Assembly (NCBI GenBank): GCA_022791255.1
Contig: JAAVYR010000005.1
Coordinates: 1-40,769, forward strand
Source: Peptococcaceae bacterium
GTDB lineage: Bacteria; Bacillota; Dehalobacteriia; UBA4068; JAAVYR01
DNA length: 40,769 bases
Reading direction: 5' to 3'
Shown: positions 1-40,769 of the stretch, piece by piece
Layout of the letters: the number at the start of each line of letters is the position of its first letter
How positions within the stretch are numbered: the stretch's first letter is position 1
The notes under the pieces: model-generated
Seen by the model: the letters and a program-made list of their open reading frames with translations, nothing else
The model's database searches: none
What the model was told of the DNA's origin: nothing
Program-made: the position numbers and the translations under genes

Positions 1-197
1 CTGCTGGCGTTAAAGCTGCGGCTGACAGCAAAGGCTTAATCCCTGCTAATGGTTCCCGCATTCTCGGGGTTGGGTCCGGTGCTGGGGCTACTGAAAGCCA
101 CAATGGTTCCATTACCACCCAAAAGGTTCCGGAACGGGTGGCTTTGGCCACGCTGTACATAGGCACTACCGAGTACTTCCGGCAGAGAGGAAAGTAA
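1..197 (+). CDS. Glycine-rich secreted-type protein, C-terminal end (cassette 1, 5' truncated by window)
   Basis: The frame is open from base 3 and ends at TAA 195-197. It encodes the constant C-terminal block also seen in the two full cassettes at 23788-25203 and 25552-26976: a GVGSGAG stretch, then ES-x-NGS, then QKVPERV. After that block this copy continues through ALATLYIGTTEYF to FRQRGK before stopping, so it shows the longest, apparently undisturbed C-terminus of the family in the window. No function is recognised. The start and the variable glycine-rich middle lie outside the window. Confidence 0.7.
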   Translation, partial: AGVKAAADSKGLIPANGSRILGVGSGAGATESHNGSITTQKVPERVALATLYIGTTEYFRQRGK

Positions 198-232
198 TTG
201 GCGGGAGTAGGATAAAATGCTTTCGTAATTTG
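147..232. repeat. Cassette-flanking box, copy 1 (with inverted repeat)
   Basis: This repeated sequence overlaps the end of cassette 1. It begins at GCCACGCTGTAC and contains an inverted repeat, TACTTCCGGCA (174-184) with TGGCGGGAGTA (199-209), imperfect in this copy. It runs on through GATAAAATGCTTTCGTAAT. Related copies lie at 23668-23730, 25205-25267, 25379-25440 and 26941-27003. The later part (GGAAGTAG through TTTCGTAA) recurs at 23784-23830 and before cassettes 3 and 4. Confidence 0.7.
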
Positions 233-250
233 TAGTTCTATTTTTTCTGC

Positions 251-279
251 TTGCCTATTGGTAAAGAATGTGTTATAGT
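251..279 (+). promoter_or_regulatory. Promoter of the rimP-nusA-infB operon
   Basis: A -35 box TTGCCT (251-256) is followed after 17 bp by TATAGT (274-279). A TG one base upstream of the -10 box gives an extended -10. It faces rimP and lies just upstream of the hairpin at 305-332. A second, weaker candidate, TTGGGT (365-370) with 17 bp to TATAAA (388-393), lies beyond that hairpin. Confidence 0.55.
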
Positions 280-304
280 TAATTTAGATAAAGAGTTAGC
301 GTGG

Positions 305-332
305 AAAGTGGGTTTCGCCCACTTTTTACTTT
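305..332 (+). terminator. Leader hairpin / probable attenuator upstream of rimP
   Basis: A perfect 8-bp stem AAAGTGGG/CCCACTTT (305-312 and 318-325) with a 5-nt loop is followed by a short interrupted T-run (326-332). It sits about 20 bp after the predicted transcription start and about 100 bp before rimP, so it could end transcripts in the leader. It could also terminate read-through from cassette 1. Confidence 0.5.
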
Positions 333-428
333 TATCTAGAGACATACATGTTTTGGTAATAATATTGGGTAGTATGTAAGTCTTTCGTATAAAATATAAG
401 TCCTAAAAAAGGATAGGTGAGAAAGTAA

Positions 429-896
429 ATGGCAAAGGATAATCATGTAGTAACCCAGGTAATGGCATTAGCTGAACGAGTGGGACAAGAACTGGAATGT
501 GAAATTGTAGATGTAGAGTATCAAAAAGAAGGCAGCGAGTGGATTTTACGGATTTATATTGACCGGGAAGATTTAGGTGTTGACCATGAGCTATGTCAGG
601 CCTTTAGTCGGAAGATTGATGTATTATTGGATGAAGAAGACCCTATTGCTTCCGAATATTTATTAGAAATTTCTTCTCCTGGTATTGAACGGTCTTTGAA
701 AAAGCCAGAGCATTTTAATAAATTTGTAGGAGAAACTGTAAATATAAAGCTCTATGCCGCCTATGAGGGTAAAAAGCAATGGCAGGGCACTTTGTTGGGA
801 TTTAAGGATCATCAGGTTGGGATAGATGTAAAAGGAAAAGCTCTTTGGATAGACGCTGACAGCATTACCAAAGCTCATTTAGTAGCAGAATTTTAA
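429..896 (+). CDS. rimP: Ribosome maturation factor RimP
   Basis: RimP binds the 30S subunit and is needed for its late assembly in the cytoplasm. The 155-aa length matches the family. Visible family features are the N-terminal segment CEIVDVEYQKEG leading to LRIYIDRE (about residues 24-47), and the LEISSPGIERSLKKPEHF segment (about 80-97) that joins the N-terminal domain to the SH3-like C-terminal domain. The ATG at 429 has a GGTGAG ribosome site upstream. It is the first gene of the rimP-nusA-ylxR-L7Ae-infB operon, the standard bacterial order, which supports the call strongly. Confidence 0.95.
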   Translation: MAKDNHVVTQVMALAERVGQELECEIVDVEYQKEGSEWILRIYIDREDLGVDHELCQAFSRKIDVLLDEEDPIASEYLLEISSPGIERSLKKPEHFNKFVGETVNIKLYAAYEGKKQWQGTLLGFKDHQVGIDVKGKALWIDADSITKAHLVAEF

Positions 897-950
897 AGTG
901 AAATATCTTGGATTATGATGATGTAAAATAGAATGGAGTGGGGAAAGAAA

Positions 951-2075
951 ATGAATTTAGAATTTATCGAAGCCTTAAGAGATTTGGAAAAAGAAAAGGG
1001 GATAGACGCTGATGTTTTAATTGAAGCTATCGAAGCAGCTTTGATTTCTGCCTATAAGAAGAACTTTGGTTCTTCTCAAAATGTGCGGGTAGAAATCAAT
1101 AAAGAAGATGGGGAAATCCATGTTTATTTCCGTAAAACTGTTGTAGCAGAAGTAACAGACGACCGCATTGAAGTATCTCTTGCTGAAGCACAAGCTTTGG
1201 ATCCTGAATTTGAAGAAGGGGATTTACTAGAGTCTGAAGTAACGCCACGGTCCTTTGGTCGTATTGCTGCACAAACTGCTAAGCAAGTAGTGGTGCAACG
1301 ACTCAGAGAGGCTGAACGAAATATGGTTTATGACGCATATATTGGGCAAGAAGGCGATATCGTTAATGGTATCGTATTGCGCCAGGAAAATAGAAATGTT
1401 TATGTGGATTTAGGCAAGACAGAAGCTTTGATGCTGCCTTCTGAACAAATTCCTACAGAACGGTATCGTACCGGGGACCGCATGAAATTTTATATTCTCG
1501 AAGTGAAAAAGAATAATAAAGGTCCACAAATCTTTGTATCTCGTACCCATCCTGGGCTTTTGAAACGGTTATTTGAGATGGAAGTGCCAGAAATCTATGA
1601 TGGTACAGTAGAAATCAAATCTGTAGTTAGAGAAGCTGGGGCTCGTTCGAAAGTAGCTGTTTATTGCGCTGATGAAAATGTAGATCCAGTCGGTGCTTGC
1701 GTTGGGGCAAAAGGTATGCGGGTACAAGATATTGTCAACGAACTTGGCGGTGAAAAAATCGAAATCATTCGCTGGGATGAAGACCCTATCGTCTTTGTCA
1801 GCAATGCTTTAAGTCCTTCTAAAGTTGTATCTGTAGATGTATATCCAGAGGAAAAGTTTGCAAAAGTAATTGTACCGGATTATCAATTATCTCTTGCCAT
1901 TGGCAAAGAAGGACAAAACGCTCGCCTTGCAGCGAAACTTACCAACTGGAAGATTGATATTAAGAGTGAAAGTCAGGCGGCAGCAGAAACAGGTAATCAG
2001 GTAGACGAAGAAACTGATTTTGAAAAAGATGCTTTCATCGTCACAGATGAAGCGCCAGAGGATGCGGAGGAATAA
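951..2075 (+). CDS. nusA: Transcription termination/antitermination factor NusA
   Basis: NusA binds RNA polymerase and nascent RNA and modulates pausing and termination. The product is 374 aa, close to the short Bacillus-type NusA without C-terminal acidic repeats. An N-terminal polymerase-binding domain is followed by an S1 domain (about 132-200, starting GDIVNGIVLRQ), KH1 (about 235-275, containing GAKGMRVQ) and KH2 (about 313-340, containing AIGKEGQNARLA). The tail is acidic. I chose ATG 951 over ATG 933 because NusA starts MNLEFIEAL-like and the purine-rich GGAGTGGGGAAAG lies just before it; the upstream ATG overlaps that ribosome site. Confidence 0.96.
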   Translation: MNLEFIEALRDLEKEKGIDADVLIEAIEAALISAYKKNFGSSQNVRVEINKEDGEIHVYFRKTVVAEVTDDRIEVSLAEAQALDPEFEEGDLLESEVTPRSFGRIAAQTAKQVVVQRLREAERNMVYDAYIGQEGDIVNGIVLRQENRNVYVDLGKTEALMLPSEQIPTERYRTGDRMKFYILEVKKNNKGPQIFVSRTHPGLLKRLFEMEVPEIYDGTVEIKSVVREAGARSKVAVYCADENVDPVGACVGAKGMRVQDIVNELGGEKIEIIRWDEDPIVFVSNALSPSKVVSVDVYPEEKFAKVIVPDYQLSLAIGKEGQNARLAAKLTNWKIDIKSESQAAAETGNQVDEETDFEKDAFIVTDEAPEDAEE

Positions 2076-2077
2076 TC

Positions 2078-2347
2078 TTGAATAAAAAACCTTTGCCCCA
2101 GCGGATGTGCGTGGGGTGTCGGGAAATGAAGGAGAAGCGTGAACTGATCCGTGTGGTAAAGACGCCTGAAGGGGATATTACCATTGATACGAAAGGTAAA
2201 ATGAATGGTAGAGGCGCTTATATTTGTCCGAAGGAAGATTGTCTGCAAAAGGCAGTAAAAACCAAAGGGTTAGAACGAGCCTTTAAGCAGCAAATCACAC
2301 CAGAGATTTTTGTTTCTTTGAAGGAGCGACTGGCCCAGGATGAATGA
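2078..2347 (+). CDS. ylxR: YlxR/RnpM family RNA-binding protein (DUF448)
   Basis: A small basic RNA-binding protein of 89 aa. The family signature CVGCREMKEKRELIRVV (residues 11-27) and GRGAYIC (about 48-54) are both present. Members in Firmicutes have been linked to RNase P regulation, hence the name RnpM. The TTG start at 2078 is supported by GGAGG at 2066-2070, 7 nt upstream, and it lies two bases after the nusA stop. The 3' end overlaps the next gene by 8 nt, so translation is probably coupled. Confidence 0.9.
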   Translation: MNKKPLPQRMCVGCREMKEKRELIRVVKTPEGDITIDTKGKMNGRGAYICPKEDCLQKAVKTKGLERAFKQQITPEIFVSLKERLAQDE

Positions 2348-2648
2348 GGAAAAAATAAAAGCGCTTTTGGGCTTTGCGCAAAAGGCAGGGAAAATTATTT
2401 CCGGAGATGATATGGTCATCTCTGGTATGAAAAAAAAGCAAGTATTCTTTATCGTGTTGGCGCTGGATGCTTCTGCATATGTGAAGAAAGAAGTCTTACA
2501 CTATGCAGAAAAATATCAGGTGCCCTATGCGTTGGCCTTTGATAAAGCTGAACTAGGGCTTGCTATTGGAAAATCGCCCCGAGCCGTCCTAGGGGTGATT
2601 GATAAAAATTTTGCAGCGGGTATGCAAAAGCATGTTTATGCGGTATAA
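2340..2648 (+). CDS. L7Ae/L30e-family ribosomal-type protein (YlxQ-like)
   Basis: A 102-aa protein of the L7Ae/L30e/S12e fold. It starts with the typical LLGFAQKAGKIISGDDMV segment, followed by alternating helix and strand, and a FIVLALDAS strand. It occupies the YlxQ position between ylxR and infB. Family members bind kink-turn RNA. The start ATG 2340 lies within the end of ylxR (8-nt overlap), consistent with translational coupling. Confidence 0.88.
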   Translation: MNEEKIKALLGFAQKAGKIISGDDMVISGMKKKQVFFIVLALDASAYVKKEVLHYAEKYQVPYALAFDKAELGLAIGKSPRAVLGVIDKNFAAGMQKHVYAV

Positions 2649-2701
2649 TATTTCTTTAGAGGGATATATTTGCTTTGGATAGAAGAGGAGTGGTTTCATT
2701 A

Positions 2702-5509
2702 ATGGCAAAAGTAAAAGTATATGAATTGGCAAAGGAATTAAATTGCGATAGCAAAACTGTTATCCAGCAGCTGGGCAAAATGGGCTGTGTGGTAAAAAAC
2801 CATATGAGCATTATTGACGAGGCTCTTGCAGGAAAGCTTCGAGAAAAGTTTGCAGCTGGGGAAATAAAAAAGACTGCTACTGGTAAAAATAAGCAAGCAG
2901 AGGAAAAGAAACCAACTGGAGATGGTTTTGTTCCGCGTGTAGTCCGTATCCCTAAAGCTACAGCTATTGAAGAAGCCGCAGCTCTAGAAGAGAACAAAGA
3001 AGCTGTAGCTAGTGAAAAAGGAGAAGTTTCCCTGCAAGCAGAAGAAAAGAAAACAACTGCTGCTGCAGAAAAAGAAACTGTTGCTGTAGCTGTAAGTGAT
3101 GCAGCTGAGCAAAATAATCGTCAGCCAAAAGCTGCAGATGGGCAGAAAGAAAACCTTGCTCCTATGAAAAAAGAAGCAGATAAACAGCCTTTGCCAAAGG
3201 AAAAAACAAACCAAACTCCTTCTATGCAAGCAATGCAAACGATGCAAACGATGCAAAAAGATGTAAAAGATAATCGTCAAAATGATGGAATGAAACGGCC
3301 TGCTGGCGAACAGGCAGGTCGCAACACTAGACCTAATAATAGGTTTGAACAGGGGGGCAATCGTCCGGTATCCTCTGGTGATAGAAGATATCAAGGCCAG
3401 GGTGGTCAAGGACAAAATGAAAGCAAAGGAAAAGCTTTCAACAATAACAATCGGCCCTTTAACAAGGATTTTGCTGGTAAAGATAAAGATGGCGAAGATC
3501 GTAACAAGTCTTTTCATAATAACAAGGGAAATAATAACCGGGGCCCAAAACCGGCGGGCGGTACTGCTGGTGTGATGCCTGGTACAAAATACACCCCTGC
3601 TCCTGTCGAAAAACAAGCTAATCGCAAAGGTGATAAAAAACAGTATAAAGATAAAGAGATGGGCAATAATCGTCGTAACAGTTATGGTGGCGACAAAGAA
3701 ATCCGCTGGAAGTCCAATAAGAAACAAAAACAGGCAAAACAGCAAATGCCGCCAGTGGTACCGAAAAAGATTATCATTGGAGAAACCATTATTGTTCAAG
3801 AATTGGCAAAAAGCATGGGAAAAACTGCTGCTGAGCTCATTAAGAAATTATTTGGCTTAGGGGTTATGGTAACAGTTAACCAAGAAATAGACTCTGATAC
3901 CGCTATTCTCTTAGGGGAAGAATTTGGCATTACCGTAGAAGTCCAGGTAGATAAAGCTATGGAAATCATGGAAGATGTAGAGGATGCTGCAGATACTTTG
4001 GTAGAACGGCCGCCGGTGGTTACGGTTATGGGCCATGTAGACCATGGGAAAACTTCTCTCTTAGACGCCATCCGGGAAGCGAATGTTATCGCTACAGAAG
4101 CTGGTGGCATTACCCAGCATATTGGGGCATATCAAGTAGAAATCAATAATAAAAAGATTACTTTCTTAGATACACCTGGACACGAAGCTTTTACCGCTAT
4201 GCGGGCTAGAGGCGCTCAGATTACGGATGTGGCTATCTTGGTGGTTGCAGCAGACGACGGTGTGATGCCGCAAACTATCGAAGCTATCGACCATGCCAAA
4301 GCTGCTGGCGTACCGATTATCGTAGCCATCAACAAAATTGATAAGCCAGGTGCAAACCCTGATAAGGTAAAACAGGAATTGACTGAATATGGCTTAGTTG
4401 GGGAAGACTGGGGCGGCGATACTATTATGGTACCGATTTCTGCTAAAAAGCGGGAAAATATTCCGCAGTTATTAGAAATGGTACTTTTAGTAGCGGAAAT
4501 CGCTGAACTAAAAGCAAATCCAAATCGGAATGCCCGGGGGACTGTTATCGAGTCTCAGCTGGATAAAGGCAGAGGCGCAGTCGCTACCTTGCTGGTGCAA
4601 AAGGGTACTTTGCATGTGGGCGATAATATTATTGCGGGGGCTGTCTTTGGGAAAGTCCGGGCGATGATGGACGATAAAGGTAGACGGGTAAAAGTCGCAA
4701 CTCCGTCTACTCCAGTAGAAGTACTAGGCTTTTCGGAAGTGCCGCCGGCAGGGGAAATCTTTCTTTCTGTGGAAGATGAAAAATCTGCTCGTATGGTGGC
4801 CTCTCGTCAGCATGCCAAACGCAGAGAAGATGAAATGCGGAAATCTTCTAAAGTCAGCTTAGACGACTTATTTAAACAAATTGAGCAAGGGGAAATCAAA
4901 GAACTCAATGTAATTATCAAAGCGGATGTCCATGGTTCCGCTGAAGCTGTTCGCCAATCTTTAGAAAAATTGGCTACTGATGAAGTAAAAGTGACTGTTA
5001 TTCACAGTGGCGTTGGGGCTATTAGTGAGTCTGATGTTATGCTTGCTTCTTCTTCTAATGCCATTATTATTGGCTTTAATGTGCGTCCAGACGCGAACAC
5101 CAAAAAGGCTGCAGAATATGAGGAAGTCGATATTCGCTTGTATCGGGTAATTTATGACGCTATTGACGATGTAAAGAAGGCTATGGCAGGGCTCCTTGCG
5201 CCAGAATACAAGGAAAATGTGATTGGTCATGCAGAAGTTCGTATGGTGATCAAAGTGCCAAAGGCAGGGAATGTAGCCGGCAGCTATATTACCGATGGCA
5301 AGATTACCAGACAAGCACAGGTTCGGGTTATCCGTGACGGCATTGTAGTAACAGAAGGTAAAATCGAGTCCTTAAAACGGTTTAAAGATGATGTCAAAGA
5401 AGTTGCTACTGGCTTTGAATGTGGTATTGGCATTGAAGACTTTAACGATGTAAAGGAAGGCGACATTATCGAAGCCTTTGTTATGGAAGAAATCGCCAGA
5501 CAGTTATAA
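2702..5509 (+). CDS. infB: Translation initiation factor IF-2
   Basis: IF-2 is the GTPase that brings initiator tRNA to the 30S subunit and promotes subunit joining. ATG 2702 gives the canonical [14 protein letters not shown] start with GAGGAG at 2685-2690; an upstream in-frame TTG at 2675 precedes that ribosome site and is rejected. The product is 935 aa. An IF2-N domain is followed by a long charged Lys/Glu/Asn/Gly/Gln-rich linker (about 65-350), a second IF2-N domain, and the G domain with GHVDHGKT (about 443-450), DTPGH (about 490) and NKID (about 543). Domains II-IV follow. Short tandem MQTMQ-type repeats lie in the linker at 3230-3260. Confidence 0.97.
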
Positions 5510-5556
5510 AAAGAGAGCAAGTAAGAAATAATAAAATAATAAAACAATAAAACAGA

Positions 5557-5591
5557 AAAGAGAGCGGTATGGGATAGATACCTCTCTCTTT
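5557..5591 (+). terminator. Stem-loop between infB and rbfA
   Basis: AAAGAGAG (5557-5564) pairs with CTCTCTTT (5584-5591), and inside it GGTAT (5566-5570) pairs with ATACC (5578-5582), separated by one C/T mismatch. The loop is 7 nt. The T-run is only three bases, so this may be a weak terminator or an mRNA processing/stability structure in front of the rbfA ribosome site. Confidence 0.45.
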
Positions 5592-5609
5592 GTGATAGGA
5601 GGATAGAAT

Positions 5610-5999
5610 ATGGCACAATATCGTTTAGGCAGGTTGGGTGAAGAAATGAAAAAGGAATTATCCGAAATTATTCGCTATCAGCTGGATGACCCACGCCTGA
5701 GCATGGTGTCTATTTTGCGGGTAGATGTGACGAAAGATTTGCGGTATGCCAGAGTATTTATTTCTGCCTTAACTCAAGATACTTCGTTAGATGAAATCGC
5801 AGATATCCTGACACAGTCAAAAGGATATATTCGTAAGGAATTGGCAAAACGAATTAAAGTAAGATATATTCCAGAGCCGCTTTTTGTGGCAGATGACTCT
5901 ATTGCCTATGGCATGAAAATCTCAAAAATCATTGATGAATGTATCCAGGAAGATGAAGAAAAAGTTGTTCGAGTGGAAGAAGAGGGTCAAGAAGAATAA
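5610..5999 (+). CDS. rbfA: 30S ribosome-binding factor RbfA
   Basis: RbfA is a cytoplasmic KH-fold protein for 30S maturation. The 129-aa length is typical. Family features are the N-terminal RLGRLGEEMKKELSEII helix, DDPRL-SMVSI, the VTKDLRYARVFIS strand (about 41-53) and the PLFVADDSI segment (about 88-96). GATAGGAGGATAGA lies just before ATG 5610. It follows infB by 100 bp with a stem-loop between, and the order infB-rbfA-nrnA-truB is standard. Confidence 0.94.
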   Translation: MAQYRLGRLGEEMKKELSEIIRYQLDDPRLSMVSILRVDVTKDLRYARVFISALTQDTSLDEIADILTQSKGYIRKELAKRIKVRYIPEPLFVADDSIAYGMKISKIIDECIQEDEEKVVRVEEEGQEE

Positions 6000-6070
6000 T
6001 CTTCTTAAAAGAGATAATTAATAATTATTCATCCCAAAAAGAAAAGGGAAGAAAGCTGGGAGGTGGCTTT

Positions 6071-7108
6071 ATGATGAATTTAGCAGAAGGGCTGGTAATG
6101 CGGGCAAGAGAAATAGACCAGATTGTCTTGCAGGGGAAAGAACTGATGGTCATCGGACATATTAATCCTGATGGTGATTGTATCGGCTCTATGCTGGCAG
6201 TTTATCATTATTATCGGAGCAAAGGGAAGGATTTGACGCCAGTGCTCATGGATAAGGTGCCGCCATATCTAGCCTTTTTGCCCGGTGCAGATAAAATTGT
6301 ATCCTTAGCGGATTATCAAGGACATCCAGATGTCATCATTCTTTTGGATTGCAATAGCTTGGGGCGTGCTGGTGATGATAAATTATCTGCTCTTTCAGAG
6401 CAAGCGCAGGTGGTTAATATCGACCATCATGCTATGGTAAACCCAAAAGAACGATTAGAAGAAGGGATCCGTTTGGCAGACCCAGAGGCTGCTGCTACAG
6501 GCGAGTTATTATATGAATATTTTCAAATGATTAATGGTTGGGATGGTCTTCCTGTCGTGCTGAAAGAAACTATTGCAGAGGTGCTTTTTACGGCCATGGC
6601 TGCAGATACTGGTATGTTCCGCTTTAACAATACCAGCAGCAAAACTTTCCGTTATGCGGGGGATTTGTTGGATTGTGGTATCAATATGGAGCCTATCCGC
6701 ATCCATCTCTTTGAAAACAAGACTCGAAAACAGCTGACGATGCAAAGTGTAGCTTTGCAGAAGCTAACCACGACAGCAGGGGGCAAGCTTGCCTATATTG
6801 CTATCACTCAAACTGATATGGAAACGGCAGGGGTTACGGAGGAAGATTGTGCAAATCTTGTTGCCAATACCATGCTGTTGGATGGCGTAAAGATCGGTAT
6901 GATTTTTGAGGAAAAGTCTGATGGCGTCATTAAGGTGAGCCTTCGCAGCCGGAATGGCTATAATGTGGGAAAAATTGCGGCAGGCTTAGGTGGCGGTGGT
7001 CATGTGCTGGCTGCTGGTTGCCGCAAAATCGCTCCTATCGAACAAGTTGTAAAGGAATTTTTGGCTGAAGGGGAAAAGGAAATCGCTCTAGTAGAACAGG
7101 AAGCGTAA
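6071..7108 (+). CDS. nrnA: DHH/DHHA1 phosphoesterase, nanoRNase/pAp phosphatase type
   Basis: NrnA-type enzymes degrade very short RNA and dephosphorylate pAp in the cytoplasm. The metal-binding DHH domain is visible: GHINPDGDC (about 29-37), a DCNS segment near residue 98, and IDHHAM (about 116-121). The C-terminal DHHA1 substrate-binding motif GGGGHVLAAGC lies at about 306-316. The length of 345 aa is slightly above the usual 310-330. GGGAGGTGG precedes ATG 6071; a second ATG follows immediately at 6074. The position between rbfA and truB is the conserved location. Confidence 0.9.
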   Translation: MMNLAEGLVMRAREIDQIVLQGKELMVIGHINPDGDCIGSMLAVYHYYRSKGKDLTPVLMDKVPPYLAFLPGADKIVSLADYQGHPDVIILLDCNSLGRAGDDKLSALSEQAQVVNIDHHAMVNPKERLEEGIRLADPEAAATGELLYEYFQMINGWDGLPVVLKETIAEVLFTAMAADTGMFRFNNTSSKTFRYAGDLLDCGINMEPIRIHLFENKTRKQLTMQSVALQKLTTTAGGKLAYIAITQTDMETAGVTEEDCANLVANTMLLDGVKIGMIFEEKSDGVIKVSLRSRNGYNVGKIAAGLGGGGHVLAAGCRKIAPIEQVVKEFLAEGEKEIALVEQEA

Positions 7109-7116
7109 GATAGAAA

Positions 7117-8049
7117 ATGACAATACAGGAAATCAATGGTTTCATTAATATGATAAAGCCTGCCGGCCTTACTTCTTTTGCAGTGGTAGCAAAAGTTCGT
7201 CGAGCATTGGGGATGAAGCGAGTAGGCCATGGCGGTACCCTAGACCCTGAAGTAACAGGTGTGCTGCCTATTGCATTGGGAAAGGCTACTCGGCTATGTG
7301 AGTATCTGGAAGGCGCTGGGAAGAAATACCTTGTTACCATTTATATGGGTAGGGAGACGGATACCCAAGACGCCACCGGCGAGACCTTAAAAGAGATGGA
7401 TTGCAGTCATATTTCCTATGAGATGTTTCTTGTGGTGCTAAATCGTTTTTTAGGGGAAATAGAGCAAATTCCGCCGATGGTGTCAGCCGTGAAGCAGCAA
7501 GGGGTTCCCCTTTATAAATTAGCGCGTAAAGGCATTGAAGTAGAACGAAAAGCGAAGAGGATTACCATCAAGGAAATTACCCCTATAGAAGCACAGTGGC
7601 AAGGGGCACATCCGACTGCTACCTTTGCCGTTGCTTGTTCTAAGGGCAGCTATATGCGGACGCTTTGCCATGATATCGGTGAGAAGCTAGGTGTTTGTGC
7701 CTGCATGGAAAAGCTGGTACGGGTAGAAGCTGGCGGCTTTTCTATAGAAAACGGCATTGGTCTAGATGATTTTTTAGCGGCTGTAGAAGCAGGCGACCGC
7801 TCGGCAATCCTTCCTATGGAGCAAGTGGTTGGTCATCTGCCAAGGCTTACCGTAAATCAGGCTGAAATGGAGAGAATTCTCCATGGCAATATGATACCTT
7901 GGCAAGGGAAGATAGAGCATTATGAGGAAGATCCAAATCAGGAGTATATGATTTATGGAGAAAGTGGCAAGCTGATTGCCTGCGGCAGCTTGCAGTGCCA
8001 TGAGGAACAGGCTGGTCTTTGGCTCAAGGTGCGGAAAGTCCTTGCATAG
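7117..8049 (+). CDS. truB: tRNA pseudouridine(55) synthase TruB
   Basis: TruB converts U55 of the tRNA T-loop to pseudouridine. The catalytic motif GHGGTLDPEVTG is present, with the nucleophile Asp at about residue 43. The family normally has GHTGTLDP, so the Gly in place of Thr is a small variation. Other family segments are KPAGLTSF, PMVSAVKQQG and CSKGSYMRTLCHDIG. The 310-aa length fits, including a C-terminal extension of PUA type. The start ATG 7117 lies 8 bp after nrnA and has only a weak ribosome site, suggesting coupling. Confidence 0.94.
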   Translation: MTIQEINGFINMIKPAGLTSFAVVAKVRRALGMKRVGHGGTLDPEVTGVLPIALGKATRLCEYLEGAGKKYLVTIYMGRETDTQDATGETLKEMDCSHISYEMFLVVLNRFLGEIEQIPPMVSAVKQQGVPLYKLARKGIEVERKAKRITIKEITPIEAQWQGAHPTATFAVACSKGSYMRTLCHDIGEKLGVCACMEKLVRVEAGGFSIENGIGLDDFLAAVEAGDRSAILPMEQVVGHLPRLTVNQAEMERILHGNMIPWQGKIEHYEEDPNQEYMIYGESGKLIACGSLQCHEEQAGLWLKVRKVLA

Positions 8050-8085
8050 GACAGCAAGAAAAATAGATAAAGGGTAGGTAAGTCT

Positions 8086-9042
8086 GTGTTTACGGTGAAC
8101 GAGTGGCAACAGTTTCATAGGGCAAGGAAGGCTGCTGGTCTTGGTGAACAGGCTCATTTTTCTATTGCTTTAGGAAATTTTGATGGCGTGCATATTGGGC
8201 ACCAGCAGTTAATCTCTCGCATGGTAGCAGAGACGAAAGCCAGCAGAGGATATTGTGCCGTGCTTTCTTTTGACCCGCATCCTATGGAATTAATCCATGG
8301 GCATTTAATCCCCAAAATCATGCTGCCAGCGGCGAAAGCCCAGGCTATTGCTGCGCTGGGCGCGGATGGTTATATTTTACAAAACTTTGACTCTGACTGG
8401 GTAAAGCTGCCGGCCGAAGACTTCATCAATCATGTTTTGGTGGCAGGACTAGAGGTAAACCATATTTATGTGGGGTTTAATCATTCTTTTGGCTTTCAGG
8501 GGAAGGGTGATGCTGCATTGCTGCAAGAGATAGCCGAGGCCCGTGGTGTGGCGGTGACTGTTATGGAGCCGGTTATTGTGGATGATGAGGTAGTTAGCAG
8601 CAGTACTATTCGTAAACGATTATCTTTGGGGGATGTGGCAGCAGCTGGGGCTATGCTGGGTTATGCTTTTACGATTAGTGGTGAAGTAGTCAAAGGGCGT
8701 CAGCTGGGACATCGCTTGGGGTTTCCTACTGCAAATGTGCTTTATCCCAGAGAATTACAGCCGTTGCTTCCTGGGGTGTATGCAGTAGAAGCAGAGGTAG
8801 ACGGTAATCGCTATCCAGCTGTGGCAAATTGCGGTTATCAACCCACCATTGACGCGAGTAACCAGACAATGGTGCTAGAAGTTCATCTTTTAGGAGAAGA
8901 TATGGATTTATATGGTAAACAGTTGAAAACAGATTTCATTAGACAAATTCGACCGGAAATCCATTTTGCAAATATCGAAGAATTAAAAAAACAAATTGCC
9001 CTAGACTCAGAGACCGCACGAAAAATAATCGCCGAAAAATAA
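8086..9042 (+). CDS. ribF: Bifunctional riboflavin kinase/FAD synthetase
   Basis: RibF phosphorylates riboflavin to FMN and adenylates FMN to FAD. The N-terminal nucleotidyltransferase domain shows GNFDGVHIGH (about 30-39), FDPHP (about 65-69) and SSSTIRKRL (about 166-174). The C-terminal flavokinase domain shows GHRLGFPTAN (about 208-217) and a GVYAVEA strand. Its 318 aa are normal. The GTG start at 8086 has AGGGTAGGT upstream. It is the last gene before the separate rpsO promoter; no terminator hairpin was seen in between. Confidence 0.94.
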   Translation: MFTVNEWQQFHRARKAAGLGEQAHFSIALGNFDGVHIGHQQLISRMVAETKASRGYCAVLSFDPHPMELIHGHLIPKIMLPAAKAQAIAALGADGYILQNFDSDWVKLPAEDFINHVLVAGLEVNHIYVGFNHSFGFQGKGDAALLQEIAEARGVAVTVMEPVIVDDEVVSSSTIRKRLSLGDVAAAGAMLGYAFTISGEVVKGRQLGHRLGFPTANVLYPRELQPLLPGVYAVEAEVDGNRYPAVANCGYQPTIDASNQTMVLEVHLLGEDMDLYGKQLKTDFIRQIRPEIHFANIEELKKQIALDSETARKIIAEK

Positions 9043-9049
9043 AAAATAC

Positions 9050-9078
9050 TTGCATAGCGGCAAGTTTTCCTTTATAAT
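9050..9078 (+). promoter_or_regulatory. rpsO promoter
   Basis: TTGCAT (9050-9055), a 17-bp spacer and TATAAT (9073-9078) form a near-consensus vegetative promoter starting just after the ribF stop codon. The predicted transcript start near 9085 leaves a leader of about 85 nt before rpsO. Confidence 0.75.
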
Positions 9079-9084
9079 CATAAA

Positions 9085-9168
9085 GGTATGAAGCCTTTCT
9101 CTAGGTTAAAGGGGACTCCGTCCTTTTACTTGGACTAAGGGAAAAGATAAAAAAGGAGGTACAGCATT
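9085..9168 (+). promoter_or_regulatory. rpsO mRNA leader, possible S15 autoregulatory site
   Basis: The leader holds a small GGAC/GTCC hairpin (around 9112-9122) with flanking G-U and A-U pairs and other partly complementary purine/pyrimidine tracts, ending at the AAAAGGAGG ribosome site (9151-9159). S15 represses its own translation through leader RNA in several bacteria, using unrelated structures. A control role here is inferred, not shown. Confidence 0.3.
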
Positions 9169-9438
9169 ATGACAATGACTGTAGAAAAGAAACAAGAAAT
9201 CATCGACAAATTCAAAACTCATGAAGGGGATACCGGTTCTCCAGAAGTGCAAATCGCACTCTTGACCGAAAGAATTAACTATTTGACCGAACACATGAAA
9301 GTTCATAAAAAAGACTTCCATTCCCGTCGTGGTTTATTGAAATTAGTTGGTCAAAGACGCGGTCTTCTCAACTACTTGAGAAAAAATGATATTGAACGGT
9401 ATCGTCAAATCATTGCAGCGCTAGGCTTAAGAAAATAA
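9169..9438 (+). CDS. rpsO: 30S ribosomal protein S15
   Basis: S15 binds 16S rRNA early in 30S assembly. The 89-aa length is exactly typical. Signature segments are [20 protein letters not shown] (about 18-37), [18 protein letters not shown] and the [16 protein letters not shown] end. Two ATGs are possible; 9169 has GGAGG at 9155-9159 with 9-nt spacing, whereas 9175 would be 15 nt away. The gene has its own promoter and terminator, so it can be expressed apart from both ribF and pnp. Confidence 0.97.
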
Positions 9439-9451
9439 TAAGATTAATTAA

Positions 9452-9481
9452 AAGAAGGCGATAGTGCCTTCTTTTTGTTTT
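9452..9481 (+). terminator. rpsO terminator
   Basis: Stem AAGAAGGC/GCCTTCTT (9452-9459, 9466-9473), loop GATAGT, followed by a T-run with one G. It separates rpsO from pnp. Confidence 0.85.
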
Positions 9482-9595
9482 AAAAAAGGCACGAAAGTCA
9501 ATTTGGAGAAAAATACCAGTATCGGCAGGAAATCCTACATTTTTGTAGAAAGATATTTAGGTTAAAAAGAAAAAGAAGATGAGAGGAATAAGAAA

Positions 9596-11743
9596 ATGAG
9601 TGTTTTAAGAAAAAGCATAGAAGTTGGCGGCCGCACTCTGACATTAGAAACCGGCAGAATGGCCAAACAGGCTGCTGGTGCTATCTTTGCAAGTTATGGT
9701 GACACGATGGTGTTGTGTACGGCTTGCTGTTCGGACGCGCCAAGAGATGGGATTGATTTTTTCCCATTAACTGTTGATTATGAAGAAAAATTATATGCTG
9801 TAGGGAAAATTCCCGGCGGCTTCATTAAACGGGAAGGTCGTGCTAGTGAAAAAGCGATTTTAAGCTCTCGGATTATTGACCGGCCTATTCGTCCTTTATT
9901 CCCAAAAGGGTATCGTAATGATGTACAAATCGTCACGACTGTTATGTCCGTAGACCAGGATAATGCTCCGGATATGGTAGCGATGATTGGCGCTTCTGCA
10001 GCCCTTCATATTTCTAAAATTCCTTTCCAAGGGCCTATTGCTGGCGTGACTGTCGGTATGATAGATGGAAAATTCATCTTAAATCCTACGGTAGAACAGG
10101 AAGAAGTAAGCCAAATGCACCTTTCTGTAGCAGGGACAGCTGATGCGGTCATGATGGTAGAAGCAGGGGTAAAAGAAATCCCGGAAGACATTGTCTTAGA
10201 AGGCATTATGTTTGCCCATGAAGAAGTAAAGAAAATCGTTGCCTTCATTGAAGAATTCCGTGCAGAAGCATTGACTCAGGGACTTGCCAAAGAAAAAGTG
10301 GAATTTATCCCAGAAGAAATCGACCCTCAATTAGAAGCAGATGTTACTGCATATGCGACCCCATTATTACAAGAAGGGGTACGCTATTGCGCGCAAAATA
10401 AACTGTCTAAAGAAGCCAAAGACGCTTATTTGGACGAAATCTTAGACGGTATTAAAGAAAAGTTTGCTAGCGAGGAAGACCCAGAAATCAATAAAACTGT
10501 TGACGGTCTTCTTTATAAACTGGAAAAAGCAATTTTCCGTCAAATGATTGTGAAAGATGGTATCCGTATTGATGGTCGAGCTCTTACAGAAATCCGTCCT
10601 ATTAGCTGTGAAGTAGACGTGTTGGCGCGTACCCATGGTTCTGCCTTGTTTACTCGGGGACAAACCCAGGTATTAAATGCTTGCACCTTAGGTGCCTTAG
10701 GGGATGAACAGATTTTAGACGGTTTAGGTGCAGAAGACTCCAAACGCTATATGCACCACTATAATTTCCCACCCTTTAGTGTAGGGGAAACTCGTCCAAT
10801 GCGGGGGCCGGGCAGACGGGAAATCGGTCACGGGGCTCTTGCTGAACGGGCATTAGAACCAGTTATTCCGCCAGTGGAAGAGTTCCCATATACTCTTCGT
10901 TTGGTATCTGAAGCCATTGAGTCTAATGGCTCTACCTCCATGGCCAGCGTTTGTGGCAGCACGTTGTCTTTGATGGCGGCAGGCGTTCCTATTAAAGCGC
11001 CTGTTTCTGGTGTGGCCATGGGGCTTATTAAAGATGGAGATGATGTGGTTGTTTTAACAGACATCCAAGGTATGGAAGACTTCTTGGGCGACATGGACTT
11101 CAAAGTTGCCGGCACTACCAAAGGGGTAACCGCTATCCAAATGGATATTAAAATTCCGGGTATTGACCGCGCTATTTTGACCCGTGCTTTAGCTCAAGCC
11201 AAAGAAGGCAGAATGTTTATTTTGGGAAAAATGTTAGAGGCCATCGATGCACCTCGTACAGAACTTTCTAAATATGCGCCGAGAATTTTACAGACGACCA
11301 TTCATCCAGATAAAATCCGTGAAGTCATTGGTTCCGGTGGGAAAACCATTAAGAAGATTGTAGATGAAACAGGGGCCAAGATTGATATTGAAGATGATGG
11401 CCATGTATATATTGCTTGCGCTGACGCTGAAAAAGGCGAACAGGCGTTAAAGATTATTAAATCCATCGTAGCAGAACCGGAAGTAGGTAAAATCTACTAT
11501 GGCAAAGTAATTAAGATTATGGATTTTGGTGCCTTTGTTGAAATCCTACCAGGCGTTTTGGACTTACCGGGCAGAGATGGTATGGTGCATATTTCCCAAC
11601 TGGCTGACCGTCGGGTAGCTAAAGTGGAAGATGTCTTAAAGGAAGGCGACCAAGTACCAGTGAAAGTATTAGCCATCGACGCCCAAGGAAAGGTAAAACT
11701 TTCCCGCAAAGATGCTATGGCAGAATTAGGTCTTACAGACTAA
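9596..11743 (+). CDS. pnp: Polynucleotide phosphorylase
   Basis: PNPase degrades RNA 3' to 5' phosphorolytically as a trimer. The 715-aa protein has the first RNase PH domain (starting near residue 10, with [12 protein letters not shown]), an alpha-helical linker, the second RNase PH domain (about 310-545, with RGQTQVLNA and [12 protein letters not shown]), a KH domain (about 575-605, [10 protein letters not shown]) and an S1 domain (about 630-705, [15 protein letters not shown]). GAGAGGAATAAGAAA precedes ATG 9596. The 114-bp gap after the rpsO terminator contains a small CTACATTTTTGTAG hairpin (9535-9548), a possible leader processing site; PNPase leaders are commonly such targets. Confidence 0.97.
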
Positions 11744-11779
11744 TTTGATATTCTTTTAAAGATTATTTCTAAAATACGA

Positions 11780-11810
11780 AAATACGGCTGTTTTTACAGC
11801 CGTATTTTTT
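11780..11810 (+). terminator. pnp terminator
   Basis: A 12-bp perfect stem AAATACGGCTGT/ACAGCCGTATTT (11780-11791, 11796-11807) with a TTTT loop and trailing T-run. Confidence 0.9.
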
Positions 11811-11821
11811 ATAAAATTATC

Positions 11822-11852
11822 TTGACCCTGACGGAGCGTCATAGCTTACAAT
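11822..11852 (+). promoter_or_regulatory. MerR-type promoter/operator of the TipAS regulator gene
   Basis: TTGACC (11822-11827) and TACAAT (11847-11852) are separated by 19 bp instead of the usual 17. Inside the spacer is a perfect dyad TGACG-GAG-CGTCA (11829-11841). An over-long spacer containing a dyad is the classic layout at which MerR-family activators underwind DNA. It directly precedes the MerR gene at 11880, so autoregulation is likely. Confidence 0.75.
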
Positions 11853-11879
11853 CAGAAATGCAGGAAGGAGATGGGGACA

Positions 11880-12728
11880 ATGAAGACGGTAAAAGAAATA
11901 GCAGCCATGACTGGAGTCAGTGTGCGCACACTGCATTATTATGATGAAATAGGTCTTCTTACACCGACAGGGAAAACCGCGGCAGGTTACCGCCTTTATG
12001 ACGATAAAGCGCTGGAAACCTTACAGCAGATATTATTTTTTCGTGAGTTTGCTATTCCGCTCAAAGAAATTAAAGCAATTTTAAGCAATCCAACCCTAGG
12101 GCAAAATGATATCTTAACCATGCAGCGGAAAATGCTCGTGGCCCAGCGGGAACGATTAACCCGTCTTATTTCCAGCATTGATGATATTCTGAAAGGGGAG
12201 AACAAGATGGATTTTGCGATTTTCAGTAAAGCAGAAATGGAAGCACTGTTTGAGCAGCAGTATGAACGCATGCCCGAGAAGCTTAAGAGGCTTGCGGTGG
12301 AAGAGTTTGGCAGTGTAGAACAGTGGAAAAAACAGTATCTGGAAAAAGTCTCTACGGAAGAGGTTCAGAAAAAATATGCCAAAATGGTAGAATGGTACGG
12401 CGGTAAAGAAGCCTATCAGGACGCTGCGGCGCATCCTCTGGCAAAAGATGTGGCGGAAAGCTATGGCAAGCGGATTGAAACCATTTTCGCGAAACTGGCG
12501 GAGAAGCAAAATTTGCCGCCTGATTGTTTTGAGGTAAAAGAAATCATCGGCGAATATGGTTTTATCATGAAGCAACTAACCCAAATCAAAGATGAAACAG
12601 CATTGATGAAGTATCTGGCATGGTTTCAAAACTCAGAACCCACAAAATCAAAAATAGATAAACAGCATGGAGAAGGTACGGCGGCATTTATTGCCCAAGC
12701 AATTACCGCGTTTTACGGGGAAATCTAA
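11880..12728 (+). CDS. MerR-family regulator with TipAS antibiotic-recognition domain
   Basis: Residues 1-70 form the MerR winged helix-turn-helix (VKEIAAMTGVSVRTLHYYDE, then GYRLYDD). A dimerisation coiled coil follows (about 75-115), then a C-terminal TipAS-like helical domain (about 120-255; e.g. YERMPEKLKR and KMVEWYGGKEAYQDAA). TipAS domains bind thiopeptides or other ligands and switch the regulator. ATG 11880 is preferred because AAGGAG (11865-11870) is 9 nt upstream; the in-frame ATG 11871 abuts it. It is monocistronic, with its own promoter and terminator, so any distant target is unknown. Confidence 0.85.
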   Translation: MKTVKEIAAMTGVSVRTLHYYDEIGLLTPTGKTAAGYRLYDDKALETLQQILFFREFAIPLKEIKAILSNPTLGQNDILTMQRKMLVAQRERLTRLISSIDDILKGENKMDFAIFSKAEMEALFEQQYERMPEKLKRLAVEEFGSVEQWKKQYLEKVSTEEVQKKYAKMVEWYGGKEAYQDAAAHPLAKDVAESYGKRIETIFAKLAEKQNLPPDCFEVKEIIGEYGFIMKQLTQIKDETALMKYLAWFQNSEPTKSKIDKQHGEGTAAFIAQAITAFYGEI

Positions 12729-12733
12729 ATAAC

Positions 12734-12764
12734 AAAAGGGACAGCTTTATTTAAGCTGTCCCTT
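12734..12764. terminator. Terminator after the MerR gene (symmetric, may serve both strands)
   Basis: AAAGGGACAGCTT (from 12736) pairs with AAGCTGTCCCTTT (to 12765) around a short T/A loop, with an A-run before and T-run in the right arm. It lies between the plus-strand MerR gene and the minus-strand flavin reductase, which converge. Confidence 0.75.
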
Positions 12765-12768
12765 TGTA

Positions 12769-12794
12769 GATGCTTCGCTGTGCTCAGCATGACA
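12769..12794 (-). repeat. Half copy of the GTCATGCTGAG/CGAAGCATC repeat
   Basis: Read on the minus strand, TGTCATGCTGAG, then an AGCGAAGCATC end, matches the left half of the palindromic repeat at 25300-25372 with a few gaps. It directly abuts the terminator of the MerR gene. Confidence 0.55.
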
Positions 12795-12805
12795 GAGGCT
12801 ATTTG

Positions 12806-13315
12806 TTATTTACTGTAAATACCTGTGATTTCAGCAATATAGAGCGTGTGATAATCTTTTTTAGGGTACCATTTTTCATCTAATTCAGGTGCTAGGAAAG
12901 CTGCTGGTGTCATTTCCTGCTGATATAGGACTTTCCCAAAGATAACTGTTTCGCTTTCTGTAAAATATGGGATACCTTCTTCAAATGCTAAAGTTAAGCC
13001 GGATTTTTCGATTTTATCAGCCTCGTCCCGGCCGGAAACAGTGCCTAGGTAGTTTAATGTTTTACGATAGGTATCGTTGAGAAAGGAAAGAGATAATGTA
13101 CTTTCTTTGTCTACAAATTCTTTGGTATATCTTTGCGGGCGCAGCACGATAAAGGCGACAGGTTTACCCCACATAATGCCCAGGCCGCCCCAGGAAGCAG
13201 TCATGGTATTGGCTTTTTCTTCGTTGCCTGCTGTTACCAGCATCCAGTCTTTGCCGATGGTTTTAAATGGACTTTTCTGAAAAGCATCAGGGGTTATGAA
13301 ATGAAATTGTTCCAT
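12806..13315 (-). CDS. Flavin reductase-like FMN-binding protein
   Basis: A 169-aa protein of the flavin reductase-like/flavoredoxin type. Visible features are the N-terminal strand WMLVTAGNEEKANTMTASWGG (about 22-42), where the NTMTASWG segment typically contacts FMN, and the later strand FIVLRPQRYTKEFV. Members reduce flavins with NAD(P)H or carry FMN as electron carriers; the partner is not evident. The start was placed at the second Met (13315) because AAAAAGG lies about 10 nt upstream, whereas the first in-frame ATG (13327) overlaps that site. It is monocistronic and divergent from the gene at 13477. Confidence 0.8.
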   Translation of the reverse strand: MEQFHFITPDAFQKSPFKTIGKDWMLVTAGNEEKANTMTASWGGLGIMWGKPVAFIVLRPQRYTKEFVDKESTLSLSFLNDTYRKTLNYLGTVSGRDEADKIEKSGLTLAFEEGIPYFTESETVIFGKVLYQQEMTPAAFLAPELDEKWYPKKDYHTLYIAEITGIYSK

Positions 13316-13354
13316 GGAAATCCACATCCTTTTTCTTTTTGCATTTCATCTGTC

Positions 13355-13363
13355 ATTATATCA
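13355..13363 (-). promoter_or_regulatory. Extended -10 promoter for the flavin reductase
   Basis: On the minus strand TGATATAAT is an extended -10 element about 40 bp before the start. No good -35 was found. On the plus strand, TATAAA (13445-13450) with a weak TCGTTT 17 bp upstream (13422-13427) is the candidate promoter for the divergent gene at 13477. Confidence 0.45.
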
Positions 13364-13476
13364 GAAAATCCATTGACTATGTGTATAAATTTAAAATAGA
13401 AAAAGGGCGGTATAGTTTTCCTCGTTTCTTCATAGAAATAGGCGTATAAAAGGAGAAAATAAGTGAGGAACTGACT

Positions 13477-14256
13477 ATGAAGATTTTTTATTTTAAGAAG
13501 AATTTGGGAAAAATTATTCCTCTATGCTGCCTGATTGTTATGGCTTGTTGGGGTATTTACGGTGCCTATCTAGATGAACCGCTATCTCTTCGGGCAGGAG
13601 CCGCTATGGAAGACACCATAGAAGAAGGTGCTAGCATTGCACTAAAAATAGATGATAACGGTAAAGTCAGTGGAGAAGCTGTAATGAAGCTAGCAAAGGA
13701 TTTAAAGGCAAAACGGCTGACAAATGTTAATTTGTTCTTTACAAAAGCTTGGGTTCAAAAATATCCAGAGGCATATACTTTCGTTGCTAAGAAGGGCATC
13801 GAAACAGGGGTATGGTGGCATGATAAAGAAACTATGCAGGAAAAGCCAGTAGAAATAGAAACAGCAAATGTATATCTGATGCAGACATCTGAAATGATGT
13901 CAAAATTGGCAGGAGAAAATGTTACACTCTATCTGGCTTCGGAGCGGTATAGTAGAGAGGAACAAGAAAATATAGCAGCGCAAGTAACTTGTCAAGGCGT
14001 ATCTGCCAAAGAAAAATTAGAAGGTATGCGTACAGAAGATAAATTAACTCGAGTAGAAGCTACCGCAGAAATCGGTATGCTGTATTGCGATGTTGTCAAT
14101 ACGAATACAGTAGCAGAATTGGAACAAATCCGTGAAGTATTGCATAGCAAAAATATAGAATTAGTAAAAATCTCTAAAAATAAACCGTTATGCAACATAG
14201 AAAAACAGCAAGTTAATCAGGAAAAAGGGGACAACAATGAACAAAATAAGAAATAA
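13477..14256 (+). CDS. NodB-like (polysaccharide deacetylase-related) membrane-anchored protein, catalytic motifs lost
   Basis: A 259-aa protein with a basic N-terminus and one hydrophobic segment (about residues 14-31), so a membrane anchor or signal. The segment IALKIDDNGKVSGEAVMKLAKDL (starts about residue 50) followed by NLFFTKAWVQKYPEAY and a KKGIETG stretch resembles NodB domains, where one expects FDDGP and then TFF-TG-W-KYPE and GHEIGNH. Here the DDGP is DDN and the metal-binding HxxxH is absent. The position between pnp and dacF/M16 matches the ylxY deacetylase of Bacillus. I infer a catalytically dead relative, perhaps a binding protein. GTGAGGAA precedes ATG 13477. The end overlaps dacF by 20 nt. 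Confidence 0.6.
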   Translation: MKIFYFKKNLGKIIPLCCLIVMACWGIYGAYLDEPLSLRAGAAMEDTIEEGASIALKIDDNGKVSGEAVMKLAKDLKAKRLTNVNLFFTKAWVQKYPEAYTFVAKKGIETGVWWHDKETMQEKPVEIETANVYLMQTSEMMSKLAGENVTLYLASERYSREEQENIAAQVTCQGVSAKEKLEGMRTEDKLTRVEATAEIGMLYCDVVNTNTVAELEQIREVLHSKNIELVKISKNKPLCNIEKQQVNQEKGDNNEQNKK

Positions 14257-15385
14257 GCATTTAGGGCTTTTTATCAGAAAGAATGTTTGTTGGTCAGTTG
14301 TTTTCTGTGTGCTGATAATAGGTAGCTGTTTTCCGGGGAAGGCTATGGCCGCTGTTCCTACTATTGGCGCTAAAGCTGGTATTGTTATTGATATCGACAG
14401 CGGTGCAGTCCTCTGGGAAAAAAATCCTGACCAAGCATTATGTCCTGCCAGTACTACAAAAATCCTTACTGCTATCTTAGCCTTGGATATGATGGAACCT
14501 GGATCTGTTTGCTATGTTTCTCCGGAAGCAGCAGCCATTGGCGAGTCGTCTATCTATTTGCAGCCGGGAGAACAGTTTTATCTAGACCAGCTTTTAACAG
14601 GGGCGTTGGTAAAGTCGGGAAATGACGCTTGCTTTGCCATTGCGGAAAATGTAGCAGGCTCAGAACCGCTTTTTGTCCACTGGATGAATTGGAAGGGAGA
14701 GCTTTTAGGTGCTACCAAGGCTACTCTTTATAATACCAATGGATTGCCTCATGAAAACCATATGATGAGCGCTAGAGATTTAGCTATGATTGGCCGTTAT
14801 GCTATGCACAATCAAGATTTTGCGGAGAAAGTAAAGACAAAATCTACAGTGATACAGGATATCGGCGGCAGTGAGCGGTATCTAAAAAATACCAACAAGC
14901 TGCTTTGGGAAGATGAACATGTCATTGGGGTAAAGACTGGTACCACAGACGCTGCAGGACCCTGTCTTGTTTCTGCCATGGAAAAGGACGGCAGACGAGT
15001 GCTAGCCGTAGTCTTAAACAGTCCTGACCGTTTCTGGGAGTCCCATGCACTTTTGAATTATGGCATTGATGAGTTTACCAATATTTCTTTATGTGAAGCA
15101 GGAGATATTATGACATATCTGCCCATTGACCCTTGGTTGGTAGGTATTGCTGCAGGTGATGGCGTTTTCACCGTACCGAAATATAAACTGAAAACACTAG
15201 AGACGGAATGGGTGTTTGCTGAACCCATGGAATTGCCTATTGCCAGCGGAGAGCCAGTGGGATATTTACTTGTCAAAGATGATAAGGGGAAAGTCTGGGG
15301 CCGTGTTGACATTTTATCCCAAGATAATATGAACGAAAAAATAAAAGGAATTTGGGGCTTTTTGGCGAAATTGAATATCGTTTAA
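14237..15385 (+). CDS. dacF: D-alanyl-D-alanine carboxypeptidase (DacF/PBP5 type, S11)
   Basis: This low-molecular-weight penicillin-binding protein trims the terminal D-Ala of peptidoglycan stem peptides outside the membrane. The N-terminus is a signal peptide with a hydrophobic core near residues 19-32 and probable cleavage after KAMA (about residue 39). All three catalytic motifs are present: SxxK as STTK (Ser72, Lys75), SGN (127-129) and KTG (233-235). A C-terminal PBP5-like beta domain follows to residue 382. AAAGGGGA precedes ATG 14237, which lies inside the end of the NodB-like gene, so the two are probably translated together in an envelope operon. Confidence 0.93.
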   Translation: MNKIRNKHLGLFIRKNVCWSVVFCVLIIGSCFPGKAMAAVPTIGAKAGIVIDIDSGAVLWEKNPDQALCPASTTKILTAILALDMMEPGSVCYVSPEAAAIGESSIYLQPGEQFYLDQLLTGALVKSGNDACFAIAENVAGSEPLFVHWMNWKGELLGATKATLYNTNGLPHENHMMSARDLAMIGRYAMHNQDFAEKVKTKSTVIQDIGGSERYLKNTNKLLWEDEHVIGVKTGTTDAAGPCLVSAMEKDGRRVLAVVLNSPDRFWESHALLNYGIDEFTNISLCEAGDIMTYLPIDPWLVGIAAGDGVFTVPKYKLKTLETEWVFAEPMELPIASGEPVGYLLVKDDKGKVWGRVDILSQDNMNEKIKGIWGFLAKLNIV

Positions 15386-15445
15386 TGAGATTTGTGCAGT
15401 TCGTTAAACAATTTTTATTTTGCGAAAAAGATTGGAGCGATATCT

Positions 15446-16714
15446 GTGTTATATAAAGAAATTTTGCCAAACGGCGTCCGGGTAGTCGTACAGGAAATGC
15501 CAGGTGTGCCTTCCGTATCGGTAGGTATTTGGGCGGAAACTGGTTCTGCCCATGAAACGCCTGCCCTAAATGGGGTATCCCACTTTTTAGAGCACATGCT
15601 TTTTAAGGGTACGAAAAATCGAAATGCTAAGGAAATCGCCAATGCCCTAGAGTCGGTAGGTGGGCAAATGAATGCTTTCACCACCAAAGAATACACTTGC
15701 TTTTATGCCAAAACTTTGAAAGAACATCTTTCTCTTTCTATGGATGTGCTTTCGGATATGTATTTGAATTCTACTATTCCGGAAGAGGAATTTGTTAAGG
15801 AAAAGGGCGTTGTGCTGGAAGAAGTACGCATGTACGAGGATAGCCCAGACGATGTGGTATCTGACCAATATGCGGCTGCTATTTACGGGGAACATCCTTA
15901 TGGTTGGCCTATTATTGGTACGGTAGAAACAGTATCCAGCCTGACTCGCGACCAAATGTATGCTTATTATAAAGAGCATTATGCGCCGGAACATACGGTT
16001 GTTTCCATTGCTGGTGATGTGGATAAAGAACAGGCTATCGAAATTGTAATGGAGTATTTAGGTAAGTTTCAAGGTGAGAAAAAGGCTATTCTTTTACCGG
16101 AAATTTCTATGCAGGCGGGCAACTGTTATAAGTATAAGGATATCGAACAAATGCATTTATGCTTAGGGGTACCAGGGCTTGCTGCGGCTGATGAGCGAAC
16201 TTATACGTTATCAGTATTATCCGCTATCTTAAGCGGCGGTACCTGTTCCCGGCTTTTCCAGGCTGCGAGGGAAGAACGAGGCCTGACTTATACCATTTAT
16301 TCTTACCATGCCGGTTACATCCATGGGGGAAGTTTCCTGATTTATACCTCGACCAATCCGCAAAATTTAGATGAAATGATTGGTGTTATTTTGCAGACTT
16401 TAAGAGATGTTTGCGTGGATAGTGTAACAGAGGAAGAAATGGTGCTAGCCAAAGAACAACTGCGCTGCGGTATGCTGATGTCCACAGAAAACTCTGCTAA
16501 TGTCATGAGTAAACTGGGGAAAGGAGAAGTCGTGCTGGGTGAAGTATTGCCTATTAGCACGCTAATCGAAAAGGTAATGGCAGTTACCAAAGAGGATGTA
16601 CAGCACTTAGCTCAAGAATTGTTCAGCGAAAAGAAATTTATGTTGTCTTTAGTAGGGCCAGAGGAACGGCAATATGATTTAGCGGCGATGTTTGAACAGC
16701 TGCTGCAAAAATAG
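15446..16714 (+). CDS. M16-family zinc peptidase (MlpA/processing-peptidase type)
   Basis: The inverted zinc motif HFLEH is present (His46, Glu49, His50, counted from GTG 15446), with the downstream metal-ligand region LEEVRMYEDSPDD. The N-terminal start VLYKEILPNGVRVVVQEM is typical. Family proteins are two-domain peptidases of about 420 aa that cut small peptides; B. subtilis MlpA is the syntenic relative. GTG 15446 is chosen because TGGAG (15434-15437) is 8 nt upstream; a longer in-frame TTG start at 15392 has no ribosome site. The gene is 60 bp after dacF. Confidence 0.9.
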   Translation: MLYKEILPNGVRVVVQEMPGVPSVSVGIWAETGSAHETPALNGVSHFLEHMLFKGTKNRNAKEIANALESVGGQMNAFTTKEYTCFYAKTLKEHLSLSMDVLSDMYLNSTIPEEEFVKEKGVVLEEVRMYEDSPDDVVSDQYAAAIYGEHPYGWPIIGTVETVSSLTRDQMYAYYKEHYAPEHTVVSIAGDVDKEQAIEIVMEYLGKFQGEKKAILLPEISMQAGNCYKYKDIEQMHLCLGVPGLAAADERTYTLSVLSAILSGGTCSRLFQAAREERGLTYTIYSYHAGYIHGGSFLIYTSTNPQNLDEMIGVILQTLRDVCVDSVTEEEMVLAKEQLRCGMLMSTENSANVMSKLGKGEVVLGEVLPISTLIEKVMAVTKEDVQHLAQELFSEKKFMLSLVGPEERQYDLAAMFEQLLQK

Positions 16715-16753
16715 TAAAATAGTAAAAATAGATAGTTCTCTGATATGAATAGA

Positions 16754-16790
16754 AAACCACCAAGATATTCTTATTCTTGGTGGTTTTTTT
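16754..16790 (+). terminator. Terminator after the M16 peptidase
   Basis: A 12-bp perfect stem AAACCACCAAGA/TCTTGGTGGTTT (16754-16765, 16775-16786) and a T-run. Confidence 0.9.
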
Positions 16791-16849
16791 ATTTATACGA
16801 AGGCGGTGAAATGAAGTTATGAAAGTGATTATTAAATAAGAGGGATTGT

Positions 16850-17521
16850 TTAATCAAGCTTATCTTTGATATCTTCCATGTTTTCTTTCCAGTCTTCTTT
16901 CTTATCTTCCCAATCTTCCTTCAGTTCATCAAATTCCTTTTTGATTTTATCTTTTTTCTGGGCGATTTTTTCTTTACGCTGGGCAGATTTTTCTTCTTTT
17001 AGTTGTTTTTTGAGTGTTTTTCGCATTTCCCATTGGATATTGGCTGCGTTTTCGATTTCATCCGCAATTTCAGCGGCGTCATAGCGCACAATTGTTGCCT
17101 GGTAAGGTGCAAGCAGTGTATTGAGCAGCGTTTCATCGGCTTCCTGGACAACTGCAATCAATGCGACTTCTCCTTCTACTAAGCTTGTACTGACATATTC
17201 CAGGAGAGAAGCGTCATGAATAGCGTCACAGGAGTCTACGGTACTGCCTAAGAGCACGCCCATACTGCCGCCTAAGAGTACGCCGATAGGACCGCCTAAA
17301 ATCCCAACCATGCTGCCAAGGAGACCGCCTAATATGGTGTCATTGCTGGTTTTTACACCGCTATCAAAGCTCTCTCCGGCAGTGATTTGATTATTTTCCC
17401 TTTTTACTAAAACCATTTGGGAAATGGTATAGGTGGAGTTTGCATAATCTCTTTTTAAAGCTGAAAAAGCTTGGTAAGCCTCACTTTCTACCGGGAACAT
17501 GGCGACAACAATATTTTCCAT
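16850..17521 (-). CDS. DUF1269-like glycine-zipper membrane protein
   Basis: A 223-aa protein. Residues 1-45 form an alpha/beta start (MENIVVAMFPVESEAYQAF). Residues about 62-93 are a Gly-rich hydrophobic hairpin (LGGLLGS, GILGGPIGVLLGG) of glycine-zipper type, probably membrane-inserting. A second small domain (about 100-150) follows, then a strongly charged Lys/Glu coiled coil (about 160-223). The first part resembles DUF1269 stress-related proteins; function is unknown. GGAAGG lies before the ATG. It is divergent from the TetR gene, with shared operators at 17567-17628, so it is the likely target of that repressor. Confidence 0.65.
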   Translation of the reverse strand: MENIVVAMFPVESEAYQAFSALKRDYANSTYTISQMVLVKRENNQITAGESFDSGVKTSNDTILGGLLGSMVGILGGPIGVLLGGSMGVLLGSTVDSCDAIHDASLLEYVSTSLVEGEVALIAVVQEADETLLNTLLAPYQATIVRYDAAEIADEIENAANIQWEMRKTLKKQLKEEKSAQRKEKIAQKKDKIKKEFDELKEDWEDKKEDWKENMEDIKDKLD

Positions 17522-17566
17522 ATAAATCCTTCCTTTCTTGCGCTTTCAATAAAAAGCACTTAAAAC

Positions 17567-17628
17567 ATGATACAATTCTTTTATAAAACAATTGTATCAT
17601 AATGACACATATGATACAATTGTTTCAT
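17567..17628. promoter_or_regulatory. Divergent promoter-operator with repeated palindromes (TetR control region)
   Basis: Palindrome ATGATACAATTGTTTCAT (17611-17628, one mismatch) and two related sites (17583-17600 and 17567-17584) fit a common 18-bp dyad. Arms ATGATACAATT (17567-17577) and AATTGTATCAT (17590-17600) are perfectly complementary. The same sequences form promoters on both strands: plus TTGTAT (17592-17597), 17 bp, TACAAT (17615-17620); minus TTGTAT (17614-17619), 17 bp, TACAAT (17591-17596). A repressor bound here would block both genes. Confidence 0.7.
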
Positions 17629-17653
17629 AGTAAATAAAACGAAGGTGGAAAAT

Positions 17654-18247
17654 ATGTATCATATCAAAGAAGACAAGCGGTGTCTCACTTCTGCACAACT
17701 GATCACAGAAGGATTGTCAGATTGTTTAATGGAAAAGGACTTTAATAAAATAACTGTTACTGATATCCAGAGAAAGACAGGGGTGAGCCGAGCAACCTTT
17801 TATCGCTTGTTTGACGATATGTCCGATATATTAGCTTTTCAGTGTGACCAATGCTTTGACCAAATCTATCAGACCTGTTTAAAAAATGGGGTTGTCAGTA
17901 TTCCCATGTTATTAAATGAATTTCTGTTGTTTTGGATGGAACATATTCAACTTTTGGAAATCATTATGAAAATCAATCGTTCTGATATCTTTTTTTCTTG
18001 TCATATGCGCCATTTTGAACAGCTGCGGCAATGTGCGTCAAAGCTAGAAGAGCAAGATTATTTAGATGAGTATTATGTGGCGATTTCCAGCGGTATGATG
18101 ATTAGTGTGTTGGTGACTTGGCTCAAAAGGGGCAAGCAAGAGACGGCAGAGGAAATTCGCGGCATTTTACGGATATTCCTCAAAAGTCTTTTAAACCATC
18201 ACGGAAAGTTTGACATTTCTAAAGATTTTTTTGCATTGAGAGAGTAA
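17654..18247 (+). CDS. TetR/AcrR-family transcriptional regulator
   Basis: A 197-aa protein. The N-terminal helix-turn-helix is clear at about residues 28-52 (ITVTDIQRKTGVSRATFYRLFDD). The C-terminal ligand domain is of the TetR_C type found in many Firmicutes proteins and carries no recognised specificity. ATG 17654 has AAGGTGG just upstream; an in-frame GTG at 17645 lies inside that ribosome site and is rejected. Palindromes directly upstream suggest it represses itself and the divergent glycine-zipper gene. Confidence 0.85.
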   Translation: MYHIKEDKRCLTSAQLITEGLSDCLMEKDFNKITVTDIQRKTGVSRATFYRLFDDMSDILAFQCDQCFDQIYQTCLKNGVVSIPMLLNEFLLFWMEHIQLLEIIMKINRSDIFFSCHMRHFEQLRQCASKLEEQDYLDEYYVAISSGMMISVLVTWLKRGKQETAEEIRGILRIFLKSLLNHHGKFDISKDFFALRE

Positions 18248-18381
18248 TTAATGCGACAATATTTACCATTTCTCTTTCTTAAAAAATGGGATAAAGCAAT
18301 GCCGGTCTTCATAAAATGAAATAGCTACAGAAGATGGTATTTGCAGCAGTAAAAGTAAATAAATGAGAAACAGGTGAGTAT

Positions 18382-18645
18382 ATGCGTTTAAGTGAGTTTG
18401 TGGGAAAAAAGATTATTAATTTATCAGATGGTGATATTTTAGGTACGGTGGGAGACTCTGACTTGATGATTGATGCAGAAGACGGGACCATTCAATCTTT
18501 GCTTATTCCTTATCGAGGGGGGAACCGTTTACTTACGAGAGGTGAGAAAAAGGAAATAGCCATTCCTTGGCAGTCCATTCGCAAAATCGGTGCTGAGGTG
18601 TTGGTGGTAGAGGTAAACGATTTATACCGGGAGCGGGCTTGGTAA
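18382..18645 (+). CDS. YlmC/YmxH-family PRC-barrel protein
   Basis: An 87-aa single-domain PRC-barrel protein: MRLSEFVGKKIINLSDGDILG, then a GTIQSLLIPY strand and IAIPWQSIRKIGAEVLVVEV. YmxH follows the M16 peptidase mlpA in Bacillus; here the same neighbour is separated by the glycine-zipper/TetR insertion. The function of the family is poorly defined; some members are sporulation-linked. CAGGTGAG precedes ATG 18382. The 134 bp upstream (18248-18381) show no clear gene or promoter. Confidence 0.8.
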   Translation: MRLSEFVGKKIINLSDGDILGTVGDSDLMIDAEDGTIQSLLIPYRGGNRLLTRGEKKEIAIPWQSIRKIGAEVLVVEVNDLYRERAW

Positions 18646-18670
18646 CTTTGAATAAGGCTATGTCATAATA

Positions 18671-18699
18671 AAAAGAAGCCTCTTTGTGAGGCTTCTTTT
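18671..18699. terminator. Bidirectional terminator between the PRC-barrel gene and thiE
   Basis: A perfect 12-bp stem AAAAGAAGCCTC/GAGGCTTCTTTT (18671-18682, 18688-18699) with loop TTTGT and T-rich sequence beyond either arm. It serves the convergent plus-strand gene and the minus-strand thiamine operon. Confidence 0.88.
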
Positions 18700-19346
18700 T
18701 ATTTATTTTTTTGTAGCCAGAAATCTTTTATCTCTTTGGTAGCTTTTGTAATATCTGGCGCAGCAATGATACCAGAGACGATAGCAGCGCCGGCAATGGG
18801 CATGTATAAAAATTGTGGCAGTGTTTGTTGGTTGATACCGCCGATGATGACTACAGGGATGTGTACAGTATCTAGGATTTCTTTTAGTGTCTTCATTGAG
18901 GTTATTCTGGCATCTGGTTTGGTTTGGTTGGCAAACATCGCACCGACGCCCAGATAGTCGGCACCATCTTTTTCAGCCTGGACAGCTTCTTCTAGTGTTG
19001 CAGCAGAAACGCCTAGGATTTTATCTGGACCAATTATTGCACGGACCGTTGCAGCCGGTAAATCCTTTTGACCTACATGAACACCGTCTGCATCTATCGC
19101 CAGAGCAATATCTATCCGGTCATTGATGAGCAAGGGTACTTGATATTTTTCTGTGATGGCTTTTACTTCCAGTGCTGTTTTATAAAACGCTAATGAGGAA
19201 CAATGTTTTTCTCTTAGCTGTACGATGGTGCAGCCGCCTAAAATGCTTTGTTCTACGGCTTCTGCTAGGGTGGCGGTAGACATTAAATCTCTATCAGTGA
19301 CCAGGTAAACGCGATAGTCAATCAATTTCTTCTTTTGCTTTGTCAT
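18699..19346 (-). CDS. thiE: Thiamine-phosphate synthase
   Basis: ThiE couples HMP-pyrophosphate with the thiazole phosphate to make thiamine monophosphate. The 215-aa TIM barrel shows YLVTDRDLM (about 13-21), VQLREKH (about 42-48), [11 protein letters not shown] (about 72-82), [11 protein letters not shown] (about 88-98), and a phosphate-binding GGINQQT plus AAIVSGI at the end. It is the last gene of the thiD-thiC-thiM-thiE operon, 12 bp after thiM. Confidence 0.94.
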
Positions 19347-19358
19347 TTTGGTTCCTTC

Positions 19359-20201
19359 TTACTTGATGGTGATATTTGCATATTGGGTAAAATGGTCAGG
19401 AGACATTTTGCTGATGGCGTCAATCAGTGCTATATGAAAGCTGCCTGTGCCTAAATGCCCGGCCTGTTTATGGGCAATCTCTCCTGCAATGCTAGTAGTG
19501 AGAATGCCTGCAATGGCCGCCAAAAAATAATCTGTTGTCGCACCGCAGTAAGAACCAACCAGAGAAGATGTAAGACACCCTGTACCGGTAACGGAAGAGA
19601 GCATGGGGTGTCCGTTATGCAGTAATACAGTCTTACTTCCATCTGTAATGATATCTGTCTTACCAGTGATGGCAACGATACATTGTAGCTCTCCGCTAAG
19701 TTTTTTAGCCATGGCAATGGTATCTTCTAGGGAGAAGGAGATATCGGCCTCTCCAGCATCTACCCCTTTTGCTTTTGCAGAAATTCCAGCGATAAATTTC
19801 ATTTCTGAAATATTACCGCGGATAACAGCTGGTTTTATTTCTGATAAAATCCTTTGGGTCGTGGTATTGCGGAGAGCAGAAGCACCAGCGCCTACTGGGT
19901 CGAAGACCACTGGTACGCCTGCAGCGTTGGCTCGTTTTCCAGCTTCCAGCATAGAAGAAATAGAACGGCTGTTCAAAGTACCGATGTTGATAACCAGAGC
20001 GGAAGCTATGGCTGCTATATCTCCTGCTTCTGCTATATCATCTGCCATGATGGGAGAAGCGCCGATAGCTAGGGTTGCGTTGGCACAGTCATTGACGGTG
20101 ACATAATTAGTCAGATGATGTATCAAAGGTTTCTTTGTGTGTAACGCATCAAGGAGGCGGCCTAATTGTTGGAGGATAGTTACTTTGTTTTGTTCTTCCA
20201 T
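19359..20201 (-). CDS. thiM: Hydroxyethylthiazole kinase
   Basis: ThiM phosphorylates salvaged hydroxyethylthiazole. The family signature HHLTNYVTVNDCANATLAIG is at about residues 23-42, with SPIMADD, FDPVGAGASALRN (about 106-118) and the catalytic GTGCLTSSLVGSY stretch (about 206-218). Its 280 aa fit. It lies 15 bp after thiC. Because no thiazole-synthesis gene (thiG, thiS, thiH) is in this operon, thiazole is probably taken up, inferred from operon content only. Confidence 0.95.
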   Translation of the reverse strand: MEEQNKVTILQQLGRLLDALHTKKPLIHHLTNYVTVNDCANATLAIGASPIMADDIAEAGDIAAIASALVINIGTLNSRSISSMLEAGKRANAAGVPVVFDPVGAGASALRNTTTQRILSEIKPAVIRGNISEMKFIAGISAKAKGVDAGEADISFSLEDTIAMAKKLSGELQCIVAITGKTDIITDGSKTVLLHNGHPMLSSVTGTGCLTSSLVGSYCGATTDYFLAAIAGILTTSIAGEIAHKQAGHLGTGSFHIALIDAISKMSPDHFTQYANITIK

Positions 20202-20216
20202 GGTTTTATTCGCTTT

Positions 20217-21563
20217 CTATTTTTTTACTTTTTTTATTTCGTTGATTTCCTGTTGGATGATTTCAACTTTTTCACCGTTAAGGATACGGTTAGTGGTGCG
20301 CAGGGCGCACATTTTACCGCACATGGAACAGCTATGCCGATCAGAGGGGGGCACTTCTTCATAATATTTTCGTGCTTTTTCTCCATCTAATGCCAGGGCA
20401 AACTGAGTCTCCCAGTCGAAGTTTCTTCTTGCTTCACTCATTTTATCGTCTATATCTCTCGCGTGAGGGATGCCTTTGGCAATGTCGGCAGCGTGGGCTG
20501 CGATTTTTGTAGCGATGATGCCTTCTTTTACATCGTCTGCATTAGGCAGTCGCAAATGCTCAGCAGGGGTCACATAGCAGAGAAAATCTGCACCGTTGAC
20601 AGCAGCAATGGCACCACCGATTGCGGCAGTAATATGGTCATAACCAGGGGCGATATCCGTAACCACAGGACCTAACACATAAAAGGGCGCGCCATGGCAT
20701 AGCTTTTTCTCCATGGTCATATTAGCGGCGATTTCATTTAAGGCCATATGGCCGGGGCCTTCTATCATTACCTGTACATTTTTTTCCCAAGCTCGTTTGG
20801 TAAGATTGCCTAGTTCGATGAGCTCGCAAATCTGTCCGGCATCTGTGGCGTCCTTGAGACTGCCAGGTCGCATAGCGTCGCCTAAACTAATGGTTACATC
20901 ATATTCATAAAGGATATCAAGCACTTGGTCATAGTATTCATAGAAAGGGTTTTCGTTCCCGGTCATTTCCATCCAGGCAAAGAGAAGAGAGCCGCCACGG
21001 GAAACAATATTCATGAGACGGGGACTTCTCTTAAATGCTTCTATTGTACGCCGATTGATACCGGCGTGAATGGTAACAAAGTCTACCCCTTGTTGGGCAT
21101 GGCGTTCCACTACATCTAAGAAATCTTGGGCAGTAATCTCAAATAAATCTTTTTCTAGATAACCAATGGCGTCATAAATGGGCACTGTACCAATCATAGC
21201 AGGGGAGTGGGCGATAAGCCGTTCTCGGAATTCTTGAGTTTTGCCATAGTTACTTAAATCCATGATGGCCTCGGCTCCGTAACGGAGAGATACGGCTACT
21301 TTTTCCATTTCCTTTTGGTAGTCGGCCGCATCCCCGGAAACACCTAAGTTTACATTGATTTTTGTTTTTAGTCCGGCACCTATTCCATGGGGATGCAGGG
21401 CTTTGTGATTGATATTGGCAGGAATGACAATTTGTCCTTGGGCGATTTTTTCTATGATATATTCTGGGGCATAGCCTTCCTCTTGGGCTACCTGCAGCAT
21501 TTCTTTGGTAATAATTCCTTTTTTTGCTGCTTCCATTTGGGTTTTATAGCGAATAATTTTCAT
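20217..21563 (-). CDS. thiC: Phosphomethylpyrimidine synthase (radical SAM HMP-P synthase)
   Basis: ThiC converts aminoimidazole ribotide to HMP-phosphate using a [4Fe-4S] cluster and SAM. The 448-aa protein is the short form without the N-terminal extension of the E. coli enzyme. Recognised segments are [13 protein letters not shown] (about 158-170), [25 protein letters not shown] and [21 protein letters not shown]. The C-terminal cysteine cluster reads CSMCGKMC, i.e. CX2CX3C, one residue tighter than the CX2CX4C commonly cited. It lies 15 bp after thiD. Confidence 0.96.
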
Positions 21564-21578
21564 GGTAAAAAGACTCCT

Positions 21579-22400
21579 TTATTTGGCTGTTTTGCGGATA
21601 GCCTCTGGCAGGCCCTTTTGGTATAGGTCGTAGAAGTGGTGGGTGGGACCGCAGCCTTTGCCGAGAGATAAGCTATGGCGGATAGCGGTAGTTACATATT
21701 CCTTACTATTGGCAATAGCTGTTTCTATATCAAAACCTAAAGCGAGATTAGCAGCAATAGCAGAGGAGTAGGTGCAGCCGGTGCCATGAGTATTTTTGGT
21801 ATGAATGCGCTCTGCATCGTAATAGGAGAATGTTTTGCCATCAAAGAATACATCAGTAGCGGCGCCTGTAGCATGTCCACCTTTTACTAGGACGCCTTTG
21901 CAGCCCATGGCATGGATTTTGGTTGCGGCCATTTCCATATCTTTTAGGGTTGTAATCGTCATACCAGTGATTTTTTCTGCTTCTGGAATATTAGGGGTCA
22001 GGACGGTGGCCAGCGGGATAACCGTCTTGATTAGGGTATCAATAGAGCTTGGGTCCATTAGCGGACAGCCATTTTTGGCATACATCACAGGGTCGATGAT
22101 GACATGTTTTGGTTGATACTGTTTTAATTTTTCAGCAACTGTTTCCATGCAGATAGGGGAGGAGAGCATGCCTACCTTTACAGCATCTGCTGGAATATCG
22201 GTGAATACAGCGTCGATTTGGTCAGCGATGATATTAGGTGGGATATCGTGGATAGAAATAACTTTGGCCGTATTTTCGGCAACAACGGAAACGATGGCGC
22301 TCATGCCAAAGACGCCATGAGCGGAAAAGGTTTTCAGGTCTGCTTGGACGCCGGCGCCGCCGCTACAGTCGGAGCCTGCAATGGTAAGAGCTGTTTGCAT
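21579..22400 (-). CDS. thiD: Hydroxymethylpyrimidine/phosphomethylpyrimidine kinase
   Basis: ThiD phosphorylates HMP and HMP-phosphate to the pyrophosphate used by ThiE. Family motifs are [20 protein letters not shown] near the start, VIDPVM (about 101-106), LVKGGH and the ribokinase-type anion hole/catalytic [15 protein letters not shown] (about 206-220). The start at 22400 gives [11 protein letters not shown] and is 9 nt after AAAGGA; two upstream in-frame starts (to 22409) are too close to it. First gene of the operon, directly behind the riboswitch terminator. Confidence 0.94.
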
Positions 22401-22452
22401 ATACATCAATCCTTTCTTAGATAAATAAATTAGATAAATAAAAGATTTTCAT

Positions 22453-22490
22453 AAATAAAAGGCTTTCTTAGTGTATCCTAAGAAAGCCCT
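22453..22490 (-). terminator. TPP riboswitch-associated terminator
   Basis: On the minus strand GGCTTTCTTAG/CTAAGAAAGCC (genomic 22478-22488 and 22461-22471) forms an 11-bp stem with a short loop, then TTTTATTT. It lies between the aptamer and thiD, so TPP binding probably favours termination. Confidence 0.85.
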
Positions 22491-22529
22491 TTCACACGCA
22501 ATTGATTTCATCTATTTTTCGTGTCATTT

Positions 22530-22617
22530 GCTTCCCTACGATAGTCTTAACTAACAGGTTCAAAGGGTCAGGTTTTAACCTTCTCAACTTTAGCCCTAGG
22601 GCTTTTAGTCCCCCCAC
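22530..22617 (-). ncRNA. TPP riboswitch aptamer (THI element)
   Basis: On the minus strand the THI-box landmarks are present in order: a G-rich 5' arm (GGGGGGACT), GGGCTAAAGTTGAGA (the usual CTGAGA is TTGAGA here), ACCCTTTGAACCTG, a P5-type arm, and CGTAGGGAAGC at the end. It precedes thiD and a terminator, so it controls the whole thiD-thiC-thiM-thiE operon according to TPP level. Confidence 0.93.
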
Positions 22618-22628
22618 AAATTTAGTTT

Positions 22629-22657
22629 ATTTTACCATGAAGATTTCCACTGGTCAA
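22629..22657 (-). promoter_or_regulatory. Promoter of the thiamine operon
   Basis: Minus-strand TTGACC (22657-22652), 17 bp, TAAAAT (22634-22629). Transcription would start just before the riboswitch aptamer. Confidence 0.7.
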
Positions 22658-22708
22658 TGAAAAGAGGCGTGTTTTAAGAGATTTTCTTATCATTTGGCAG
22701 GAATTTTC

Positions 22709-22737
22709 TTGTTTGCGCGGAATAATTTTCCTATTAT
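22709..22737 (+). promoter_or_regulatory. Candidate dapB promoter
   Basis: TTGTTT (22709-22714), 17 bp, TATTAT (22732-22737). The predicted start leaves a very short leader of about 10 nt that barely includes the ribosome site, so the call is tentative. Confidence 0.4.
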
Positions 22738-22754
22738 GAAAAAGAGGAGTGTTC

Positions 22755-23558
22755 GTGTTGGTAAACAATCAAATAAAAATATTGATGAATGGCATTTGTG
22801 GCAAAATGGGAAAGGCTATGACGGCAGGGCTGATTAATGAAGCGGATATGCAGATTGTTGGTGGGGTGGATATAAAAGGCGGTGCTGATATTGGTGCTCT
22901 TTGCGGTCTGGAGCCAAATGGTATTTTAGTAGAAACTGACTTGGCGGTTGCTATTGAAAATAAACATCCTGATGTGGTAGTAGACTTTACCAATCCGCAA
23001 GTAGTCATGAAAAATATCCGCACTGCTCTAGAGTTGAGAACTCCGATTATTGTAGGTTCTACTGGGATTACCGAAGATGATTTAACGACAATAGAAGCAC
23101 TATCTAATCAATACGATACCCAAGTATTTATTGCACCAAACTTTGCTTTAGGTGCCATTCTCATGATGCGGTTTGCACAAGAGGCTGCAGCATATTTTCC
23201 TCATGTAGAAGTGATAGAACGACATCATGACCAAAAGCTAGACGCGCCTTCTGGCACAGCTATCAAAACTATGGAAATGATGAGTACAAACCGTGGTGTT
23301 TTTGCGCAAGGGGCGGCCAATGAGTTTGAAAAGATTAATGGCAGCCGCGGCGGTGATTTTCAAGGAATGCGGGTGCATAGTGTGCGTTTGCCTGGTTATG
23401 TAGCGACGCAAGAAGTAGTTTTTGGCGGATTAGGGCAAATCCTTACCATTAAGCATGATGCCATATCCAGAGAAACTTATTTACCTGGATTAATATTATC
23501 TTTGCGGAAAATTAAGGAGTTACAAGGGTTAGTTTATGGCTTAGAAAAGATTATGTAA
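22755..23558 (+). CDS. dapB: 4-hydroxy-tetrahydrodipicolinate reductase
   Basis: DapB reduces the DapA product in the lysine/diaminopimelate pathway. Motifs are the dinucleotide-binding NGICGKMGKAM near the N-terminus, VDFTNPQ, GSTGITEDD, the catalytic region ERHHDQKLDAPSGTA (about 155-169) and a C-terminal GLILSLRKI. About 267 aa, typical length. GAGGAG ends at 22749. GTG 22755 (5 nt) and TTG 22758 (8 nt) are both possible starts; GTG 22749 overlaps the ribosome site. dapB stands alone; no other lysine gene is adjacent. Confidence 0.93.
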   Translation: MLVNNQIKILMNGICGKMGKAMTAGLINEADMQIVGGVDIKGGADIGALCGLEPNGILVETDLAVAIENKHPDVVVDFTNPQVVMKNIRTALELRTPIIVGSTGITEDDLTTIEALSNQYDTQVFIAPNFALGAILMMRFAQEAAAYFPHVEVIERHHDQKLDAPSGTAIKTMEMMSTNRGVFAQGAANEFEKINGSRGGDFQGMRVHSVRLPGYVATQEVVFGGLGQILTIKHDAISRETYLPGLILSLRKIKELQGLVYGLEKIM

Positions 23559-23583
23559 AAGTCGTAATTCATTTAAGAAAATC

Positions 23584-23643
23584 AATCATCCACTATCTCA
23601 GCATAAATAATTTGTCCTGAGAAATAGTGGATGATTTTTTTAT
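23584..23643 (+). terminator. dapB terminator
   Basis: AATCATCCACTAT...CTCAG pairs with CTGAG...ATAGTGGATGATT across a long A/T-rich loop, followed by a run of seven or more T. It marks the border between core sequence and the cassette region. Confidence 0.85.
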
Positions 23644-23667
23644 TCATCAGATACTACCACGGATTAT

Positions 23668-23730
23668 GCCACGCTGAGCCTAGGCATTACTGAGTACTTC
23701 TGACAGAAAAGTATGTAATTGTCGGTAGTA
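23668..23730. repeat. Cassette-flanking box, copy 2 (orphan copy upstream of cassette 2)
   Basis: This is the same box as at 147-209: ATGCCACGCTGAGC, a GAGTACTTCTGACAG arm, and GTAATTGTCGGTAGTA. The inverted repeat is TACTTCTGACA with TGTCGGTAGTA. No glycine-rich ORF precedes it, so it is an orphan 3' end. A further partial copy (GTAATTGCCGGAAGCAG...TTTTCGTA) at 23784-23818 runs into cassette 2. Confidence 0.65.
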
Positions 23731-23787
23731 TATTGTGCTATAGAGTATCGGAGGGATATTTACTGCCTTTGCCAGCGGGAAAAGTAA

Positions 23788-25203
23788 TTGCCGGAAGCAG
23801 AGAGTAATGTTTTCGTAGAACGTGGCATAATCCTCTCCCTGCTGCTCTCCATGGTTCCCCCTATCCCACAGGCGGCATGGGCGGCGCCAAGCAGTACCAA
23901 TAGTGCGCCGGCGTTAAATCTGGCATTGGCCAGCAATGTGAAGTACCAGCTGGAAAACGGCAAGACGTACACATTAAGTGCGGCTAGCGTTTCCAACACA
24001 GTTATTGAAGTGGCTAGTGGTAGAACGGCGACAGTGGTAGTGCCGAAGAATGTTGCTGTTACCATTGACGACTACAATAACGGCTGTAGTCCTATCTCTC
24101 TTTTGGGCAGTGGGAAACTGACCTTAGTGGTGGATGGGACTTTAACTGTGACTGGCGGTGCGGCAACAAATGGTACAGGTCATCCGATTAATAACGCAGA
24201 CCGGGAAATCAATAAAGGGAAAGGTGGCTATGCCGGGATTTCGGTTCCTGTTGGCACCTCATTGACTGTTCGAGGCAGCGGCACCTTGCTTGCGCGTGGT
24301 GGTGACGCTGGAAATGGCGGCGAACAAATCCGAGACCCATATGGTACAAATACCGACTGTGGCGGCGGTGGCGGTGGCGGCGCCGGTGCCGGCATTGGTG
24401 GTAACGGTGGCGACGGGGGTTCTTATGGTACTACAGTTGGCCGACCAGGGATAGGTGCTGGTACGATAGCCATTTATGAAACGGTAAAAGTAACTGCTTA
24501 TGGCGGCGGCGGCGGTTCTGGTAATCCTGCAACGAATGCAACTTCTGGTGGCGGTGCCGGTGGGTATCCTGCAGCTGGTATTGGTGGTGGCGGTAGTGGC
24601 GGTGGTAATGGGACTTCTGGTAATGGTGGTGGCGGTTTCTCCGGGGGCGGTGGGGAAGATGCCAATTACCAAGGGGTAAATAGTGGTAAAGGCGGTACCA
24701 ATGGTGCCGGCGGTAAGGGGGGTATGCAATCTGCTGGCGGAAATGGCTCTATGGGAATAGGTGGTGGTGGTTATTATAGTAGGGGTACTGGCAGAAATAC
24801 TACAGCTTTGACTGGTGGTATAATTGCCGGTGGTGCTGGTGGTTATGATGGTTCTGATGCGAATGTTGGTAGTAATGGTGGGGCAGGTGGTACTGTATAT
24901 CTGGGGAATAAAGCTGCTCTAACTGTTGCTAACGGCAGTCTTATTTCTACGACAAAGCAAAAATGGGGACAAAGTCCAACATTTATTTATAGGCAATATG
25001 GTTATGAAACAGCAGCAATTCGTGGAGCAACGGCCCTAACAAGTGTTAACACTAGTTCGGAGTCTACTTTTTTGAGTTCTTTAGCTAGTATTGCTAAAAA
25101 GGATAATGGCATTTCTAAAAAGGGGGTTGGTTCCGGGGCAGGTTATACAGAAAGCTCTAATGGTTCCTTTACCATCCAAAAGGTTCCGGAACGGGTGGGA
25201 TGA
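23788..25203 (+). CDS. Glycine-rich secreted-type protein, cassette 2
   Basis: The frame opens directly after TAA (23785-23787) with TTG 23788. Its first residues (MPEAESNVFVERG) come from the flanking box and are acidic, not a normal basic signal start. Then follow a hydrophobic core (IILSLLLSMVPP) and the cleavage-like AAWAAPS. The mature part has a beta-rich region (about 40-130), a long Gly-rich middle (about 170-380, e.g. PAAGIGGGG, GGGGFSGGGG), a WGQ-TxIYxQxGY block and the constant GVGSGAG...QKVPERV end. A one-base length difference after VPERV makes this copy stop early compared with cassette 1. Family unknown; probably a surface or secreted repeat protein, or a silent copy. Confidence 0.6.
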   Translation: MPEAESNVFVERGIILSLLLSMVPPIPQAAWAAPSSTNSAPALNLALASNVKYQLENGKTYTLSAASVSNTVIEVASGRTATVVVPKNVAVTIDDYNNGCSPISLLGSGKLTLVVDGTLTVTGGAATNGTGHPINNADREINKGKGGYAGISVPVGTSLTVRGSGTLLARGGDAGNGGEQIRDPYGTNTDCGGGGGGGAGAGIGGNGGDGGSYGTTVGRPGIGAGTIAIYETVKVTAYGGGGGSGNPATNATSGGGAGGYPAAGIGGGGSGGGNGTSGNGGGGFSGGGGEDANYQGVNSGKGGTNGAGGKGGMQSAGGNGSMGIGGGGYYSRGTGRNTTALTGGIIAGGAGGYDGSDANVGSNGGAGGTVYLGNKAALTVANGSLISTTKQKWGQSPTFIYRQYGYETAAIRGATALTSVNTSSESTFLSSLASIAKKDNGISKKGVGSGAGYTESSNGSFTIQKVPERVG

Positions 25204-25204
25204 T

Positions 25205-25267
25205 GCCACGATGTACATGGGCACTACCGAGTACTTCCGGCAGAGAGGAAAGTAATTAGCGGGAGTA
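25205..25267. repeat. Cassette-flanking box, copy 3 (3' of cassette 2)
   Basis: Nearly identical to copy 1 (147-209), including CACTACCGAGTACTTCCGG and the arm ending AGCGGGAGTA. Inverted repeat TACTTCCGGCA / TAGCGGGAGTA is imperfect, as in copy 1. Confidence 0.75.
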
Positions 25268-25299
25268 GATAAAATGTTTTTGTAACAGTGGCAATACTT

Positions 25300-25372
25300 T
25301 GTCATGCTGAGGAGCATAGCGACGAAGCATCCTAAAGATCCTTCGTTGCGTTTTACTCCACTCAGGATGACA
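25300..25372. repeat. Palindromic interspersed repeat (MITE-like, GTCATGCTGAG...CTCAGGATGACA)
   Basis: The ends TGTCATGCTGAGGAG and CTCCACTCAGGATGACA are inverted copies, and inner GCGACGAAGCATCC pairs with GATCCTTCGTTGC, giving a long imperfect hairpin of about 73 bp. It has no coding capacity. It is inserted between flanking boxes 3 and 4; a half copy lies at 12769-12794. Confidence 0.75.
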
Positions 25373-25378
25373 GATTGC

Positions 25379-25520
25379 GCCACGCTGTACCTGAGCCCTA
25401 CTAAGTACTTTTGACAGAGGATAGGTAATTGTCGGAAGTAGGAAATAATGCTTCCGTAATCTGTGGCAGTATCTGGAAGTGGGGAGTGGTGTTTTCGTAA
25501 AAAGCATCATAATCTGTAGC
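25379..25520. repeat. Cassette-flanking box, copy 4, plus a second partial unit, leading into cassette 3
   Basis: The box (25379-25440) has inverted repeat TACTTTTGACA / TGTCGGAAGTA, pairing in RNA through G-U pairs. It is followed by GGAAATAATGCTTCCGTAATCTGTGGC and then a diverged second unit, GGAAGTGGGGAGTGGTG with TTTTCGTAAAAAGC. So the sequence ahead of cassette 3 is a degenerate tandem of the box. Confidence 0.6.
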
Positions 25521-25551
25521 TGTTACACTCAGCCTCTCCCTGCTGCTCTCC

Positions 25552-26976
25552 ATGGTTCCCCCTATCCCACAGGCGGCATGGGCGGCGCCAAGCAGTACTA
25601 TTGTGACATTGCCGTCAGGCAATGCTTCCAACATTAGCAAGCTGACGCTGGGCAGCGACACCTATCAGCTAACCTCGACGGGAACTGTGAAATATGCACA
25701 AATCATCGTGCCCAATGGCGTTAATGCCGTTTTGTATGTTCCGGGTAGTTTAACGATTGACAATGCACAGAACACGCGGTCCTATACGGCTAGCGAAGAT
25801 AGGGGTATTTCTGCCATTGATATCCAAGGTAACGGCAGTTTGGTGCTGTATGTGCAGGATACGATGAAGCTGTATGGCAGTGCTGCAGGTAATGGGGAAA
25901 ATGCTCGACCAACTTACATTTCTAATGGTGGTCCAGGGGGGAAAGCAGCAATTTCTGTTCCTTCTGGGGCAATTCTGACTTTGCGCGGCAATGGTACCCT
26001 TTATGCCTATGGTGGTGCTGCCGGTGATGGTGGTAGTGCTGGTGAAATAGGCTCGGCTAATCAAGCAGGCGCAGCAGGCGGTGGTGCCGGCGCCGGTATT
26101 GGTGGGAATGGTGGTAAAGGTGGCCATGGCGTTCTGGATAGCAGTGCTCCAAATTCTATTGGGGAAGATGGCGGTGCTGGTATTTCTGCCGGGACCATTA
26201 ATGTGTATGATACCGTGAAGGTATATGCCTATGGCGGTACTGGCGGTAGCGGTGGCCAGCCGGTTTTGAATAAAGGTACTGGCGAGATTAAGTCTACCTC
26301 TGGTTCTGGCGGTGGTGGTGGGTATCCAGCTGCTGGGGTTGGCGGCGGTGGCGGCGGCGCCGGTGGTGCTGACCATGGTAATGGCGGCGGTGGTTTCTCT
26401 GGTGGTGCAGGACAGCAAATATATGTTCGTGATGCCATAAACGGGCAAGGGGGTCCTGCACAAGAGTTTTCTGGTGGTGGCGGTTATTTTAGCAAAGGTG
26501 ATACCGGTTCCTATGCGGCAGGGACTGCAGATGAGATGTTTGGGGGTGCCATTGGTGGTGGTAAGGTTGACACTGTAAATTGGCAAACTCATTCTGGGCA
26601 AGGCGGTAATGCTGGCTCTGGTGGTACTGTGAAAGTGGCTAATCTGGCCAAACTCTATGCTTACAACGGCAGCAGTACCACTACCAGTAAGAACAACTGG
26701 GGACAAAACCAGACGCCTATCTACTGGCAAAACGGCTATTCTTTAGTGAGCGCCCGTAGTGCAGGCAATGTAATTAATAAAGCTGGTGTGGAAACAGCAG
26801 CTCACTTTAATGCAGATCGAAAATTGACCTACTACAATGAAATTACCAAAAACAACTTGGGGGTTGGTTCTGGTGCTGGGTTTATAGAAAGCCACAATGG
26901 TTCCTTTACCACCCAAAAGGTTCCGGAACGGGTGGCTTTGGCTACGCTGTGCGAGAGAAATATTGAGTACTTCTGA
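25552..26976 (+). CDS. Glycine-rich secreted-type protein, cassette 3 (no start before the signal peptide)
   Basis: The reading frame begins right after TAA (25510-25512) as SVAVTLSLSLLLSMVPPIP, so the hydrophobic signal core lacks any ATG/GTG/TTG in front. The only ATG (25552) lies inside the core and would spoil export. A basic RKKHHN stretch sits one frame away (25496-25513), as if the signal peptide were split by a frameshift. The mature part differs from cassette 2 after APSST (LPSGNASNISKLTLG), then shares the layout: Gly-rich middle, YPAAGVGGGGGG, NGGGGFSGG, WGQNQTPIYWQNGY and constant GVGSGAG...QKVPERVALATL end. Best read as a silent or decayed copy; translation from 25552 cannot be excluded. 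Confidence 0.55.
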   Translation: MVPPIPQAAWAAPSSTIVTLPSGNASNISKLTLGSDTYQLTSTGTVKYAQIIVPNGVNAVLYVPGSLTIDNAQNTRSYTASEDRGISAIDIQGNGSLVLYVQDTMKLYGSAAGNGENARPTYISNGGPGGKAAISVPSGAILTLRGNGTLYAYGGAAGDGGSAGEIGSANQAGAAGGGAGAGIGGNGGKGGHGVLDSSAPNSIGEDGGAGISAGTINVYDTVKVYAYGGTGGSGGQPVLNKGTGEIKSTSGSGGGGGYPAAGVGGGGGGAGGADHGNGGGGFSGGAGQQIYVRDAINGQGGPAQEFSGGGGYFSKGDTGSYAAGTADEMFGGAIGGGKVDTVNWQTHSGQGGNAGSGGTVKVANLAKLYAYNGSSTTTSKNNWGQNQTPIYWQNGYSLVSARSAGNVINKAGVETAAHFNADRKLTYYNEITKNNLGVGSGAGFIESHNGSFTTQKVPERVALATLCERNIEYF

Positions 26977-27003
26977 CAGTGGGGATAGTAATTGTCGGAA
27001 GTA
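26941..27003. repeat. Cassette-flanking box, copy 5 (3' of cassette 3)
   Basis: The inverted repeat is best preserved here: TACTTCTGACA (26968-26978) and TGTCGGAAGTA (26993-27003), 11-bp arms with one T-G mismatch, enclosing 14 bp. It overlaps the stop codon of cassette 3. Confidence 0.7.
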
Positions 27004-27103
27004 AAAAGTTTTCTTGTTTAAAATAGTGCAACAATGGGCAATATAGCTGGTAAGATAACTGAATTTATGATAAGATAATTCCAAAGAAAGGAGTGTAAAG
27101 GCT

Positions 27104-28639
27104 ATGTGGGAAACATCTGAAAAATCTTATATTTGCATTGACCTAAAAAGCTTTTATGCTTCTGTGGAATGTATTGAGCGAAAACTGGATCCGCTCAATG
27201 TTAATTTAGTGGTAGCCGATGAAAGTAGAACAGCAAAGACAATTTGCCTTTCTGTTTCTCCCGCATTAAAATCCTATGGTATTCCTGGCCGTCCTCGGTT
27301 ATTTGAAGTGGTGGAGAAGGTGCGGCAATTGAATGCCGAACGAAAACGACAAGTACCGGGACATCGTTTTTCTGGCGAGTCTTATTTCAGGGATGAGTTG
27401 GCTGCCAATAAAAATTTAAGCTTATCTTATATTGTAGCCAAGCCTAGGATGGCGCTGTATATAGAATATAGTACGAGGATATATCAGATTTACCTAAAAT
27501 ATATTGCCCCTGAGGATATTCAGGTTTACTCGATTGATGAGGTTTTTATTGATTGTACAGCCTATCTAAAAGCTTATGGCAAGACACCCCGTGAGCTAGC
27601 AAGCGCTATCATCAATGATATCTTTCAAACGACGGGAATTACAGCAACTGCTGGCGTTGGTACTAATTTATATTTGGCAAAGGTTGCCATGGATATTGTG
27701 GCCAAGCACAAAGAACCTGATAAAAATGGTGCTCGTATTGCAGAGCTGGATGAGTTGACTTACCGTCGTCTTTTGTGGAGCCATCGTCCTCTCACAGACT
27801 TTTGGCGCATCGGCAAAGGCTATGCTCAAAAGCTAGAGGACCATGGTCTGTATACGATGGGAGATATTGCTCGTTGTTCTTTAGGAAAGCCGGGAGACAA
27901 ATATAACGAGGATTTACTCTACGGATTGTTTGGCGTTAATGCAGAGTTGCTTATCGACCATGCTTGGGGCTGGGAGCCATGTACCATTGCAGATATCAAA
28001 GCTTATAAACCGGCTTCTAGCAGCACTGGCGGCGGGCAAGTATTGCCGTATCCTTATGACTATGAAAAGACCAAACTGGTTGTAAAAGAAATGGTGGATA
28101 TGCTGGCCTTGAATTTAGTAGAAAAACAACTAGTTACCAATCAGATTGTCTTAACCATTGGTTATGACAAGGAAAATCTAGGGTCTGGTCAGCAAGGATG
28201 TGCCTATGATGGGGAAATCACGCTGGACCGCTATGGAAGAAAAACACCCAAACACAGTCATGGCACGGTCAATCTAGACAAATATTCTTCTTCTGAAAAA
28301 GTAATTTTACAAGCAGTGCTACAGCTATATGAAGAAATTATCAATAAAAAGTTATTGGTGCGTCGTATCTATATCACGGCTAATCATGTTATTCCAGAAG
28401 AGGAAATAAACAATTTGCCACCTGTTATGGAACAACTGGATTTGTTTACAGATTATGAGGCACTGGCTAAACAACAGACAATGGAACAACAAGCGCTGGA
28501 AAAAGAACGGAAAATCCAAGAAGCTGTGATTGGCATCAAAAAGCAATATGGGAAAAATGCCATTATCAAGGGAATGAATATGCAGGAGGGGGCTACTGCC
28601 CGCACGCGAAATAAACAAATCGGCGGGCACAAAGCCTAG
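27104..28639 (+). CDS. Y-family DNA polymerase (UmuC/DinB-like, UvrX type)
   Basis: A translesion DNA polymerase of 511 aa. The palm-domain metal motifs are visible: CIDLKSFYASVE (Asp13) and YSIDEVFID (Asp145, Glu146). The TAGVGTNLYLAKVAMD region (about 180-195) is the thumb helix-hairpin-helix entry. The C-terminal little-finger region and a charged tail follow. AAAGGAGTG precedes ATG 27104. The next gene is a YolD-like protein, the usual partner of this subgroup in Firmicutes, so the pair is probably damage-induced; no clear LexA box was seen in the 100 bp upstream. Confidence 0.9.
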   Translation: MWETSEKSYICIDLKSFYASVECIERKLDPLNVNLVVADESRTAKTICLSVSPALKSYGIPGRPRLFEVVEKVRQLNAERKRQVPGHRFSGESYFRDELAANKNLSLSYIVAKPRMALYIEYSTRIYQIYLKYIAPEDIQVYSIDEVFIDCTAYLKAYGKTPRELASAIINDIFQTTGITATAGVGTNLYLAKVAMDIVAKHKEPDKNGARIAELDELTYRRLLWSHRPLTDFWRIGKGYAQKLEDHGLYTMGDIARCSLGKPGDKYNEDLLYGLFGVNAELLIDHAWGWEPCTIADIKAYKPASSSTGGGQVLPYPYDYEKTKLVVKEMVDMLALNLVEKQLVTNQIVLTIGYDKENLGSGQQGCAYDGEITLDRYGRKTPKHSHGTVNLDKYSSSEKVILQAVLQLYEEIINKKLLVRRIYITANHVIPEEEINNLPPVMEQLDLFTDYEALAKQQTMEQQALEKERKIQEAVIGIKKQYGKNAIIKGMNMQEGATARTRNKQIGGHKA

Positions 28640-28644
28640 AGAAT

Positions 28645-29076
28645 ATGATGAACCAAGAAAAAGAAATCAGCCTATACGAAGATATGATTAACTTACCCCA
28701 TCCTATCTCAACAAAACATCCGCAAATGGCTATGCACGATAGAGCAGCGCAATTTTCTCCCTTTGCTGCTTTATCTGGTTATGAAGAGGCAGTAGCAGAG
28801 ACTGGGCGTTATACGGAGGGACGCATCGCTCTTGGTGATGAAGAAATCACTATACTAAATCAGCAAATCAACCATTTGCAAGAGGGCATAACAGGACGAC
28901 CCCAGGTATGTATTACCTATTTCCTTCCAGATAAGCGCAAAAGTGGTGGGTCCTATGTGACCCAGGAATTGACGGTGAAAAAGATAGACCGATATGAAAA
29001 AGTACTGATAGGATCAGCAGGGGAAGTAATACCCTTTGCAGACATCTTAACGATAGAGGAGAAAAAAGAGAGCTAA
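28645..29076 (+). CDS. YolD-like protein, partner of the Y-family polymerase
   Basis: A 143-aa protein with the clostridial YolD-like segment HPQMAMHDRAAQFSPFAALS (about 25-44) and a C-terminal beta region. These proteins are encoded next to UvrX/UmuC-type polymerases and are thought to act with them. It begins 5 bp after the polymerase stop; 28648 is an alternative ATG. No strong ribosome site is visible, so coupled translation is likely. Confidence 0.85.
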   Translation: MMNQEKEISLYEDMINLPHPISTKHPQMAMHDRAAQFSPFAALSGYEEAVAETGRYTEGRIALGDEEITILNQQINHLQEGITGRPQVCITYFLPDKRKSGGSYVTQELTVKKIDRYEKVLIGSAGEVIPFADILTIEEKKES

Positions 29077-29096
29077 TAAGATAGCTCTCTTTTTAT
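29065..29096. terminator. Bidirectional terminator between the YolD gene and the lipoprotein gene
   Basis: Stem AAAGAGAGCTA/TAGCTCTCTTT (29065-29075, 29082-29092), 6-nt loop, T-run on the plus strand and A-run (T-run on the minus strand) before it. Confidence 0.85.
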
Positions 29097-29890
29097 TCGG
29101 CAGGATAAATCTCATAATCGTCAGGATTAAAACCGGAAAAATCTGGGATTGTTTCATTATAGCCGCTGAAGGTGATGGTATACTTTCTTTCTGTTTCTCC
29201 GTCGTTGTCAGCATTGCAGATGTGATACTCTCCACTTGCCTGGTATAAGCGACCTTCTTTATCTAATACGACTGTGAAAACAGGAAGAGACTGGTAAGTA
29301 AAAAGGCTGCCATAGGGCTGGCTTTTTGCTATATCGGCATATAAATATTGATAATATTTTTCACAATCAAGGGTAAAGGAGATTTCTTCTCCGTTTGCTG
29401 TTATCTTGCTGGTCTGGCTGGCGATAGCGGCGGCAGGGAAGTCGTGGATATCCATGATTATGGTTCTAGCTGCAAAATCCTTTTGGTCTGTTTTTGATTG
29501 ATAATAATTGGGCGTGCTATCGTCCAGGTCGTCCAGATAAAGGCAATTATCTTTGAAATAAGACATGGCATGGCTGGTATCTATTTGGGAAGGATAGATT
29601 TTCTCCGTTTCCAGGAAACTTTCCATTGTGAACATATCGCTCTGCGTGCCGCGGGCAAAATGGAGAATGCTGCGGCCGTTTACTCGTTGTCCGTTTCTAT
29701 CATTAGGAGCGGTTACATCTTTTCCCGTAAGAGTTGTTGTCTCTATGCGTTCAATGGTAATGCTTTCTGTTTGCAGCAGATGTTCTCTAGCTGCAATGTA
29801 ACGGTCATAGGGCGTTTCCTCTTGATTACAGGCAGTAAAAGCCAATAAAGCTAGCAAGAGAAAACAAGTAGACTGAAAAAACTTGTTCAT
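29093..29890 (-). CDS. Hypothetical lipoprotein
   Basis: A 265-aa protein with a lipoprotein signal: MNKFF, a hydrophobic core LLLALLAF and lipobox FTAC before NQEE. The start at 29890 is chosen because GAGGAG lies just upstream; a longer in-frame ORF reaches 29953 but lacks a signal at its own start. The mature part looks like a beta-rich sheet protein with a conserved-looking C-terminal KYTITFSGYNETIPDF. No family was recognised; the shape suggests a LolA/LppX-like or anti-sigma-type lipoprotein, unproven. It follows the DUF1622 gene by 22 bp. Confidence 0.7.
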   Translation of the reverse strand: MNKFFQSTCFLLLALLAFTACNQEETPYDRYIAAREHLLQTESITIERIETTTLTGKDVTAPNDRNGQRVNGRSILHFARGTQSDMFTMESFLETEKIYPSQIDTSHAMSYFKDNCLYLDDLDDSTPNYYQSKTDQKDFAARTIIMDIHDFPAAAIASQTSKITANGEEISFTLDCEKYYQYLYADIAKSQPYGSLFTYQSLPVFTVVLDKEGRLYQASGEYHICNADNDGETERKYTITFSGYNETIPDFSGFNPDDYEIYPAE

Positions 29891-29912
29891 AAAAAACTCC
29901 TCGTTTTTATTG

Positions 29913-30305
29913 TTATGCTTGTTTTTTGTTGCTGGAGATTTCTTCTGTTTCATTGGTTTCTGCTGTTTCTGCTGTTTCTTTGATGGTAGCTTCTTCTTCT
30001 ACTTTGATTTCCCAGTGGATGAGGAAGGTGAGGGCCGCTCGTAATACAATGATAGCTCCTACTAAGAGAATTTCAGACATTTCTCGAATGATAACTGTTC
30101 TGAGGATTTCGCTGCCCAATTTGAACTCTAATCCTAGGGCCATACCTTTGGCGAGGTTTAAGCGGATTTTTGGGTTTTTCTGCACATAGTCTATGATGCC
30201 CCGGCAACCGGCAATGCCGATTACGATAATGCCCATAAACTCAAATAGGAGAATTAAAATATTGACGAATTGTCCTTGTAAACTGTGTAATACTTCCATC
30301 ATCAT
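29913..30305 (-). CDS. Small DUF1622-type membrane protein
   Basis: A 130-aa protein with three predicted membrane segments (about 15-35, 68-88 with few charges, 80-100) and a polar, Glu/Thr-rich tail (about 105-130). The sequence GKGMALGLEF-like (here AKGMALGLEFKLGSEILRTVI) is typical of the DUF1622 family. Function unknown. Probably transcribed with the lipoprotein that follows. Confidence 0.75.
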   Translation of the reverse strand: MMMEVLHSLQGQFVNILILLFEFMGIIVIGIAGCRGIIDYVQKNPKIRLNLAKGMALGLEFKLGSEILRTVIIREMSEILLVGAIIVLRAALTFLIHWEIKVEEEATIKETAETAETNETEEISSNKKQA

Positions 30306-30339
30306 GTCATCTTCTTTCTTTTCTTAAAGGGAGTTTAAT

Positions 30340-31584
30340 TTAATATTGCCGTGCTAAATCCACTACATGGTGTAAAGGCTTGTCCTGTGCATAGTTTGCC
30401 AGGTTTTCCAGGAAAATATCAACAACTAGTTTGTTATTGAGGGGGAGACTTTCATCTCCAGAAGTATGGGGGGTAATGATGGTATGTGGGGAAGACCAAA
30501 GAGATGCACTCTGCGGCAGCGGCTCCATAGCTGTGACATCCAGCACGGCGCCGGCAATGGCGCCTGTTCTTAAGGCCTTTTCTAAGGCCGCTTCATCTAG
30601 GGCGGAGCCTCTGCCTACATTGACTACAATGGTGTTGGGGGATAAAGCGGCAATTCGTTTTCCATTTAAGATGTTGATGGTTTCATCTGTTTCCGGTAGG
30701 GCTAAGACTAAGATATCAATGTCTGTTAAGGCTTGGTCAATTTTTTCTGTCGTAAAAAGCTTATCGATGTAATCCGGACAGTCTTTTTTGCTTCTCTTTA
30801 CACCTTGAACGGTGCAGCCTAGAGCCTTTAATCGTGAAGCAATATTTTGTCCTAAATCTCCCAGTCCAACTACGGTTGCTTTACTACCATAGATGGAGCG
30901 GATTTCTCCGGCAGATTGCCAGAGTCCTTTTGACTGGTGGTCCAGGTATTGAAGCATTTTTCGCATGAGCATAAGGATGCCGCAAACTACATATTCGGCA
31001 ATGCTGATACCGTATGCACCAGAAGCATTTGTAAACTGTACGCCTGGGGCGAAAAGGCCTGGCGCAAGATAACGGTTTACACCGGCGAAGGAACACTGAA
31101 ACCAGCGTAAATAGGGAAGTTGGGGCAGGTATTCTGGGGGGATAAGGCCGAAAAAGATTTCACAGTCTGCGATATCCATTGCTCGGAAATTATTCTCCTG
31201 TAAAAAGGTAACGCTGTAACCAAATCCGGCTGCAGCCATTTTAATTTGTTGTTGTAGTTTATCTTCCAGGGGTGTCATATTGACATAGATTTTCCCTGTT
31301 GTCTTTTCCCTGTTATCTGTCTGACTTGTTTTCTTTAGGGAGTCGCTAAAGGTTTTTAACTTTGTTTTGATTTCCGGAGAAAGCTCAGATATGGGCATGT
31401 TTGCAATAGCGGCTGTTAAGGTATATAAATGTACCAGACATACTTTTGGATAGCTTTCTTTTAACCGTAAAAAGCTATTTTTTGCGCCTTCTTTTACGAG
31501 TTTTTCAGCGGAGTCAATCCCAACGCTAGATAGTTTTTGCGCCATTTCTTTGCCTATATTTTTCATAGAAGTTAATGCGGTCAT
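30340..31584 (-). CDS. TfoX_C domain fused to a D-2-hydroxyacid dehydrogenase
   Basis: A 414-aa protein. Residues 1 to about 80 match the TfoX C-terminal domain (MTALTSMKNIGKEMAQKL, VGIDSAEKLVKEGAKNSFLRLK). After a polar linker, residues about 105-414 are a D-isomer-specific 2-hydroxyacid dehydrogenase: NAD-binding GLGDLGQNIA, catalytic Arg in VNVGRGSALDE, Glu in AVLDVTAMEPLP, and His in IITPHTSGDE. The enzyme would reduce or oxidise a 2-oxo/2-hydroxy acid; substrate unknown. The start at 31584 is 9 nt after AAAAGG. The fusion has no stop or frameshift in between. Confidence 0.8.
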   Translation of the reverse strand: MTALTSMKNIGKEMAQKLSSVGIDSAEKLVKEGAKNSFLRLKESYPKVCLVHLYTLTAAIANMPISELSPEIKTKLKTFSDSLKKTSQTDNREKTTGKIYVNMTPLEDKLQQQIKMAAAGFGYSVTFLQENNFRAMDIADCEIFFGLIPPEYLPQLPYLRWFQCSFAGVNRYLAPGLFAPGVQFTNASGAYGISIAEYVVCGILMLMRKMLQYLDHQSKGLWQSAGEIRSIYGSKATVVGLGDLGQNIASRLKALGCTVQGVKRSKKDCPDYIDKLFTTEKIDQALTDIDILVLALPETDETINILNGKRIAALSPNTIVVNVGRGSALDEAALEKALRTGAIAGAVLDVTAMEPLPQSASLWSSPHTIITPHTSGDESLPLNNKLVVDIFLENLANYAQDKPLHHVVDLARQY

Positions 31585-31617
31585 AATCTTCATCCTTTTC
31601 AAAATAGGTTCTTTCCC

Positions 31618-31688
31618 ATTTTATCATGGATAAGCTTCTAATTCAATGTAAGACAGTCGTGGACAAAGAACCAAAAACATGGTATAAA
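31618..31688. promoter_or_regulatory. Divergent promoters for the dehydrogenase and nfo
   Basis: Minus strand: TTGAAT (31646-31641), 17 bp, TAAAAT (31623-31618) for the dehydrogenase. Plus strand: TGGACA (31660-31665), 17 bp, TATAAA (31683-31688) for nfo. The two do not overlap. Confidence 0.6.
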
Positions 31689-31740
31689 AGAGATATTAAT
31701 AAAGAAATTAAATAAGATTAGAAAGAAACTAGGTGCAGAT

Positions 31741-32580
31741 ATGTTTACAATCGGTTGCCATTTATCGACTTCAAAAGGGTATACCCATATGGGAAAAGAG
31801 GCTGTATCTATTGGCGGCAATACCTTTCAATTTTTCACAAGAAATCCTAGAGGCAGCAAAGCAAAGGATATCAAACAAAGTGATGTAGACGGCCTTCTTG
31901 GGATTATGGCAGAGCATGATTTTCCGGTGATTTTAGCTCATGCGCCATATACTTTAAATCCCTGTTCGGATAAACCGGAAACCAGAGAGTTTGCCTGGCA
32001 AGTGATGGCTGACGACTTACAGCGCATGGAATACACACCCCATAACCTGTATAACTTTCATCCCGGCAGTCATGTGGGACAAGGGGTAGAAACCGGTATT
32101 GGGCAGATTGCGGATTTATTAAATGGCATTTTAACCAAGGAACAAACTACTACCGTATTATTGGAAACCATGGCGGGGAAGGGTACGGAAATCGGCAGCA
32201 CTTTTGCAGAGCTAGCCCAGATATTAGAGAAGGTAAATTTACAGGAAAAAATGGGTGTGTGCTTGGATACTTGTCATATCCATGATGGTGGTTATGATAT
32301 TGTTAATGATTTAGATGGGGTATTGGAAGAATTTGACCATGTTATCGGTCTCAAATATCTGAAAGCCATCCATATTAATGACAGCATGAACCCTCTTGGC
32401 AGTCATAAAGACCGCCATGCCAAAATCGGTGAGGGATATATTGGAACGGAAGCTTTTGCGCGCATCATCAACCATCCAGCACTTTGTCATTTACCCTTCT
32501 TTTTAGAAACGCCTAACGAATTAGATGGGTATCAAGCTGAGATTGCCCTTTTGCGGGGTCTCTATCAGCAGGAAGGTTAG
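31741..32580 (+). CDS. nfo: Endonuclease IV (AP endonuclease)
   Basis: Nfo cuts DNA 5' to abasic sites in base-excision repair, using three zinc ions. The 279-aa TIM barrel shows [11 protein letters not shown] (about 105-115), [13 protein letters not shown] (about 140-152), [13 protein letters not shown] (about 174-186), [22 protein letters not shown] (about 211-232) and FFLETPNE near the end, all metal-ligand regions. AGGTG precedes ATG 31741. It is followed by another DNA repair gene after 11 bp, suggesting a repair operon. Confidence 0.95.
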
Positions 32581-32591
32581 CGGTCGGATAG

Positions 32592-33302
32592 ATGGGAAAA
32601 GAGACAATAAAAGAGCTGCTGTTATCTCAGGCAGATGAGAAATATCGTGCTTTTCATTTGAAGTTAGTGCCGGGACTCTCTTTACCGATGATAGGCGTAA
32701 GGTTACCGGCTTTACGGAAGATAGCAAAAGAAATCAGCAAGAAATCCCTAGAAGAAATACTTGCCTTTTTAAATAGCAAGGGGCAGTATTATGAAGAGGT
32801 CATGTTGCAAGGATTGGTTATTGGCTATATGAAATGTACCCCAGCGGAACGGCTTACACTTATCCGGGAATTTGTGTCCAAAATAGATAACTGGGCTGTC
32901 TGTGATTGCTTTTGCAGCGGTTTAAAATTTACAGAAAAAAATAAAGAGCTTGTATTTGATTTTTTAACAGATTATTTTCAAAGTGAGGCAGAATATGACC
33001 AGCGCTTTGCCTATGTGATGGCTATGGATTATTTTTTAGAGCCTCCTTATCTAGCACAAGTATTTGCCCGGATTGACGGGAAGGTTCTAAATGGATATTA
33101 CAGCCAGATGGCGGTGGCGTGGTGCCTCTCTATTGCCTATATTAAGGCACCTCAGGAAACGGTGGCCTTCTTAAAAAGTGCAACGCTGGATGACTTTACT
33201 TATGAAAAGAGTCTGCAGAAAATCAGAGAGTCCCTGCGGGTATCTCCAGCAGAAAAAGAGAAAATCAAAGCAATGAGCAGAAAACAAAAAAGAGAGGACT
33301 AG
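32592..33302 (+). CDS. DNA alkylation repair protein (AlkD-like HEAT-repeat glycosylase family)
   Basis: A 236-aa all-helical protein. The KLVPGLSLPMIGVRLPALRKIAKEI start and IDNWAVCDCFCSGLKF (about 97-112) are typical of the DNA alkylation repair family; the latter region holds the Trp and Asp of the active-site cleft. Family members remove N3- and N7-alkylated bases. The start ATG 32592 lies 11 bp after nfo with only a weak ribosome site, so translation is likely coupled. Together with Nfo this would give glycosylase plus AP endonuclease. Confidence 0.85.
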   Translation: MGKETIKELLLSQADEKYRAFHLKLVPGLSLPMIGVRLPALRKIAKEISKKSLEEILAFLNSKGQYYEEVMLQGLVIGYMKCTPAERLTLIREFVSKIDNWAVCDCFCSGLKFTEKNKELVFDFLTDYFQSEAEYDQRFAYVMAMDYFLEPPYLAQVFARIDGKVLNGYYSQMAVAWCLSIAYIKAPQETVAFLKSATLDDFTYEKSLQKIRESLRVSPAEKEKIKAMSRKQKRED

Positions 33303-33318
33303 CCTCTCTTTTTCTTTT
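33287..33318 (+). terminator. Terminator of the nfo-alkD operon
   Basis: Stem AAAAAGAGAGG/CCTCTCTTTTT (33287-33297, 33303-33313), 5-nt loop, T-rich tail. It overlaps the end of the AlkD-like gene and lies close to the end of the minus-strand MATE gene (33334). Confidence 0.85.
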
Positions 33319-33333
33319 GGGTTTTAACTGGAA

Positions 33334-34716
33334 TTAGGATACTTCTTCTTGTTGGGCTTGTTTTTTTAACTCATGTAACACTTTAACGGCAATGGGAAGT
33401 GCTACACAAAAGGTAATGCTGTCAGCAATTGGTTGGCTGAGTTGTACACCCAGCATATCTAGGTAATGGGGTAAAATCAAGATAACGGGTAAGAAGAATA
33501 ATCCTTGACGAGATAGTGCCAGTAGAGACGCTTCCTTATTTTTGCCGATGGTTTGCAGTAGCATATTTGCCATGACCACCAGGCTCATAAAGGGGAAAGT
33601 CAGGCATTGGGCCCGCAGAGCAAAGCTACCCATTTCGATGACAGTAAGGTCTTCGGCACGGAATAGCCGCATAATATCTGGTGCGAATATAAAGCCTAGT
33701 AGGGAGAGCACCAGTAACATAACGGCGGCTACTTTCAGGCAGAACCAAAAGGCCTCTAGTACCCGGCTATATTTCTTTGCTCCGTAATTAAAGCCGCAAA
33801 CAGGCTGGAAGCCTTGGCCAAAGCCAAGGAGGGCGGAAAGGGCAAACATGAACATTTTTGTGACGATGGTCATGGCGGCAATGGCGGGGTCGCCAAAGGG
33901 TTTTGCGCCATGATTTAAACAAATCGTGGCAATACTACTTAACGATTGACGGTAAAAGGAAGGGACGCCGCCTCGTAAAATAGTGCTGTAGATGGTCTTA
34001 TCAAAAGTGAAATTATGGAGGCGGATAGGGATAGTGCCGTGCTTTTGACACTGGATGAGCAAAATAGTGAAGCTAACAAGCTGACTAAGGACGGTCGCAA
34101 GGGCAGCTCCTTTGATGCCCATATCCAGCTGGAAAATAAAAATAGGGTCTAATAGGATGTTTAAGATGCCGCCGGTACCAATGCCTAACATGGCATAAAA
34201 TGCATTGCCCTGGAAACGAAGAATATTGTTGAGTACAAAGGCGGCTGCCATATAGGGGGCCGCAAGAAGAATATAAAAAGCATAATCTTTGGCATAGGGT
34301 AAAATGGTTTCTGTGGCGCCAAGGAGTAAGATTAAAGGTTCTAGGCAGAGGATCCCGCAAAGGGTAAGAAAGAACCCTGCGAGACACGCCGTGAAAAAAC
34401 CGGTAGCAGCTACTTTTTCTGCAGCAGATTGATTTTTTTCACCTAAAAGGCGGGAGATGTAATTCCCGGACCCCATACCTAGTGTGAAGCCAATAGCTTG
34501 GATAATCGCCATAAGAGAGAAGACAACCCCTACTGCGCCAGTAGCACTGGTGCCGCCTAAAGAAATTTTTCCTACGAAAAAAGTATCGGCTAAATTATAA
34601 ACAGCAGTAATCAGCATGCTGATGACAGTGGGCACGGCAAGTGTGGTAACAAGACGAGGAATGGGCGTTTCTGTCATTTGGGTATAGCGTTCTTCTGCTG
34701 TTAATACTTTATGCAT
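33334..34716 (-). CDS. MATE-family multidrug/Na+ efflux protein
   Basis: A 460-aa integral membrane protein with about 12 hydrophobic segments in two MatE halves. Family segments are PIPRLVTTLAVPTVISMLI, AVYNLADTFFVG (about 41-52) and GFGQGFQPVCGFNYGAK in the second half. It would export cationic compounds using an ion gradient; substrate unknown. The start at 34716 follows AAAGGAG by 8 nt; the longer in-frame ORF (to 34761) includes the ribosome site and is rejected. TATAAT on the minus strand about 40 bp upstream (near 34750) is a plausible -10. Confidence 0.9.
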   Translation of the reverse strand: MHKVLTAEERYTQMTETPIPRLVTTLAVPTVISMLITAVYNLADTFFVGKISLGGTSATGAVGVVFSLMAIIQAIGFTLGMGSGNYISRLLGEKNQSAAEKVAATGFFTACLAGFFLTLCGILCLEPLILLLGATETILPYAKDYAFYILLAAPYMAAAFVLNNILRFQGNAFYAMLGIGTGGILNILLDPIFIFQLDMGIKGAALATVLSQLVSFTILLIQCQKHGTIPIRLHNFTFDKTIYSTILRGGVPSFYRQSLSSIATICLNHGAKPFGDPAIAAMTIVTKMFMFALSALLGFGQGFQPVCGFNYGAKKYSRVLEAFWFCLKVAAVMLLVLSLLGFIFAPDIMRLFRAEDLTVIEMGSFALRAQCLTFPFMSLVVMANMLLQTIGKNKEASLLALSRQGLFFLPVILILPHYLDMLGVQLSQPIADSITFCVALPIAVKVLHELKKQAQQEEVS

Positions 34717-34829
34717 AGCGTTTACTCCTTTGCAATCGTCTTTATGTTTATTATACACCAAATCTATGCAGGGGCGGCAGAAAATTTCTTTTTGACATGG
34801 TTGGCCTGGTTGGCATGGAATGTCTTTTT

Positions 34830-34858
34830 TTGCATAAAAATAGCAGCAGAGATATGTA
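34830..34858 (+). promoter_or_regulatory. Candidate promoter of the phosphohexomutase gene
   Basis: TTGCAT (34830-34835), 17 bp, TATGTA (34853-34858). The implied leader is only about 15 nt. Confidence 0.4.
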
Positions 34859-34878
34859 AGTAGGAGCGTTGATAGGAT

Positions 34879-36306
34879 ATGGTCTTAAATCAGGAAATAA
34901 AAAAAGAAATCTTTCGGGAATATGATATTCGCGGTAATGTAGCAAAGGGGGAACTGACTCCAGCCATTATTGAACGGATAGCTTTTGCCTACGGATATTT
35001 TTTACAAGAAAATCAGATTACTCGAGCCGTACTGGGCTATGATAATCGTCCTTGTTCAGAGGATTTTGCAGCGGCAGCAGCAGCAGGACTCTCTGCTGCG
35101 GGGATTGCTGTCTTTCAGATTGGTCTTACGACGACGCCGGCTGTTTATTTTAGTCAATATTTATTGCGATGTCCTGGTGCCATGATGATTACCGCTAGTC
35201 ACAATCCCTCTGATTGGTCAGGGCTTAAGCTTGCCAAAGGATACTCTGCAACGCTGGAACCAAATGATGTCCAGCGCCTTTATGAACTGCTGAATATTTC
35301 TGGTGGGGCGTCTCTTGCTCCCGGCATTGTCAAAGAAGCGAATACCAGAGAGGCCTATCTAGGCGAAATCGTCAAAAGGGTGGGGGTGCAGCGGGGGCAT
35401 AAAGAACCGCTGCGTGTAGTGATAGACTGCGGCAATGGAGGTACGGGACTTTTTGCCTGGGAGTTATTTGAGATGCTAGGGTATCGGGTATTTCAGCTTA
35501 ATTGCGACCCAGATATGGATTATCCTCATTATTTCCCAAATCCTTCTTTAGCAGAGGCAAGGAAGCGGTTGCGGGAGATGGTAATCCATCCTTATATAAA
35601 GGCGGATATTGGTTTATCATTTGATGGTGACGGCGACCGTTTAGGAGTGATAGATGGCAATGGCAACGATGTATGGAGTGACAAAGTATTAATGGTTCTG
35701 GCAAAGGAAGTATTAGAAAAATATCGGGGCGGAAAAATCGTCTTTGATGTGAAATGTACGAATGCTTTACCAGAATACATTGCCCAGTTAGGTGGTAAGC
35801 CTATTATGTGGAAAACAGGACACTCTTATATCAAAGCCAAACTTCATGCTGAAAAAGCGGTGCTGGCTGGGGAGCGGAGCGGTCATATTTTCTATGGAAA
35901 AGAAGAATATTTCGGTTTTGACGACGCTCTTTTTGCAGGGGTAAAGCTGCTCTCTATTCTACAAAAAGAGGGTAAATCTATCACGGAATTATTAGGAGCA
36001 ATGCCCCAATATGTTACATCTCCTGAAATCAAAGTTCATTGCAGCGATACCGAGAAATATGGAGTTATGGAGAAAATTACAGAGGAGCTGCAAAATCGTT
36101 TTGGCGGGGACGCTGTTTGTACGATTAATGGTGCACGCGTGTCTATGGAGCGGGGTTGGGGTCTAGTGAGAGCCTCTTCCAATTTACCGGAGTTGGTGCT
36201 TATCTTTGAAGGGAAGACAAGGGAAGATATGGATAACATTAAAGATATTTTTCGAGAAGTCTTATCCCATTATTCCCAAATAGATAGCGTCTGGGAAAAT
36301 GAATAA
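34879..36306 (+). CDS. Phosphomannomutase/phosphoglucomutase
   Basis: A 475-aa alpha-D-phosphohexomutase. The active-site phosphoserine loop is TASHNPSDW (Ser107), the metal loop is DGDGDR (Asp249, 251, 253) and the sugar-binding loop is GERSGHIFYGKEEYFGFDD (about 333-351). The C-terminal phosphate-binding RASSNLPEL motif is near residue 433. The enzyme interconverts sugar 1- and 6-phosphates for cell-surface sugar synthesis; mannose or glucose preference cannot be told. No sugar-nucleotide genes are adjacent. ATG 34879 has GATAGG directly upstream. Confidence 0.92.
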   Translation: MVLNQEIKKEIFREYDIRGNVAKGELTPAIIERIAFAYGYFLQENQITRAVLGYDNRPCSEDFAAAAAAGLSAAGIAVFQIGLTTTPAVYFSQYLLRCPGAMMITASHNPSDWSGLKLAKGYSATLEPNDVQRLYELLNISGGASLAPGIVKEANTREAYLGEIVKRVGVQRGHKEPLRVVIDCGNGGTGLFAWELFEMLGYRVFQLNCDPDMDYPHYFPNPSLAEARKRLREMVIHPYIKADIGLSFDGDGDRLGVIDGNGNDVWSDKVLMVLAKEVLEKYRGGKIVFDVKCTNALPEYIAQLGGKPIMWKTGHSYIKAKLHAEKAVLAGERSGHIFYGKEEYFGFDDALFAGVKLLSILQKEGKSITELLGAMPQYVTSPEIKVHCSDTEKYGVMEKITEELQNRFGGDAVCTINGARVSMERGWGLVRASSNLPELVLIFEGKTREDMDNIKDIFREVLSHYSQIDSVWENE

Positions 36307-36309
36307 ACA

Positions 36310-36343
36310 AAAAAGGACCGAGAAAGTTTTCTCGGTCCTTTTT
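36310..36343. terminator. Bidirectional terminator between the mutase and the serpin genes
   Basis: AAAAAGGACCGAGAAA pairs with the arm CTCGGTCCTTTTT around a short T-rich loop; A-run on one side, T-run on the other. The two genes converge here. Confidence 0.88.
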
Positions 36344-36354
36344 ATGGATTTTTG

Positions 36355-37671
36355 TTATTCTAGGGTTTCTACTGTACCTATAAAGATAGGTAAGTTTGCC
36401 TTGGTGTCAATAATCATATAAAGGAATGGGCGGTCTAGGTAAACACTTTTTTGTTCTATCATTGCAGCCTTTTCCATTATTTCTACTGCGGTAGCTGCGC
36501 CTGCTTTGGTGCCTGCTTCATCTACGGCGATATGGGTTTTGTGGAGGACACGACTAATGGCTAAATTACCGTCTGCACTTCCCAGTGCGGAGAAGTCTGC
36601 TCTGTCTTCATCGAAAGCGTCTTTCATGCCCAGGGCTACCAGAATATTGCTCATTTCCACATCATAGTCGGCGGTGAATTTGGGAAGAGATGTTTTGATG
36701 AGCTCATCGCTGGCATTTGTAAGAATTGTTTGGAGCTTTTCGCCGGTAAGGGTATTGATATACTCGTGTAGTTTTACGTCTCTGTTAGGGAGCAGTACGG
36801 CAAAAGCATAGTTTTTCCCGTCGTAATATTTCACATAACCGGTGGCGTTTTCGTCTTCTAAGTAGGTATATTCTTCGCTATACATCATTTTCGATTTCTG
36901 TTCGGTGCCATTTTCGGTGGTGAAGACGCCGTCGTGAATATCGCTTTCATGGTAGACCTGTTCCCATTTGCCGTCAAAGGCAAGGGCATTGACCAGATAC
37001 ATAATGGCGTTTTCAGGGATATTGTCTAAAATGTTTTCAATCATACCGTCGGTCTGATTTTTTACCCAACCGTTAATAGTCTTGCAGGTTGCGTCGTTAA
37101 AGGGGGCTTTGTAGATTTCTGCGCCGTACCATTCGCCGTTGGTTTTCAGGAAATCTTCGTTGACGGTGAAATCCTCATCATCTTTGAACCAAATTGCGTT
37201 AGCAAGGGAAAGTTTGCCCTTTTCATCGGCAGGAAGGCCGCCAATGTAGGCGGAAAGATAACCGTTTAATTCTCCCACTGATAGTCCGAACACCTCTTCC
37301 ATTTGGCTTTTGGTATCTCCCGCTGCACCATTTGCAGTCATGCCTAATGCGCTCATGATGGAGAGAGGAGAGATTAAAGTATTTTTCGGTGGCTGTGATG
37401 AACTATCCAAATCTTCGTGGAAGATAGTTTGTTGCAGGAGCTTTACACCAAAGTCAGAAAGGGCAGTAACCGGTTTTTCTTCTGTAATATCAACAGGAGG
37501 ATGACTGTGACTGCTGCTATCGGTGATATTTTCCATGAGATTTACTGAAATACCTGATGGATGTCCATCATCCTCTTGCGGATTTGGTGTTTTTTCTCCG
37601 CAACCTGCCATAGCAAGGGGAAGAGATAAGGCTAGCCCTAAGCAAAGCAATTTATGCTTTTGTTTCATCAT
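36355..37671 (-). CDS. Lipoprotein serpin (serine protease inhibitor)
   Basis: A 438-aa serpin. A lipoprotein signal (LPLAMAGC, Cys about 24) and a polar spacer (to about 65) precede the serpin fold. Typical segments are NTLISPLSIMSALGMTANGA (about 98-117), NAIWFKDD, and YLVNALAFDGKWEQ. The reactive-centre hinge DEAGTKAGAATAVEIM (about 387-402) has the small residues needed for loop insertion, so it should be inhibitory. Counting P15 Gly and P14 Thr, P1 would be Lys (followed by Ala-Ala), predicting trypsin-like targets. RPFLYMI and FIGTVETLE end the fold. AAAGGA lies about 11 nt before the first ATG. It probably guards the cell surface against proteases. Confidence 0.92.
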   Translation of the reverse strand: MMKQKHKLLCLGLALSLPLAMAGCGEKTPNPQEDDGHPSGISVNLMENITDSSSHSHPPVDITEEKPVTALSDFGVKLLQQTIFHEDLDSSSQPPKNTLISPLSIMSALGMTANGAAGDTKSQMEEVFGLSVGELNGYLSAYIGGLPADEKGKLSLANAIWFKDDEDFTVNEDFLKTNGEWYGAEIYKAPFNDATCKTINGWVKNQTDGMIENILDNIPENAIMYLVNALAFDGKWEQVYHESDIHDGVFTTENGTEQKSKMMYSEEYTYLEDENATGYVKYYDGKNYAFAVLLPNRDVKLHEYINTLTGEKLQTILTNASDELIKTSLPKFTADYDVEMSNILVALGMKDAFDEDRADFSALGSADGNLAISRVLHKTHIAVDEAGTKAGAATAVEIMEKAAMIEQKSVYLDRPFLYMIIDTKANLPIFIGTVETLE

Positions 37672-37945
37672 AAAGTATCAAATCCTTTCTTGGTTAAAAA
37701 TAATTACTTCTTTTCCTGATAGACGAAAGAGGTGGAAAATTTGTTCCAGTCATAAGTTAAGGATATTGGAAAAAACAGGCTATTGTTTTCGGAAACATAT
37801 AGGTTACGCTATGCAATTGGATAATAAAATATTTTGAAAATACAAATAATTTTCTATTGACAGGAGCGGTTGTTCGTATTATTATTTTTTTATGCAAAAT
37901 GCGATGTAAGAGGCTGCATAAAACAAATTTCTTTGGAGGTGCCAT
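37672..37945. promoter_or_regulatory. Intergenic region with the acyl-CoA synthetase promoter
   Basis: This 274-bp A/T-rich gap separates the divergent serpin and synthetase genes. The plus strand carries TTGACA (37857-37862), 17 bp, TATTAT (37880-37885), a strong promoter match. I see no gene, repeat or palindromic operator in the rest, and no convincing minus-strand promoter for the serpin. Confidence 0.6.
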
Positions 37946-39610
37946 ATGGAACAGTTGTGGAGGAAAACATTAGGGGATTTGCTAGATGAAATGGCTGAAA
38001 GATTTCCCGACCATGATGCTGTTATTTATACGGATAGACCATTCCGTAAAAGCTATCAGGAGTTTCGTGATTTATGCGATGTGGTAGCCAGAGGGTTATT
38101 AGCCATGGGCATCAAGAAGGGGGACCATGTGGCCATGTGGGCTACTAACTACCCAGAATGGATATTGACCATGTTTGCTACTGCCAAAATCGGTGCAGTA
38201 CTGGTTACGGTAAATACCAACTATAAAGTATTTGAATTACAATATTTGCTACAGCAAAGCGACGCTAAAGCGTTGGTGATGATAGACGGCTTTAAAGACA
38301 GCAATTATGTAGATATTATTCAGGAGCTTTGTCCGGAGCTTTCTCAGTGTGCACCGGGAAATCTAGATAGTGAAACACTGCCTATGTTAAAAAGTATTAT
38401 CCATGTGGGAGAAGAGAGAATTCCTGGCATGTATAATTGGGAAGATATTTATGAACTGGCAAATCAAGTGCCGCAGGAAGAACTGGTGGCATTGCAGAAG
38501 ACGGTAGACCCTGACGATGTGGTGAATATGCAATATACTTCTGGTACTACCGGTTTCCCGAAAGGGGTGATGCTGACCCATTATAACATTGTCAATAATG
38601 GGAAAGGCATTGGCGACTGCATGAAGTTTACAGAAAAAGACCGTCTCTGTATTCCGGTGCCTTTTTTCCATTGCTTTGGGGCTGTACTTGCCATCATGGC
38701 TAGTGTGACCCATGGTACCACTATGGTACCAGTAGATTACTATAGTCCGAAAAAAGTAATGGCTGCTATTAGTCAAGAAAAATGCACTGCTGTCCATGGT
38801 GTGCCAACTATGTTTATTGCTATGCTGGAACATCCTGATTTTGAACAATATGATTTTAGCTCTCTTCGGACAGGCATTATGGCCGGGTCTCCTTGCCCGG
38901 TAAAAGTTATGCAGCAGGTAGTAGACCGTATGAATATGAAGGATATCTGCATTACCTATGGTTGCACAGAATGTTCTCCTGCTACTACCATGAGCAGAAC
39001 GGACGACTCTTTGCAGCTGCGTGTAGAAACAGTTGGCAAACATATGCCTCATGTAGAAACAAAAATTGTTGACCCAGAAACGGGAGAAGAATGCCCTCCT
39101 GGCGTACCTGGAGAATTTATTTCTCGGGGGTATAATACCATGAAAGGGTATTATAAAATGCCAGAAGCAACTGCACAAGTTTTGGATAAAGATGGTTGGC
39201 TTCACTCCGGGGATATTGCAACTGTAGACGAAAACGGTTATTATAGAATAACAGGGCGCATTAAAGATATGATTATCCGCGGTGGTGAAAATATTTACCC
39301 TAAGGAAATCGAAGAATTTCTATACACCCATCCGGCTGTTAAAGATGTGCAGGTCATTGGTGTTCCTAGCGAAGTATATGGGGAAGAAGTTATGGCTTGC
39401 ATCATCTTAAAAGAAGATTGTACCGCGACTGAAGAGGAGATTATGCAATTTGTCAAAGGACATATGGCACGGCATAAGACGCCTAAATATATTAAATTTG
39501 TGGATAGCTTTCCTATGAATGCGGCAGGAAAAATCCTCAAATATAAAATGCGGGAACAAGCAGTGGAAGATTTGAGATTACAGGCGGAGTCCAATAATGT
39601 TACAGCGTAA
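37946..39610 (+). CDS. AMP-forming acyl-CoA synthetase
   Basis: A 554-aa ANL-superfamily enzyme that activates a carboxylic (probably fatty) acid to its CoA thioester via an acyl-adenylate. The P-loop-like motif is YTSGTTGFPKGVML (about 197-210), ITYGCTECSP (about 338-347) is the A5-type motif, GWLHSGDIA (about 415-423) and YRITGRIKDMIIRGGENIYPKEIE (about 432-455) carry the adenylate-binding and hinge residues, and the catalytic Lys lies in NAAGKILKYKMRE near the end. Chain length preference cannot be told. GGAGGTG precedes ATG 37946. It is followed by a TIM-barrel gene after 26 bp. Confidence 0.92.
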   Translation: MEQLWRKTLGDLLDEMAERFPDHDAVIYTDRPFRKSYQEFRDLCDVVARGLLAMGIKKGDHVAMWATNYPEWILTMFATAKIGAVLVTVNTNYKVFELQYLLQQSDAKALVMIDGFKDSNYVDIIQELCPELSQCAPGNLDSETLPMLKSIIHVGEERIPGMYNWEDIYELANQVPQEELVALQKTVDPDDVVNMQYTSGTTGFPKGVMLTHYNIVNNGKGIGDCMKFTEKDRLCIPVPFFHCFGAVLAIMASVTHGTTMVPVDYYSPKKVMAAISQEKCTAVHGVPTMFIAMLEHPDFEQYDFSSLRTGIMAGSPCPVKVMQQVVDRMNMKDICITYGCTECSPATTMSRTDDSLQLRVETVGKHMPHVETKIVDPETGEECPPGVPGEFISRGYNTMKGYYKMPEATAQVLDKDGWLHSGDIATVDENGYYRITGRIKDMIIRGGENIYPKEIEEFLYTHPAVKDVQVIGVPSEVYGEEVMACIILKEDCTATEEEIMQFVKGHMARHKTPKYIKFVDSFPMNAAGKILKYKMREQAVEDLRLQAESNNVTA

Positions 39611-39636
39611 AAACAGGTGAGAGAGGAGGAACTATC

Positions 39637-40449
39637 ATGAAATTCGCTTTTTCTACAATCGGTTGTCCTGAGTGGAGTTGGAAAGACATGGTTGCTACGG
39701 CAAAAGACCTGGGGTATGACGGGATTGAAATTCGTGGCATTGCCAATGAGTTGTATGTGCCCAAAACCACGCCTTTTTTGCCTGAAAATATTGCTGCCAC
39801 AAAAAAGCTCTTAAAAGAAAAAAATCTGGAAATTTCCATGCTGACTTCAGCTTGTTCCTTTCATAACAAAAATACTATTGCGCGGCATATGGCAGGGGGT
39901 AGGGAATATATCGACCTTGCTCATGAAGCAGGGGTGCCCTTCATTCGCGTCATGTGTGAGCAGACTGCTGACCCGCAAATGGAAATAGACTTAGCCTTTG
40001 TATCAGAAAATTATGCCAAACTTGCTGAATATGCCAAAGGCAGCGGCGTTACTGTCCTCATGGAAACCAACGGTGCATTGGCTAATACGAAAAAAATGAA
40101 ATCCTTCATTGCGCCGTTAGAAGCCCAAGGTCTTCCGGTGGGAGTTCTCTGGGATATTCATCATCCCTTCCGTTTCTTTGGCGAGTCTATCCAGACCACT
40201 TATGATAATATCGGAGAATTTGTTAAATACATCCATATTAAAGACTCTATTATGGAAAATGGTGAAGTAAAGTATAAGATGCTAGGCAAGGGAGATATTC
40301 CCAATAGAGAGCTGCTCATCTTTCTGAATAATAATAATTATAAAAGTTATGTTTCGCTGGAATGGGTAAGACGCTGGAATAAAGATTTAGAAGCGGCTGG
40401 CATTGTCTTTCCGCAATTTATCCAGTATGTACGGCGGATTGTGAAATAG
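39637..40449 (+). CDS. Xylose isomerase-like TIM-barrel protein (sugar phosphate isomerase/epimerase family)
   Basis: A 270-aa TIM barrel of the AP-endonuclease-2 superfamily. It starts MKFAFSTIGCPEWSWKDMV with GYDGIEIRG. Probable metal ligands are the Glu of MET-N (about 142), the Asp/His of WDIHHP (about 171-176), the His of IHIKDS (about 200) and the Glu of SLEW (about 246). The substrate is unknown; relatives act on sugars, inosose or hydroxypyruvate. GAGAGGAGG precedes ATG 39637. It is probably cotranscribed with the acyl-CoA synthetase, an unusual pairing without an obvious shared pathway. Confidence 0.85.
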   Translation: MKFAFSTIGCPEWSWKDMVATAKDLGYDGIEIRGIANELYVPKTTPFLPENIAATKKLLKEKNLEISMLTSACSFHNKNTIARHMAGGREYIDLAHEAGVPFIRVMCEQTADPQMEIDLAFVSENYAKLAEYAKGSGVTVLMETNGALANTKKMKSFIAPLEAQGLPVGVLWDIHHPFRFFGESIQTTYDNIGEFVKYIHIKDSIMENGEVKYKMLGKGDIPNRELLIFLNNNNYKSYVSLEWVRRWNKDLEAAGIVFPQFIQYVRRIVK

Positions 40450-40482
40450 AAGATTACTAACATAGGGATTATAACATATGTG

Positions 40483-40540
40483 AAAATACCTACTGTCTTT
40501 GATGATATGTTTATTATCAGGTGGCAGTAGGTATTTTTAA
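40483..40540 (+). terminator. Terminator after the TIM-barrel gene
   Basis: AAAATACCTACTG (40483-40495) pairs with CAGTAGGTATTTT (40525-40537) across a loop of about 29 nt, followed by TT. Cassette 4's flank starts immediately after. Confidence 0.75.
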
Positions 40541-40548
40541 TATCAAAA

Positions 40549-40631
40549 ATTCGGAAGTAGAGGGAGTGGTGTTTTCGTAAAAAGCATCATAATTTGTAGC
40601 TGTTACACTCAGCCTCTCCCTGCTGCTCTCC
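40549..40631. repeat. Cassette-flanking sequence and start-less signal block in front of cassette 4
   Basis: TTCGGAAGTAGAGGGAGTGG...TTTTCGTAAAAAGC and the following CATCATAAT-TTGTAGCTG match the sequence before cassette 3 (25474-25551) almost base for base. The same TAA (40590-40592) precedes the hydrophobic LSLSLLL frame, and the same RKKHHN stretch lies in another frame. Confidence 0.7.
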
Positions 40632-40769
40632 ATGGTTCCCCCTATCCCACAGGCGGCATGGGCGGCGCCAAGCAGTACCAATAGTGCGCCGGCGTTGAGC
40701 TTAGCATTGGCTAGCAATGTGAAATACCAGCTGGAAAACGGCAAGACATACACGTTAAGTGCGGCTAGC
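40632..40769 (+). CDS. Glycine-rich secreted-type protein, cassette 4 (5' part, cut by window end)
   Basis: 46 codons from the internal ATG: MVPPIPQAAWAAPSST, then NSAPALSLALASNVKYQLEN and a GKTYTLSAAS end. This matches cassette 2 (from 23851) nearly throughout, including identical DNA over the signal block, and differs from cassette 3 after APSST. The frame continues upstream to TAA 40590-40592 without a start codon. The rest is outside the window. Confidence 0.6.
   Translation, partial: MVPPIPQAAWAAPSSTNSAPALSLALASNVKYQLENGKTYTLSAAS

Follow-up and report, generated by a model that had tools for sequence, protein, structure and literature searches.

Start-less signal-peptide segments in a Peptococcaceae genome as probable edges of silent donor cassettes for a single expression site

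Why would the coding sequence of a signal peptide occur more than once in a contig with its start missing in the same way each time? The stretch of DNA analysed here (the window, 40,769 nt) is the entire contig C11 of a Peptococcaceae genome of 1.56 Mb in 24 contigs. Its frame directly behind the TAA at 25,510 reads S-VAVTLSLSLLLSMVPPIPQAAWAAPSS / SVAVTLSLSLLLSMVPPIPQAAWAAPSS. The TAA, the hydrophobic core and a 56-nt spacing from a CGT to the internal ATG all recur at 25,496 and 40,576 (25,496 to 25,552 and 40,576 to 40,632), the two stretches differing by a single base, and a basic RKKHHN is readable one frame off in both copies (cassettes 3 and 4 of the window). An earlier note on this DNA had described exactly this combination, which is borne out at both window sites. 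We propose that a silent donor cassette has its 5' edge in this segment, within a gene-conversion system that resembles antigenic variation and is served by one expression site, a reading that we hold with a probability of about 0.87.

To place the segment in its genomic context, we searched all contigs for its 27-nt core (CTCTCCATGGTTCCCCCTATCCCACAG). The core had 21 copies, all but one perfect, compared with 0 for a reversed-pattern control, a recurrence far beyond chance. The first 51 nt were identical in all copies apart from one C-to-T change in C14 (20/21). The earlier description was thus correct but incomplete, having had one contig of 24 in view. A search of the genome with the cassette protein returned 27 places, many of them contig ends; when distinct 5' blocks were counted, with the C2 end and C21 taken as one locus, there were ~20 cassettes. 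Some 19 of these are start-less copies, found one to three per place in small groups between housekeeping genes on many contigs. The earlier note had held that the shared loss of the start was not independent decay; this stands, with a start-less core at ~19 loci, four of which have an identical 5' edge (window 25,546, window 40,626, C19:5,888 and the C1 end). Among the public genome contigs and viral contigs searched, the exact 29-nt core had no match.

The copies are delimited by blocks of near-identity at both ends. Agreement with the expression site was 0.99–1.0 over the 5' block, then ~0.4–0.5 just beyond it. Upstream, homology stops at a few discrete points. Most copies lose it ~3–12 nt above the core; it reaches ~32 nt in C19, the C1 end and cassettes 3 and 4 of the window, and ~75 nt in the C12 end, which is still without an in-frame start codon. 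At the opposite end a block of ~40 nt, ending ...QKVPERV, is nearly identical among copies, and homology on this side has several end points: after GGTGG, GGTGGCTTTGGC, slightly beyond that in C12, and at a far more distant place in C3. Such graded ends on both sides give the copies the look of donor fragments of one gene.

Four cassettes fall in the window, all on the forward strand. Cassette 1, a putatively silent copy, is present as its 3' end (1–141), closing with the 3' homology block ...AAAAGGTTCCGGAACGGGTGG (121–141); this start of the contig overlaps the C12 and C13 ends by 125 nt. Cassette 2 (23,845–25,198), a putative silent donor of the Gly-rich variable domain, has no credible start, its sole in-frame candidate being a TTG without a Shine–Dalgarno (SD) sequence. 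It opens with a 51-nt 5' block identical to the expression site (23,845–23,895) and closes with a 3' block at 25,159–25,198. Cassette 3 (25,546–26,935), likewise a predicted silent donor, has an open frame and no upstream in-frame start; its 5' block (25,546–25,596) covers the signal-peptide core and cleavage region, and its 3' block lies at 26,896–26,935. Homology to the expression site extends upstream of it over 25,514–25,545 (CTGTAGCTGTTACACTCAGCCTCTCCCTGCTG), to the same extent as in C19, at the C1 end and at 40,594. Cassette 4 is the 5' part of a further predicted silent donor, running to the contig end (40,626–40,769), and its extended 5' homology (40,594–40,625) has one mismatch (TTGTAGC). 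A Y-family DNA polymerase gene (impB/mucB/samB; 27,104–28,639) follows directly after cassette 3 and was not found in either congener genome.

Each cassette could instead be a small secreted protein of its own, made from a non-standard start or by a frameshift that joins an n-region to the core. The frames are open over 424–491 aa, and the basic RKKHHN lies one frame off at window copies 3 and 4, as this would predict. But the in-frame GTG, TTG or ATG codons carried by some silent copies are all without an SD, so that an SD-preceded in-frame start was found in none of the ~19 silent copies; a promoter scan around window copies 2–3 gave fewer promoter-like sites than shuffled sequence; the 5' edges differ among copies; and in a sister species the silent copies begin after the signal-peptide region. 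The RKKHHN stretch (25,496–25,513, + strand) belongs to the spacer in front of the cassette, where it resembles the end of a dispersed hairpin element (..TTTCGTAAAAAG..). A TAG interrupts it in C19 and it is missing at the C1 end, and for these reasons we ruled it out as the displaced n-region that the earlier note had suspected. The real n-region, RKETGWRKKSLSLRKA, is present in the expression site and the C12-end copy, and the −1 frameshift once considered for joining the two frames is not needed and is rejected. We consider it extremely unlikely that the cassettes are independent genes.

An alignment of the genomic copies, proposed earlier as the way to find an intact ATG-to-core frame, did reveal such a copy. 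At the end of contig C2, after mnmE and mnmG, stands the sole gene-like 5' end among the copies: AAAAGGAGGAATGATACTT-ATG, then MKIKNLLNQPLGRKETGWRKKSLSLRKAVAVTLSLSLLLSMVPPIPQAAWAAPSS, with a basic n-region beginning MKIKNLLNQPLGRKETGWRKK. Only there does an ATG occur with an SD (AAAAGGAGG) and an intact n-region, and a sigma-70-type promoter, TTTACA-17-TATAAT, scores 11/12. The C2 end and the C21 start share a 141-nt overlap. The frame in C21 stays open for 3,850 aa or more and comprises the cassette, then KVPERVALADSNVSVPAKGSLKVTW, and then 23 stretches of fibronectin-III and a dockerin (Pfam); the constant fibronectin-III/dockerin body behind the cassette exceeds 3,300 aa. C21 in turn overlaps the end of C23 by 134 nt, and the frame stops soon after in C23. 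Overlaps of up to 141 nt are found between contig ends, as is typical where repeats interrupt a k-mer graph, and this makes the contigs linkable; many ends fall inside cassettes, which explains why metagenome assemblies break at such loci. Behind the giant gene, the C23 end (L139) has several large ORFs with signal-peptide-like N-termini, possibly parts of a scaffold/cohesin-like surface complex. On C2 (L138), a frame from near 482 contains an ORF ending in a Cys/Gly-rich tail (CGNYNCSTNCCTPCYDTCSSCNCCCNNSCGCNYGCGGCGNNCGCGWGNGC...).

The join of C2 to C21 rests on a k-mer overlap, and the C1 end overlaps the same C21 start equally well (141 nt; L028:1, L097 end and L098 end), this C1 end being silent, with neither SD nor n-region. 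Because the two ends share the C21 overlap, the expressed cassette seems either to have a silent twin or to have been exchanged with the C1 locus. The double overlap may be a collapsed twin copy or a real population mixture of arrangements, and it gives at most an indirect hint of switching. We preferred C2 ahead of C21 on the grounds of its promoter, SD and n-region, and because a second species is arranged likewise.

Taken as a system, these parts would work as follows. The expression site downstream of mnmG would encode a secreted protein with a variable Gly-rich N-terminal domain on a constant fibronectin-III/dockerin body. Each donor matches this site at its 5' end (the signal-peptide core, at least 51 nt) and nearly so at its 3' end (~40 nt), and general homologous recombination through both blocks would swap the cassette in the expression site. 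The incoming cassette would be joined to KVPERVALADSNVSVPAK, and the cell would display a different domain on the same scaffold. The genome contains recA; we infer RecA dependence, the direction and rate of conversion, and surface display of the product. The biological role may be immune, phage or ligand variation. The apparent removal of the start is, on this evidence, best read as the point where the recombination homology of a donor cassette ends, and not as decay of a signal peptide. The earlier alternative of duplication/conversion or a functional boundary proved well founded, the boundary being the homology edge between the putative silent donors and the one expressed gene.

Between their conserved ends the cassette bodies have a median DNA identity of ~68%, with many indels. 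If the copies were dead duplicates, that is, decaying pseudogenes from repeated duplication of one gene, one might expect what is indeed seen in part: no credible start, no promoter at window copies 2–3, and truncation to varying extents. However, the 19 bodies of 1.2–1.4 kb contain zero in-frame stops, and their median dN/dS is ~0.37, a rough figure since synonymous sites are near saturation. Selection at the protein level in copies that have no credible start suggests sequences that are expressed elsewhere, after transfer. In addition, the 51-nt 5' block is almost invariant even at silent positions, whereas synonymous differences in the bodies reach ~0.6, which argues that the block is homogenised by exchange; and a second species has preserved the layout, at sites that are for the most part orthologous. 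We therefore regard decay as a very improbable explanation.

Exchange also appears to reach into the bodies. Pairs that are ~70% identical have exact tracts of 60–140 nt in common, and the nearest relative of a cassette switches along its length. The 5' part of C16, for example, is 0.86 identical to C1a, while its 3' part is 0.88 identical to C20:3980, with C1a at 0.65 there. Distances between body parts still correlate (r 0.39–0.52), so the exchange is partial. By these comparisons the cassettes read as mosaics of one another. A diversity-generating retroelement is an unlikely source of this variation, given copies ~68% identical with many indels.

An imperfect palindrome of ~95 nt (TGCCACGCTGTAC...GTAGAGCGTGGCA), dispersed through the genome with 43 matches, flanks most cassettes. 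Its copies in the window are at 147–228, 23,661–23,730, 25,198–25,293, 25,373–25,468 and 26,965–27,007. The third and fourth of these are the two spacer copies between cassettes 2 and 3 (+ strand), the former folding with a z of −3.0 and the latter defined by genome matches and folding. A second repeat-like hairpin, GTCATGCTGAGGAGCATAGCGACGAAGCATCCT...CACTCAGGATGACA, is also found between these cassettes (25,299–25,372), with similar sequence at the C14 end. The only Rfam match in the window was a TPP riboswitch (RF00059, 56 bits; 22,515–22,625, − strand), ahead of leftward genes including thiC (20,217–21,563); the spacer had none.

Hairpins in this position raise the question of whether the cassettes are mobile units on which a site-specific recombinase or transposase acts, as integron cassettes move via attC. 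Two copies fold with z of −6.5 and −8.2, and the hairpins resemble short inverted-repeat elements, in keeping with such a role. Yet neither C2 nor C21, home of the expressed cassette, has a hairpin copy; homology to the expression site stops within coding sequence and not at the hairpin; and the element also occurs on cassette-free contigs (C10, C18, C23 and C24). We give recombination at the hairpins very little credence as the basis of the system. They may have a role in the spread of silent units, but not in expression. The spacers may also insulate silent copies from transcription: a T-run lies directly ahead of the cassette in some copies here and in 8/8 sister copies. Because a terminator scan of window positions 23,500–27,200 found no excess over shuffled sequence, insulation is a suggestion drawn from the hairpin and the T-run.

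The preferred reading, silent donors for one expression site, can be compared with the sister species, a congener (G002) whose mnmG contig matches CAMNVD010000048.1 (uncultured Clostridia bacterium; MnmG 93% identical). G002 has an expression site at mnmG with an SD, an ATG and the same promoter as the site here. A block of ~80 nt (CGAGCTCCAGGGCGACGCC...GCGGGGGATGG) is identical in 8 aligned silent copies, and the expression site carries it too, as far as the contig reaches. This block lies deeper in the gene than the block described here, and the silent copies of G002 are without a signal peptide. The boundary is therefore not a signal-peptide feature as such, but falls wherever the homology block of the species lies.

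The sites of the donors, too, can be matched between the two species. Similarity to the cassette flanks of this genome was found for 5/6 silent-cassette stretches plus one cassette-edge contig of G002 (L142, L143, L144, L146 and the edge contig L147, not the C14 cluster L141). The matching flanks include dapB, which adjoins window cassettes 2 and 3. From these flanks the silent copies of G002 are judged to be at mostly orthologous sites. In a third congener another gene stands behind dapB and there is no cassette, and in the congener record CATIYQ010000059.1 mnmG has no expression site behind it. Across the genomes of the order and class searched, a cassette profile detected only this genome and one congener. 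A fibronectin-III search in the congeners found none, so that the downstream body of the sister site is either absent from the draft or different.

The exchanged domain itself is Gly-rich, with invariant motifs (GGGAGAGIGG, GGYPAAG) that alternate with variable segments. Two cassettes had no Pfam match. An AlphaFold model of the cassette was of fair confidence (pLDDT 77.5, pTM 0.87), and comparison of the model with the PDB gave nothing significant, the best match being the tip of the phage gp38 adhesin (E 0.21). A viral library gave two weak matches at E 3e-4, with a TM of only 0.15–0.2, which we likewise take as no more than a lead. The resemblance to gp38 adhesin tips, which are likewise Gly-rich, is insignificant and serves as a lead only.

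Several known systems offer parallels. As in vmp (vsp/vlp) of relapsing-fever Borrelia, a single expression site bears the promoter, silent copies are numerous, the 5' end of the gene has a short region of homology, and a downstream homology sequence and inverted repeats nearby complete the picture (PMC4534519). However, vmp genes are on linear plasmids and encode an unrelated protein, whereas the cassettes here are chromosomal and scattered among housekeeping genes; moreover, here the 3' homology lies within coding sequence, the cassette continues in frame into a giant constant body, and hairpins flank silent copies only. Neisseria pilE/pilS has up to 19 silent copies, single or in tandem at several chromosomal loci, that lack a promoter and a ribosome-binding site, together with one expressed gene and conserved shared stretches (PMC4534519). 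Unlike pilin, the protein here has a fibronectin-III and dockerin body and cassettes that, for the two searched, Pfam does not recognize; the bodies are far more divergent, with homology concentrated at both ends; and no G4 motif was found upstream of the expression site in this genome or in the sister, in contrast to pilE/pilS.

The vls locus of Lyme Borrelia also combines a single expression site, vlsE, with promoter-less silent cassettes that correspond to the central cassette region and have mostly open frames, but it is a contiguous plasmid array of ~90% identity (PMC11499132), whereas the cassettes here are dispersed and ~68% identical. Anaplasma msp2/p44 and Mycoplasma synoviae vlhA similarly use pseudogene fragments, placed between the conserved flanks of a single expression site or behind a unique promoter (PMC4534519, PMC2825196), in other hosts and with other protein families; no sequence relation is expected. 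By analogy, the present system would work like vmp switching combined with the scattered loci of pilE/pilS, while belonging to none of those protein families.

On balance, we lean towards an independently evolved, genus-restricted system of uncultured gut Clostridia/Peptococcaceae, in which a giant fibronectin-III/dockerin scaffold has its N-terminal domain swapped. A genome-wide reset of the boundary would then separate the sister species, with the signal-peptide core as the boundary in one and a place deep within the mature domain in the other, while most donor sites stayed orthologous. The review of gene conversion in pathogens and symbionts (Anaplasma, Neisseria, Borrelia, Treponema and Mycoplasma; PMC4534519) makes no mention of Firmicutes or Clostridia, and our searches of the open-access literature on gut commensals and Clostridia turned up no such system, an absence that is weak evidence. 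What would be new here is the host lineage, the protein architecture and the species-specific boundary.

If the reading is correct, switching of a surface coat from donor cassettes would also occur in gut residents not known as pathogens, where it might act against IgA or phages, or in the choice of ligand. It would involve ~19 donors in an uncultured relative of the Clostridia with a small genome, a congener record of which is, by its catalogue name, a mouse-gut metagenome-assembled genome. Two species with different recombination edges and mostly orthologous donor sites would then provide a natural comparison for how the boundaries of such a system are set and maintained.

Follow-up and report, generated by a model that had tools for sequence, protein, structure and literature searches.

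An in-frame join of a TfoX_C domain to a 2-hydroxyacid dehydrogenase in a Peptococcaceae bacterium, probably a young and isolated fusion

The window analysed here, the whole stretch of 40,769 nucleotides of contig JAAVYR010000005.1 from a Peptococcaceae bacterium (assembly GCA_022791255.1), carries a reading frame in which a small helical domain known from the competence regulator TfoX appears to precede a dehydrogenase. This raises the questions of whether the join is real, how it came about and what, if anything, the small domain does for the enzyme. On the minus strand the frame runs uninterrupted between a TTG (31602) and the stop codon (30340), and an ATG at 31584 is the candidate start; because of the spacing of AAAGGA to this ATG, 414 aa is the most likely protein length, and the same ATG matches the limits (30340-31584) given in an earlier sequence-only reading (Table 1). 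That reading had proposed the joining of TfoX_C and a dehydrogenase in one frame, and the proposal is borne out by Pfam, since both families lie in the same frame above their cut-offs: TfoX_C (PF04994) with 60.4 bits (E 1.8e-16, cut-off 23.1) over residues 9-84 of the 420-aa TTG version, and 2-Hacid_dh_C (PF02826) with 155.6 bits (E 1.1e-45, cut-off 25.1). The fusion of two known parts is real, and the TfoX_C similarity in residues 1-80, on which the proposal had been staked, is present. In a profile search of its own genome, the fusion is the single TfoX_C match, scoring 64 bits. The split catalytic-domain model PF00389 reaches 17.0 bits against a cut-off of 24.6, and phmmer alignments to solved members cover part of that domain. 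No ATG, GTG or TTG codon occurs between codon 63 and codon 103 of the 414-aa ORF, so a separate complete dehydrogenase cannot initiate within it; independent initiation of the reductase is thus ruled out and the enzyme depends on the fusion.

Table 1. Features of the fusion locus and its immediate flanks (positions in the window)
Feature	Position	Strand	Basis
Gene for a DUF1622 membrane protein, separated from the end of the fusion by 34 nt; downstream in the sister species too	29913..30305	-	locus comparison
Fusion ORF, 414 aa, ATG start	30340..31584	-	ORF reading and Pfam
D-2-hydroxyacid dehydrogenase/2-ketoacid reductase, residues 99-414; R325/E354/H373; K263-R264-S265 at the NADPH 2'-phosphate site	30340..31290	-	Pfam, structural-homologue alignment
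Tandem duplication of a 14-nt unit (14 nt followed by 11 exact nt of a second copy), taking up most of the linker	31290..31314	-	repeat test
Linker, residues 86-98, no start codon	31291..31329	-	sequence
Complete TfoX_C domain (residues 1-85); its final LKK is also the end of several stand-alone homologues	31330..31584	-	Pfam, alignment, model
Likely ribosome-binding site AAAGGA, with 8 nt between it and the ATG	31593..31598	-	sequence
TTGAAT-17-TAAAAT, promoter-like; before the unfused gene of the sister species the pair reads TTGAAT-17-TACAAT	31618..31646	-	consensus scan
Gene for an nfo-like AP endonuclease (AP_endonuc_2), divergent from the fusion; likewise placed in the sister species	31741..32580	+	Pfam, locus comparison

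The N-terminal half is predicted to be an HhH-like helical domain with the fold of Listeria 3mab, as an AlphaFold model built from 28 sequences (pLDDT 90.3) superposes on that structure with a TM of 0.97 and an rmsd of 0.8 over 85 residues (Z 18.3). The next structural matches, namely the N-terminal domain of RAD51/RadA, NusA AR2 and the HhH-like domains of Y-family polymerases, have Z values of about 5 and may reflect a common arrangement only. Stand-alone Bacillota TfoX_C proteins (PF04994 only; Listeria 3mab and 3bqt) have the same whole domain, ends and fold, but the copy in the window has no stop and runs on into the reductase. Across 54 relatives (L054-L107, which include a GNAT-fused one and do not extend to the 26 loci L108-L133), 35 of the 38 conserved columns are kept, the changes being A37S, E57T and G58A, in comparison with 20 of 46 variable columns at consensus (Fisher p 2e-6). 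This half of the protein therefore looks constrained, and the three changes, which include the loss of an E57-G58 pair present in at least 93% of these relatives, could reflect either drift or a new role. The domain is common to the TfoX/Sxy competence regulators and the protein in the window, but none of the 19 Pfam families with E values up to 1 in the scan of the fusion is TfoX_N, so the protein is not regarded as a competence regulator. In E. coli Sxy, mutations in TfoX_N are reported to affect CRP-dependent activation (PMC6728893). The genome does encode a ComEC-like Competence protein, but as this is also the case in 10 of 14 control genomes it is uninformative about a competence role. 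In the literature searched, no role of TfoX_C other than in competence regulators came up.

The C-terminal half had been claimed to hold a complete Arg/Glu/His triad, and R325, E354 and H373 (414-aa numbering) are indeed present and align with R226, E255 and H274, reported as the catalytic residues of Haloferax D2HDH (PMC12328707); G168 occupies the position of the substrate-positioning glycine of the family. The closest solved chains, 3hg7 and the DDH-like Haloferax D2HDH (5mh5), share with it the Rossmann domain, the triad and a basic 2'-phosphate site, while the enzyme in the window carries at its N-terminus the 85-residue TfoX_C and a 13-residue linker. In the alignment with 5mh5, GVKRSKK stands against GVRRSGD, placing K263-R264-S265 opposite R165-R166-S167, of which R165 and S167 are described as contacting the 2'-phosphate of NADPH (PMC12328707). 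The second Rossmann strand does not end in the Asp that marks NAD users, and the 2'-phosphate site has basic residues, as in DDH-like, NADPH-preferring reductases; the protein is thus probably an NADPH-leaning 2-ketoacid reductase, as judged from these aligned positions. Its sequence here, K263-R264-S265-K266-K267, differs from [ST]R[ST]x[RK], given as the NADPH fingerprint of the GHRA subfamily (PMC6303947), and it scores below the cut-off of NCBIfam Dhydh_Halo (188 vs 400 bits). Three other 2-hydroxyacid dehydrogenase matches in the same genome are 24-27% identical to it. A full-length model reached a mean pLDDT of only 57.9; as its alignment rows cover TfoX_C only and the reductase half is unreliable, we claim no interface from it.

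The likely origin of the join can be read from a sister species (G002), in which the same locus order (nfo, dehydrogenase, DUF1622) is found without TfoX_C and both flanks of the fusion are colinear. There, the dehydrogenase is 86-87% identical to that of the window, has its own ATG, begins MTDKTRKIYVNM and is divergent from nfo and followed by DUF1622. This comparison is one of two species, the third genome of the genus (75% complete) being without the nfo region. The promoter-like pair has the same place in both species, with an identical -35 and 17-nt spacing; counts in the consensus scan were at most about 1.4 sd above shuffles in both regions, so it is the conservation of the pair between species that carries the promoter argument. 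TfoX_C and its ribosome-binding site sit between this pair and the reductase, whose start codon is gone in the window. The tandem duplication falls in the linker, and a comparable repeat was found in 6 of 20,000 random 100-nt sequences. As 14 is not a multiple of three, the duplication may have set the common frame or compensated another small change, which two sequences cannot tell apart. In the other repeat register TfoX_C would end after 14 further codons and the phase of the reductase would meet an upstream stop, with no start before codon 103; only the fused reading therefore yields a complete reductase. Between the two species, dN/dS is 0.079 for the reductase, 0.044 for nfo and 0.056 for DUF1622, values from one pair that do not apportion changes between the lineages, and the reductase, under constraint similar to that on its neighbours, looks to be still selected for function. 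With its many synonymous changes, the reductase has a dS of 0.96, a sign of two species that are not closely related, and "recent" here stands for any time after their split.

Around the fusion, 27104-33302 holds DNA repair genes, namely an impB/mucB/samB family polymerase, the AP endonuclease and a DNA alkylation repair enzyme; the sister species, without TfoX_C, also has the AP endonuclease and, by eye, a relative of the alkylation enzyme. Next after the reductase on its strand come the DUF1622 gene and a lipoprotein-like gene that matches no Pfam family (together 29093-30305), and the sister species has both behind its reductase as well.

As for how widespread the pairing is, which the sequence-only reading had suggested checking, we found it in the genome of the window and neither in the sister species nor in the genome surveys. 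In a sample of the order, TfoX_C occurs in 9 of 35 genomes, 8 of them above the cut-off, and only the frame of the window's genome (426 aa) is long; the sister has no TfoX_C above the cut-off, its 22.1-bit match lying in an 88-aa ORF that is Cdd1-like by eye. At E ≤0.001, TfoX_C was found in 25 of 398 genomes of a phylum sample and in 64 of 397, 60 of 400 and 11 of 395 genomes of other samples, with no further dehydrogenase fusion; as the samples partly overlap, these counts are not summed. No second such fusion was thus seen in surveys of 35-400 genomes each, and none among the 43 genomes of the class searched. In the phylum sample (398 genomes) no TfoX_C frame except that of the window exceeds 168 aa, and the only long true frames above the cut-off, among those found in the samples, are that of the window and one in a Lachnospiraceae genome (G425). 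Frames of at least 173 aa in G774, G961, G900, G907, G1194, G1171, G989 and G986, and two more in L072 and L082, are not fusions: Pfam gave only TfoX_C and overlapping HhH models, so their upstream parts were taken as out-of-frame sequence. This check covered matches other than two below the cut-off (G516 C50, 524 aa, 21.5 bits; G1346 C10, 667 aa, 21.8 bits), and the long frames of L105, L074 and L056 were judged by frame reading only. The existence of stand-alone TfoX_C proteins, also noted beforehand, is amply confirmed, as TfoX_C stands alone by frame reading in 79 of 80 named loci, the remaining one being L084. The next relative of the dehydrogenase, in G006, a genome of another family, stands alone too. 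We found no description of a TfoX-dehydrogenase pairing in the literature, a weak negative as subscription papers were mostly outside the coverage. Taken together, the unfused sister locus, the lack of a second fusion in these surveys and the nearly always solitary TfoX_C make the pairing a lineage-specific fusion, which is probably isolated and young.

As to the source of the domain, the genes closest to it stand alone in gut Clostridia and reach 66% identity, and the best match within its own order has 54%; its GC content is 36.9% (45.5% in the reductase) and TfoX_C is patchily distributed across the sampled genomes. These features suggest that it was likely acquired by transfer. A tree of 60 rows, built from the sequence in the window, L054-L107 and five loci out of L108-L133, does not fix its place, as the TfoX_C of the window sits at an open fork with an end branch of 0.6 against a median of 0.19. 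Relatives were found in plasmid (12 records) and phage (4 records) collections, all below 60% identity; no viral contig encoding a relative was found, and a PADLOC search gave no defence system match at E 0.01. Among the flanks of the 80 loci, we considered the dehydrogenases near tfoX_C as a source of the enzyme, namely one 1.5 kb downstream in L054 (81 bits to the enzyme of the window) and SerA-like ones just upstream in L074 and L083 (23 and 24 bits to it), and rejected them because none is close to that of the window.

The one fused locus among the 80, L084 (Lachnospiraceae MAG contig CATJHO010000132.1, positions 2410-3255; same genome as G425), encodes a 281-aa frame with Acetyltransf_1 (68.0 bits) and TfoX_C (77.4 bits). 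As in the window, a TfoX_C of the stand-alone type is fused in frame to an enzyme, but here it is C-terminal and the partner is a GNAT acetyltransferase; this is an independent event. A similar GNAT is a separate gene 1.3 kb upstream in its tree neighbour L069, and relatives of the L084 GNAT scoring above 200 bits occur in L069, L108, L065, L058 and L066. In L065 (3001-4064), the tfoX_C stop overlaps the start (ATGA) of the next ORF, which is 269 aa long and contains a GNAT domain, an arrangement that suggests translational coupling. It is conceivable, though we consider it very doubtful, that the Bacillota TfoX_C serves as a docking module of general use, joined more than once to small-molecule enzymes so as to bring them to a nucleic-acid or transcription partner in common, and that competence regulators later took this role over through TfoX_N.

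The account that we find probable is that of a young lineage-specific fusion in which a working reductase carries a passive tethered TfoX_C domain. A stand-alone tfoX_C gene, of a kind common in gut Clostridia, would have landed behind the promoter of a 2-ketoacid reductase gene that was already there, ahead of its coding sequence; the tfoX_C stop codon and the reductase's own ATG would have been lost and the 14-nt duplication would have arisen in the linker. The reductase would now be translated solely as the C-terminal portion of a single polypeptide, expressed from what appears to be the ancestral reductase promoter and with the incoming ribosome-binding site. What the data show directly is the architecture, the lack of an internal start, the sister locus free of TfoX_C, the rarity of the pairing and the constraint on the reductase; that a transfer took place, which way it went and how the steps followed each other are inferred. 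The enzyme would keep its catalytic set and probably reduce 2-ketoacids with NADPH, and TfoX_C would fold independently as an HhH-like five-helix bundle, attached outside and acting as it does when alone, with presumably no allosteric coupling to the active site. The product is thus most likely a working NADPH-leaning 2-ketoacid reductase with a tethered binding domain; a regulatory or recruiting role for the latter, as raised in the sequence-only reading, is possible, the data speaking neither for nor against it.

Several other explanations have to be weighed against this one. That the junction or the duplication is an assembly artefact is suggested by the draft state of the genome (24 contigs) and by the duplication falling exactly at the junction, but the colinear flanks and the complete reductase given by the fused reading alone make it most improbable. 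An older fusion that was lost in the sister species is quite unlikely, though the locus has a single comparator and the TfoX_C tree is not decisive, as none of the other class genomes has it among the 43 searched and the next dehydrogenase relative is unfused. A deliberate recruitment of TfoX_C, bringing the reductase to a protein partner or nucleic acid and so controlling where or when it is active, would fit the resemblance (at a middling Z) to domains of RAD51/RadA, NusA and Y-family polymerases, the DNA and protein contacts that HhH-like folds serve, the conserved columns that are kept, and the independent GNAT fusion together with a GNAT relative within 3 kb of a stand-alone tfoX_C in 5 other loci of the 80. 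However, the pairing is confined to one species with no conserved partner, the fusion is probably young, the sister lacks the domain with its reductase under similar constraint, and a shared fold shows no function, so we regard recruitment as rather unlikely. The opposite explanation, a relic without function of its own that is kept because the reductase needs its start codon and ribosome-binding site, accounts for an enzyme not otherwise translatable, for the long branch and for the lost E57-G58 pair. It also seems unlikely to us, given the confident domain model and changes that avoid conserved columns as in stand-alone members, even if this pattern may partly be constraint from before the fusion. 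As an allosteric sensor, TfoX_C would resemble the ACT domain of E. coli SerA, which is hard to credit: TfoX_C is not known to bind a ligand, the ACT domain of SerA is at the C-terminus whereas TfoX_C is N-terminal, and the pairing is not conserved. Extra domains are, for their part, reported to regulate another branch of the enzyme family (PMC6303947).

The main value of the locus is as a cleanly readable case of fusion, with an unfused counterpart in the sister species, a promoter that was kept, a start codon that was lost and a short tandem duplication where the two parts meet. A further use is as a handle on TfoX_C through two concrete partners, the enzyme joined to it, which is readily assayed with NADPH, and the GNAT that recurs as its neighbour. 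Elsewhere in the window, two similar glycine-rich ORFs of 471 and 474 aa (23788-25203 and 25552-26976) have a common MVPPIPQAAWAAPSS stretch near their start and are probably paralogous secreted or surface proteins, and 36355-37671 encodes a bacterial serpin (Pfam Serpin, 302.7 bits) that is probably a lipoprotein.
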